Source of the DNA: a virus
IMG/VR virus record: IMGVR_UViG_3300030106_002308
Coordinates: 1-36,497 of that record
Direction: 5' to 3' (one strand)
DNA: 36,497 bases
This document shows, one piece after another, positions 1 to 36,497 of the stretch. The notes below the pieces were generated by a model. It was not told the DNA's origin, did not search any database, and saw nothing but the letters and a program-made list of their open reading frames with translations. Numbering within the stretch: the first letter of the stretch is position 1; every line of letters begins with the position of its first letter. The position numbers and the translations under genes are program-made.

Positions 1-528
1 ATTGTTACCAACGATGGCGGCACAATGAAACAAACTAAAGTCCAGACACTTGCTACTTACATGGAAGGTGAGATAGATAACCTTACTGCTATGGACACGA
101 CAGTATATACAGGTGCAGGTGCATTATCAGACGATACACACAAAGGGGTTGTAATAGAGTTTCTTGCAGGAGAATCTCTTGCAATAGGTGATTGGGTATA
201 TATGAGTACAGTTGATGGTAGGGTAAGTAAAGCTGATGCAAATGACACAGGGGATGATGGGCATTATCCTGCAATAGGTGTTGCAGTATCAGCACAAGGT
301 TCAGCAGGAAGTGCTGTGCAAATACTTACGCATGGTGTATATAACGACTCTAATGGATTTGGTGGGGATTTAACAGAAGGAAAACAATTATTTTTATCAG
401 AAACAGCAGGAACAGTTACAGCTACAGCTCCTAGTGATGATGGCGATATTGTACAAGTATGTGGTATTGCAGTAGGTCCTAGAGATGTACTTGTAAATCC
501 TAGCTTAGATGTTATAGAGAGGGATTAA
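1..528 (+). CDS. Tail fibre, C-terminal part (5' end cut by window edge)
   Basis: The reading frame is open from base 1 (I-V-T-N-D-G-G-T, then M at base 25). The same residues occur in the middle of the complete 583-aa fibre at 33180-34931, so this is the tail of a longer protein rather than a gene starting at 25. After the shared segment ending M-E-G-E-I-D-N-L-T-A the sequence departs from the other copy, then both end in the same closing motif (P-S-L-D-V-I-E-R-D). This pattern, a conserved trimming point followed by a variable domain, suggests a receptor-binding tip. It overlaps the next gene as TAATG. The tail-fibre role is inferred from position and from the TELNxxDG-type repeats in the full-length copy. 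Confidence 0.8.
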   Translation: MVTNDGGTMKQTKVQTLATYMEGEIDNLTAMDTTVYTGAGALSDDTHKGVVIEFLAGESLAIGDWVYMSTVDGRVSKADANDTGDDGHYPAIGVAVSAQGSAGSAVQILTHGVYNDSNGFGGDLTEGKQLFLSETAGTVTATAPSDDGDIVQVCGIAVGPRDVLVNPSLDVIERD

Positions 529-1979
529 TGGCAAATCAAGTAAAAAGTTTTAATGGTGTAGCAATAGGAAATATTAAAAATATTAATGGTCTTACTGATG
601 CAAATATTAAAAATATTAATGGACAAGAGTTTACTGGTTCAATTCCACCAGATGCTTTTGCAATAACAAATTACACATTCAACACTAACCGAAGTTGGGG
701 AACACAAATGGCTTGGTGTCAAGAAACTGACACATTAGTTGTAGTGTATGGTGATGACGGCAATGGTGATTACCCTTCATATAGGTTAGGAAAACTAAGT
801 GCAAGCACAGGTGATGTAACAATAACTTGGCAAAGCGAAAATACAATATCAACAGCAGGAGCGGCATATCATAACCAAGCTGTATTTATGAGTGGTGAAA
901 GTAGTAGTGGTAATGGCAGAATAGGATTAGTATATTTAGAGAGTGGTGCTGGTGCTACTAACAGATACAGTATTGCATTTGGCACAATAACAAATAGTGG
1001 TTCTACACCAAGCATGAGTGTAGGCACTCCTGAAGTAATACACCCTACATCTAGTGGTACTTATAACCAAGGTGATGTTAGTTCAATAGCAAGATACTGG
1101 GAAGATATGGGTGCTGTTGTTACAGCATTAGAATATGGTGATGATACAAGTGGGCAAGTTGATGGAAACTTCGTCAAAGCATTTAAAATGGATACTAGCG
1201 ATAACAGTGTAATTTCTACTGGTGCAAATGAACTTGAATTTGCTGACACTACTTTTGAATTTTATAATCTTGAATATGATTCTGCCATTAACAGACTTGT
1301 TGTTTTTTATTACATAACAGACCAACCAAGTTCAAGTGACAAAAGTATATATGGAAACATTTTAGATTTTGATAGTAGTAGCACAAATGGTCTTACATTA
1401 GAGTTAGAGTTTAGTTTGCCGGGAACTTATTGTTTTAATGGTGCGACTGCTTCAGGATATGATGCAGGTCCATGGTGTGCATATAATTCTAGTGCAAATA
1501 TTCATCATGTATTACACAACGACCAAGGTGATGCAGTAAAAAAAGTACAAAATGTAAAGATAAGTGGTTCTGATGGTTCTTTTACCATGGACCCACATAC
1601 AACTTATGAGCTTGCAGTTTCAAGTTATATGACGAACTATACTTCAATTTGGTATAACCACCACAGAGGTATGTTGGGTGTCATTGGGTCAAACCAATCA
1701 AGGTCATCTGCAGGTTCAGGTGGTTCATCAATTTACGCAGGTGGGTATAAGTTTACAGAAGATACAAGCACAGAAGCCAACAGCACATTTTCTTTGAATG
1801 GTTCAATACAAACTGTAAAAATAAGTAGCCACGATTTATTTTATGGTAGGTATTTAGGTATGCAACAAACAATGCACGGAAGCGATATGCACACAGGAAA
1901 CTTTGGTGCAATTATGCCGTTCTATGGTGGAGACCAAGGTCAAGAAGGTGTTATGATAGGTTTTGATACAGGTGGATAA
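528..1979 (+). CDS. Propeller-like tail adhesin, allele/copy 1 (483 aa)
   Basis: Starts on the TAATG overlap with the fibre gene. The N-terminus carries a tandem N-I-K-N-I-N-G motif (about residues 17-32), common in uncultured marine phage tail proteins. The rest shows repeated hydrophobic-strand patterns such as T-L-V-V-V-Y-G-D-D, A-V-V-T-A-L-E-Y-G-D-D, R-L-V-V-F-Y-Y and G-M-L-G-V-I-G-S, which read like blades of a beta-propeller. The protein at 34931-36370 is its counterpart. Framework strands are nearly identical, and differences cluster in short loop-like stretches. Position after the fibre suggests a distal tail or host-recognition role; this is inference. No enzymatic motif is seen. Confidence 0.75.
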   Translation: MANQVKSFNGVAIGNIKNINGLTDANIKNINGQEFTGSIPPDAFAITNYTFNTNRSWGTQMAWCQETDTLVVVYGDDGNGDYPSYRLGKLSASTGDVTITWQSENTISTAGAAYHNQAVFMSGESSSGNGRIGLVYLESGAGATNRYSIAFGTITNSGSTPSMSVGTPEVIHPTSSGTYNQGDVSSIARYWEDMGAVVTALEYGDDTSGQVDGNFVKAFKMDTSDNSVISTGANELEFADTTFEFYNLEYDSAINRLVVFYYITDQPSSSDKSIYGNILDFDSSSTNGLTLELEFSLPGTYCFNGATASGYDAGPWCAYNSSANIHHVLHNDQGDAVKKVQNVKISGSDGSFTMDPHTTYELAVSSYMTNYTSIWYNHHRGMLGVIGSNQSRSSAGSGGSSIYAGGYKFTEDTSTEANSTFSLNGSIQTVKISSHDLFYGRYLGMQQTMHGSDMHTGNFGAIMPFYGGDQGQEGVMIGFDTGG

Positions 1980-2296
1980 TGGCTACAGCATTTAGAAGAA
2001 AATCAGATAACAAAGTTGTAGTTCTACTTACATACCTTACAGACATAAATAACATAAATTTTACAAGTACCAATATGTCCTGCACTATGAACAATGGTGA
2101 AAAACCAATAACATTTCAAGATGTAAATACAAATGACTTTGAAAGAATAGATGATGTAACTGCACCAACATCTTTTTTTGGTAATGCTATGACTTACATA
2201 GACGGAACTTGGGCAGTAGATAATACTTATGTTACATTGGTAAATAATCAAAGAGCAAGAATGAATATTGATGAACAAATAAATCCACAGGTATAG
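1979..2296 (+). CDS. Small tail-locus protein (105 aa), unknown function
   Basis: Starts on a TAATG overlap with the adhesin and is complete in this copy; a cut copy starts at 36370. The first 40 residues are almost the same in both copies. The sequence has mixed strands and polar residues, with no signal peptide or membrane segment. Its fixed place directly after the adhesin and its close conservation between copies suggest a partner or chaperone of the tail adhesin, but nothing in the sequence proves this. Confidence 0.7.
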   Translation: MATAFRRKSDNKVVVLLTYLTDINNINFTSTNMSCTMNNGEKPITFQDVNTNDFERIDDVTAPTSFFGNAMTYIDGTWAVDNTYVTLVNNQRARMNIDEQINPQV

Positions 2297-2304
2297 GGAG
2301 AAAA

Positions 2305-2535
2305 ATGCCAAGTGAACAAGAATATATAGATGCAATAGCAGACTTAAACACTCTGTTAGCAGTTCGTGACCAAAGAATAAAAGAGCTTGAACTGCAAATT
2401 ATAAAAGCAAATAAACTAATGCAAGGAGAGGATAATGCCTTACCACACAACCAAAAAGAAAATGGGAAAAGGGATGGGAATGAAGAAGAAAAAAAACGGA
2501 ATGAGAAAAAAGAAGAGAAAATAAATGCCCAGTAA
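2305..2535 (+). CDS. Small coiled-coil protein (76 aa)
   Basis: A good ribosome site (GGGAG, four bases before ATG) precedes it. Residues 1-43 are a regular amphipathic helix, probably a short coiled coil (I-A-D-L-N-T-L-L-A-V...I-K-E-L-E-L-Q-I-I). The last 33 residues are low-complexity K/E/N and coincide with the basic mini-gene at 2435-2524 in another frame. The tail of this protein may therefore be a by-product of that nested gene. Function unknown. Confidence 0.6.
   Translation: MPSEQEYIDAIADLNTLLAVRDQRIKELELQIIKANKLMQGEDNALPHNQKENGKRDGNEEEKKRNEKKEEKINAQ
2435..2524 (+). CDS. Lysine-rich mini-protein (29 aa), nested
   Basis: It has a strong ribosome site (AAGGAG, then ATG after six to nine bases) and its stop directly abuts the ATG at 2525. 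The protein starts M-P-Y-H-T-T-K-K-K and is about half lysine plus arginine, with several methionines and glycines. Similar M-P-Y-H-starting basic mini-proteins occur in marine phages (recalled, not searched). It lies inside the end of the coiled-coil gene in a different frame. Its charge suggests nucleic-acid binding or an anionic partner; the function is unknown. Confidence 0.65.
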   Translation: MPYHTTKKKMGKGMGMKKKKNGMRKKKRK

Positions 2536-2725
2536 AACTAAGAAAAAAAGTATTACTGTCAAAGGTGTTAGTCTAACGGGCCTTACTCCCAGGCAACAGA
2601 CTGCTATGAAAAAACATGGTAAACACCACACAGCAAAGCATCTTAGAGACATGAAGAAAAGAATGTCTAAAGGTACTTCGTTTACAGCAGCCCATAAACA
2701 ATCGCAGAAAGCAGTAGGAAGATGA
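2525..2725 (+). CDS. Small basic protein (66 aa)
   Basis: Starts immediately after the stop of the 29-aa mini-protein in the same frame. It is highly basic, with a motif L-T-P-R-Q-Q-T-A-M-K-K-H-G-K-H-H-T-A-K-H and a helical second half. The K/H/R content suggests nucleic-acid contact, but no named domain is visible. It overlaps the next gene by four bases (ATGA), so translation is probably coupled. It belongs to the run of basic mini-proteins between 2435 and 3797. Confidence 0.75.
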   Translation: MPSKTKKKSITVKGVSLTGLTPRQQTAMKKHGKHHTAKHLRDMKKRMSKGTSFTAAHKQSQKAVGR

Positions 2726-2943
2726 AACTATTTACATCCTTGCTACCTTTGATGCCACAACCATACAAGAATATCGTTAAGTTCTTTTTGGCTACACTTA
2801 AAAATGTAGATGAGAAAGAAGAGCTTGTAAGAATAGGAAACCTATTCGCAGATATACTGGAAGATGGAAAGGTTACTCCTCAAGAGTGGCTTACATTAGC
2901 AGGTAAAAATGGATTAGGTATACTCAAAGGCAATGGCAAGTAA
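2722..2943 (+). CDS. Small helical protein (73 aa), unknown
   Basis: ATGA overlap with the preceding gene. Unlike its neighbours it is not strongly basic. It is predicted helical, with the segment A-D-I-L-E-D-G-K-V-T-P-Q-E-W at about residues 44-57, which looks like an acidic loop followed by a helix, and a weakly hydrophobic N-terminus. No clear membrane span is present, so a holin role is not supported. It overlaps the next gene by 11 bases. Confidence 0.75.
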   Translation: MKLFTSLLPLMPQPYKNIVKFFLATLKNVDEKEELVRIGNLFADILEDGKVTPQEWLTLAGKNGLGILKGNGK

Positions 2944-3139
2944 AACTAAGAAAAAGAAAAAACGAAAGTTCGCATCAGTTCCCAAGACAAAGGGAGGTGT
3001 GCCAAAGAAGTATGTTAGGGGTGCAAAGAACCCTAAGGCTAGAGAAGCGGAGATCAAAAGAACTGCAAGACTCTACCGACAAGGCAAGCTTACTAAGGCC
3101 ATGATGGACAAAATAAGTAAACAAAGGAGTAGAGGATAA
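2933..3139 (+). CDS. Small basic protein (68 aa), conserved marine-phage type
   Basis: Starts inside the end of the previous gene. The N-terminus is lysine-rich (T-K-K-K-K-K-R-K), followed by V-P-K-K-Y-V-R-G-A-K-N-P-K-A-R, then a helical segment with E-I-K-R-T-A-R-L-Y-R-Q-G-K-L-T. A similar pattern is known to me from cyanophage and other marine phage proteins of unknown function. Strong positive charge and lack of hydrophobic stretches suggest a soluble nucleic-acid-associated protein. It ends on TAATG with the next gene. Confidence 0.8.
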   Translation: MASKTKKKKKRKFASVPKTKGGVPKKYVRGAKNPKAREAEIKRTARLYRQGKLTKAMMDKISKQRSRG

Positions 3140-3390
3140 TGGCATCAGGAAGATATAAAAGCATATCAGGTGCAAGTAGATACTCTAAGTCTACTCTTGA
3201 TAAGGTATATAAAAGAGGGCTTGGTGCATACTATTCATCTGGTAGTAGACCAAAGGTTTCAGCTCACCAGTGGGCTATGGGAAGAGTAAAGTCTTTCGTA
3301 AGTGGTAAAGGTGGTGCAAGAAAAGCTGATTCAGATCTTCTTAGAGGTGGTAAAAAGAAAAAAACTACTACTAAGAGGAAGAAGAAATAA
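3139..3390 (+). CDS. Small basic protein (83 aa), DUF5824-like
   Basis: TAATG overlap with its neighbour on each side. The core Y-K-R-G-L-G-A-Y-Y-S-S-G-S-R-P (about residues 24-38), then A-M-G-R-V-K-S-F-V and K-A-D-S-D-L-L, matches from memory a family of unknown function found in phages and large viruses (I recall DUF5824; not checked). The last dozen residues are almost all lysine, arginine and threonine, giving a disordered basic tail. Likely nucleic-acid associated by charge; role unknown. Confidence 0.8.
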   Translation: MASGRYKSISGASRYSKSTLDKVYKRGLGAYYSSGSRPKVSAHQWAMGRVKSFVSGKGGARKADSDLLRGGKKKKTTTKRKKK

Positions 3391-3665
3391 TGCCAAGAAA
3401 GAAGTTTCAAAATCCTAAAGGTGGTCTTAATGCAGCAGGTCGTGCATTTTTTAAAAGGACTGAGGGATCAAATCTCAAGAGACCACTAAAGAAAGGTACA
3501 TCACCAAGGAGAGTTAGTTTTGCTGCACGATTTGGTGGTATGGCAGGGCCTATGAAAGACAAGAAAGGTAGACCTACCAGGTTAGCTCTTGCACTTAGAG
3601 CTTGGGGATTTCGTAGTAAAGAATCTGCTAGAAACTTTGCAAAAAAACATAAAAAGAAAAAGTGA
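3390..3665 (+). CDS. Small basic protein (91 aa), DUF6321-like
   Basis: TAATG overlap with the previous gene. The central motif G-P-M-K-D-K-K-G-R-P-T-R-L-A-L-A-L-R-A-W-G is a recognisable signature of a small phage/virus family of unknown function (recalled as DUF6321). N-terminal G-L-N-A-A-G-R-A-F-F-K-R-T-E-G-S-N-L-K also fits that family. It ends in K-K-H-K-K-K-K. The conserved body with its basic tail makes this one of the better-supported members of the basic cassette. Confidence 0.85.
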   Translation: MPRKKFQNPKGGLNAAGRAFFKRTEGSNLKRPLKKGTSPRRVSFAARFGGMAGPMKDKKGRPTRLALALRAWGFRSKESARNFAKKHKKKK

Positions 3666-3671
3666 GGAACT

Positions 3672-3797
3672 ATGCCAAAACCAAAAGGTAAAAAGAAATA
3701 CAGTAAAGCACAGATGAAGATAGCTAGAGTTGCACCTCCAAGAAACAAGATTACTGGTGCTGACTTTAAGAAACTAAGAAAGAAGAAAAAGAAATGA
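3672..3797 (+). CDS. Lysine-rich mini-protein (41 aa)
   Basis: Ribosome site GAGGA, four to five bases ahead of ATG. The protein starts M-P-K-P-K-G-K-K-K-Y and ends K-K-L-R-K-K-K-K-K, with a short central segment A-R-V-A-P-P-R-N-K-I-T-G-A-D-F. It overlaps the next gene by four bases (ATGA). Its basic ends resemble the 2435-3665 proteins. Function unknown. Confidence 0.7.
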   Translation: MPKPKGKKKYSKAQMKIARVAPPRNKITGADFKKLRKKKKK

Positions 3798-3955
3798 AGT
3801 TTATAGGAAAGTTAAGACCACAAATATTTTTAGCAATAATTGTTTTAGGTATATTGTCATGCCTGGGTATCATTTATGAATATAATGAAATTGCTACAGG
3901 ATGTGTAGGAGGAATTATAGGATTGGGATTTAAAGTGTTAGAATCAGAAGAGTGA
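3794..3955 (+). CDS. Two-span mini membrane protein (53 aa), holin candidate
   Basis: ATGA overlap with the gene before and GTGA overlap with the next. A short basic head (M-K-F-I-G-K-L-R) is followed by a hydrophobic segment at about residues 10-29 (I-F-L-A-I-I-V-L-G-I-L...), a polar turn (E-Y-N-E-I-A-T-G) and a second glycine-rich hydrophobic segment (39-48), ending acidic. Size and topology fit a small phage holin, but many small phage membrane proteins look alike and no lysin gene is seen beside it. The holin call is inference. Confidence 0.6.
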   Translation: MKFIGKLRPQIFLAIIVLGILSCLGIIYEYNEIATGCVGGIIGLGFKVLESEE

Positions 3956-4053
3956 GTAAAAAGAAAGCGAAAAAAAAATTAATAACCTCAAGTGTTTTGC
4001 TTGGCCTGTGTTTAGCAGGAATGATAATTATAGGAGAATTGAACGCAAGATGA
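3952..4053 (+). CDS. Single-span mini membrane protein (33 aa)
   Basis: Starts with GTG on a four-base overlap with the preceding stop and ends on a four-base overlap with ATG at 4050, so it fits the coupled chain although it lacks its own clear ribosome site. It has a basic N-terminus (S-K-K-K-A-K-K-K), then one hydrophobic span (L-I-T-S-S-V-L-L-G-L-C-L-A-G-M-I-I-I). It could be a lysis accessory or a small membrane peptide. Its existence as a gene is plausible but unproven. Confidence 0.5.
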   Translation: MSKKKAKKKLITSSVLLGLCLAGMIIIGELNAR

Positions 4054-5321
4054 AGATTCCAAAATTAAAAGTTAATATACCATTTAGAAAAATTGGCAGT
4101 TATATATTAGCCACAATAACTATGATTACTGTAGCTTTAGGATCTATTGGTCTTGCAGTTACGCTTTCTAATCCAGTTAATTTGTGGTGGTCAATTACTC
4201 CCATAAAAACACCTTTTGGGATTGTTGGTTATACGATTGGTGTTGAGTACCTAGAACTTCTACAATCATACTATTGGTACGGAATTGCTGTATCAGCGAG
4301 TTTAATTTTATTTGGATACGCAATACATATTCGTAGCTTAAAGTCGTTGTATGAGGGAATTAAGGCTACTCCTAGGGCTTTATTATATTCTCCAGTAACA
4401 CTTTACAGAGAACTTGTAGAGTTTAGGGATTGGTTATTTGAAAAGATTGAATATTTAAATAGTGAGTCTGCTAAGTGGAGAAGATTTTTCAATGTTATAA
4501 AGTCACCATATTCTCTGTTAAGATCCTTCGGGCTATCCCCGCAACTTGCCATAGCTCTTCTAGGAATAGGTACAGCTTCTGGAGCAGCAGTTGGGGTGGC
4601 AGAGGTTATTGAACAGAGAAGTTTCTCTAATGGTGATGCTGGTATTTATTCAGCACCAGGTGAACTGCCTGATGAAGAACTAGAAAAGAGAATGGCATGG
4701 AGAAAAGATAATCCCTCAGATAATACACTTAGAATTGTAGTAGGCAATACGGCAGTTGAAACAATCTCAATAACAGATGTGTCTATAAATAATTACACTA
4801 ATTCAACACTTCCTAGTGGTAAGACAGAAGCCTTATTGATTGATGGCAAGACAGTCGGAATTGACATAGGAGAATTGATGTTTGATAGAGTAACTTGCAA
4901 ATCTTTAAATGTATCCAATGTCAAGGCACACAAGATAGTGATCAAGGACAATATAAGTGATGGTCAGTCTATTGCTCAAACAGCAGGTACTCAGCGTGAT
5001 TTGAGAATATCAGGTGGTTACGATATGGCTAAAGAATTAATTACGACTGGATCTAGATTTGACCGACTGTGGCTTGATACTGATACTGCAACAACAACAC
5101 CTAAAGTAAACAAATTAATTCTTTCTAACATTGTTACGAAAAGTGGAACTTGCGAACTTAAGAATTTAAACTTGGGCTTATTAACTATACAGTACGGAAC
5201 ATTCGGCCATGATCAAAACTTTGCTACTAAAGAATTTGTAGTTGCTACAACAACAAACGCAACTCTTTGGGAAGTGTCAGACAACATCGAAGTCTTACTA
5301 ACCGAACCTGCAACTCAGTAA
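4050..5321 (+). CDS. Membrane-anchored protein with beta-rich C-terminal half (423 aa)
   Basis: I start it at ATG 4050 (M-K-I-P-K-L-K-V) because that codon forms the same ATGA overlap seen throughout this operon; an upstream in-frame GTG at 4008 would overlap the mini-gene by 46 bases. Hydrophobic segments lie at about 15-38, 76-94 and 163-186. The second half (about 230-423) is rich in V/I/T/N strand patterns, like a stalk or beta-solenoid. No lysozyme, amidase, peptidase or transglycosylase motif is visible. Its place after the two mini membrane proteins suggests lysis or envelope interaction, but this is only context. Confidence 0.75.
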   Translation: MKIPKLKVNIPFRKIGSYILATITMITVALGSIGLAVTLSNPVNLWWSITPIKTPFGIVGYTIGVEYLELLQSYYWYGIAVSASLILFGYAIHIRSLKSLYEGIKATPRALLYSPVTLYRELVEFRDWLFEKIEYLNSESAKWRRFFNVIKSPYSLLRSFGLSPQLAIALLGIGTASGAAVGVAEVIEQRSFSNGDAGIYSAPGELPDEELEKRMAWRKDNPSDNTLRIVVGNTAVETISITDVSINNYTNSTLPSGKTEALLIDGKTVGIDIGELMFDRVTCKSLNVSNVKAHKIVIKDNISDGQSIAQTAGTQRDLRISGGYDMAKELITTGSRFDRLWLDTDTATTTPKVNKLILSNIVTKSGTCELKNLNLGLLTIQYGTFGHDQNFATKEFVVATTTNATLWEVSDNIEVLLTEPATQ

Positions 5322-5476
5322 TGCCACTCTACGACTACATCTGTAAAAACGATAAGTGCAGCCAAGAAACCTTTGAGGTTATCACTAACTACGAAGAAAG
5401 AATCCAAAGGTGTCCTATATGCAAAGAGAAGACAATAGAACGAAAGAAGTTTTATCAATTTGATTTTAGGATGTAG
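5321..5476 (+). CDS. FmdB-type zinc-ribbon protein (51 aa)
   Basis: TAATG overlap with the preceding gene. The start M-P-L-Y-D-Y-I-C fits the FmdB-family zinc ribbon, with one cysteine pair at 8/13 (C-K-N-D-K-C) and a second C-P-I-C pair near residue 34, which should bind one zinc ion. Family members in phages are small and of unclear role, often placed among regulators. It is the last gene of the late plus-strand run before the hairpin at 5476-5496. Confidence 0.85.
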   Translation: MPLYDYICKNDKCSQETFEVITNYEERIQRCPICKEKTIERKKFYQFDFRM

Positions 5477-5496
5477 GCCTAGTTAAAGTCTAGGCC
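5476..5496. terminator. Hairpin between converging operons
   Basis: GGCCTAG and CTAGGCC form a perfect 7-bp stem around a 7-base loop (5483-5489). It begins in the stop codon of the FmdB-like gene and lies 15 bases from the end of the minus-strand gene at 5511. No T-run follows on either strand, so it may end or stabilise transcripts from both sides without being a classical intrinsic terminator. Confidence 0.55.
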
Positions 5497-5510
5497 CAAG
5501 ACTTAGATAT

Positions 5511-5831
5511 TTAGTTATCGTAAAACTGTTCGTGTTTATAATTTAGTTTGTTTTCATAAGCGTTTTGAGTTGTGTTAATCCCTGTTAATTCTTTTAAAGC
5601 GTATTCGTTTTGAAAATTATCAACAATTCTAACTAACAATCTCATTTTTAATTCGTTTACTAAATCGCTGTTATGAACTAACCAATATAATTGTTCAATA
5701 TCACTATCTTCTCTTACAGAAATCATGTGAAGATTATTTACACCTTTATTATTTACATTTCTTCTATAAGAAACTAAATGATATTCAAGCTGTTTGTGCA
5801 GAGACCTTATCTCTTCTTTGTTTGGTTTCAT
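5511..5831 (-). CDS. Unknown 106-aa protein in a single-gene unit
   Basis: Preceded by CGGAGG, five to six bases before ATG, and by a near-perfect sigma-70 promoter at 5863-5891. The sequence is charged and helical (K-E-E-I-R-S-L-H-K-Q-L-E-Y...D-L-V-N-E-L-K-M-R-L-L-V-R-I-V-D-N), soluble, with no membrane span or named domain. Its strong separate promoter and its isolation from the 13827-6105 operon suggest early, strong expression and perhaps a host-takeover role. That role is inference from context only. Confidence 0.8.
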   Translation of the reverse strand: MKPNKEEIRSLHKQLEYHLVSYRRNVNNKGVNNLHMISVREDSDIEQLYWLVHNSDLVNELKMRLLVRIVDNFQNEYALKELTGINTTQNAYENKLNYKHEQFYDN

Positions 5832-5862
5832 TACTACCTCCGTAGATTGTTTGTATCAATCT

Positions 5863-5891
5863 ATTATAACACACCTTATGGTCTATGTCAA
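5863..5891 (-). promoter_or_regulatory. Consensus sigma-70 promoter
   Basis: On the minus strand, TTGACA (5886-5891) and TATAAT (5863-5868) are separated by exactly 17 bases, matching both consensus hexamers at 12 of 12 positions. It faces the 106-aa gene starting at 5831, giving a short leader of roughly 25 bases. It should be read by host RNA polymerase. Confidence 0.92.
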
Positions 5892-6104
5892 GCCATCTTA
5901 TTTACATAGAATAAAGAAAGACTCCCGACCAGTAATTAACTTGGAGGTTAACAAAGGAAGCCAGGAGTCTTCACAAACAATCCACTAACTTGGAGGTTAA
6001 TTCAAGTAGCGTGGACAAATAATTCTATACCAAAATTAAATTCATGTAAATAAAACTGTCCATACCGAAAGAGGAGAGTTTCCCAAAATTTCCCAATCCA
6101 GAAT
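5892..6104. promoter_or_regulatory. Intergenic region with nested inverted repeats and a repeated operator-like site
   Basis: There is no convincing gene here. AAGACTCC (5918-5925) and GGAGTCTT (5964-5971) form an 8-bp outer stem. Inside it lies TTAAC-N6-GTTAA (5936-5951). The 15-base word TAACTTGGAGGTTAA occurs twice, at 5937-5951 and 5986-6000. A third pair, TGGACA (6012-6017) and TGTCCA (6057-6062), flanks AT-rich DNA. The layout fits an operator pair or a structured transcript between the methyltransferase operon end and the 5863-5891 promoter. Confidence 0.6.
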
Positions 6105-7247
6105 TTAAGTTTGGAATGTCTGTATATCAACAAACATTGGTGCATCATTTCTTATTCTATCCTCTATCATCTTTACATATTTTGGATTTAACTCAATTAG
6201 CACGGCATCACGACCTAATCTATCAGCTACTAAACCTGTAGTTCCTGCACCTGCAAATGGATCTAACACAACTTGAGATTGCACTTCTGCTTTACAGTCG
6301 CAGTCAGGTATCCACCCAATAAATTTAACCGAATCAACTAATCCACTTGGCCCTGATATATGACCATCAGTCCTACCTGTTCTTTCAGCATAATATTTTC
6401 TTTGTGATTCCATATCTCTATTAGGATTCTTTTTTCTTTCAATCTCTCTTATATATGGTTTCTTGCAATTTGAACATTGTCCATGTTCACTTGATCCTGC
6501 TTTAATACACAACTCAGGTAAAGCAACTGGAAAGGTAGCAAAATGAGCTTCGGAATAACCATTGGTAGATATGTTCCAAACATCCCTTTTATTTCTTTTT
6601 CCACTGTCTGTGTATTTTTTACCACTGTATATTAAGTAATCTCCTGATTTATCGTTACCATATTTATTGCCGCCAAACCTTTGATTAGTTTCTCCTATAT
6701 CCATTGAGTCTTCTTTGATAGCTTCGTTATCGTAATAATACCTTGCGTTTTTAGATAACAAGAAAATGTGTTCATGTGATTTAGTGCATCTGTCTTTTAC
6801 AGGCTCAGGCATAGCGTTTGGTTTGGCCCATATTATGTCTTGCCTTAGAAACCAACCATCATCCTGTAAAGCAAAGGCTACTCTCCAAGGGATACCAACT
6901 AAATTTTTACTAGCTAGTCCTGGTACTTTATTGTTAACAGGATCTTTCTTAGTATTTCTGTGTTCTAAAGCTTTTGGGTCTCCAGTATCGTCTTTACCTG
7001 TGCTAACATAAGTGTCACCCAAGTTTAACCATACAGTTCCGTCAGGCCTTAAAACTCTTTTTACTTCTTTAAAAATACTAACAAGAGCCTTTACATATTC
7101 TTGTGGTGTGCTTTCTAATCCAAGTTGATTATCAACTCCATAATCTCTTAATCCCCAATAAGGTGGGCTCGTAACAACTGTTTGTATTGATTCGTCATCA
7201 ATATTTTTAAGTTGCTCTATACAATTACCTTGCAAAATCTTAATCAT
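6105..7247 (-). CDS. DNA N4-cytosine/N6-adenine methyltransferase (380 aa)
   Basis: This protein methylates an exocyclic amino group in DNA using S-adenosylmethionine. T-S-P-P-Y-W (residues 26-31) is the catalytic motif IV. The AdoMet-binding motif lies near the C-terminus (V-L-D-P-F-A-G-A-G-T-T-G-L, about 328-340), the order of the circularly permuted beta class. Between them is a four-cysteine zinc-like site (C-S-N-C-K-K-P and C-D-C). S-P-P-Y-W is common in N4-cytosine enzymes, but adenine methylation cannot be excluded. It overlaps the C5 methyltransferase gene by eight bases and ends the early operon. It is likely protective against host restriction; no partner nuclease with obvious specificity is seen. 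Confidence 0.93.
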   Translation of the reverse strand: MIKILQGNCIEQLKNIDDESIQTVVTSPPYWGLRDYGVDNQLGLESTPQEYVKALVSIFKEVKRVLRPDGTVWLNLGDTYVSTGKDDTGDPKALEHRNTKKDPVNNKVPGLASKNLVGIPWRVAFALQDDGWFLRQDIIWAKPNAMPEPVKDRCTKSHEHIFLLSKNARYYYDNEAIKEDSMDIGETNQRFGGNKYGNDKSGDYLIYSGKKYTDSGKRNKRDVWNISTNGYSEAHFATFPVALPELCIKAGSSEHGQCSNCKKPYIREIERKKNPNRDMESQRKYYAERTGRTDGHISGPSGLVDSVKFIGWIPDCDCKAEVQSQVVLDPFAGAGTTGLVADRLGRDAVLIELNPKYVKMIEDRIRNDAPMFVDIQTFQT

Positions 7248-8586
7248 TTATTTTCCTAGCAAGAACAGTAAGTGCATACGCTGCCTGGAGAGGTACGACT
7301 CCGTTTCCAAGTATTCTGAGTCTATCAACCCTGTGTAATCCAGTGGCCACCCCATCAGCCACTCTACGAATGTCGGATTCAAACGCAGATTTTTGTAAAG
7401 CTGGTGCGAGTTTTGGGTAGTCTCTGACGATTCTTTCCCACTCTGCTGAGTTTGGGCTTGGTGGGAATGTTTTAAGTTTAATTTTTTCCTGCTCTGCATT
7501 TCCAAGTTTTTCGTTGCTTGTGAGTTCCCATCGTATCTGTATTTCGTTGGGTCGCTTGCCATCGGTGTCTGCCAATTTTCTAGTGACTCCGCTACTGACA
7601 TCCCCACTGTCTTTCCTCTTTTCCCTTTCTTCACTGACGGAGGAACTGTGTTTACTGTGTCTTTCCAATCCCTTGCGTTTGGTGTTCCCCACATACTTGC
7701 TTGGCTGCCTAGACTCGGACTGTTCCGTTGATCTGGATTTGTTTCTGGATAAGCTTGATTGTCCATCGTGCTTGGTGTCATCCACTTGTCCATCTTCACT
7801 TGATCCCCTAGTCCTACTGAGTGAGAATCCTTCTTGTTCTTGGTTAGTCTTCTCCCCTTTTCGTTCAGTTCCATTTGGTTGTGTTCTATGAAATCGTGTG
7901 TCGTTGGTGTCTTCCAGTTCTGAGTTGCTTCTTGCTCTAGAAATATTCCGTATTTCGTTCCCTTCTTGTGACTGACATTCTCCCCATCCGTCAACTCTCT
8001 CTGTCTGTGTGAGTCCATCGCCTTTGGTGTGGGCCAACTGGCTACGACTCCACTCTCCCCATCGGATGCCGCGCTTGTACGCCAAGATGAAGACTCTTTC
8101 TCTCCTATGGGATGCTCCAATGTCTGCTGCTTTAACACTTCCCCATTGTGCATCGAACCCCATTTCGGAAAGGTCTCCAAGTATGGTGTCAATTCCATGT
8201 CCAGTAATGAGGCCTAAAACATTTTCCAAGAAGAATCCTTTGGGTCGTACCGACAAACCGATTTGCTTGATGTCATCCCAAAGCCATCTTTCATCTTCTG
8301 TGCCTTTTCTTTTTCCTGCGATTGACCATGGTTGGCATGGGAATCCTCCAATGATCCAATCCACTTTTCCAATCCAAGGGCTGCCATCGAAGGTTGAGGA
8401 ATCTGACCAAATAGGTGCGTCATCCAGGATTCCTTTTTCCATGCCTTCGACCAAAACTGCGACTGACGAAATTTCTCTCTCGACATAACAGACTGTTCTA
8501 GCATTGGGAATAGCCAATCTAAATCCGATGTCGAGTCCTCCTCCTCCCGAATATAATGAGATGACATTTTCGGTATTCTTAACCAC
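7240..8586 (-). CDS. C5-cytosine DNA methyltransferase (448 aa)
   Basis: Motif I L-Y-S-G-G-G-G-L-D-I-G-F (11-22), motif IV G-G-F-P-C-Q-P-W-S with catalytic Cys84, motif VI E-N-V (121-123), motif VIII near R-R-E-R-V-F-I-L-A-Y (161-170) and the closing L-R-I-L-G-N-G-V-V-P-L-Q-A-A-Y-A-L are all present, so the enzyme should be active. Start is GTG, six bases after AGGAGG. The target-recognition part (about 171-395) is unusually hydrophilic and repeat-like, with five L/V-x-x-T motifs at spacings of about 30-45 residues (L-A-H-T, L-E-D-T, V-D-D-T, V-G-N-T, L-A-D-T). A second reading frame is open through this same part. The gene is visibly less AT-rich than its neighbours, which may indicate transfer or constraint from two frames. 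Confidence 0.95.
   Translation of the reverse strand: MVKNTENVISLYSGGGGLDIGFRLAIPNARTVCYVEREISSVAVLVEGMEKGILDDAPIWSDSSTFDGSPWIGKVDWIIGGFPCQPWSIAGKRKGTEDERWLWDDIKQIGLSVRPKGFFLENVLGLITGHGIDTILGDLSEMGFDAQWGSVKAADIGASHRRERVFILAYKRGIRWGEWSRSQLAHTKGDGLTQTERVDGWGECQSQEGNEIRNISRARSNSELEDTNDTRFHRTQPNGTERKGEKTNQEQEGFSLSRTRGSSEDGQVDDTKHDGQSSLSRNKSRSTEQSESRQPSKYVGNTKRKGLERHSKHSSSVSEEREKRKDSGDVSSGVTRKLADTDGKRPNEIQIRWELTSNEKLGNAEQEKIKLKTFPPSPNSAEWERIVRDYPKLAPALQKSAFESDIRRVADGVATGLHRVDRLRILGNGVVPLQAAYALTVLARKIND
7248..8198 (-). other. Overlapping same-strand open frame inside the C5 methyltransferase (316 codons)
   Basis: This frame is open for 316 codons inside the methyltransferase gene and ends eight bases from its stop. 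It carries five W-x-T-P-x-x-x-D motifs (W at about 55, 95, 139, 170 and 209) and ends with L-N-P-T-F-V-E-W-L-M-G-W-P (about 273-285). I recall proteins of this kind (W-P-T-P-x-A-x-D repeats plus L-N-P-x-F-V-E-W-L-M-G) as annotated hypothetical phage proteins near C5 methyltransferases. The same frame is also open further upstream (8588-8214, with an ATG two bases before the GTG start) and is broken by one stop near 8214. It is either a true overprinted gene or a side effect of the repeat coding. Confidence 0.35.
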
Positions 8587-8616
8587 ATTTAACCTCCTGT
8601 GTTGTTTGTTTTTTTA

Positions 8617-9000
8617 TCATATGCCTAAATCTTTACTTGAGTCAAGACTTCTCTTGATTCTCATTTCTTCTTTTCTAATGTGTTTTGTAATATCTAAAAA
8701 TATATCAACTTCCATAGTTACTAAATGGACTGCTTTATTTTTATTTACCTTATGAGTTTGACATACTATTGGTATCTTGCCTGTAGCATTAGCAGCCTTC
8801 CTGGCTTGATCTACGGCCTTTAATGTTCTGGAGCTAACTACGCTGCCAGCTTTTACTTCACCAGCAAACTTGATTGTTTCTATATCAGGTACATCTCCTG
8901 AGTGTCTGCCAGTTACTGGTATGCGTTTTGCGTTTACTTTATCTCCGCCCAGCTTCTCTCTCCACCATCTCTCCCAGTTTTTCCATGTTGATCTATCCAT
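8617..9000 (-). CDS. PD-(D/E)XK-like nuclease / resolvase candidate (127 aa)
   Basis: The segment P-D-I-E-T-I-K-F-A-G-E-V-K (about 38-50) gives the P-D...E-x-K pattern of PD-(D/E)XK nucleases, with Asp39, Glu48 and Lys50 as likely metal and catalytic residues. The N-terminal W-K-N-W-E-R-W-W-R-E-K-L-G-G plus R-I-P-V-T-G-R is typical of small phage endonucleases resembling Holliday-junction resolvases. It sits between methyltransferase genes, so a restriction-like or recombination role are both possible. Recombination fits better with the annealing protein in the same operon. It overlaps the gene upstream by eight bases. Confidence 0.7.
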   Translation of the reverse strand: MDRSTWKNWERWWREKLGGDKVNAKRIPVTGRHSGDVPDIETIKFAGEVKAGSVVSSRTLKAVDQARKAANATGKIPIVCQTHKVNKNKAVHLVTMEVDIFLDITKHIRKEEMRIKRSLDSSKDLGI

Positions 9001-9403
9001 GACTTTCCTCTTTTAGTTTTTTTGAAAGCTCTCTTTGATTTTTTGCAATTATTTTTTTCAAATCTTCTACTGTTTTAGAAGGTGTTGTAGAAGAATATTT
9101 AATTGGTAGAAAACCATTGTCTTTAACTGCAATTTCTATGTCATCTTCTGGTCTTCTCATAACAAATCCAGATTTTACAAGTGGTTCAGTTTTTGTGGAT
9201 ACTTTGGGAACAGTTCTTAACTTGGCTGCTCTTTCTGTAAAACTTACACGAGATTTTTTTTCTTCAAAATTTTCTCTCTGTATTGGTGTTGTATCTCTGT
9301 CAACTCTTTTCTTTTGTTTTTTTGGTTTATGATGAATGTATAATTTAACGCCAAACTTTTTTAATATTGGGTTAATTTTTTGTGTTAATTTTTTTCTATC
9401 CAT
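8993..9403 (-). CDS. Basic 136-aa protein, unknown
   Basis: I choose ATG at 9403 (M-D-R-K-K-L-T-Q-K) because GGAGG lies seven bases before it. A longer reading to 9499 would run through the small zinc-ribbon-like gene at 9396-9554. The protein is rich in lysine and arginine (K-P-K-K-Q-K-K-R), largely polar, and ends with a charged helix (D-L-K-K-I-I-A-K-N-Q-R-E-L-S-K-K-L-K-E-E). No domain is recognised. It overlaps both neighbours by eight bases. It may help the nuclease or bind DNA, but this is not shown. Confidence 0.7.
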   Translation of the reverse strand: MDRKKLTQKINPILKKFGVKLYIHHKPKKQKKRVDRDTTPIQRENFEEKKSRVSFTERAAKLRTVPKVSTKTEPLVKSGFVMRRPEDDIEIAVKDNGFLPIKYSSTTPSKTVEDLKKIIAKNQRELSKKLKEESHG

Positions 9404-9554
9404 TGTTTTTCCTCCATACACTACCGAACCTGCCATCCATGCTATTGAATCCCTCTTTCTTCTCGCCGCACTTACACTTGCCAATAGACACAGGGCCATT
9501 CGGTGGTGGATATATAAATTTATGTATGTGCTTCTTTTTATCTTCTACTTTCAT
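9396..9554 (-). CDS. Small Cys-containing protein (52 aa)
   Basis: Starts on an ATGA overlap with the adenine methyltransferase stop and ends eight bases inside the next gene, matching the coupled style of this operon. The centre is G-K-C-K-C-G-E-K-K-E-G-F, with a His-x-His near the N-terminus (H-I-H). This could form a small metal site but is too short to name. Function unknown. Confidence 0.6.
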   Translation of the reverse strand: MKVEDKKKHIHKFIYPPPNGPVSIGKCKCGEKKEGFNSMDGRFGSVWRKNNG

Positions 9555-10192
9555 AATAATTTAATTTGTTTAGTTTCTTCTTCAATTCTTTTATTAGCCA
9601 TATCGTAATATTCTTTATCAATCTCAATACCGACAAATTCTTCTGTGCCAAAATTATGACAAGCAATTGCACTACTACCACTACCTAAATGCGTATCTAA
9701 TATCTTGTCAGATTGTTGAGAATATTTTTCTAATAGCCAAGAATATAATTCTCTTGGTTTTTGTGTAGGATGTATTTTGCCTTTTTTTCTATTATCATAT
9801 TTATACAAAGATGCAGGTTTCTCAAATGATGTCCAAGCAATCTCAACTGCTGAAAAGTTTGGAAATGGTTGACATTTATCCCATACAATTACACATCTGT
9901 AAGGAGGTAAATCAAAGTAATTACCACCCCATATAATTTGATTTTTACTTACCCTAAACAATTCATTAAAATATTCTTTGCTTGGTTTTTTATCCCATTT
10001 AATAAACTTATTAGCATTTTTATTTAAAATCCTATTTTTTAATTTACCACCACCTTTTGCATGTATACCTGAATTGTTACCAAATCCATAAGGTGGATCT
10101 ACAATAGCCAAATCAAAGTAATCATCTTCGTACTTGGAAAGAATATTCATGCAGTCATCATTGATAATGCTAAAATTATCTCCTAACATCAT
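9551..10192 (-). CDS. N6-adenine-type DNA methyltransferase (213 aa)
   Basis: D-P-P-Y-G (32-36) is the catalytic motif IV of amino-methyltransferases, and T-H-L-G-S-G-S-S-A-I-A near the C-terminus is the AdoMet-binding motif I, again beta-class order. I-H-P-T-Q-K-P is also typical. I start it at ATG 10192 (a second ATG follows at once), with GGAAGG just upstream; an upstream GTG at 10234 is possible. It overlaps the helicase-loader gene by 17 bases. It is a second amino-methyltransferase beside the one at 6105-7247, with different length and motif context, so the two probably modify different sites. Confidence 0.92.
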   Translation of the reverse strand: MMLGDNFSIINDDCMNILSKYEDDYFDLAIVDPPYGFGNNSGIHAKGGGKLKNRILNKNANKFIKWDKKPSKEYFNELFRVSKNQIIWGGNYFDLPPYRCVIVWDKCQPFPNFSAVEIAWTSFEKPASLYKYDNRKKGKIHPTQKPRELYSWLLEKYSQQSDKILDTHLGSGSSAIACHNFGTEEFVGIEIDKEYYDMANKRIEEETKQIKLL

Positions 10193-10979
10193 AAGCCTTC
10201 CACATTGATACGAGTTTACCTTCTGCTTTCTCACCTTGCTTAGACAATACCCTACTCATCACCCTTTGCCCTACTATGTTTGATAGTGCAGCTTCTGGGT
10301 TCTTTGCTTGGTTATCTTTGATGTTTCCTGCTACGAGTGTTGGCATGAATCTGTCTGATCGGTGTACTATGACCTCTTGAAGAGTTGTTCTTAGGTAATC
10401 GTTATTATCCCAAGAAACATACATTTCATCAAGGATTAACATTTCTTTCGTTAGCAAAGCATCTTTGAATTTATGAACATTGTCCATATCTCTCATCCTG
10501 TGACCAAAGATTGTGCCAGTCACATACCAAACATCCAGGCCCGCATTGATAAGTTCGTTGGCTGCCGACTCGCACAAGTGAGTTTTGCCTGTTCCTGTTG
10601 GGCCTGTAAGCATAATTAGGTATGGAGTCTTCTTCTGAATCCATCTAGCAACAATGTTCTTTGCGTTTCTACATTGACTCCTAGCTTCAACAGATGTCTG
10701 TTTATCTGGGTTGTAGTCTGAAAAGGTGTGTAAGGCTCTGTTAAGGCCCTCAAAACCAGCAAGATCATATTTTATCTTTGACAAATCTTGAGTCTGATCC
10801 TCTTTGCAGTCTGGACACCTGATGTATTTAACATTATGTTTGTCTACTTCTCTTGGTCTTAGCCACAATAAATCGTCACAAGTTCTGCATGAGATCAGTT
10901 GTGTACGATCATAGCTTGTCGAATATGTCTTCCCCTGTGGGCTTTCCCGCTTGAAGTGATCGAAGTTTAGTTTTTCCAT
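10176..10979 (-). CDS. DnaC/IstB-like AAA+ ATPase, helicase loader (267 aa)
   Basis: A four-cysteine zinc ribbon (C31, C34, C55, C58) is followed by an ATPase core with Walker A G-P-T-G-T-G-K-T (126-133) and Walker B M-L-I-L-D-E (180-185). This is the pattern of phage DnaC-like loaders that bring the host replicative helicase to the origin. Ribosome site AAGGAGG lies nine bases before ATG. It overlaps the winged-helix initiator gene by 71 bases, a strong sign that the two act together. No phage helicase or polymerase is seen, so host enzymes are expected to replicate the genome. Confidence 0.88.
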   Translation of the reverse strand: MEKLNFDHFKRESPQGKTYSTSYDRTQLISCRTCDDLLWLRPREVDKHNVKYIRCPDCKEDQTQDLSKIKYDLAGFEGLNRALHTFSDYNPDKQTSVEARSQCRNAKNIVARWIQKKTPYLIMLTGPTGTGKTHLCESAANELINAGLDVWYVTGTIFGHRMRDMDNVHKFKDALLTKEMLILDEMYVSWDNNDYLRTTLQEVIVHRSDRFMPTLVAGNIKDNQAKNPEAALSNIVGQRVMSRVLSKQGEKAEGKLVSMWKAYDVRR

Positions 10980-11667
10980 TTCGTTGTTCCTCCTTTTTGC
11001 ACCAATTTATAAATGCAGTTAATGGTTGTTTGTATTTGTATTTCTTTTCAATCTCAACTCCAGTGAAGAATGCTAAAGCTGAATTATGGAGAATGTTATC
11101 AGAAAATCTTTTTTCTTGCATATCTATCCAATCTTCAGAAAGATTTAATCCTGACACTTTCTCTAGCGTTAGAACCCAATCTTTTTCTTTCTTTATACTT
11201 TCTTTCTTTTTATTAAGATTTATTATTCTTTTCTTTTTTGTATTACTTTTTTCTTTTCTTAATCCATCGGACATAGATGTCCTCTGGTTTTTATCGTTGT
11301 CATGTCCATCGGACACGGATGTCCTATGGTTTAGGTTAGAGTCATCAGAAAAATGTCCTACGAATTGTATGCAATTTTCATCGTGTTCTCTTGTGTTATC
11401 ACCAGTAATTATCCGATAGACATTACCAACATATTTACCTTTTGTTTGAGCCTTAGATATTTGAATCAGTTTCAGATCCTGGAGTTGTAGCAGCAACCTT
11501 CGTATTTGTCTTTCAACAAGCCCTGTCTTTTGACTTAGAATCTTCTGACTGGGCCAAGCACAAAGACAACCATCCCTAGCGTAATCTAATAACACCAACA
11601 ACAGTAGTCTTTGCCCTGACTTTAATCCGTCTAATCTAAATGCCCATCCATGATGAGCAAACGACAT
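10909..11667 (-). CDS. Winged-helix replication initiator (252 aa)
   Basis: Residues 1-88 form a winged helix-turn-helix of the HTH_36 type seen in phage replication proteins (S-G-Q-R-L-L-L-L-V-L-L-D-Y-A-R then W-P-S-Q-K-I-L-S-Q-K-T-G-L-V-E-R-Q-I-R-R-L-L). A polar linker rich in lysine and asparagine (about 130-165) leads to a helical C-terminal part resembling DnaD/DnaT-like tails. By analogy with lambda O and similar proteins it should bind the origin and recruit the loader encoded next. It starts on TAATG with the annealing-protein gene. The identity of the C-terminal part is less certain. Confidence 0.78.
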   Translation of the reverse strand: MSFAHHGWAFRLDGLKSGQRLLLLVLLDYARDGCLCAWPSQKILSQKTGLVERQIRRLLLQLQDLKLIQISKAQTKGKYVGNVYRIITGDNTREHDENCIQFVGHFSDDSNLNHRTSVSDGHDNDKNQRTSMSDGLRKEKSNTKKKRIINLNKKKESIKKEKDWVLTLEKVSGLNLSEDWIDMQEKRFSDNILHNSALAFFTGVEIEKKYKYKQPLTAFINWCKKEEQRNGKTKLRSLQAGKPTGEDIFDKL

Positions 11668-12401
11668 TAGAGCTTACCTGTGGCTGCATTTTCAATGGCT
11701 TCTCTACAAGATGAATCTAAGTTTGGTCTAGCCAATACCCAATTTGCCCAACCAACATCATTCTTAACAACATCTATTAGTTCTTTACCTTTGTATTCAG
11801 CCCAAGGAGTTCCCTCTTTACCACCAATTACAACTCTCCAAACTCCATTCTCATCCTCTTTACATGGTGTAAATGGTGCATCAGGGTCGTATTGTCTTTT
11901 TGGTTGTTCTTGAATCTGATTAGGTTTCCATTCAGATTGTTGTTGTGGTTCGTCTGCATACCTTACAACATCGTCATCCTGACTAAAGATACCAAAGCTA
12001 TTACTTGCATACCTAATGCCCAAGACATAGGCTCTCTTGTAAGCCATAGCCAATCCTCTTTGCCTGGCACCTTTCATGTTGCCAAGTATCTCTCCATTAT
12101 CCCAAGTACCAACTCCTGTACCCACAACCTTTCCGTCAGACTCAACGATGTCCAAGATGATTGTAATCTTGCAACCTTCACCAAACGGCTCTTCGTTGAT
12201 TTCTTTTAGTGTTGCGTTCAGCCCAAACTCTTCTGCTAACTTTGCTGCACCACCTACCCAGAGGAAATCTGATGTCTTACCTTCAATCTTTCCGAAGTCA
12301 ACACCTTCTTTCATCTGCTCTTTTAGTTTGTTAGATCTTTGCAGTTTAGTTTCAACTACAAATTCTCCTAAATCTTCTGGATGTATATCTTTACTTGCCA
12401 C
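11667..12401 (-). CDS. Putative single-strand annealing protein, Rad52/ERF-like (244 aa)
   Basis: Start is GTG with AAGGAG seven bases upstream. The core reads D-F-L-W-V-G-G-A-A-K-L-A-E-E-F-G-L (about 46-62), then M-K-G-A-R-Q-R-G-L-A-M-A-Y-K-R-A-Y-V-L-G (about 109-128) and S-F-G-I-F-S-Q-D-D-D. This arrangement resembles a group of phage proteins thought to be Rad52-like annealing proteins (G-A-x-K-L, K-R-A...F-T-Q-D). The C-terminal third is proline/glutamine-rich and then acidic, a possible interaction tail. In a recombination-dependent phage it would coat and pair single strands. Assignment is by recalled motif and neighbourhood only. Confidence 0.6.
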   Translation of the reverse strand: MASKDIHPEDLGEFVVETKLQRSNKLKEQMKEGVDFGKIEGKTSDFLWVGGAAKLAEEFGLNATLKEINEEPFGEGCKITIILDIVESDGKVVGTGVGTWDNGEILGNMKGARQRGLAMAYKRAYVLGIRYASNSFGIFSQDDDVVRYADEPQQQSEWKPNQIQEQPKRQYDPDAPFTPCKEDENGVWRVVIGGKEGTPWAEYKGKELIDVVKNDVGWANWVLARPNLDSSCREAIENAATGKL

Positions 12402-12558
12402 TGTTTAACTCCTTTGCAACTTGGTCTAATTTTCTTAATGCAACTCCATCAACTGTAAATTGTCTTACTAAAGCTGATGGTGAATTACCTGTTAGTTTGG
12501 CTATTGCTTTTAAGTCTTCCCATAATTCTTCTGGGAATAGTATGTGTCTTCCTATCAT
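12391..12558 (-). CDS. Ribbon-helix-helix mini-protein (55 aa)
   Basis: Reads M-I-G-R-H-I-L-F-P-E-E-L-W-E-D-L-K-A-I-A then T-G-N-S-P-S-A-L-V-R-Q-F-T, the strand-helix-turn-helix pattern of Arc/CopG-type regulators. R-H-I-L-F-P would supply the DNA-contacting beta strand of a dimer. It starts on an ATGA overlap with the upstream gene and ends 11 bases inside the annealing-protein gene. It could autoregulate the early operon, for example at the repeats near 13956; this is inference. Confidence 0.75.
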   Translation of the reverse strand: MIGRHILFPEELWEDLKAIAKLTGNSPSALVRQFTVDGVALRKLDQVAKELNSGK

Positions 12559-12980
12559 AGTTCCTCCTTCTTTGAAACTTTTATTGATGATGTTATTTTT
12601 TTAGTTACCTTGTCTATGTAATCTGCCGTTCTTCCTCCTTGTTTATGAATTTTATTAACTTCAGCTACACTTACCTTTTCAGGTACAGTTTTAATTTCTG
12701 TATGTTTAGGAACAATACATCTGTCTAGTTCCTCAGGTTCTAACCATTCCCCTATTGCAGCCCGTAATTCATCAGGTTTAATTATTTTAGTTGATCCTCT
12801 TTTAATAACCATGTTGTTACCGATTAACTCACTGGCCCAAGTGTTTTCAGATCGTTCCTCAAACTCAAGCTCTATCTCTCTCTCTATTTTTGCTTTATCT
12901 TCTTTCATTGATTTCATCATGCTATTGATTGTTTCCAATCTATTAGCAAGAGTATCTATTTCTTGTCTACTTAAACTCAT
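12555..12980 (-). CDS. Coiled-coil early protein (141 aa)
   Basis: An N-terminal coiled coil (about residues 5-42; I-D-T-L-A-N-R-L-E-T-I-N...K-I-E-R-E-I-E-L-E-F-E-E) leads to a compact region and a C-terminal V-A-E-V-N-K-I-H-K-Q-G-G-R-T-A-D-Y-I. The layout recalls phage early proteins of the Gp157-like kind, often placed next to annealing proteins, but I do not see a definite family match. It is chained by four-base overlaps to its neighbours. Confidence 0.7.
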   Translation of the reverse strand: MSLSRQEIDTLANRLETINSMMKSMKEDKAKIEREIELEFEERSENTWASELIGNNMVIKRGSTKIIKPDELRAAIGEWLEPEELDRCIVPKHTEIKTVPEKVSVAEVNKIHKQGGRTADYIDKVTKKITSSIKVSKKEEL

Positions 12981-13288
12981 TGTTTAACCTCTTTCTTTTT
13001 AATTGTTTTTAGTTTTTTTATGTGTTTTTTTACATCTTTATTTAGTTGTCCACTCCAAAAAGCAAGTCTTTCAAGTTGCTCAATATCATCATGCACAACT
13101 AATCTAAATGATGTGTCGGTTTGATCTGTTTGTAGATCAACCCATACGTCTTTAAGTCTTAATTGTACCCAATTAGATCCTGGAGTATTCGTAGTATCAA
13201 AAATCCTTTTTGTTTGTGTTCCTAACGAATCCCCAAACCTATCCAGAAGGATTCCTCTATAATAATTCGTTGTTGATAAATGAACCAT
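12977..13288 (-). CDS. Unknown early protein (103 aa)
   Basis: Has a strong GGAGG site before ATG and a TAATG overlap with the upstream gene. Mixed strand/helix sequence with two tryptophans in D-V-W-V-D-L and A-F-W-S-G, and a lysine-rich C-terminus (D-V-K-K-H-I-K-K-L-K-T-I-K-K-K). Soluble, with no recognised domain. It is a member of the early minus-strand operon. Confidence 0.7.
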   Translation of the reverse strand: MVHLSTTNYYRGILLDRFGDSLGTQTKRIFDTTNTPGSNWVQLRLKDVWVDLQTDQTDTSFRLVVHDDIEQLERLAFWSGQLNKDVKKHIKKLKTIKKKEVKQ

Positions 13289-13506
13289 TATCCCCTCCTG
13301 TTCTCGTAGTTGTTTAGTTGAATTGAATCTATGTCAGGAGTATCAGGTTTCTCTGGTACTCTTAACTTAACATCACATTCTTCTAGGAATCTTACAGCTT
13401 GTAAGAGTTGAGGAATCATGATGTCATTGTCTGATGAATCTTGAATCGTTTTCATAGCTTGATTCAAGACATTCAGTATGTATTGTTTTGGTGTAAATGT
13501 TTGCAT
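13288..13506 (-). CDS. Unknown small early protein (72 aa)
   Basis: A short helical protein with an acidic middle (Q-D-S-S-D-N-D-I-M-I-P) and a tail rich in P and D. Ribosome-like GGAAGG lies about eight bases upstream. It directly follows the 106-aa gene and overlaps the next start by one base. No recognised domain. Confidence 0.65.
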   Translation of the reverse strand: MQTFTPKQYILNVLNQAMKTIQDSSDNDIMIPQLLQAVRFLEECDVKLRVPEKPDTPDIDSIQLNNYENRRG

Positions 13507-13827
13507 TTAACTAACCTTCCTTATTTTTATTTCAAAGTATTCTTTACCATCGTGATTAGATGATTCAACTTTGTAGTGATTGTTTGTAATTTTTTCTATT
13601 CTGTATGTAAAGTCTGCATTTGTTGGTACTAATTTCCAAACGATGTCCATTGGATCATCGAGAATAAATTTTTGAGTACCAGTTAAGTTTCTCCATGTTA
13701 AGTCTTTGCCCTCAACATAAACTTTTTTGAATTTGTGTTTTGTAAACTCTTGATTAATTTCAAAAACAAAATCTTCAGCTTGAACTTCATCTGAATATGG
13801 TTCTAAGTTTGCTATAATGTTTTTCAT
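13507..13827 (-). CDS. First gene of the early operon, unknown (106 aa)
   Basis: Site AGAGG, eight bases before ATG, and the promoter at 13909-13938 lie upstream, making this the first gene of a chain running to 6105. The protein is mixed strand and charged (I-V-W-K-L-V-P-T-N-A-D-F-T-Y-R-I-E-K-I), soluble, with no named domain. First place in the early operon often goes to host-modifying proteins, but no evidence here supports one. Confidence 0.75.
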   Translation of the reverse strand: MKNIIANLEPYSDEVQAEDFVFEINQEFTKHKFKKVYVEGKDLTWRNLTGTQKFILDDPMDIVWKLVPTNADFTYRIEKITNNHYKVESSNHDGKEYFEIKIRKVS

Positions 13828-13908
13828 TGTATTTACCTCTTTTAGTTAGTTGATTGATTGATTGTGTTAGCTTGTGCTGCTCCTCCAGTTTAAATTGTCT
13901 GTATGGTT

Positions 13909-13938
13909 ATATTACATCCATGTCATGTACTGTGTCAA
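13909..13938 (-). promoter_or_regulatory. Early-operon sigma-70 promoter
   Basis: On the minus strand TTGACA (13933-13938) is followed after 18 bases by TAATAT (13909-13914). It faces the gene starting at 13827, with a leader of about 75 bases. A perfect -35 and a 4/6 to 5/6 -10 make it a credible host-polymerase promoter for the 7.7-kb operon. Confidence 0.8.
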
Positions 13939-13955
13939 ATGTTTTTGTAGCTCTA

Positions 13956-13996
13956 GTCATTTGCCATTTTGTCATTTGCCATTTTGTCATTTGCTA
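13956..13996. repeat. 15-bp tandem repeat, about 2.7 copies
   Basis: GTCATTTGCCATTTT stands at 13956-13970 and 13971-13985, with a partial third copy at 13986-13996. It lies just upstream of the -35 box of the early promoter. Possible activator or repressor sites, or iterons. The repeats have no spacers, so this is not a CRISPR array. Confidence 0.85.
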
Positions 13997-14112
13997 TCTA
14001 ATCGTTTGCCTAGATCTACTGGGCCAAAAGCTGATAATTTTCAAAATTTGTCTTGATTGATCTCCAGGCAGAGATCTTGGTCAAATCCCTGAGATTGTCC
14101 AGAGCAAAAAAA

Positions 14113-14138
14113 TAGGGCAGAATTTTACCTCTGCCCTA
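14113..14138 (-). terminator. Intrinsic terminator for the 14146-14391 gene
   Basis: TAGGGCAGA and TCTGCCCTA form a perfect 9-bp stem around an 8-base loop. On the minus strand it is followed by seven Ts (complement of 14106-14112), a classical intrinsic terminator. On the plus strand six Ts also follow shortly after (14142-14147), so it may work both ways. Confidence 0.9.
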
Positions 14139-14145
14139 CCCTTTT

Positions 14146-14391
14146 TTAATAAAGTGTAATTACTTTATAATTGTATTCTTTTCCGACATAATTTATGTGT
14201 TTTGATGTCGTTGAAGAATGCCAAGTATCAACTAGAATTTCTCTGTTCTCGTGGTCTATGACTGCAACTTTAGTCAAATAACTAAAAATGTAATCATCAT
14301 TTACGAGGAGATTTTCTTTGTACTTGTCAAACTTTCTTAAAGTTGAAATGTCGACTTGCATCGAACCTCCATTGATTGTTTGTATGTCCAT
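14146..14391 (-). CDS. Unknown 81-aa protein in its own transcription unit
   Basis: It has its own promoter (14435-14463), a ribosome site (GAGAGGA) and terminator (14113-14138), so it is an independent unit at the head of the early side. The protein has beta-strand character (I-F-S-Y-L-T-K-V-A-V-I-D, R-E-I-L-V-D-T-W-H-S-S), no membrane span and no named domain. Small, separately expressed early genes next to the control region are often regulators or host-takeover factors; which one this is cannot be said. Confidence 0.8.
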   Translation of the reverse strand: MDIQTINGGSMQVDISTLRKFDKYKENLLVNDDYIFSYLTKVAVIDHENREILVDTWHSSTTSKHINYVGKEYNYKVITLY

Positions 14392-14434
14392 TTTTTTATC
14401 CTCTCTTTACTTAGTTAATGGATTGTTTACAACC

Positions 14435-14463
14435 ATATTACAACCATAAAAACAGAAATGCAA
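14435..14463 (-). promoter_or_regulatory. Sigma-70-like promoter for the 81-aa gene
   Basis: On the minus strand TTGCAT (14458-14463) and TAATAT (14435-14440) are 17 bases apart, facing the gene that starts at 14391. A repeated ATGGTTGTAA word covers the spacer end and the -10 region, which could be an operator. Confidence 0.7.
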
Positions 14464-15159
14464 TAGGGTAGGGGATTATTTTACAAAAAAAATAACTATC
14501 AGAGTTCCGAATCCAACTGGAATCCAGTAGAAAAGCTGATCAAAAATGGGCCAAAAAATATGCCTGGAATTGAAACCAGGATGTGTTCCTGACACGACAC
14601 TCAGGGTGTCATGGGATGCAAAAATTATTGTCAGTAGGGGAGTGATAGGGGAGTGATTTAAAAGGGTCTGCCCTACCGATTTTTGAAAATGTTTTTTTTC
14701 TTTTTTATTTATTTTTTCTTGTAACCATCTCCGAGAGTTATAAGAGTTGTCTAAGAGATGGGAAACTTTATGGGGAAATAATATCTGTGATGTAGTTTTG
14801 TAAGTGTTGTGTTATTGGTTAGTAATCTAAAGTTAATCTTATTTTTAATGCATATTTATATATTTATATGTATTGTTTGCATGTGTTTAGATTTGCAATA
14901 ACTGTCGCCGATACACCGACTGCTATATATAGTATATGTATGAGGTAGTCAGAGTGTTGAAATACTATTTTTAGATATAGGCCACCCCTTATATATATAC
15001 CTAAAATCGCTAACTTTTCTGATTAATACAAGCATTGGTATTCCCGACCCTATACCCCTTGCATAATCCTGGCAGCGGAGCTATCCCCACCAGTGAAAGT
15101 AACCATGTAGGTCTTGGTCTTTTTTGGGTGACCTGGTTCACCTACTCCGTTACTGTGCG
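14464..15159. other. Large non-coding region between early and late arms
   Basis: No convincing gene or tRNA is seen here. It contains an 11-base tandem repeat TAGGGGAGTGA (14635-14656), a stem TGACAC/GTGTCA (14590-14595 with 14606-14611), a T-rich tract (14680-14720), a very AT-rich stretch (about 14840-14880) with TATATT runs, and TGCTATATA near 14920 that could act as an extended -10. Toward 15040-15150 the DNA becomes more GC-rich. The region is the best candidate for origin, packaging start or late-promoter functions, none of them proven. Confidence 0.5.
14635..14656. repeat. 11-bp tandem repeat
   Basis: TAGGGGAGTGA occurs twice in exact tandem (14635-14645 and 14646-14656), spaced by about one helical turn, which suits two protein molecules binding the same face of DNA. 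Confidence 0.85.
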
Positions 15160-15187
15160 GTTACATTAAGTAAAATTAGTGTATACT
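15160..15187 (+). promoter_or_regulatory. Possible late promoter ahead of terminase
   Basis: GTTACA (15160-15165) and TATACT (15182-15187) are 16 bases apart, which would give a leader of about 45 bases before the GTG at 15238. The -35 match is only 4 of 6, so this is tentative. It is the best-placed plus-strand candidate near the first late gene. Confidence 0.4.
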
Positions 15188-15237
15188 ATTTTGTAAAATT
15201 TGGTAAACCAATACTAGACTATTGCCTAGGAGTTCAT

Positions 15238-15804
15238 GTGACTTTAAAAAATATGTTAGCTAAAAGTTCGTCTGGAGTCTCAGAAATAGAAAGACGAGTA
15301 TTGAAAGCAATACCCGAATGGAAGAAGTGGACTAGGCAGCTTAAACAAGTCTATGTACTACTCCCCGTCTTTGGATCTAGTGATCAAGGTATAGAAGAGA
15401 TGTGTGATGAGTTCGGCTGGAATAAAAAGAAACTATTTGAAAAGATAGAAGAAGACCAGACATTTAGAATAAAACTTGCACAATACAGAGATACGGACTC
15501 CTACCCTATCTTTCCTGGATCTAAGAAAACATATATTAAGAAATCACACCTAGATACTGTGTATGCTCACGAATCAGCAGTTCTTAGTTTTATGCACTTA
15601 GAGAGAGCAAAGGCTCAAGGTAGCGCTGGTGTCAACTTTGCACTTAAGATGATGGCTAACGGGTATTTAGAACACATGGAGCCTGTCTCTTCAAGGCCAG
15701 AAATAAAATACTTTTTAGAAGACGAAAGACAACCTGGTATAGTGCAAGACAATGGTCATGTGCCAGAAGTTGATTACTCAGGAGACGGACTTCCTGACTT
15801 ATGA
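15238..15804 (+). CDS. Putative terminase small subunit (188 aa)
   Basis: I start it at GTG 15238, because AGGAG lies five bases before it; an upstream TTG at 15124 has no ribosome site and would cross the possible promoter. The protein is largely helical, with an N-terminal part (E-E-M-C-D-E-F-G-W-N-K-K-K-L-F-E-K-I) that could be a helix-turn-helix for binding the packaging site, and a charged acidic C-terminal tail (V-D-Y-S-G-D-G-L-P-D-L) fit to contact the large subunit. The call rests mainly on position directly before the large terminase; small subunits diverge too much to confirm by eye. Confidence 0.6.
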   Translation: MTLKNMLAKSSSGVSEIERRVLKAIPEWKKWTRQLKQVYVLLPVFGSSDQGIEEMCDEFGWNKKKLFEKIEEDQTFRIKLAQYRDTDSYPIFPGSKKTYIKKSHLDTVYAHESAVLSFMHLERAKAQGSAGVNFALKMMANGYLEHMEPVSSRPEIKYFLEDERQPGIVQDNGHVPEVDYSGDGLPDL

Positions 15805-15926
15805 GATGTGGTAAAACATATAAGAGGGTGATTACTATTCGTTGCACAAACGAGATATTCGCAAATGGATTATGTAAGAAACACCACTACTATCACATAA
15901 AAAAAAATGGAGTAAGACATGGCTAA
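15801..15926 (+). CDS. Cys/His mini-protein between terminase genes (41 aa)
   Basis: ATGA overlap with the terminase small-subunit gene and eight-base overlap with the large-subunit gene, so it is well embedded. Cysteines at 3, 15 and 25 with H-H at 28-29 (L-C-K-K-H-H-Y-Y) suggest a single zinc-binding site. Basic overall. Small zinc proteins of this kind occur in phages with unknown roles; a packaging or HNH-remnant origin is possible but not shown. Confidence 0.6.
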   Translation: MRCGKTYKRVITIRCTNEIFANGLCKKHHYYHIKKNGVRHG

Positions 15927-17433
15927 CCTATATGAAGCGTATCCTTGGCAAAAGAAGATGCACGAGTCAAAAGCTAAAATTAAATTTGTACAGGCTGGAA
16001 GACGAGCAGGTAAAACTAGATCATCTCTACAGGAAGCACTTAGACAAATCAGAGAAGCATCAATAAACCCTATTGTGTTTCCAGGCAAGAAAGAAAAGCT
16101 AACAGCAGAACAAGCTGGACTTGTACCTCCTATTCACATATGGACTGTTGCACCTACAAGAGCTCAGATGTTGCAGGTATGGAACGAGATGCAGGCCTTT
16201 ATTCCGAAACACATAGTTCGTAAAACAAGAACCAAAGCACAAGCTGGTGGTAGAGGTGGTGGATTTAAACAAGATGACCTTCATGTGTGGTTAGATTTAA
16301 AAGACGAGAAAGGCAACTGGTTACCCAACAGATGGAGACAATCTGTATTTTGGGAACTCAAGTCTGCTGACAACCCTGAAGGATTACAGACTGTAGGTCT
16401 TGATTTTCTACACATGGCGGAATCCCAAGACATCAAAGAAGCTGCGTGGAATAAGGTCAGACCTACGCTTAACTCACCAGGAAGACTGGGTAGGGCTATT
16501 GTTGAGGGTGTTCCTCCAGAAAGTTCTCAGCATTGGTTTGCAAGGAACTTTAAGATGGCAAAAGAAAACCCTTCTACGAGAAGGCAGGCTTTTCACGCAT
16601 CAACCTTTGACAACCCCTACCTGACAGAAGAAGACAGACTTGAGATTGAAGAGGAAAAGGCATCGCTAACTGAAGGAATATGGGAAAGATTTTATATGGC
16701 AAAGCAACCAGAGGGTGCAGGAAACTTTTTTAGAAACATTACAAAGGCATACAGCAAAGACGCTTACGAACTTATGCAGCCACTTGATGGTGTAAGTTAT
16801 GTTGCAGGTCTTGACCTAGGTAGAGCCAACGATCCAACAGTCATGATAATCAAAGATAGAATGACAAGAACATCTGTATTTGCTGTAGAACTTGCAAAGA
16901 CTGATTGGTCACTTCAAGTAGAAACAATCAAGAACGAAGCTATTAGATGGAACATAGAAGAGGTTTACATGGACTCAACAGGTCTAGGTGGTAAGTTGGG
17001 AGAAGATGTGCTGTATCGTGAACTCCTTGAACATTCTATTCCTGTCATAGGTTTTAACTTTACACCAAGCAAAAAGTATCAGTTGTTCTTAGATTACGCA
17101 TTGTCACTTGAAAAAGAGACTGTTGCATTTCCACAGAGTTGGGGTAAACTAATAAGTCAGTTAGAAGATATTGCTCATAGGGAAACGGCAAATCGAGGTC
17201 ACCAGTTCTATTCGGTGTCTGGAGGTAGGGATGACTGGGTTGATGCAGAATGTTTAGCCTTAATGGCTTGTGATCCTGCACAAGAAGTCATGGAACTACT
17301 TACAGCTCCTAGATCAAAACGAGGTATTAAACCTCTAAATAGCAACTACAGAAGCAAGGGTTCGAGGATCTTGAGGTGGAGAGAAGAGAGAAAACTCCTT
17401 GCGATGGAAGAAGAAGGAACTAAAGCCTTATGA
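15919..17433 (+). CDS. terL: Terminase large subunit (504 aa)
   Basis: The packaging motor ATPase and nuclease. Walker A is G-R-R-A-G-K-T (27-33). A later acidic cluster in V-G-L-D-F-L-H-M-A-E fits Walker B. The nuclease half starts at A-G-L-D-L-G-R-A-N-D-P-T, with V-Y-M-D-S-T-G-L-G-G and D-D-W-V-D-A-E-C as further acidic sites of the RNase-H-like fold. Length is usual for the family. GGAG lies six bases before ATG. It is coupled to the portal gene by ATGA. This is the clearest phage hallmark in the window. Confidence 0.95.
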   Translation: MANLYEAYPWQKKMHESKAKIKFVQAGRRAGKTRSSLQEALRQIREASINPIVFPGKKEKLTAEQAGLVPPIHIWTVAPTRAQMLQVWNEMQAFIPKHIVRKTRTKAQAGGRGGGFKQDDLHVWLDLKDEKGNWLPNRWRQSVFWELKSADNPEGLQTVGLDFLHMAESQDIKEAAWNKVRPTLNSPGRLGRAIVEGVPPESSQHWFARNFKMAKENPSTRRQAFHASTFDNPYLTEEDRLEIEEEKASLTEGIWERFYMAKQPEGAGNFFRNITKAYSKDAYELMQPLDGVSYVAGLDLGRANDPTVMIIKDRMTRTSVFAVELAKTDWSLQVETIKNEAIRWNIEEVYMDSTGLGGKLGEDVLYRELLEHSIPVIGFNFTPSKKYQLFLDYALSLEKETVAFPQSWGKLISQLEDIAHRETANRGHQFYSVSGGRDDWVDAECLALMACDPAQEVMELLTAPRSKRGIKPLNSNYRSKGSRILRWREERKLLAMEEEGTKAL

Positions 17434-19358
17434 CAATGAGTTATGGTTCGGGTGCAAACAGCAGTGTCAATCCTGAAGAAGAGATAGCACGAGAAGGTGC
17501 GAATCCGTTAGAAGAGCCTTTACTTACTATTGAGTGGGTAGAAAGCACGCTTGAAAACGGAAGAAGAAAATTTGACACATTCTACGACAACTGCGAAGAA
17601 GCCGAAGATTTTTATTTATCAAACTTTGATTTTTCAGTTCCAGAGACAGGTTCACAGATAAGACTTGGAACTGCAAGTTCAACAATCAACACACTTGTTG
17701 CTCATGTCACTCCACAATTTTTAGATATATCAGTACCTCCGCCTGGCCCTAAAGGTCAAGCGAGGGCAGAACTCTTAGAGAAGTTTCTCAGGGGTGCGAA
17801 TCATATGCTTGAGCAGTTCTCACCAACAAGAAGAGAAACAGCAAAACACATGGCACTATATGGAGTTGCCTTTGAAAAAACAGAGTTTGCTGCTAACAGA
17901 TGGGAAGAGTTTCCTGAACCACCAGAAGATGGTGACATTGGTGATTATCAAGAGCAACTACAAGATGTACTTAACAGAAGAAATATAAACTGGCCTATAA
18001 CCTCAACTTGCGTAAATCCCAAGATGATGGTTTGGGATATCAACAATATACAGAACCCAAGGTGGGTGATGCACTTTTACGAAATTGATGCGTCATGGGT
18101 GAAAGCTCACTTTCCATCATGGGATGGGCCTGTAGAAGGAACAGTGGAATTTGTGGAAACCTGGACTCACAGTCAAGTATGTTACATGGCTGAGGGCAAA
18201 TTCGCATTAGAGCCGAAGCGACACGGCTACAAGACTTTGCCTTTTACAATGTACTGGCCACACACAGGTCTTATGAGTGACGGGTATGATCCCGAAAAAC
18301 TCTACAGAGGTATACTGCATGGTAACTTTGATATGCTTAGAGCAGAATCAAGACTTGCATCGCAGTACCTTGATATTGTTGGAAACAGTGCTTGGCCTAC
18401 AAGAGACTTTAGAGGGCCACCTGGTATCACAGAACAGGTCATGGAACAGTATGAAGAAACACCTGGTGCTAAGAACTTCTTACCTCAAAATGTAAACATT
18501 GAAAGAGCAATCACACCAGATCCACCAAGTTCTATTGTGGTTGCACAACAGATGATGCAACAAGCTATTGAGGATAATACTGCACCTGCCGTATCAAGAG
18601 GTCAGAGACCAACTGGTGCTGCAAGTGGTTATCATACGGCTGTTCTTGCAGGTATCGCTGCACTTAACTTTGGTGCGTATGTAGAAGCAGCACAGAGAGG
18701 ATTACAAGATAGAAACGCAATCATATTGCACATTATTGAGAATGTAATTCAAGACAAGGTAACTGTATTTGGTAAAACAGAAACAGGGCCTATGGATGCA
18801 ATCATAAGACCAAACGATATTAGAGGTCACTATGTAAATATGGTACAACTTACTCCTACATCTCCAGAAGAACAGGAAAGAAAACTAAATCTTTACAATA
18901 GTCTTTGGAGAACAGGATTCATTGATCAAGATACTGCACTTAGAAAAGCAGGTGTGTCAAATGCACTTGAAGTAAGATCTAAGTTACTTGCAGAAGGATT
19001 CTTGAAGAGTGAGCAAGTACAGCAAGTATTGCAAGGTGAAGCTGCTAGAAGAGTACCAATACTGCAACAGTTAGTTGAAGCAACTGGTATGTCATCTGGT
19101 CAAGAAGCCGAACAGATTGCTAGAAATATTTTAAATACACAAGGTTCAACACAATTACCAAACGCTGGTAATTTTAGCACAACTAACCAACCTCAAAGAT
19201 CTCCTGCGACAGAAAGGGCAAGAGTAGAGACGAATATAAGACCTGTAGTTCCAGGTAGTTTAAGAGAACAAGAATTAGTCGGTAGGCAGATAGCATCACC
19301 TCGTACTGGTAATCAAAGAGTACAAGGTAGAGATCTACCACCAGGATTAGGACAGTAA
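17430..19358 (+). CDS. Portal protein (642 aa)
   Basis: Directly after the large terminase with an ATGA overlap, as is usual for portals. The sequence matches the style of podovirus-like portals: an N-terminal mixed region with F-Y-L-S-N-F-D-F, a long helical body (A-S-Q-Y-L-D-I-V-G-N-S-A-W-P), then a helix-rich, Q/E-rich C-terminus (about 510-642) that would form the inner barrel. It should form the dodecameric head vertex through which DNA is pumped. The call is from place, size and general look, not from a single diagnostic motif. Confidence 0.82.
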   Translation: MTMSYGSGANSSVNPEEEIAREGANPLEEPLLTIEWVESTLENGRRKFDTFYDNCEEAEDFYLSNFDFSVPETGSQIRLGTASSTINTLVAHVTPQFLDISVPPPGPKGQARAELLEKFLRGANHMLEQFSPTRRETAKHMALYGVAFEKTEFAANRWEEFPEPPEDGDIGDYQEQLQDVLNRRNINWPITSTCVNPKMMVWDINNIQNPRWVMHFYEIDASWVKAHFPSWDGPVEGTVEFVETWTHSQVCYMAEGKFALEPKRHGYKTLPFTMYWPHTGLMSDGYDPEKLYRGILHGNFDMLRAESRLASQYLDIVGNSAWPTRDFRGPPGITEQVMEQYEETPGAKNFLPQNVNIERAITPDPPSSIVVAQQMMQQAIEDNTAPAVSRGQRPTGAASGYHTAVLAGIAALNFGAYVEAAQRGLQDRNAIILHIIENVIQDKVTVFGKTETGPMDAIIRPNDIRGHYVNMVQLTPTSPEEQERKLNLYNSLWRTGFIDQDTALRKAGVSNALEVRSKLLAEGFLKSEQVQQVLQGEAARRVPILQQLVEATGMSSGQEAEQIARNILNTQGSTQLPNAGNFSTTNQPQRSPATERARVETNIRPVVPGSLREQELVGRQIASPRTGNQRVQGRDLPPGLGQ

Positions 19359-19540
19359 TGGCAGCAAAGAAAAATACATCAATAGATATTGCTTTTAGTG
19401 AATTTGACACTATGGTAGGAAAGTTTTTTGAACAATCAAACATCACATTTAAAGATGTTGTAAAACCAGATATGCCAAAATCTAAAGCAAAAAGAAAGCA
19501 AACACCCTTGAATATGAACAACAACCCATTTAGGATATAG
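19358..19540 (+). CDS. Small protein between portal and internal protein (60 aa)
   Basis: TAATG overlap with the portal gene and only two bases before the next gene. The first half is helical, the second basic and proline-rich (M-P-K-S-K-A-K-R-K-Q-T-P). No named domain. Possibly a head or connector accessory by position. Confidence 0.65.
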   Translation: MAAKKNTSIDIAFSEFDTMVGKFFEQSNITFKDVVKPDMPKSKAKRKQTPLNMNNNPFRI

Positions 19541-19542
19541 AT

Positions 19543-21360
19543 ATGAAATTTTTAGTTACATACACAAACGGAAGACAGTTTCCTATTGAAGTACCAGATG
19601 AAGCACCACAAGGTCAGTTTGGTTCACCACAAGCACGAGCAGCACGAATTGCAAATGAACTTGCACAAGAAGCTGGTTTGGCAGTGCAAAGAGTAAATGT
19701 TGTTAATGAAACACCTTTGGGAACTGGCACACAAGAAACTGTTGGTAATGTAATTTCAGTTGGTGGCAGTCCTTTTGGGTCTGAGAGGTCAAATGTTCCA
19801 GAAAGCGTTTTGCAATCAGGTGATGTGTTAACAGCTCAAACAGGTTCTGGCCCTATCATTGAAGATACTATCGGAGAATCAGCAGATCTTGCTGAAAGTT
19901 TTAGAGAGCAAGAAATAAGAAGATTACTTGAAGAACAGCAAAGACAACTTAATATTGACAGGGCGAGACTTGAACAACAGAGACAAGAAGATCTTGATGC
20001 TTTGAGACAACAACAAGAAGAGTTTTTGGAAAACCAAAGACAACAACAAGAAATTGAAAGACAGAGAGATAATGCTCCTGCTGATGTCCAAATAGAACCA
20101 CTTACAGAAGATTTCTTTGATTTTGATCCTTCACAAGCTTTTTCACAGTTTCTTGCTTCTGCACCTACACTTGGCATAGCAGTTCCAAGAGACGAAAATG
20201 GTAACCCAATTAGGCTCACAGCAGAGGACTTACCAGGGTTTCCACCAGAAATATTAAATCCTAATAATTTATTTATAAGGGTAAGAGAAACAACAGTAAT
20301 TGATGGTGAGCCTATTGAAACTTCAAGAGTTATTACAAATCCAGCAGTTGAAGTTCTAGTAAATAACTATGGTGAACAACTTAGAACTACACTTAATTTA
20401 CAAGCATCAGCAGATGACATTATTCAAGCACAAATAAGTGCGAGTGGTGGTTTAGTAGGTGGCCCTGCAGGAAGTTTAAATATTGACGAACTAGAAGATA
20501 TAACAAGAGCAACTAGAGCCTTAGAATCATCAGGAGGAAGACTAACATCTAATCCTGTTTTTGATGAACAAGGTAACAGAACAGGTAGGTTTGAATTAAC
20601 AACCACACCTCTTGCAGATCAACAGTTTGCACTTGATCAACAAAGAATAGATGAAGAAACAAGAGCAAGAGAACAAAGACTTGCAGAAGAAGCTTTAAGG
20701 CAATCTGGTGGTTTAGTAGGTGGTTTTTTTACACCAGTTACTGATCCAGAGACAGGTATTCCTCTTGAAGATGGTCAACAAAGATTTGTGCAAGGATTTA
20801 CACCACAACAGATTTTACAGAGACAAGAAGAGGAAGCAAGAAGGCAGAGAGCTCAAGAGTTAGAACTTGCTAGACTAAATCAATCTGCTGAACAATTTAG
20901 AAATGTTGCAGATTTGTATTCTAACCCAGCACAGTTGGCTGCAATAGTAGCTTCTGGTGGTTCACCATTACTTAGAGGTCAACTGCCATTCTCTGGTGCA
21001 TCTGTACCTATTGGTATGCAATCTGGTGCTATGACACCACAACAAACAACTTCATCTCCTTTTATGGTGACAAATCCAAGCGGAACAGTGTTTGATCCAA
21101 ACTTTGTACCTGTTGGTGGAAGAACAATAGAAGGTGACTTAAGAAGACAAGAATCAAATCCTTTTACAATGAGAGATTTTTCTGGCATTACCGAGGACAG
21201 ACTTAGAAATTTATCTGACATTGAACTTGCAAGAGCACAAGGTGAAGCTGCAGCACAAGGTATAACACCATCAGGATTAGAGGATATTGCTGCAAGAAAC
21301 ACACCAGGTGGCCCTCTTGACCTTACTGGTTATTTAGCACCAAGAACATTATTTAACTAG
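19543..21360 (+). CDS. Glutamine-rich structural protein with long coiled coil (605 aa)
   Basis: Residues about 108-180 form a long Q/R/E-rich coiled coil (R-R-L-L-E-E-Q-Q-R-Q-L..., R-Q-Q-Q-E-E-F-L-E-N-Q-R-Q-Q-Q), and a second short coiled segment lies near 365-385. The motif S-G-G-L-V-G-G occurs twice (about 304-310 and 387-393), hinting at an internal duplication. The N-terminal part has strand character (F-L-V-T-Y-T-N-G-R-Q-F-P-I-E-V-P-D). Position after the portal and low complexity suggest an internal head or ejection protein. No enzyme motif is seen. The role is inference. Confidence 0.7.
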   Translation: MKFLVTYTNGRQFPIEVPDEAPQGQFGSPQARAARIANELAQEAGLAVQRVNVVNETPLGTGTQETVGNVISVGGSPFGSERSNVPESVLQSGDVLTAQTGSGPIIEDTIGESADLAESFREQEIRRLLEEQQRQLNIDRARLEQQRQEDLDALRQQQEEFLENQRQQQEIERQRDNAPADVQIEPLTEDFFDFDPSQAFSQFLASAPTLGIAVPRDENGNPIRLTAEDLPGFPPEILNPNNLFIRVRETTVIDGEPIETSRVITNPAVEVLVNNYGEQLRTTLNLQASADDIIQAQISASGGLVGGPAGSLNIDELEDITRATRALESSGGRLTSNPVFDEQGNRTGRFELTTTPLADQQFALDQQRIDEETRAREQRLAEEALRQSGGLVGGFFTPVTDPETGIPLEDGQQRFVQGFTPQQILQRQEEEARRQRAQELELARLNQSAEQFRNVADLYSNPAQLAAIVASGGSPLLRGQLPFSGASVPIGMQSGAMTPQQTTSSPFMVTNPSGTVFDPNFVPVGGRTIEGDLRRQESNPFTMRDFSGITEDRLRNLSDIELARAQGEAAAQGITPSGLEDIAARNTPGGPLDLTGYLAPRTLFN

Positions 21361-21367
21361 GAGAGTA

Positions 21368-24300
21368 ATGACAACTCCAAGATTTAGATTCGGTAATCAA
21401 CAAGGCAGAAGGCAAAGTCCTGAAGAACTTAGAGCCTTAGTTAGAAGAGCTCAACAAGTAAAAGCTGCTAGAAGAGCTGAAGAGATCTCAAAACAGATTC
21501 CAAACATAGAACCATCTTCTCCTCTAGGTAAAGAGGGATTACAGAGCCTAAGGGAATCACAGACACCTTTAACACCAAAAGAAGAAAAAGGTTTTTTTGA
21601 TAAGACAATGGATGCAATTAGTTTTACTGGTGATGTGTCAGGTGCAGGAACTTTGAGTTTATTATCAAGAGTACCTCTGACAAGAAGACTGATTGAAGAA
21701 AGTACACTTGGTCAAACAAGTAGAGGTGGCAGAGGAAGTGACACACCATTCTATAAAAGACTTACAGACAGAAGAAGAGAACTACAAAATGAAGGTATGT
21801 CATTTGTTCAAGCATCGAGAAAAGCATACCAAGAAGCCAGAGACGATAAAGAATTTAGAGTTGGTGTTCCAACTGTAACTGAAATCATTACAGATCCTCT
21901 TAACTTTATTGGAGTCGGTGTTGTAACAAAGGTTGCCAAAGGTGTATACAAAGGAACTAAACCAGCATTAGAGATAGTTCCTGGTGCAAAAAGATTACTT
22001 TCTCAAGGTGAAATACTTGAAAAAACACTTGAAACTAAAATCAAAAAATTCAAAGGTGACAATATACAGAAACTTGCTAATCTTGTTGAGACTGCACCAT
22101 TTATTGGTAAGTCTCTTGCAAAGGTTTTTACTACAAGAGGAACTGCATACAGAGATTCGCAAGATGTCATTGGTGCTTCACTTGCTGAACACAACATAAA
22201 AAATGCTCTTAGAGAATCTCAAATTACTGAAGCTATGGCTAACCTTACACCTGCAGAATCAAAAATTAAATTTGGTAATATTGGTTCAAGAAAAACATTT
22301 GGTGAAAGACTTTTTGATGTTGACAACGCAGGAAGAGTTGAGATTGAAGTTGTAAACAAAAATATAAAAGTTGGAAATACAGTCGTAAACCCTACAAAAC
22401 TAAAAGCAGATATTGATAAATTACCAAAAGATACAGACATTCCATTTCAAGTTGCTGATAGAGAGTCACTTACAAATGTGCTTGAAAAAATGTTTCCAGT
22501 CGTTCTAAAAGGTGAGTCTTTAGATCAATTTGCACAAAGGTACATCAAAGGTAAAAAAATTAGTGATGCAGCATTTAGAACTAAATACAAAACAACAAGA
22601 GAAAATTTTGGTTGGATGAATTTACAAGCAGATGATTTACGAAAGTTTGCAGCATTTAGAAAAATAAACGGGAAAGATTTGACACCTGATCAGTTACTTT
22701 ATACAAGAAATCTTTATGAGTTAGTAGATGATGTTGCAAGGCAAATGGAAAATGCTGGTGTTCAGTTTGAAAGAGTTGGAGTTGGTTTTAAAGTAAAGGA
22801 TGACGCAAATGCTTTGACAAAACTAAGAAGATCTTACTTTCCAAGAACATTATTATTTGAAGGTATGAGGGTTGCAAAAGATAAAGCAGCAAAGCAAAAC
22901 TCTAGTAGTAGGTTTGGTGGCACATTTAGGTCAACTAAAGAAAGAAAATTGCTTGATGATTCTGTGTTTGAAAGCGAAATAGATGACTTGGTAAATGCTG
23001 ATGTAATTAAAGTTGGAAACTCTATTGACGGAAGTATTGAAGCTTATCTTAGAGGTGCATTCAAAGCTATTGATGATGCTGATCTTGTAAAAAATGTTAA
23101 AGCTGAACTAAAAAAGAAAAATGGTTTTTCAATAAGAGCAGCAAACAGGAAAGCAATATACAAAGAGATTGATGAAATTTTTGCAAAAACAACAGAGCCA
23201 ACAGCAAAAGATTTAAAACAGTTAGAAGATCTTATAGATAAAAACGGACTAACTAGGCTTAAAAAATTTTTAAATGAAAAAGATGGATTAAGAAAAATAA
23301 AATCAAACCTCAACGACTTTGAAGATTCTGGAATTGTAAGTGGAGTAATAGTAGATGCACAAACAAAAAAAGGAAAAGAATTTATTAAAAGAATGGAAGG
23401 TCTTTTAAATAATGATGTTGTAGACAAAGGTTTTCTTGGATTAGCAGCAAAAACTGGTGACATAATAAGAATAGGTAAAACAGGTCTTGACATAGGGTTT
23501 TCTCTGATACAAGGTCTTCCTTTACTTGGTGTTGCATCTGCAAATATATTTACAAATCCAAAAAGAGCAGCAGATCTTTATGCAACTTGGGGTAAATCAA
23601 CTTTGCAAGGATTTAAGTCTTTATTTCAAAAAAATTCTATGGAAGCTTTTATGAGGGAAGCTGCATCAGAGATTATTGAGATTGATGGAAGGCAGATAAG
23701 TATGCTAAGACTCTTCGTAGAAAATGGTGGACAACTAGGAAGAAGAGCAACTGATATATTCCAAGCAACGGACAATTCTTTATTTAGAGGGGATTTTACT
23801 GGTAGTCAACTTAAAAATGTGGGTCGTGTTGTACTCAATCAAACATTTGGCAGAGCTGAAGATGCTTTTACTCACGCATCAGATGTTTTGAGGATAGAGG
23901 GTTTTAGAAACCTATGGAGAACATTTGCAAAAGAACCAGATGGACTTGTTGAACTCACAAACTTTTTAAATAAATCAACAGGTGCTTTAAATCCACTTGA
24001 GCATGGGATATTGCCTAGACAACAACAAATTGAAAGAATGTTTTTGTTTTTCTCACCAAGATACACAAGATCATCATTATCACTTCTAACTGATTTAGCA
24101 AGAGGTGGTGTTCAAGGAAAACTTGCAAGGCAATCAATCGCAGGTATGGCAGGTTTTGGATTAGGTGTTTATCTTGTAGCTTGTGAACTTTTAGGTCAAC
24201 AGGCACAACTTGATCCAACAAAAAGTGGTTTTATGCAAGTAAAAATAAATGACGACATGGTAGGTTTTGGTACTTTTTGGACAGGACTTGCAAGAATGGT

Positions 24301-25621
24301 TGTTGGTGTAGCTGATGATATTAATCCATATTCAATAGAAACAGTGCTTGACCAACAACGAGCAGGGCCTATAGAAAACTTTGTTTATTCAAGGTTTGCA
24401 TCTGCTCCTTTAACTGGCCTTACTAGAGACATAATTCAAGGTGAAACATTTATTGGAGAACAACTTGAAGGTACACTTGATTATGCAAAACACATAGCAA
24501 AGTCACCACTTCCTTTTTGGCTAGAAGGAGCTCTGTTTGCTGATCCTTATAGATCTGGAGGAGCAGGTGTTGCAGGTGAATTGCTTGGTTTTAGGACTAC
24601 ACCAGTAAGCATTTACAGAAGAAGAAATCTTAGAAGAGACTCAGTTGCAGAAGATAAGTTTGGTAAATTGTATGCAAACTTAAATACATTACAAAAAAGA
24701 GAAGTTGATGAGGATGAGATAATAAAAGACTTGAAAGAACAAATAGATGAAACACCTCCAGGCAGAACAACTGAATTAAATACACAACAAGAAATTTACT
24801 ACAATGAATCAGAAAAGATCTCTGATATTTATATGAATGAACTAATGGAAGTAGCTTCTTACTTGGGTATCAGTGGATACACACACGCAAACCTTAGAGA
24901 AAACTGGAACGAAATCAAAGCTGAACAAAGAACTAGAAGAGAAGATTTAAGACTACGAACAGAACCTGGTGGCGATTTAACACTTATGGAAGACTATTTT
25001 AAAGATTTAAAGGCAAATCAAGATGATAAAAGACAGCCTGAAGATCAAATAGTTGATTTGTATGTATCTGAAGTTTTAGATGCACCGCACCTTGACAGTC
25101 CAACAGGATATAACTGGAGAGAAAGAGACAAACTGATTGCAGAGTTTATTCAAAAGTATGGTACTGAGATGTTTAATTACTCAGTAGCAGCAACAAGAAG
25201 TGGCAGAAAACTTCTACCTGTAGAACAAGAATATTACACTATGAGAGAAAAATACTCTTTTTACTGGGAAGCATCTGAACAGGCAGTCATTGAACAACAA
25301 GATGATCCTCAAAGAGCTCAAGAGTTGCTTGACGAATATTATAGAGTCGATACAGACCCACACAGAGAAAGAATGGAAAACGATGAGTTGATTGGGCCTA
25401 CTATCAAAAAGTTATTGAGAAACATTAGTGGCGTGAAAAAAGAACTAAGGAAAATGAATCCTGGTCTTGACGGATATTTATTTAGATGGGGATTTACTTC
25501 AACGCTACTACACCCTAGTAATCAATCAGAAGATGCTCTGAAATTATGGAGAAGTAATGACACTCTTGAAGAAGTACAATATGACAATAGCGAAAGACAG
25601 TTGACACCAAGAGACAACTAA
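21368..25621 (+). CDS. Giant internal virion / ejection protein candidate (1417 aa)
   Basis: This is the largest gene in the window. Ribosome site GGAGAG lies shortly before ATG. It is mostly helical and charged, with two moderately hydrophobic, glycine-rich stretches (I-G-F-S-L-I-Q-G-L-P-L-L-G-V-A and A-G-F-G-L-G-V-Y-L-V-A) that could insert in a membrane. The middle (roughly 730-900) looks like the large polyvalent-protein type of phage domain, but I cannot name it. No lysozyme or transglycosylase catalytic pattern is recognised. Its place between portal and scaffold fits DNA-ejection proteins of podoviruses. Confidence 0.65.
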   Translation: MTTPRFRFGNQQGRRQSPEELRALVRRAQQVKAARRAEEISKQIPNIEPSSPLGKEGLQSLRESQTPLTPKEEKGFFDKTMDAISFTGDVSGAGTLSLLSRVPLTRRLIEESTLGQTSRGGRGSDTPFYKRLTDRRRELQNEGMSFVQASRKAYQEARDDKEFRVGVPTVTEIITDPLNFIGVGVVTKVAKGVYKGTKPALEIVPGAKRLLSQGEILEKTLETKIKKFKGDNIQKLANLVETAPFIGKSLAKVFTTRGTAYRDSQDVIGASLAEHNIKNALRESQITEAMANLTPAESKIKFGNIGSRKTFGERLFDVDNAGRVEIEVVNKNIKVGNTVVNPTKLKADIDKLPKDTDIPFQVADRESLTNVLEKMFPVVLKGESLDQFAQRYIKGKKISDAAFRTKYKTTRENFGWMNLQADDLRKFAAFRKINGKDLTPDQLLYTRNLYELVDDVARQMENAGVQFERVGVGFKVKDDANALTKLRRSYFPRTLLFEGMRVAKDKAAKQNSSSRFGGTFRSTKERKLLDDSVFESEIDDLVNADVIKVGNSIDGSIEAYLRGAFKAIDDADLVKNVKAELKKKNGFSIRAANRKAIYKEIDEIFAKTTEPTAKDLKQLEDLIDKNGLTRLKKFLNEKDGLRKIKSNLNDFEDSGIVSGVIVDAQTKKGKEFIKRMEGLLNNDVVDKGFLGLAAKTGDIIRIGKTGLDIGFSLIQGLPLLGVASANIFTNPKRAADLYATWGKSTLQGFKSLFQKNSMEAFMREAASEIIEIDGRQISMLRLFVENGGQLGRRATDIFQATDNSLFRGDFTGSQLKNVGRVVLNQTFGRAEDAFTHASDVLRIEGFRNLWRTFAKEPDGLVELTNFLNKSTGALNPLEHGILPRQQQIERMFLFFSPRYTRSSLSLLTDLARGGVQGKLARQSIAGMAGFGLGVYLVACELLGQQAQLDPTKSGFMQVKINDDMVGFGTFWTGLARMVVGVADDINPYSIETVLDQQRAGPIENFVYSRFASAPLTGLTRDIIQGETFIGEQLEGTLDYAKHIAKSPLPFWLEGALFADPYRSGGAGVAGELLGFRTTPVSIYRRRNLRRDSVAEDKFGKLYANLNTLQKREVDEDEIIKDLKEQIDETPPGRTTELNTQQEIYYNESEKISDIYMNELMEVASYLGISGYTHANLRENWNEIKAEQRTRREDLRLRTEPGGDLTLMEDYFKDLKANQDDKRQPEDQIVDLYVSEVLDAPHLDSPTGYNWRERDKLIAEFIQKYGTEMFNYSVAATRSGRKLLPVEQEYYTMREKYSFYWEASEQAVIEQQDDPQRAQELLDEYYRVDTDPHRERMENDELIGPTIKKLLRNISGVKKELRKMNPGLDGYLFRWGFTSTLLHPSNQSEDALKLWRSNDTLEEVQYDNSERQLTPRDN

Positions 25622-25630
25622 TGTTATTTT
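25601..25630 (+). promoter_or_regulatory. Possible promoter before scaffold and capsid genes
   Basis: TTGACA (25601-25606), inside the end of the 1417-aa gene, and TATTTT (25625-25630) are 18 bases apart. It would give an extra transcript for scaffold and capsid, the most needed products. The -10 matches only 4 of 6. Confidence 0.35.
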
Positions 25631-25643
25631 TAAATAAAATGTC

Positions 25644-25665
25644 CTACGGACAAAAAGTCCGATAG
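25644..25665 (+). promoter_or_regulatory. Leader hairpin before scaffold gene
   Basis: CTACGGAC and GTCCG-A-TAG form an 8-bp stem with one bulged A around an AAAAA loop. It is followed by AGAAGGAG, the scaffold ribosome site, with no T-run. It may shield the 5' end of the capsid transcript rather than end the one before. Confidence 0.5.
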
Positions 25666-25683
25666 TAGAAGGAGTTACGGCTC

Positions 25684-26493
25684 ATGGCAGACGAAAAAGA
25701 AGTTACGGCTTCTGAACAACAAGAAGAAACTGTTACGGCAGAAGAACAGCAGATAGCTGAAAAAGTAAATGATGCTGCAACGACACCAGTAGAAGCTCAA
25801 GGGCAAGAAGAGGAAGTCAAAGCAGATGAATCTCTTACACCTGATAAGATAGCAGAAATGACAGCAAAGGCAGCAGCCGAAGCCAGTAAAGAAGCACTTA
25901 ATTCTTTTCAAGGTAGATTTGCTAATTACACAGCAAGTCAACAAAAAGAGATACAGGAGATGATCGATAAAAGATTGGAGCCTGTTATTAAATTTACTGA
26001 GAGTGTTGAGAAAGCTCAAGTTGAACAACTTGATCCAGAACAACAGGTTGAGTATTACAAGGCAAAACTTGAAGAGAAACAAACTCCTGCACAAGAAGTG
26101 CAACAAGATAGTGGACTTTCTCAAGAGCAAAAAATTCTTGCAGATACAACCAAGCAAATGATTCAAGACTCTGGTCTAAATATAGCAGAGACTGATGAAA
26201 AGGTTTGGAAAGGGTGGAATCAAAATATGTCTACGGCACAGTTGATAAGACTAGCTCAGAAAAATATAGACGAGATGACGAAACCACAAAAACCTGCTGA
26301 ACAAGTTACACAACAAGAGCCTACTCCTCAAGCTCAGACACCACCGAGTACGAGCTCTGCTCCGAAAGCTGGAAGTAGCAGAGTTTCAACTTTATCCGAT
26401 TTATCTCAAATGATGGCTTCAGGCCAAATAGATGCTACACAGTATCGTGCAGCAAAAAGTGAAATAAAAAATAAAGGTTACGCAAACCTATAA
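25684..26493 (+). CDS. Capsid scaffold protein (269 aa)
   Basis: The N-terminal 60 residues are very acidic and low-complexity with V-T-A-x-E-Q-Q repeats. The middle is a helical coiled region (about 95-145). A P/Q/S-rich linker (about 200-235) leads to a short helical end (L-S-D-L-S-Q-M-M-A-S-G-Q-I-D-A-T-Q-Y-R-A), the usual capsid-binding helix of scaffolds. It directly precedes the capsid gene, the standard place. It should guide procapsid assembly and then leave. Confidence 0.85.
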   Translation: MADEKEVTASEQQEETVTAEEQQIAEKVNDAATTPVEAQGQEEEVKADESLTPDKIAEMTAKAAAEASKEALNSFQGRFANYTASQQKEIQEMIDKRLEPVIKFTESVEKAQVEQLDPEQQVEYYKAKLEEKQTPAQEVQQDSGLSQEQKILADTTKQMIQDSGLNIAETDEKVWKGWNQNMSTAQLIRLAQKNIDEMTKPQKPAEQVTQQEPTPQAQTPPSTSSAPKAGSSRVSTLSDLSQMMASGQIDATQYRAAKSEIKNKGYANL

Positions 26494-26506
26494 AGAAGGA
26501 TAAATA

Positions 26507-27403
26507 ATGGCAACAGGATTGACTTTATCGTCAAGTTCTAGTCTATCAGATCAATCTAGTATTGTGATCGCAGCAGCGATTTCAAACATTGAACCTGCTG
26601 GCCCTACAAACCAGTTGGTATCTAGGTATGATATTCCTCAAGGTTCTAAACAAGTTAACATCCCTATCTGGGGTAGAAACGATGCAGCAGCTTTATCAGA
26701 AGGTGTGGACATAACAACTCCTCAACAATTATCTGTAACAGTGACTAGCATAACTTCTTCTGAACACGGAATACTTACATTCGTATCTGACAGACTAACT
26801 AGACAAAATAACGAAGACATACTTTCTCATGTTGGAGATGTACAAGGTGGAGCTTTAGGTAGATTACTTGAAGACGACCTTATCACTCTATTCGATGGTT
26901 TTTCAAACTCTATCGGAAGTGCAGGAAGTAACTTAACTTACAGAGATATTGCAGGTGCAGTATCTTTCTTAAAAACTGACAACAACTCATCTTTTGGTAT
27001 GGCTCCTGGTACACCAAATGCAGTAATGCACCCAGAACACATCAGAAGATTTGTACAAGAAGTATCATCTATCCAGGCAGGTGGTTCAGGTATGGCTGCT
27101 CAACCAATTCCAGAAGGAATTACAGCAGAAGTTATTCAGAACTACTTCCGAGGTAACGAAAGAGCTTTCGGTGTTCCAGTATACCAATCAGGTGTAATTG
27201 GAAGAGACGGCTCTGGAGACGCTAAGGGTGCTATCTTCGTTCCACAGGCTTTGGCTTTGGCTATGGCTCACGAAATGGAAGCTGAAGAAGAAAGAGATGC
27301 TTCATTAAGAGGTACAGAAATGGTAATGGTTGGTGAATGGGGAGAAGCTGAAGTAGCTGACCCTTGGGGTGTTGAAATGCTAGGTGCGGCAGACGCACTA
27401 TAG
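26507..27403 (+). CDS. Major capsid protein (298 aa)
   Basis: Right after the scaffold gene with AAGGA before ATG. Features of an HK97-fold coat are an N-terminal arm, a strand-rich body (Q-V-N-I-P-I-W-G-R, L-S-V-T-V-T-S-I-T-S-S-E-H-G), a helical spine around E-D-D-L-I-T-L-F-D-G-F, and a closing part with E-M-V-M-V-G-E-W-G-E-A-E-V. By eye the gene uses more C-ending codons (AAC, TTC, ATC) than its neighbours, as expected of a very highly expressed gene. Fold assignment is from context and general pattern. Confidence 0.87.
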   Translation: MATGLTLSSSSSLSDQSSIVIAAAISNIEPAGPTNQLVSRYDIPQGSKQVNIPIWGRNDAAALSEGVDITTPQQLSVTVTSITSSEHGILTFVSDRLTRQNNEDILSHVGDVQGGALGRLLEDDLITLFDGFSNSIGSAGSNLTYRDIAGAVSFLKTDNNSSFGMAPGTPNAVMHPEHIRRFVQEVSSIQAGGSGMAAQPIPEGITAEVIQNYFRGNERAFGVPVYQSGVIGRDGSGDAKGAIFVPQALALAMAHEMEAEEERDASLRGTEMVMVGEWGEAEVADPWGVEMLGAADAL

Positions 27404-27411
27404 GAGACTGA

Positions 27412-27732
27412 ATGACTACTGAGCAAGATTATTATGTAAAGAAGATTGAGAATAATGACGATCATCTATACACAACTATCTTTGATTCTATAAGTGGAGA
27501 TCCCTTCAAGGTGAAAACCGACAGGGTAGGTCACTACTTATCTAAGATGAAAAGACAATCAAAGCTCAGTGGTGAAAATTTAGTTTTCACTGGCAAATGG
27601 ATACCAGCATTTGTCAAAACAGAAAAAGAAATAATTGGTTCTCCGTCTTCCAGTTTGACCGAGAGGGTTGCTCCTCAAAGTCAAGTTAAAGCTGGGAAAC
27701 GCAGAAGAGGTAGGAGAGGTAGAAAGAAATGA
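27412..27732 (+). CDS. Small head-region protein (106 aa)
   Basis: Starts nine bases after the capsid gene with GGAGA upstream. The N-terminal two thirds are mixed strand (D-P-F-K-V-K-T-D-R-V-G-H-Y-L), and the C-terminus is a basic tail (G-K-R-R-R-G-R-R-G-R-K-K), which may contact packaged DNA. Overlaps the next gene by four bases. Function unknown; head completion is possible. Confidence 0.7.
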   Translation: MTTEQDYYVKKIENNDDHLYTTIFDSISGDPFKVKTDRVGHYLSKMKRQSKLSGENLVFTGKWIPAFVKTEKEIIGSPSSSLTERVAPQSQVKAGKRRRGRRGRKK

Positions 27733-28127
27733 CTACTACAGTTCAATTAGACAGATGGAATACGATTGTTAAAGAAATCAAATTTGACAACAAGTGGAAC
27801 GAAACTCTTAAGAATTATCTGAAAGAGCAGAAGTTAGACGAGTTGCCAACTCCTGAGTGGACAGAGAACGATCCTACCATGGCTTACATATACCTGCCTA
27901 CAAGAGACCTTAAAGGTAATCTTGTTAGGATGGACAAAACCAAAGTCAGGATGTTTCCAGAGAGCATCGTTGGGTATCTTGAGAAAGGCGGACTGATGGA
28001 GCTCCCTAAAAAGGTTGAAGCACCTCAGAGATCGCAGAAAAAAGAGCAGCTCCCCAAGATGGAAACGGAGAAACCAACACTTGATAAAAAACTTGAAAAT
28101 AAAATAGGAGACCTAAAAGATGAGTAA
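27729..28127 (+). CDS. Small head-region protein (132 aa)
   Basis: ATGA overlap with the gene before and eight-base overlap with the gene after. The first 75 residues look folded (M-A-Y-I-Y-L-P-T-R-D-L-K-G-N-L-V-R), and the last 40 are charged K/E and probably disordered. It shares with the 27412 protein a D/T-K-V-R/T-x-x-P/G-x-x-Y-L-type segment (M-F-P-E-S-I-V-G-Y-L), so the two may be distant relatives. Function unknown. Confidence 0.65.
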   Translation: MTTTVQLDRWNTIVKEIKFDNKWNETLKNYLKEQKLDELPTPEWTENDPTMAYIYLPTRDLKGNLVRMDKTKVRMFPESIVGYLEKGGLMELPKKVEAPQRSQKKEQLPKMETEKPTLDKKLENKIGDLKDE

Positions 28128-28509
28128 CACTATGGGTAACAAGTATGAATCATCCAACGCAGAGACTCTATCTGGAGCTAAGAGCTTAGCCGTTACAGAC
28201 GCTAAATTTCAATTCTTAGACCCAGGAGGTTCTGGAAGAAACTGTGATCTTCCTGACTTGAGAACAGCAACTACAGATATAAACTCTGAAGGAACTGGAA
28301 CAGCAGGAACTACAAGATACGCAGACACTCAAGGTGGGTTCTTTGTAATCAGCAACACTGCTGATGCAGCAGAAGTAATCACTGTGAGAGGATGGAATGG
28401 TTCATCTACTACAGGTACAATTATGACTCCAACCCAAAATGAAACAGCAGTCTGCTACTGGACTGGTGCGACTAACGGATGGATCGGCATAGCTGGATCT
28501 GACGCATAA
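28120..28509 (+). CDS. Putative head decoration protein (129 aa)
   Basis: Beta-rich and G/T/S-rich (G-G-F-F-V-I-S-N-T-A-D-A-A-E-V-I-T-V-R-G-W), with a strand-heavy end carrying Trp (V-C-Y-W-T-G-A-T-N-G-W-I-G-I-A-G). Such small beta proteins next to the capsid gene often decorate the capsid shell. No catalytic motif. The call is from composition and place. Confidence 0.65.
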   Translation: MSNTMGNKYESSNAETLSGAKSLAVTDAKFQFLDPGGSGRNCDLPDLRTATTDINSEGTGTAGTTRYADTQGGFFVISNTADAAEVITVRGWNGSSTTGTIMTPTQNETAVCYWTGATNGWIGIAGSDA

Positions 28510-28525
28510 TAAATGAATAGTTGTG

Positions 28526-28574
28526 GTGAGGGTCTGAGTTAAAGTTACGGAAATTTAATTCCCTTGACCCTCAC
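28526..28574 (+). promoter_or_regulatory. Long-stem hairpin between two decoration-like genes
   Basis: GTGAGGGTC (28526-28534) and GACCCTCAC (28566-28574) form a perfect 9-bp stem. Inside lies a smaller GGAA/TTCC pair. It is not followed by Ts; the next ribosome site (GAGGAG) starts a few bases on. It could be a weak terminator, an RNA-processing site or a translation control hairpin. Confidence 0.7.
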
Positions 28575-28590
28575 TGCATGAGGAGAAAAT

Positions 28591-28893
28591 ATGGCATTAG
28601 GAAGCGAAGTCAATAAAACAGTTGCAGGTACAGCAGTATCTTTGACTGTTCCAGATGGTACGAACTATGCAGTTATGAGTATTGAGACAGCAGCAATCAG
28701 AGTAAGGCACGATGGTACAGCACCAACAGGAACAAATGGAGTTCTCGTATCAAACGGAGAATTTTTGGAAATTTACGGAGAAGATACTTTAGACCAGATA
28801 CAGTTAATCAGAGACACAAGCACAAGTGCAGTTGTCAATGTAGCTTATGGTGTAGACAGCAGTGGTCTTCACGGCATTAGAATTAGTAAATAA
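28591..28893 (+). CDS. Second small beta-rich decoration-like protein (100 aa)
   Basis: GAGGAG six to seven bases before ATG. Strand-rich sequence (A-V-S-L-T-V-P-D-G-T-N-Y-A-V-M-S-I-E-T-A-A-I-R-V), compact, without basic tails. It resembles small phage head/neck beta proteins. It overlaps the next gene by one base (TAATG). Separated from the 28120 gene by the hairpin at 28526-28574, so it may be expressed at a different level. Confidence 0.65.
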   Translation: MALGSEVNKTVAGTAVSLTVPDGTNYAVMSIETAAIRVRHDGTAPTGTNGVLVSNGEFLEIYGEDTLDQIQLIRDTSTSAVVNVAYGVDSSGLHGIRISK

Positions 28894-29351
28894 TGGGAAA
28901 GTATACTAAGTCTAACAAGAATAATATTTTTAGAGATAAACCTGAGATTGCCGTCTCAGAACATACTGTTGAAAAAGATGGTAAGAAAATGAAGATGGTA
29001 ATCCCTGAGGGTAAGATTGGATATGGAGATGTTGAGTCACACGCACAGATTGCAGGTGACTTGGCAAACAAACATTCTGGAGACACCAAAGCAGGAGAAA
29101 GGGTTTATGAAGAAGTTCGGAAACAGAGAGAAGAAGATAACGGATCTTCTGTAGAAGAACATAAACTTAAGATGGCTGTAAATAAAATGGCAAGTAGAAT
29201 GCCTGTAATGCAGCAGTTTAAGATTGTAGATAACACTGGTCAGCATATTGCAACCGATTATCTATTTATGAAAACAGAACAAAGTGGCCTTACTAGACCT
29301 CTCAAGATAAGAGTGGATCGTGATGGTCGCACATCGGAGATACCTGTATAG
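28893..29351 (+). CDS. Unknown charged protein in head-tail region (152 aa)
   Basis: TAATG overlap at its start; the next gene begins with GTG on its last base. Polar and lysine-rich (G-K-Y-T-K-S-N-K-N-N, K-D-G-K-K-M-K-M-V-I-P-E-G-K), partly helical, ending K-I-R-V-D-R-D-G-R-T-S-E-I-P-V. Position before the tail-tube genes suggests a connector or head-completion role; no direct support. Confidence 0.65.
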   Translation: MGKYTKSNKNNIFRDKPEIAVSEHTVEKDGKKMKMVIPEGKIGYGDVESHAQIAGDLANKHSGDTKAGERVYEEVRKQREEDNGSSVEEHKLKMAVNKMASRMPVMQQFKIVDNTGQHIATDYLFMKTEQSGLTRPLKIRVDRDGRTSEIPV

Positions 29352-30688
29352 TGGCAACAACAACACTTGATAATTTATTACCACAGTTTGGTAGAGCTAT
29401 TGGAGCCTTCATTGGTTCTTTTACTACTACTACTGCTATTGCAGCAAACACATCAGTAGTATCTACGGAACTTACTGATTCTGGTTTTAACAATGATGAT
29501 GCTCTAAATGACACATTTATAAAGATTACAAGTGCTAACAATGATGACACTGTAAGGCGTGTAACGGACTATACAGCGAGTTCTGGCACAATTACTGTAT
29601 CAGGTACTGCTTTGACATCAGATAGCAGCACACAGGCTACATTTGAAATTTACAGATATGACCCTGATCAACTAAGAGATTCTCTAAATGATGCAAGGTT
29701 CAATGTATTTCCAAGACTATACAAAGAAGTAAACGACAGAACTTTATGCCTGGCAGACACACAGAACAAGTATGCAAGGCCTTCATCTATTGCACCAGGA
29801 TATGTAAGACAGATATATGAAGAGTCAAGAATAGATGCTCAAAGCTACGGAAACAATATTGTAAACACACTAAACTGTGACTTTGAAACATGGACAGACT
29901 CAACTACACCTGCTGACTGGGTAAACTCAAACTTTACAAGTATTACTCAAGAACAAGAAACTACATCACCAGATAATTACATGGTGTTCTCAGGCTCTAA
30001 TTCAGCACAGTTTCAAGTACAGGCAAGTGCGGTTAACACAGCTTTACTTACAGTACCTAGTGGAACTAACTACAAAGGTGAAGAAATAAATGTAGGTATA
30101 TGGGTATATTCTAAAACTGCAAGCAGAGTATCTGCTGCAATACAGATTGATTCAGATTCCGTATCAACAGGAACTACCCACTCTGGAGGTGGATGGGAAA
30201 GACTTACCCACACACTAGATGCAAAAGACTTAGACACAAGTATAAAGGTTGGTCTTCATGTAACAAGTGACTCTGATGCTTTCGTTTTCTATGCAGACGA
30301 AATGGTGGCAACAGCAGGACAAAGTGAAGTACCTAGTTTACTTGGAGCTCCTTTGCTTGACTGGAGAGAAGAAGGCGACACCATAGTTATAAAAAGTTCT
30401 ATCTCTAATAGTGATAGAAGTCTGCATGTCAGAGGAATGGGTTTGCTTTCTTCCGTGTCCTCTGGCTCAGACACAATGGAAATAGACCAACAACAAGCAA
30501 GATTGTTAATAAATCAAGCAGCAGCATTGTGGTTTCAACAAGACATAGATCAACTAGACATAGCAGATTTAAATGCTGCACAGAGAAGACAGACACACTT
30601 TCAGAACCTTGTAAATCAAGGACATGGTGGTATGGCACCTTTAGCTTTAAAGAAAGGTGTTGTAAGCAGTCTTAACGGAGGTTACTAA
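29351..30688 (+). CDS. Tail/connector protein with carbohydrate-binding-like module (445 aa)
   Basis: Starts at GTG on the stop of the gene before. The first part (about 1-165) and the last part (about 330-445, with N-A-A-Q-R-R-Q-T-H-F-Q-N-L-V-N-Q-G) look like a head-tail connector (adaptor) protein. Between them (about 175-320) is a jelly-roll-like stretch starting N-C-D-F-E-T-W, with N-V-G-I-W-V-Y-S-K-T and G-G-G-W-E-R-L-T-H-T-L, a pattern known from CBM4_9-type carbohydrate-binding domains. The module may help grip glycans or stabilise the tail. The domain call is by recalled pattern. Confidence 0.7.
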   Translation: MATTTLDNLLPQFGRAIGAFIGSFTTTTAIAANTSVVSTELTDSGFNNDDALNDTFIKITSANNDDTVRRVTDYTASSGTITVSGTALTSDSSTQATFEIYRYDPDQLRDSLNDARFNVFPRLYKEVNDRTLCLADTQNKYARPSSIAPGYVRQIYEESRIDAQSYGNNIVNTLNCDFETWTDSTTPADWVNSNFTSITQEQETTSPDNYMVFSGSNSAQFQVQASAVNTALLTVPSGTNYKGEEINVGIWVYSKTASRVSAAIQIDSDSVSTGTTHSGGGWERLTHTLDAKDLDTSIKVGLHVTSDSDAFVFYADEMVATAGQSEVPSLLGAPLLDWREEGDTIVIKSSISNSDRSLHVRGMGLLSSVSSGSDTMEIDQQQARLLINQAAALWFQQDIDQLDIADLNAAQRRQTHFQNLVNQGHGGMAPLALKKGVVSSLNGGY

Positions 30689-33183
30689 TGTCAACAGCTC
30701 CGTATAGTTCAGATATTGTATTAAGCAAAACAGATGGTTCTACCAATAAAGTAGGACTCAAACTATATAGAGATGCACCGAATGTGCCTGGAGGATGGAG
30801 AATAGATCATGTGTCACCTGCACCTCCAAGACAGGTTAGCGACTCAGCAAACTACCAACAGCAATCTCCTGACATAGGATTGGTTCTTGATCAAGACTCT
30901 TGGCATAGAGGATTTGGTGCATCAACAATATCTAGGTTCGGAACTGCAACAGAAGCAAACAGAGCAAGAGCAAGGTACGGATACTCAGATGGTGTACTTG
31001 GTATGTTTAGAGGTGAACTTGTACTTGGATACCTACAAGATGAAACTGACATATTGATAAGAAACGGGAGATTTGAACAGGTTGCAAGTGATAGTTCTTT
31101 TGATTTAACAGATTATACAACTAACAATGCTACACTTACATCTCAAACAACTTATGTAAAAAATGGTAGCCGAGGTGGTCAGATAACAGCGACTGCAAAT
31201 GGTGGTTACATAGAGCAAACTATAAACAGTCCAACATTATTTCAAAGTAAAAAAGTTTTTGCTCATGTATATTTACGAAGAATATCTGGTTCAGGTAATG
31301 CAAAGATACAGATTGTAGACTCTGCTGCTACTGCATCAGGTGATGAGATAACAAGCACATCAGCTTTTGCTGCATCTCAAACCAACATAACTGTTGACGG
31401 AAGTGCATCAAGCCTAAAGGTAAGAATAACCTTGTCTACAAGTGGAGATGTTTTTGCTATTGATGATTTAGCATTTTTTCCTGAAGGTGGCACAACATGG
31501 ACAGAACCACAAGAGTTTAGCAGTAATATTTACGCAGCTTGTGGTAGAGCAATCTATAAATGGGATGATGGTAACGAAATATGGAACGCAGTATATGTAG
31601 ACGGATCTTTCGCAATCACAGACTTAATAAGTTTTGATGGTGCACTATATGCAGGAAGAGGTACAAGTGCAAACTATTTAAGAAGCACTAACGGAACTAC
31701 ATGGGCCAATCCCTCTACAAACAGTGGGAACGGAAGACTTGCTGAGTTTTTTGCAAGAGCTCGTAATGCTAGTGGTGATTTAGCTTTATTTAAGAGTAGA
31801 GCAAACCAAATATCCGTATCAACAGATCCATCAGACACTGCTAATTTTGGTAGTGAAATCAAATGTGGTGACTCAGATAGAGACATTACAAATTTATTTT
31901 CAGCTAATGACAGGTTGTATGTAGGAAGAGAAGATGGTCTCTTTCAGTATTCAAGAAGTGCAAACAAGTTTCTTGATTTACAACCTGAAGCAAACCTTTT
32001 TCCAGACGATTCAAACTTTAAATCTGCACAAGGTAGATCAGGTGCAATATTTGCAGGTGGTGGTGACCAAGCATTTTTTAGAATTGATGTTGGAAACTTT
32101 GATGGATCTTATGTATTTACAGATCTATCGTATATATTTAAGGCTCCTGCGTTCAGAGGATTCGGTGGAAGAGTAACAGCTCTAACGCAAGATAGAAATA
32201 ACCTCTTTGTCGCACTAGCAGATGATTTAGCATCTGAGAGTTCAGGTTTCCCGTACACTTTCCCTTATTCTTTCTCAGGAGCCAACCTATCAAGAACAGT
32301 CAAACTTCTTTCTGTAAGAACACAACAAGAAGAACCTGGTAGTCGTTCAGAAGATGTACCTCATACTATTGCAAGTTTTGATGTATCAGATATTAACGCT
32401 ATGGGTAAATTCAAAGGTTCGGAAAGAACAAGCCTATTTGTGCTTGGTAATCTTATTAACGATGACTCATCTGATAGCAATAACAATAGAGAGCCTAGAG
32501 CTTTTAGGATAAGGATGCCTATAAGAAATGAAAACCCTGCACTTAACTCTGTAATTGAACACAGACTTACTGGGGAGTTTTATACACCTTATGTAAACTT
32601 TAACTATCCTGACATAAATAAATCAGCGATAAAGCTAACACTTACAGGCTCAAACTTGTCATCAAGTAAAAATGTACAAGTATTTTATAAAGTAGACGAT
32701 GACACCGACAATGACAATATAGGTTGGAATACATTTGGAGACGGAACAGTTACATCTACAGGCCAAACTCTTGTAGGTGACTTTGCATCTGCATTGATTA
32801 ACTTTGACAGAATTAGATTTAAACTTGTATTTACAACAGATGATATTGCGGTATCCCCTAGAATTAACTCACTTGTATTTCACGCTGCATGGAATCCTAT
32901 CGATTACAGAAGATGGACAGCAGTTATTAAATTATCAGATAAAAGGTCAATGCAACTAAGAAGAGTAAGGACAAGCACTGTTTTATCTACAGATGTTTCT
33001 ACCTTAGAGACTCTAAGAAAAGAGCCTTTTATAAAACTACAAGATCCAGACGGATCATCACATTTTGTAAATCTTAAGTATCAGGATGCTATGACATCCT
33101 CCAGAGTGTATGCAACAAGAGGGGTTGCACCAGATCAAACAAGATTGATAACATTAGAAATGACGGAGGTCAAAACAACATGA
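30688..33183 (+). CDS. Large tail tube/nozzle protein with jelly-roll and propeller-like parts (831 aa)
   Basis: TAATG overlap with the connector gene. About residues 125-265 form a second jelly-roll-like module (I-R-N-G-R-F-E-Q-V..., V-F-A-H-V-Y-L-R-R-I, D-V-F-A-I-D-D-L-A-F-F). Next come repeated strand patterns with Y-A-G-R/Y-V-G-R motifs (A-L-Y-A-G-R-G-T, R-L-Y-V-G-R-E-D-G-L-F), which look like propeller blades. The size and place fit the tail nozzle (gp12/tubular protein B) of podoviruses. No lytic motif is seen. Confidence 0.72.
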   Translation: MSTAPYSSDIVLSKTDGSTNKVGLKLYRDAPNVPGGWRIDHVSPAPPRQVSDSANYQQQSPDIGLVLDQDSWHRGFGASTISRFGTATEANRARARYGYSDGVLGMFRGELVLGYLQDETDILIRNGRFEQVASDSSFDLTDYTTNNATLTSQTTYVKNGSRGGQITATANGGYIEQTINSPTLFQSKKVFAHVYLRRISGSGNAKIQIVDSAATASGDEITSTSAFAASQTNITVDGSASSLKVRITLSTSGDVFAIDDLAFFPEGGTTWTEPQEFSSNIYAACGRAIYKWDDGNEIWNAVYVDGSFAITDLISFDGALYAGRGTSANYLRSTNGTTWANPSTNSGNGRLAEFFARARNASGDLALFKSRANQISVSTDPSDTANFGSEIKCGDSDRDITNLFSANDRLYVGREDGLFQYSRSANKFLDLQPEANLFPDDSNFKSAQGRSGAIFAGGGDQAFFRIDVGNFDGSYVFTDLSYIFKAPAFRGFGGRVTALTQDRNNLFVALADDLASESSGFPYTFPYSFSGANLSRTVKLLSVRTQQEEPGSRSEDVPHTIASFDVSDINAMGKFKGSERTSLFVLGNLINDDSSDSNNNREPRAFRIRMPIRNENPALNSVIEHRLTGEFYTPYVNFNYPDINKSAIKLTLTGSNLSSSKNVQVFYKVDDDTDNDNIGWNTFGDGTVTSTGQTLVGDFASALINFDRIRFKLVFTTDDIAVSPRINSLVFHAAWNPIDYRRWTAVIKLSDKRSMQLRRVRTSTVLSTDVSTLETLRKEPFIKLQDPDGSSHFVNLKYQDAMTSSRVYATRGVAPDQTRLITLEMTEVKTT

Positions 33184-34931
33184 GTAATGAGTTTCAACAT
33201 AAATCGGTAGGAAGTCAGATGACTCAGACCGAGTACGAGCATACTGACGGAACAGGACATATATTTGATAGTCAAGCAGCAGGAGATATTCTCTTTGCAA
33301 GTTCTACTACAGTTCTATCAAGACTAGGTATAGGTACAGCAGGTAAGGTTCTTGCAGTAAACTCTGGTGCATCAGCTCCAGAATATGTTGCAGCACTAAC
33401 AGGAGTTACCTCTGTCCTTAATACAGCTTTGGTTGTAGGTAGAGATGCAGACAATGACATTGACTTTGCAACTGACAACAATATTATTTTTAGAGCAGCA
33501 GGTGCTGACCAAATCAAATTAGTAGATGGTGTGTTACAACCAGTAACTGACTCTGATGTAGACTTAGGTACTACTGGAGTAAGATTTAAAGATGCTTATA
33601 TAGACACAGTAACAACTACAGGCGATGTAACAGTTGGTGGTGACCTTACCATAACAGGTGATGATTTGTTTATGGGAACTAATACAGCAGGTCATTTACT
33701 TATTGCAGATGGTACAAACTTTAATCCTACAGCAGTTGGTGATTTATCAGAAATATCTACAGTCGCAAACGATGATGTATTTATTGCAGTTGACACATCA
33801 GGTGGTGGTTTAAAGAAGATAGCTAGAAGTGCTATCGTAGCTGGTTTAGCAACATCAGGTGCAATATCAAATGTTGTAGAGGACACTTCACCAGAGCTTG
33901 GTGGCGATTTAGATGTACTCACACATGGAATAGTAACAGGTGCTAGTAATAGAAACATAGCACTTACACCACATGGTACAGGTGTAGTAAGAATTGATGG
34001 TACAAATGGTGTAGACATAGAATCAGGTGCCATATCAATTAAAAATGGTGGTGCAGAATCTTATGTAAGATTTTATTGTGAATCATCAAACGCACACTAC
34101 ACACAATTACAAGCATCACCACATTCTGCTTATTCTGGCAATGTAACAGTAGTATTACCTGCTGCTGCTACAAATCTAGTTGGTGATGACACAACCCAGA
34201 CACTAACTAACAAAAGACTTACATCACCAAAGATAAACGAAGATGTAGCTCTTACATCAACTGCTACAGAACTTAATTTACTTGATGGTGTATCAGGATT
34301 AGTACAAGCTGACTTTACTAAGTTAGCAGCAGTAGATGCTACTGCAACAGAACTTAATATTATGGATGGTGATACTACAGTAGGAACAGATGCCATTGCA
34401 GATGATGATGGTATTGTTACCAACGATGGCGGCACAATGAAACAAACTAAAGTCCAGACACTTGCTACTTACATGGAAGGTGAGATAGACAACCTTACTG
34501 CACTTACACAAGCAGTATTTGTGGGTAAGGATGCTTCAATTACAGATGATACAGCAACAGGTGTAGTAGCAACTATGACTGCATTGACTGGAGTATCTAT
34601 TGGTGAGTTAGTTCACATTGATGGTAATGGTAAAATTGACCAAGCACACGCAGATGCTAGTGCTGATATGCCAGCAATAGGTATAGCTCTTGAAGCAAAC
34701 AGTTCTGGAAGTGATGCAGACATTAAAGTTTTATTACAAGGATTTTATAAAGATGCAGACCAATTTGCCTTTACAGTTGGTACAGCAGTATTTGCAGACC
34801 ATAGTGGAGAAGGTAACTTTACACAATCACCATCTACAACTGATGGACATTTTATTCAAAGAGTAGGTATAGCTTTGACAGCAGACACACTTTACTTTAG
34901 TCCTAGTTTGGATGTTATAGAGAGGGATTAA
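33180..34931 (+). CDS. Tail fibre protein, complete copy (583 aa)
   Basis: ATGA overlap with the nozzle gene. The N-terminal third should attach to the tail. Then come repeat signatures T-E-L-N-L-L-D-G and T-E-L-N-I-M-D-G (about residues 363-400), common in marine phage fibres. After M-E-G-E-I-D-N-L-T-A the C-terminal tip (about 440-583) differs strongly from the copy at 1-528, while the last nine residues match apart from one position. A conserved stem with a variable tip suits a receptor-binding fibre. Confidence 0.82.
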   Translation: MSNEFQHKSVGSQMTQTEYEHTDGTGHIFDSQAAGDILFASSTTVLSRLGIGTAGKVLAVNSGASAPEYVAALTGVTSVLNTALVVGRDADNDIDFATDNNIIFRAAGADQIKLVDGVLQPVTDSDVDLGTTGVRFKDAYIDTVTTTGDVTVGGDLTITGDDLFMGTNTAGHLLIADGTNFNPTAVGDLSEISTVANDDVFIAVDTSGGGLKKIARSAIVAGLATSGAISNVVEDTSPELGGDLDVLTHGIVTGASNRNIALTPHGTGVVRIDGTNGVDIESGAISIKNGGAESYVRFYCESSNAHYTQLQASPHSAYSGNVTVVLPAAATNLVGDDTTQTLTNKRLTSPKINEDVALTSTATELNLLDGVSGLVQADFTKLAAVDATATELNIMDGDTTVGTDAIADDDGIVTNDGGTMKQTKVQTLATYMEGEIDNLTALTQAVFVGKDASITDDTATGVVATMTALTGVSIGELVHIDGNGKIDQAHADASADMPAIGIALEANSSGSDADIKVLLQGFYKDADQFAFTVGTAVFADHSGEGNFTQSPSTTDGHFIQRVGIALTADTLYFSPSLDVIERD

Positions 34932-36370
34932 TGTCTAATCAAGTAAAAAGTTTTAATGGTGTAGCAATAGGAGATATTAAAAATATTAATGGTCTTACTG
35001 ATGCAAATATTAAAAATATAAATGGACAAACATTTACTGGTTCAGTTCCACCAGATGCTTTTACAATAACTAATAACCAATTTAATGGTAATAGAAGTTG
35101 GGGTACACAAATGGCATGGTGTCAAGAAACTAACACATTAGTTGTAGTGTATGGTGATGACGGCAATGGTGATTACCCTACATACAGATTAGGAAAACTA
35201 AGTGCAAGCACAGGTGATGTAACAATAACTTGGCAAAGCGAACAAGTTTTAGGAACAGCAGGAGCAGGATATTCTAACCAAGCTGTATTTATGAGTGGTG
35301 AAAGTAGTGGTGGTAATGGCAGAATGGGATTAGTATATTTAGAGAGTGGTGCTAGTTCTACTAACAGATACAGTATTGCATTTGGCACAATTACAAATAG
35401 TGGTTCTACACCAAGCATGAGTGTAGGCACGCCTGAAGTAATACACGCTACATCTAGTGGTACTTATAACCAAGGTGATGTTAGTTCAACAGCAAGATAC
35501 TGGGAAGATATGGGTGCTGTTGTTACAGCATTAGAATATGGTGATGACGATGGTGATGCTAACTTTGTTAAAGCATTTAAAATGGACACTTCTGATAATA
35601 GTGTAATTACAAGTGGCAACAATGAACTTATGTTTGCTGATACTACTACAGAATTTTATAACATTGAATATGATTCTACTATAGATAGACTTGTAGTTTT
35701 TTCTTTACAATACGTTGGTGCGTCAGCTACAGCTTATATATATGGCAATATTTTAGATTATAATGCTAGTTCTACAAATGGCTTAGAATTACAGTTAGAG
35801 TTAAGTTTACCTGGAACTCAATTATTTACTGGTACTGTTGCTTCTTCTTATGATGCAGGTCCATGGTGTGCATATAATGCTAGTGCAAACATACATCATG
35901 TTTTAATGAGTGAAACTGCTGATAGCACTAAAAAAGTTCGTAATGTAAAGATTAGTGGTTCTGATGGTTCTTTTACCATGGATCCACATACAACTTATGA
36001 GCTTGCGATTCCGAGTGGTATGCTTCACTATACTTCAATTTGGTATAACCACCATAGAGGTTTAATGGGTGTCATAGGATCAAACCAATCAAGGTCAGAT
36101 GCACATCCAGATGGTTCAGTAATTCAAGCATTAGGTTATACTTTTTCAGAAGATACAGGCACAGAAGCCAACAGCACATTTTCTGCAAATGGATCAGCAC
36201 AAACTGTAAAAGTTAGCAGTCATGATCTTTTTCTTGGTAGGTATTTAGGTATGCAACAAACAATGCACGGAAGCGATATGCACACAGGTAACATGGGTGC
36301 AATCATGCCATTCTATGGTGGCTCACAAGGCCAAGAAGGTGTCATGATAGGTTTTGATACAGGTGGATAA
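34931..36370 (+). CDS. Propeller-like tail adhesin, allele/copy 2 (479 aa)
   Basis: TAATG overlap with the fibre gene. Most framework residues equal those of the 483-aa protein at 528-1979, including the N-I-K-N-I-N-G repeat and the closing H-G-S-D-M-H-T-G-N...M-I-G-F-D-T-G-G. Differences sit in short stretches such as D-D-G-D-A-N against T-S-G-Q-V-D-G-N, and S-L-Q-Y-V-G-A-S-A-T against Y-Y-I-T-D-Q-P-S-S-S, as expected of surface loops. Likely distal adhesin; inference. Confidence 0.75.
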   Translation: MSNQVKSFNGVAIGDIKNINGLTDANIKNINGQTFTGSVPPDAFTITNNQFNGNRSWGTQMAWCQETNTLVVVYGDDGNGDYPTYRLGKLSASTGDVTITWQSEQVLGTAGAGYSNQAVFMSGESSGGNGRMGLVYLESGASSTNRYSIAFGTITNSGSTPSMSVGTPEVIHATSSGTYNQGDVSSTARYWEDMGAVVTALEYGDDDGDANFVKAFKMDTSDNSVITSGNNELMFADTTTEFYNIEYDSTIDRLVVFSLQYVGASATAYIYGNILDYNASSTNGLELQLELSLPGTQLFTGTVASSYDAGPWCAYNASANIHHVLMSETADSTKKVRNVKISGSDGSFTMDPHTTYELAIPSGMLHYTSIWYNHHRGLMGVIGSNQSRSDAHPDGSVIQALGYTFSEDTGTEANSTFSANGSAQTVKVSSHDLFLGRYLGMQQTMHGSDMHTGNMGAIMPFYGGSQGQEGVMIGFDTGG

Positions 36371-36497
36371 TGGCTACAGCATTTAGAAGAAAATCAGATA
36401 ACAAAGTTGTAGTTTTGCTTACATACCTTGCAGACATAAATAACATAAATTTTACAAGTACCAATATGTCCTGCACTATGAACAATGGTGAAAAACC
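36370..36497 (+). CDS. Small tail-locus protein, 5' part only (cut by window edge)
   Basis: The first 42 codons of a second copy of the 105-aa protein at 1979-2296; the shared residues differ at only one position (T to A at residue 21). The frame is open to the edge. If the genome is circular, this gene simply continues as the 1979-2296 gene. Confidence 0.8.
   Translation, partial: MATAFRRKSDNKVVVLLTYLADINNINFTSTNMSCTMNNGEK

Follow-up and report, generated by a model that had tools for sequence, protein, structure and literature searches.

The window analysed here is the whole of a 36,497-bp contig of a marine phage, and the locus of interest is a row of seven consecutive genes at 2435–3797, six of which (B1–B6) encode small, extremely basic proteins. 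These six are 29–91 aa long and carry net charges of +14 to +26, with a combined lysine and arginine content of 27–48%, 0–3 acidic residues and pI values of 11.0–12.0; poly-lysine tails are present on B1, B4, B5 and B6. From B1/B2 onward the junctions read TAAATG, ATGA, an 11-nt overlap, TAATG, TAATG, a 6-nt gap and, between B6 and the next ORF, ATGA, the gap being the one exception to joining by stop/start abutment or overlap. A preliminary description of this DNA had reported at least six consecutive lysine- and arginine-rich mini-genes of 29–91 aa, chained by start–stop overlaps, several with poly-lysine tails and one non-basic helical gene among them. All seven ORFs were found in place, and the junctions, the tails and the neutral gene between B2 and B3 agree with that account (Table 1).

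Table 1. Genes of the basic cassette and its immediate flanks (window coordinates).
Feature	Position	Strand	Description
g1	2305–2535	+	76 aa, neutral, coiled-coil-like start; final ~34 codons shared with B1, which is read in a different frame
B1	2435–2524	+	29 aa, net +14, poly-lysine; own Shine-Dalgarno aaggagagg
B2	2525–2725	+	66 aa, net +17, phrog_31838 family, LTPRQQxxMKxHxxHHTxKH..SFxxAH
Helical non-basic gene	2722–2943	+	73 aa, neutral; most conserved gene of the cassette
B3	2933–3139	+	68 aa, net +23, phrog_38321; partner of B4
B4	3139–3390	+	83 aa, net +21, C-terminal half of Pfam DUF5824 (PF19141), poly-lysine tail
B5	3390–3665	+	91 aa, net +26, complete DUF6321 domain (PF19846)
B6	3672–3797	+	41 aa, net +17, poly-lysine tail; homologue in pelagiphage HTVC106P
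Hydrophobic 53-aa protein	3794–3955	+	downstream of cassette; possibly holin-like, not basic
33-aa protein	3952–4053	+	one hydrophobic segment, basic N-terminus

The cassette closes the series of rightward late genes, preceded by tail-fibre-like genes and far from the head genes. It is followed by two short hydrophobic ORFs and a membrane-type protein of 423 aa, past which most genes lie on the opposite strand. The contig ends repeat (498–2106 against 34901–36497 at 86%; 1–89 against 34413–34501 at 99%), as if the contig formed a closed unit of ~34.4 kb in which the tail-fibre region is present in two versions; a strain mixture or a tandem duplication may account for these. The 34-kb genome assumed previously fits this repeat unit, though not the contig itself. 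Elsewhere on the minus strand, two long ORFs overlapping in different frames (7240–8586 and 7248–8198) lie within an apparent cytosine-5 DNA methyltransferase gene.

Comparison with relatives showed the cassette frames to be under purifying selection, with dN/dS of ~0.04–0.14 where measurable (medians of 0.14 for B2, 0.036 for the helical gene, 0.09 for B5 and 0.05 for B6). B3 and B4 displayed few differences, nearly all of them synonymous and too few for a good dN/dS estimate. Only seven of the ~55 genes of the genome exceed a net charge/length of 0.2, and six of them sit within seven consecutive genes, a clustering with a permutation p of ~7e-5 (68 in 10^6) on a hand-curated gene list. This list replaced an automated annotation of the window (p = 0.11), in which a spurious minus-strand ORF was preferred over B5/B6. 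Among random ORFs of the same composition, 21 of 439 had a net charge/length above 0.24. The weakest case is B1, because it lies wholly inside g1 in another frame, and the argument for it is one of position and a strong ribosome-binding site only; basic ORFs of 27–36 aa occupy its place in five relatives (L005, L006, L007, L011 and L014). Of the overlapping gene, g1, two relatives (L007 and L011) keep the same form and others have variants. Its tail is K/E/N-rich where it overlaps B1, a possible overprinted gene pair.

The two recognisable but unexplained families mentioned in the preliminary description proved to be curated Pfam families without an assigned function. B5 is a full-length member of DUF6321 (85.2 bits, cut-off 28.5, profile positions 2–72 of 72), and B4 matches DUF5824 at 46.2 bits (cut-off 25) over positions 63–122 of 127. 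The first half of the DUF5824 model is absent from B4, whose coverage of the 127 positions is thus confined to one half, and B3 gave no match to the profile. As B3 directly precedes B4 at 92 of 98 loci, it was considered as the missing N-terminal half; alignment with the fused HTVC008M protein returned an hhalign probability of 2.9% (19% for a sub-fragment), the candidate was rejected, and that B3 supplies this half is a guess. PHROG matches were obtained for B2 (phrog_31838, E 2.6e-4) and B3 (phrog_38321, E 1.7e-7); B1 and B6 matched no family in Pfam or PHROG. A literature search found neither the name DUF6321 nor DUF5824. The DUF6321 domain of B5 was confidently modelled by AlphaFold2 as four helices (pLDDT 87.9). 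Sequence and fold searches of the PDB returned nothing, including for this model, in which no DNA-binding fold was recognised. A viral structure library returned other DUF6321 proteins, among them a domain of a ferritin/DPS-like protein, a domain of an AAA protein and an S-SCSM1 virion protein. The B4 model (pLDDT 74) was too poor to serve as a fold-search query. Scans for Rfam families and tRNAs gave no hits, and promoter-like sites in the cassette region were no more frequent than expected by chance.

Conservation in related phages, the absence of which would have refuted the preliminary description by its own criterion, is extensive: DUF6321 matched 434 viral-contig stretches and B4 at least 584, with 34 viral contigs matching B2 and 26 the helical gene, and one DUF6321 query matched 520 phage records. 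At positions −4 to +3 around DUF6321, 21–62% of genes are strongly basic (net charge/length above 0.2) by our own gene calls, compared with 4.5% of more distant small genes. Other basic families are found repeatedly in this neighbourhood, namely NYTKP (phrog_17747), KSLxKW (phrog_14910), GLYANI (phrog_16028) and CARGK/VYPSAYA (phrog_27331). An assignment of the KSLxKW family to DUF5872 was not confirmed by Pfam; the family is PHROG 14910.

In the clade that carries the helical gene, the interval between this gene and DUF6321 is filled either by B3 and B4 or by NYTKP and KSLxKW. The DNA of two such relatives (L011 and L212) is 83% identical up to a break, without homology across exactly these two genes, and 99% identical beyond; the homology between the window and L212 breaks at the same place. 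The exchanged pairs belong to unrelated families and carry net charges of +44 (B3 and B4) and +46 (NYTKP and KSLxKW). Since one pair is cleanly replaced by an unrelated pair of such similar charge between homologous flanks, the comparison suggests that charge is the property conserved. NYTKP-like and KSLxKW-like sequences were also found fused in one 125-aa ORF. A close relative (L006, 5405–5920; L214 is the same contig) carries, inserted after B6 and ahead of the gene for the 53-aa hydrophobic protein, a 171-aa gene that by eye resembles a DNA methyltransferase.

DUF6321 is a stand-alone gene here and the C-terminal domain of larger proteins in T4-like cyanophages. Proteins of S-8S53, ACG-2014f, S-SCSM1 and S-SM1 combine an RRWF-like part, a WPSAYASG part and CW-K motifs with a C-terminal DUF6321. 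The fused modules other than DUF6321 were mostly recognised by eye, with moderate profile support; S-CREM2 gp160, for instance, matches the CARGK (E 9e-4) and RRWF (E 0.03) profiles. PHROGs 727, 3477 and 11180 match such modules as well as DUF6321. In HTVC008M, DUF5824 is joined to a cytidyltransferase (hhalign 95.9%), and cytidyltransferases recur as virion proteins of cyanomyoviruses. The N-terminus of S-CREM2 gp160 (L239, 22443–23336) has a match (E 4.8e-10) to PHROG 696, a family with the label major head protein. Long basic proteins of the gp16–gp17 region in S-SZBM1 (gp082; L095, 1481–3604) and P-TIM40 (L234, 1013–3322) start with a DUF3008-like segment, and gp082 also contains a match to the S-AdoMet lyase family and an internal YREFIAEG motif that resembles a capsid-targeting or protease site.

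Proteomic data place some of these fused proteins in virions. Purified S-CREM2 virions yielded 4 unique peptides of ORF137 and 7 of ORF160 (PMC10665884), and ORF137 ends in a DUF6321-like domain (E 6e-12). The DUF6321-bearing S-SCSM1_29 is labelled 'virion protein' in its record, a label that we read as detection by MS, the source study having included a virion proteome. The peptides may derive from other parts of these long proteins than the DUF6321 domain. The DUF6321 homologue of S-SM1 is called only hypothetical, and that of S-SZBM1 is not in the virion MS table of the phage (tag numbers matched by protein length). Computed from sequence, B3 would give no tryptic peptide of 7–35 residues and B1 and B6 one each, suggesting that proteomics would miss the stand-alone proteins because trypsin leaves few detectable peptides. 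Starts resembling the T4-type capsid-targeting sequence (CTS) were found in S-CREM2 gp136 and gp154 and in T4-like DUF6321 proteins. Both S-CREM2 proteins were detected in virions (2/2; Fisher p = 0.054), a third, gp13, fitting only a loosened pattern; we regard this as suggestive only.

The genomic position of these genes in other phages frequently falls among head and packaging genes. Stand-alone DUF6321 lies between the scaffold and capsid genes in S-TIP37, HTVC168P and P-SCSP2, between TerL and portal in MEP301, and between tail fibre and TerL in MEP402; T4-like cyanophages carry DUF6321 modules between gp16 and gp17, and in several MAG-borne phage contigs the gene adjoins TerS, portal or TerL (terminase and portal genes recognised by eye). 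The gp16–gp17 site is a known hot spot for accessory genes (PMC3037559), and psbA and hli stand beside DUF6321 at the scaffold–capsid site of S-TIP37. Position alone is weak evidence because both sites are accessory-gene hot spots. In roseophage CRP-823 an ORF intervening between the portal and large capsid genes (L085, 4340–5056) contains a DUF5824-like domain, at 22.2 bits just under the cut-off of 25; its annotation as 'major capsid protein' is doubtful.

High charge, swapping at constant charge, fusion to virion proteins and a frequent head-gene neighbourhood together point to head-associated nucleic-acid binding. We tentatively favour, at a little under an even chance, the interpretation that the cassette is a set of interchangeable, head-associated, putative DNA-binding modules resembling T4 internal proteins or viral protamines. 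On this interpretation the basic proteins would be small, interchangeable products of the late operon whose charge lets them bind nucleic acid, in all likelihood the DNA of the phage itself. They would come into play while the head is being filled or within the finished particle, would be packaged in the phage of the window, and may enter the host together with the phage DNA. The preliminary description had offered three options, namely DNA-condensing head proteins, binders of the host nucleoid or ribosomes, and lysis helpers. Head association gains support from gene position, the T4-like fusions and the S-CREM2 and S-SCSM1 virion MS, whereas condensation would follow from charge only. One copy of each basic protein contributes +118 in total, and offsetting 10% of the phosphates in a 34.4-kb genome would accordingly take ~58 copies of each, a figure given as arithmetic for illustration and not as a measurement. 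Against the favoured interpretation, the cassette of the window follows the tail fibres, away from the head genes, and inspection of the N-termini of B1–B6 revealed no T4-type CTS. The S-SZBM1 table without the DUF6321 protein and the fold search, in which no DNA-binding fold was recognised, also count against it.

The same placement at the end of the late operon suits the main rival, which we consider rather unlikely, that these are late accessory proteins left unpackaged in the infected cell, where their targets would be nucleic acids of the host or of the replicating phage, in the form of nucleoid, RNA or ribosomes. High charge fits any polyanion, the accessory hot spots in which the genes occur also contain psbA, hli and genes of carbon metabolism, and the DUF6321 protein is missing from the S-SZBM1 virion MS. 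The DUF6321-bearing proteins of S-CREM2 and S-SCSM1 virions argue in the other direction, as does the result that the cassette proteins gave no Pfam match (E <= 1) to nucleoid families of the HU/IHF/H-NS type or to ribosome-binder families.

Assembly of the head, rather than its DNA, could also be the target, the proteins touching acidic scaffold, portal or terminase and then leaving or staying as minor components of the finished particle. The recurrent proximity of scaffold, capsid, portal and terminase genes, the head-protein match of S-CREM2 gp160 and the DUF5824-like domain in the portal–capsid interval of CRP-823 are consistent with such helpers. Exchange of unrelated families at equal charge, however, is more easily accommodated by DNA than by a specific protein partner, and we judge this explanation improbable.

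A role in lysis, also raised in the preliminary description, is poorly supported and by our estimate very improbable. Cationic peptides might perturb the membrane jointly with the products of the two hydrophobic ORFs that follow the cassette, and endolysin and hydrophobic genes are neighbours of the cassettes of HTVC204P, HTVC111P and Greip; B1–B6, however, have no hydrophobic segment on inspection, the same families lie far from lysis genes in T7-like, T4-like and MEP phages, and T4-like phages have modules joined to enzymes of virion type. Functionless, chance lysine-rich frames are a negligible prospect: lysine codons are favoured in A-rich DNA and B1 is short and repetitive, but purifying selection, homologues in hundreds of contigs and the clustering of basic genes all oppose the idea, which dN/dS and homology already refute for B2–B6.

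Extending the favoured interpretation of head-associated DNA-binding modules, marine phages could share a pool of ~10 small basic domain families serving as an interchangeable virion nucleoprotein, deployed as stand-alone peptides in 30–45-kb phages and as beads on virion proteins or enzymes in T4-like phages. Pairs of genes would be exchanged at conserved net charge, and the whole would amount to a protamine-like DNA-packing layer undescribed for tailed phages of such size. In this general form the proposal is speculative and more probably wrong than right. Families of the DUF6321 and DUF5824 type are very common in ocean phages yet unexplained.

Among known systems, the internal head proteins of T4 (IPI–III and Alt), whose lysines contact the phosphates of the packaged DNA (PMC3012670), offer the best mechanistic parallel, the likeness being one of variable internal proteins around a conserved packaging route. 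T4 internal proteins carry a capsid-targeting start, whereas the window proteins do not and CTS-like starts occur only in the T4-like homologues; no prohead protease was identified in the window. The viral protamine-like proteins of adenoviruses and baculoviruses are short, extremely basic and proposed to condense DNA (as cited in PMC3281028). The cassette proteins are likewise short and extremely basic, but are dominated by lysine rather than arginine and comprise several distinct families per genome, and their part in condensation is putative. In the chlorovirus PBCV-1, basic virion proteins and domains, some fused to enzymes (a basic adaptor domain; kinases A278L/A282L), are bound to DNA in the virion (PMC3281028). 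Basic proteins and enzyme-fused domains are common to PBCV-1 and the phages considered here, although PBCV-1 is a eukaryotic virus with a far larger genome, and we draw the likeness without claiming homology. The same work states that nothing indicates a large share of basic proteins in the charge neutralisation of phage dsDNA genomes (PMC3281028), a view that would need revising for marine phages should these modules indeed coat packaged DNA.

Follow-up and report, generated by a model that had tools for sequence, protein, structure and literature searches.

Holins are small proteins of one to four membrane segments with a lethal timing function, and spanins consist of an inner-membrane coiled coil and an outer-membrane lipoprotein. 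In the holin-endolysin(-spanin) cassette, coupled small membrane proteins are encoded in the late operon, commonly after the tail genes. Two cultured phages, Pelagibacter phage HTVC204P (gp24-gp32, MW273926) and MEP402, provide the neighbourhoods used for comparison here. In both, a DUF6321 gene is a syntenic marker adjoining lysis or holin-like genes: in HTVC204P it is surrounded by an M15 peptidase, a 125-aa protein resembling a multi-span holin, a 66-aa two-segment protein, small basic proteins and a zinc-finger protein. The MEP402 gene is immediately preceded by one for a holin-like membrane protein of 144 aa, "holin-like" being in both phages a reading of the sequences. Recognised lytic proteins are reported, in the figures given by PMC12596118, for 97.4% of dsDNA bacteriophages vs 10.9% of archaeal dsDNA viruses. 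According to PMC4456609, archaeal viruses encode a membrane protein, PVAP (virus-associated pyramid protein), through which S-layer cells are opened with no peptidoglycan hydrolase involved.

The DNA analysed here, IMG/VR record IMGVR_UViG_3300030106_002308, is a tailed-phage sequence of 36,497 bases, referred to below as the window. Assignment to the Caudoviricetes follows from a large terminase gene (TerL, 15919-17433) matching phrog_2 at E=4.8e-28; portal, scaffold, capsid and tail genes, as named by gene order and sequence reading, appear to run from TerL to 36370. The window begins and ends with similar stretches (488-2106 vs 34893-36497, 86% identity; 1-89 vs 34413-34501, 98.9% identity), which are probably variants of one tail-fibre region and not two tandem fibre genes. 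The record is thus probably a circular map of ~34.4 kb with a strain-variant overlap, so that the tail module would lead directly into the membrane block described below. In a relative, G010, the order tail, 423-aa gene, early genes, TerL is found within a single contig. Elsewhere on the minus strand of the window, a 448-aa frame at 7240-8588 overlaps two same-strand ORFs (316 and 124 aa) read in a different frame, both of which match parts of phrog_1008 (DNA methyltransferase) and possibly represent a split gene.

The DUF6321 protein of the window (Table 1) is 74-75% identical to its HTVC204P and MEP402 counterparts. Small basic, two-segment membrane and zinc-finger proteins are also common to the window and HTVC204P, which differs in having the M15 peptidase. 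Judged from the DUF6321 neighbourhoods of these two phages, the block at 3794-5321 occupies a lysis neighbourhood, without a detected endolysin. Between the tail fibres and the block, at 2525-3797 (+), lies a series of very small lysine-rich proteins, several with poly-lysine ends; comparable runs are present in HTVC204P and MEP402.

With the holin-endolysin cassette the block shares its late-operon position after the tail genes and its coupled small membrane proteins, but it contains a 423-aa protein with a predicted exported domain and lacks a recognised muralytic enzyme and a recognised holin family. Our tentative reading, to which we give a probability of about 0.42, is that the block is an endolysin-free late host-envelope or release module of a tailed phage, standing in the place of a holin/endolysin cassette. 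The initial annotation had proposed either an endolysin of an unfamiliar type or lysis by another route, and the second of these gains support from the position of the block, the occurrence of the membrane module in unrelated phage types and the absence of a detected known lysin from the block and the relatives tested. The likeness to PVAP egress is one of idea only, and the block differs from it in its bacterial signals, which do not indicate an archaeal host, and in the larger size of its predicted exported domain.

Table 1. Coordinates of the membrane block, the genes around it and the signals bearing on the host, numbered as in the window.
Feature	Position	Strand	Basis
73-aa amphipathic protein, conserved in the same late gene cluster	2722..2943	+	homologues in 15/69 loci
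91-aa DUF6321 basic protein	3390..3665	+	PF19846, E=4.9e-24
53-aa protein, two hydrophobic segments, GKLRPQIFLAI type, holin-sized	3794..3955	+	hydropathy
33-aa protein, GTG start, basic N-terminus and one membrane segment	3952..4053	+	hydropathy
423-aa membrane protein with predicted exported beta-rich domain	4050..5321	+	hydropathy, alignment, AF2
51-aa zinc-ribbon protein, FmdB-like, PF09723, coupled by TAATG, final gene of + operon	5321..5476	+	
Perfect sigma-70 promoter TTGACA-17-TATAAT, extended -10, opposing early operon	5863..5891	-	1 found, 0.06 expected per shuffled window
DnaC/IstB-like helicase loader	10176..10979	-	PF01695, phrog_50; ORF assigned by sequence, pooled listings without member name

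The block had been correctly delimited by the initial annotation and consists, as it had described, of one coupled set of genes: neighbours among the 53-, 33- and 423-aa genes overlap by 4 bases each, and end-to-start overlap extends from the ORF at 3672-3797 through all three to the zinc-ribbon gene. The block closes the plus-strand operon and faces an opposing early operon. A perfect inverted repeat without a T run (GGCCTAG/CTAGGCC, 5475-5497) separates these convergent operons and is a possible bidirectional terminator. The view that the three block proteins are the sole membrane proteins of the window needs one addition, as hydropathy also marks a segment at residues 924-942 of the 1417-aa protein. 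The 53-aa protein matched no holin family in Pfam or PHROGs; across 1708 codons compared with 34 homologues, 572 codon differences were synonymous and 697 non-synonymous.

On sequence evidence the 423-aa protein founds an undescribed family that occurs widely in IMG/VR and is new to the libraries searched. Relatives were absent from Pfam, PHROGs and all 50,697 records of a phage collection (window protein, E<=0.01), and GTDB contigs scanned with both the 423-aa protein and TerL contained none; PDB sequences gave nothing better than E>=0.49. For two relatives, the cultured-phage matches were short and confined to E 0.08-0.7 (tailspikes, a "cellulose synthase"), and were taken as chance. IMG/VR yielded 36 loci with the protein as query and 167 with an alignment as query, 80 of which were kept; this recurrence, together with that of the 53-aa protein, shows the block to be conserved and not a chance arrangement. 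A homologue was present at 102 loci, giving 83 full ORFs and 61 distinct proteins, which were aligned with the window protein (n=62).

The aligned proteins share a layout of an optional hydrophobic hairpin (residues 1-95), a conserved basic region (96-165), a conserved membrane segment (166-184) and a beta-rich domain (186-423). The three hydrophobic segments described earlier for the window protein were recovered as best 19-mers at 19, 79 and 166, the middle one being weak (1.58). The constant core comprises the basic residues around 115-165, the membrane segment and the C-terminal domain of 238 aa. The N-terminal hydrophobic stretch is present in 56 of the 62 proteins and missing in 6, eleven short forms measure 346-370 aa, and the N-terminal half is exchangeable among relatives.

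Gene neighbourhoods were surveyed at 69 distinct loci with flanks of 4.5 kb, many contigs being shorter. The most constant partner was the ~50-aa RPQI two-segment protein, represented in the window by the 53-aa protein, which was found at 50 loci (same strand in 44; upstream of the 423-aa gene in 16, downstream in 34). Small single-span proteins of ~41 aa akin to the 33-aa protein lay directly upstream at 14/69 loci, a membrane and coiled-coil-like protein (coiled coil judged by eye) was nearby at 19/69, and zinc-ribbon homologues occurred at 13/69. Inspection by eye of the neighbour clusters present in at least six loci revealed no recognisable hydrolase. Searches of cultured phages with the 50-aa and 73-aa proteins returned nothing at E<=1; Roseobacter and Methylophilales phages encode relatives of the 143-aa membrane protein seen in the L014 type. 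A thermonuclease-like protein often adjoins the ~50-aa protein (20/69 loci, e.g. L029:7160-7657 and L035:12543-12902).

The family spans at least three phage types: that of the window, a type represented by L029, L035 and G052 with a terminase set of its own, and the G022 type, which has an SU10-like capsid protein, polymerase A, RecA, DnaB and a sigma-70 domain. In the first two the 423-aa gene follows the tail genes, and in G022 it sits between a 456-aa gene and the head genes. In the two types beyond the window's, the surroundings of the gene differ and the ~50-aa protein is again present. These positions bear on a second reading, that the 423-aa protein is a component of the virion or infection apparatus, for instance a piece that inserts into the membrane and is delivered or assembled together with the tail, lysis being left to undetected genes. 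Its placement directly past the tail-fibre genes in the window lineage is in keeping with such a role, and the G022 gene, beside and ahead of the head genes, suits a virion role no less well than release. A basic region predicted to be cytosolic, together with a conserved membrane segment and several neighbouring membrane mini-proteins, would nevertheless be unusual for a tail part, and we regard a virion role as unlikely.

Among 33 records of the TerL lineage that were searched, 9 carry a match to the 423-aa protein. When only records of at least 29.9 kb are considered, eight of nine encode the protein, the exception being G040, whose sequence stops directly past the tail genes. Accessory exclusion genes are usually less constant within a lineage, and this constancy weighs against the idea that the block serves surface exclusion or modification of the host surface, preventing superinfection instead of releasing virions. 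So does a PADLOC search in which 0 of 10 proteins, including the window protein and four relatives, matched at E<=0.1, with a library that covers mainly host defence. Because a membrane-anchored and probably exported domain, small coupled membrane proteins and the exchangeable N-terminal half would all suit exclusion, this explanation was retained, as a rather improbable one.

Across the 62 aligned proteins, without exception, net charge is +3 to +11 (median +6) over the 60 residues ahead of the third membrane segment and -5 to -1 (median -3) over the 30 residues past it; by the positive-inside rule this asymmetry predicts that the beta-rich domain is outside the cell in all 62. The predicted topology rests on hydropathy and charge because the full-length AF2 model, with a pLDDT of 54.7, was poor outside the C-terminal domain, over residues 1-193; VIA matches to residues 4-96 of that model were long-helix matches and were discarded. 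Residues C283 and C368 are invariant (62/62), and in all 61 relatives the domain has no cysteine besides these two. A C283-C368 disulfide is plausible because, in our reading of the alignment, each of two similar beta units carries one of the cysteines at an equivalent place.

The domain was modelled alone (AF2, residues 186-423, 35 alignment rows) with a pLDDT of 87.6 and a pTM of 0.87. This model is all beta save two short helices and bears out the long beta-rich half that had been seen in the sequence. Five viral proteins in BFVD (A0A516MPL1, A0A516L4T4, A0A1B1IQH1, A0A1B1INJ4 and A0A1B1IS34) share the C-terminal fold at TMq 0.75-0.96, with 14-50% identity, only 14-15% in two of the five. 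Foldseek against the PDB gave matches of probability <=0.06 throughout. VIA returned six rows at Z 2.2-3.1 (putative adhesin, tailspike, pectate lyases, polygalacturonase), which are too weak to name a fold yet are compatible with a beta-solenoid. The adhesin, tailspike and pectate lyase rows count in principle towards a virion role, but their Z values are at noise level.

The same weak likeness to beta-helix pectate lyases, and the polar residues N301, D304, D338, R339, K394, E414 and E419, each identical in at least 95% of the 62 proteins, would also fit a host with ordinary peptidoglycan and an exported domain acting as a membrane-tethered glycan- or peptidoglycan-cutting enzyme of a new kind. 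Neither a lysin nor a lyase was matched by sequence, no Foldseek PDB match exceeded a probability of 0.06, and we know of no beta-helix endolysin; we consider such an enzyme very improbable. Structural comparison with lysins had been suggested for the 423-, 605- and 1417-aa proteins. For the C-terminal domain of the first, no lysin fold appeared among the listed Foldseek or VIA rows, which is a plain absence and not an exclusion of a lysin fold; the other two were checked through sequence profiles only. The 605-aa profile gave nothing better than E>=0.46. The 1417-aa protein was considered as a virion-borne lysin and set aside: its profile of 13 homologues found nothing credible in PDB, Pfam or PHROGs, and the sole "lytic tail protein" match came from 1 of the 13 members at E=0.0043.

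The initial annotation saw no endolysin-type motif in the window, which agrees with the Pfam and PHROGs matches listed. Full Pfam results for 9 window proteins and full PHROGs results for 28 contained no endolysin, and no lysin was among the matches listed for pools of 40 window proteins searched against Pfam (25 of 26 families) and PHROGs (25 of 42 families). No spanins were seen in the window. Six lysin families were then counted across virus records, the window included and cultured controls left out of the denominators: PF08291 matched 0/37 records and 0/37 in a second, overlapping set, PF00959 0/44, PF01510 and PF01464 0/37 each, and PF05838 and PF13539 0/28 each. All six families covered 15 records including the window, and the other 13 of the 28 were covered by all but PF00959.

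Three of five cultured bacterial phages used as controls matched at least one lysin family: HTVC204P matched PF08291, Melnitz-3 PF05838 (and PF08291 below the cut-off) and CRP-345 PF13539 below the cut-off; CRP-345, Melnitz-3 and Tunturi_4 were not part of the PF00959 search. The haloarchaeal phage Hardycor1 gave no match in the three lysin-family searches that included it. Because MEP402 and Tunturi_4 matched none of the lysin families tried on them, silence in these searches is only moderately informative. Among relatives, no lysin was among the matches listed for G052 (41 of 44 ORFs, pooled PHROGs, E<=1e-5, 25 of 26 families) or G022 (48 of 104 ORFs; 25 of 27 Pfam and 25 of 50 PHROGs families). 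Single absences mean little since many relatives are fragments; the pattern across the window and its relatives suggests, and does not prove, that a lysin is missing. An undetected endolysin may be present among the unannotated proteins.

A bacterial host is indicated by three signals, namely the sigma-70 promoter, Shine-Dalgarno (SD) sites and the DnaC-like loader. SD-like 4-mers precede 36 of 45 genes, a few genes with unsure starts being left out, vs 190 of 1270 ATGs, and replication initiator families were also matched in the window (pooled Pfam/PHROGs). An archaeal host had been considered because no endolysin was found; it was rejected on these three signals and on the RecA, DnaB, DNA polymerase A and sigma-70 domain of the G022 relative. 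The promoter lies upstream of a 106-aa ORF (5511-5831) without homologues among the fetched relative loci.

A bacterial host free of peptidoglycan would need no endolysin, and marine SAR202 (Chloroflexota) would be the obvious candidate. In PMC11994032 and PMC10444878, SAR202 is described as lacking peptidoglycan synthesis and having an S-layer; PMC10284905 indicates that peptidoglycan loss predates the marine radiation of the Dehalococcoidia and that Tepidiforma retained peptidoglycan. The GC content of the window (37.7%) agrees with that of streamlined SAR202 (<40%, as stated in PMC11994032) but also with many other marine bacteria, and was not used as host evidence. Neither a SAR202 phage nor a link of SAR202 to such phages was found among the open-access papers listed in the literature searches.

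If the block is a release module acting on a SAR202-like host, the phage would have to breach a membrane and an S-layer but no sacculus, a task to which small membrane proteins together with a stapled, exported domain would be suited. The 53-aa protein might then act as a small holin assisted by the single-span 33-aa protein, and the 423-aa protein would insert with its conserved basic region in the cytosol and its disulfide-stapled domain exposed on the external side of the membrane, where the domain may loosen or shift the surface layer and so let the membrane open without peptidoglycan being cut. A wider proposal, that unrelated marine tailed-phage lineages on peptidoglycan-free bacteria (SAR202-type Chloroflexota) dropped their endolysins and share a new release machine made of the ~50-aa two-segment protein and a membrane-anchored, stapled beta-rich domain on the S-layer side, is speculative and on present evidence unlikely; if true, such a machine would be a bacterial counterpart to the endolysin-free egress of archaeal viruses.

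A widespread ocean phage family with bacterial signals and no detectable lytic protein would point either to peptidoglycan-free hosts or to an undescribed lysis enzyme, and either would be new. Both outcomes make phage exit from S-layered, wall-less bacteria directly testable, and the 423-aa family could serve as a marker for phages of hosts for which no cultured phage was found. The 82 kb G022 record, at locus L022, also carries unusual cargo, comprising a PnrA-like (Bmp) lipoprotein, Hsp20, PAP2 and the sigma-70 domain, which might reveal its host.
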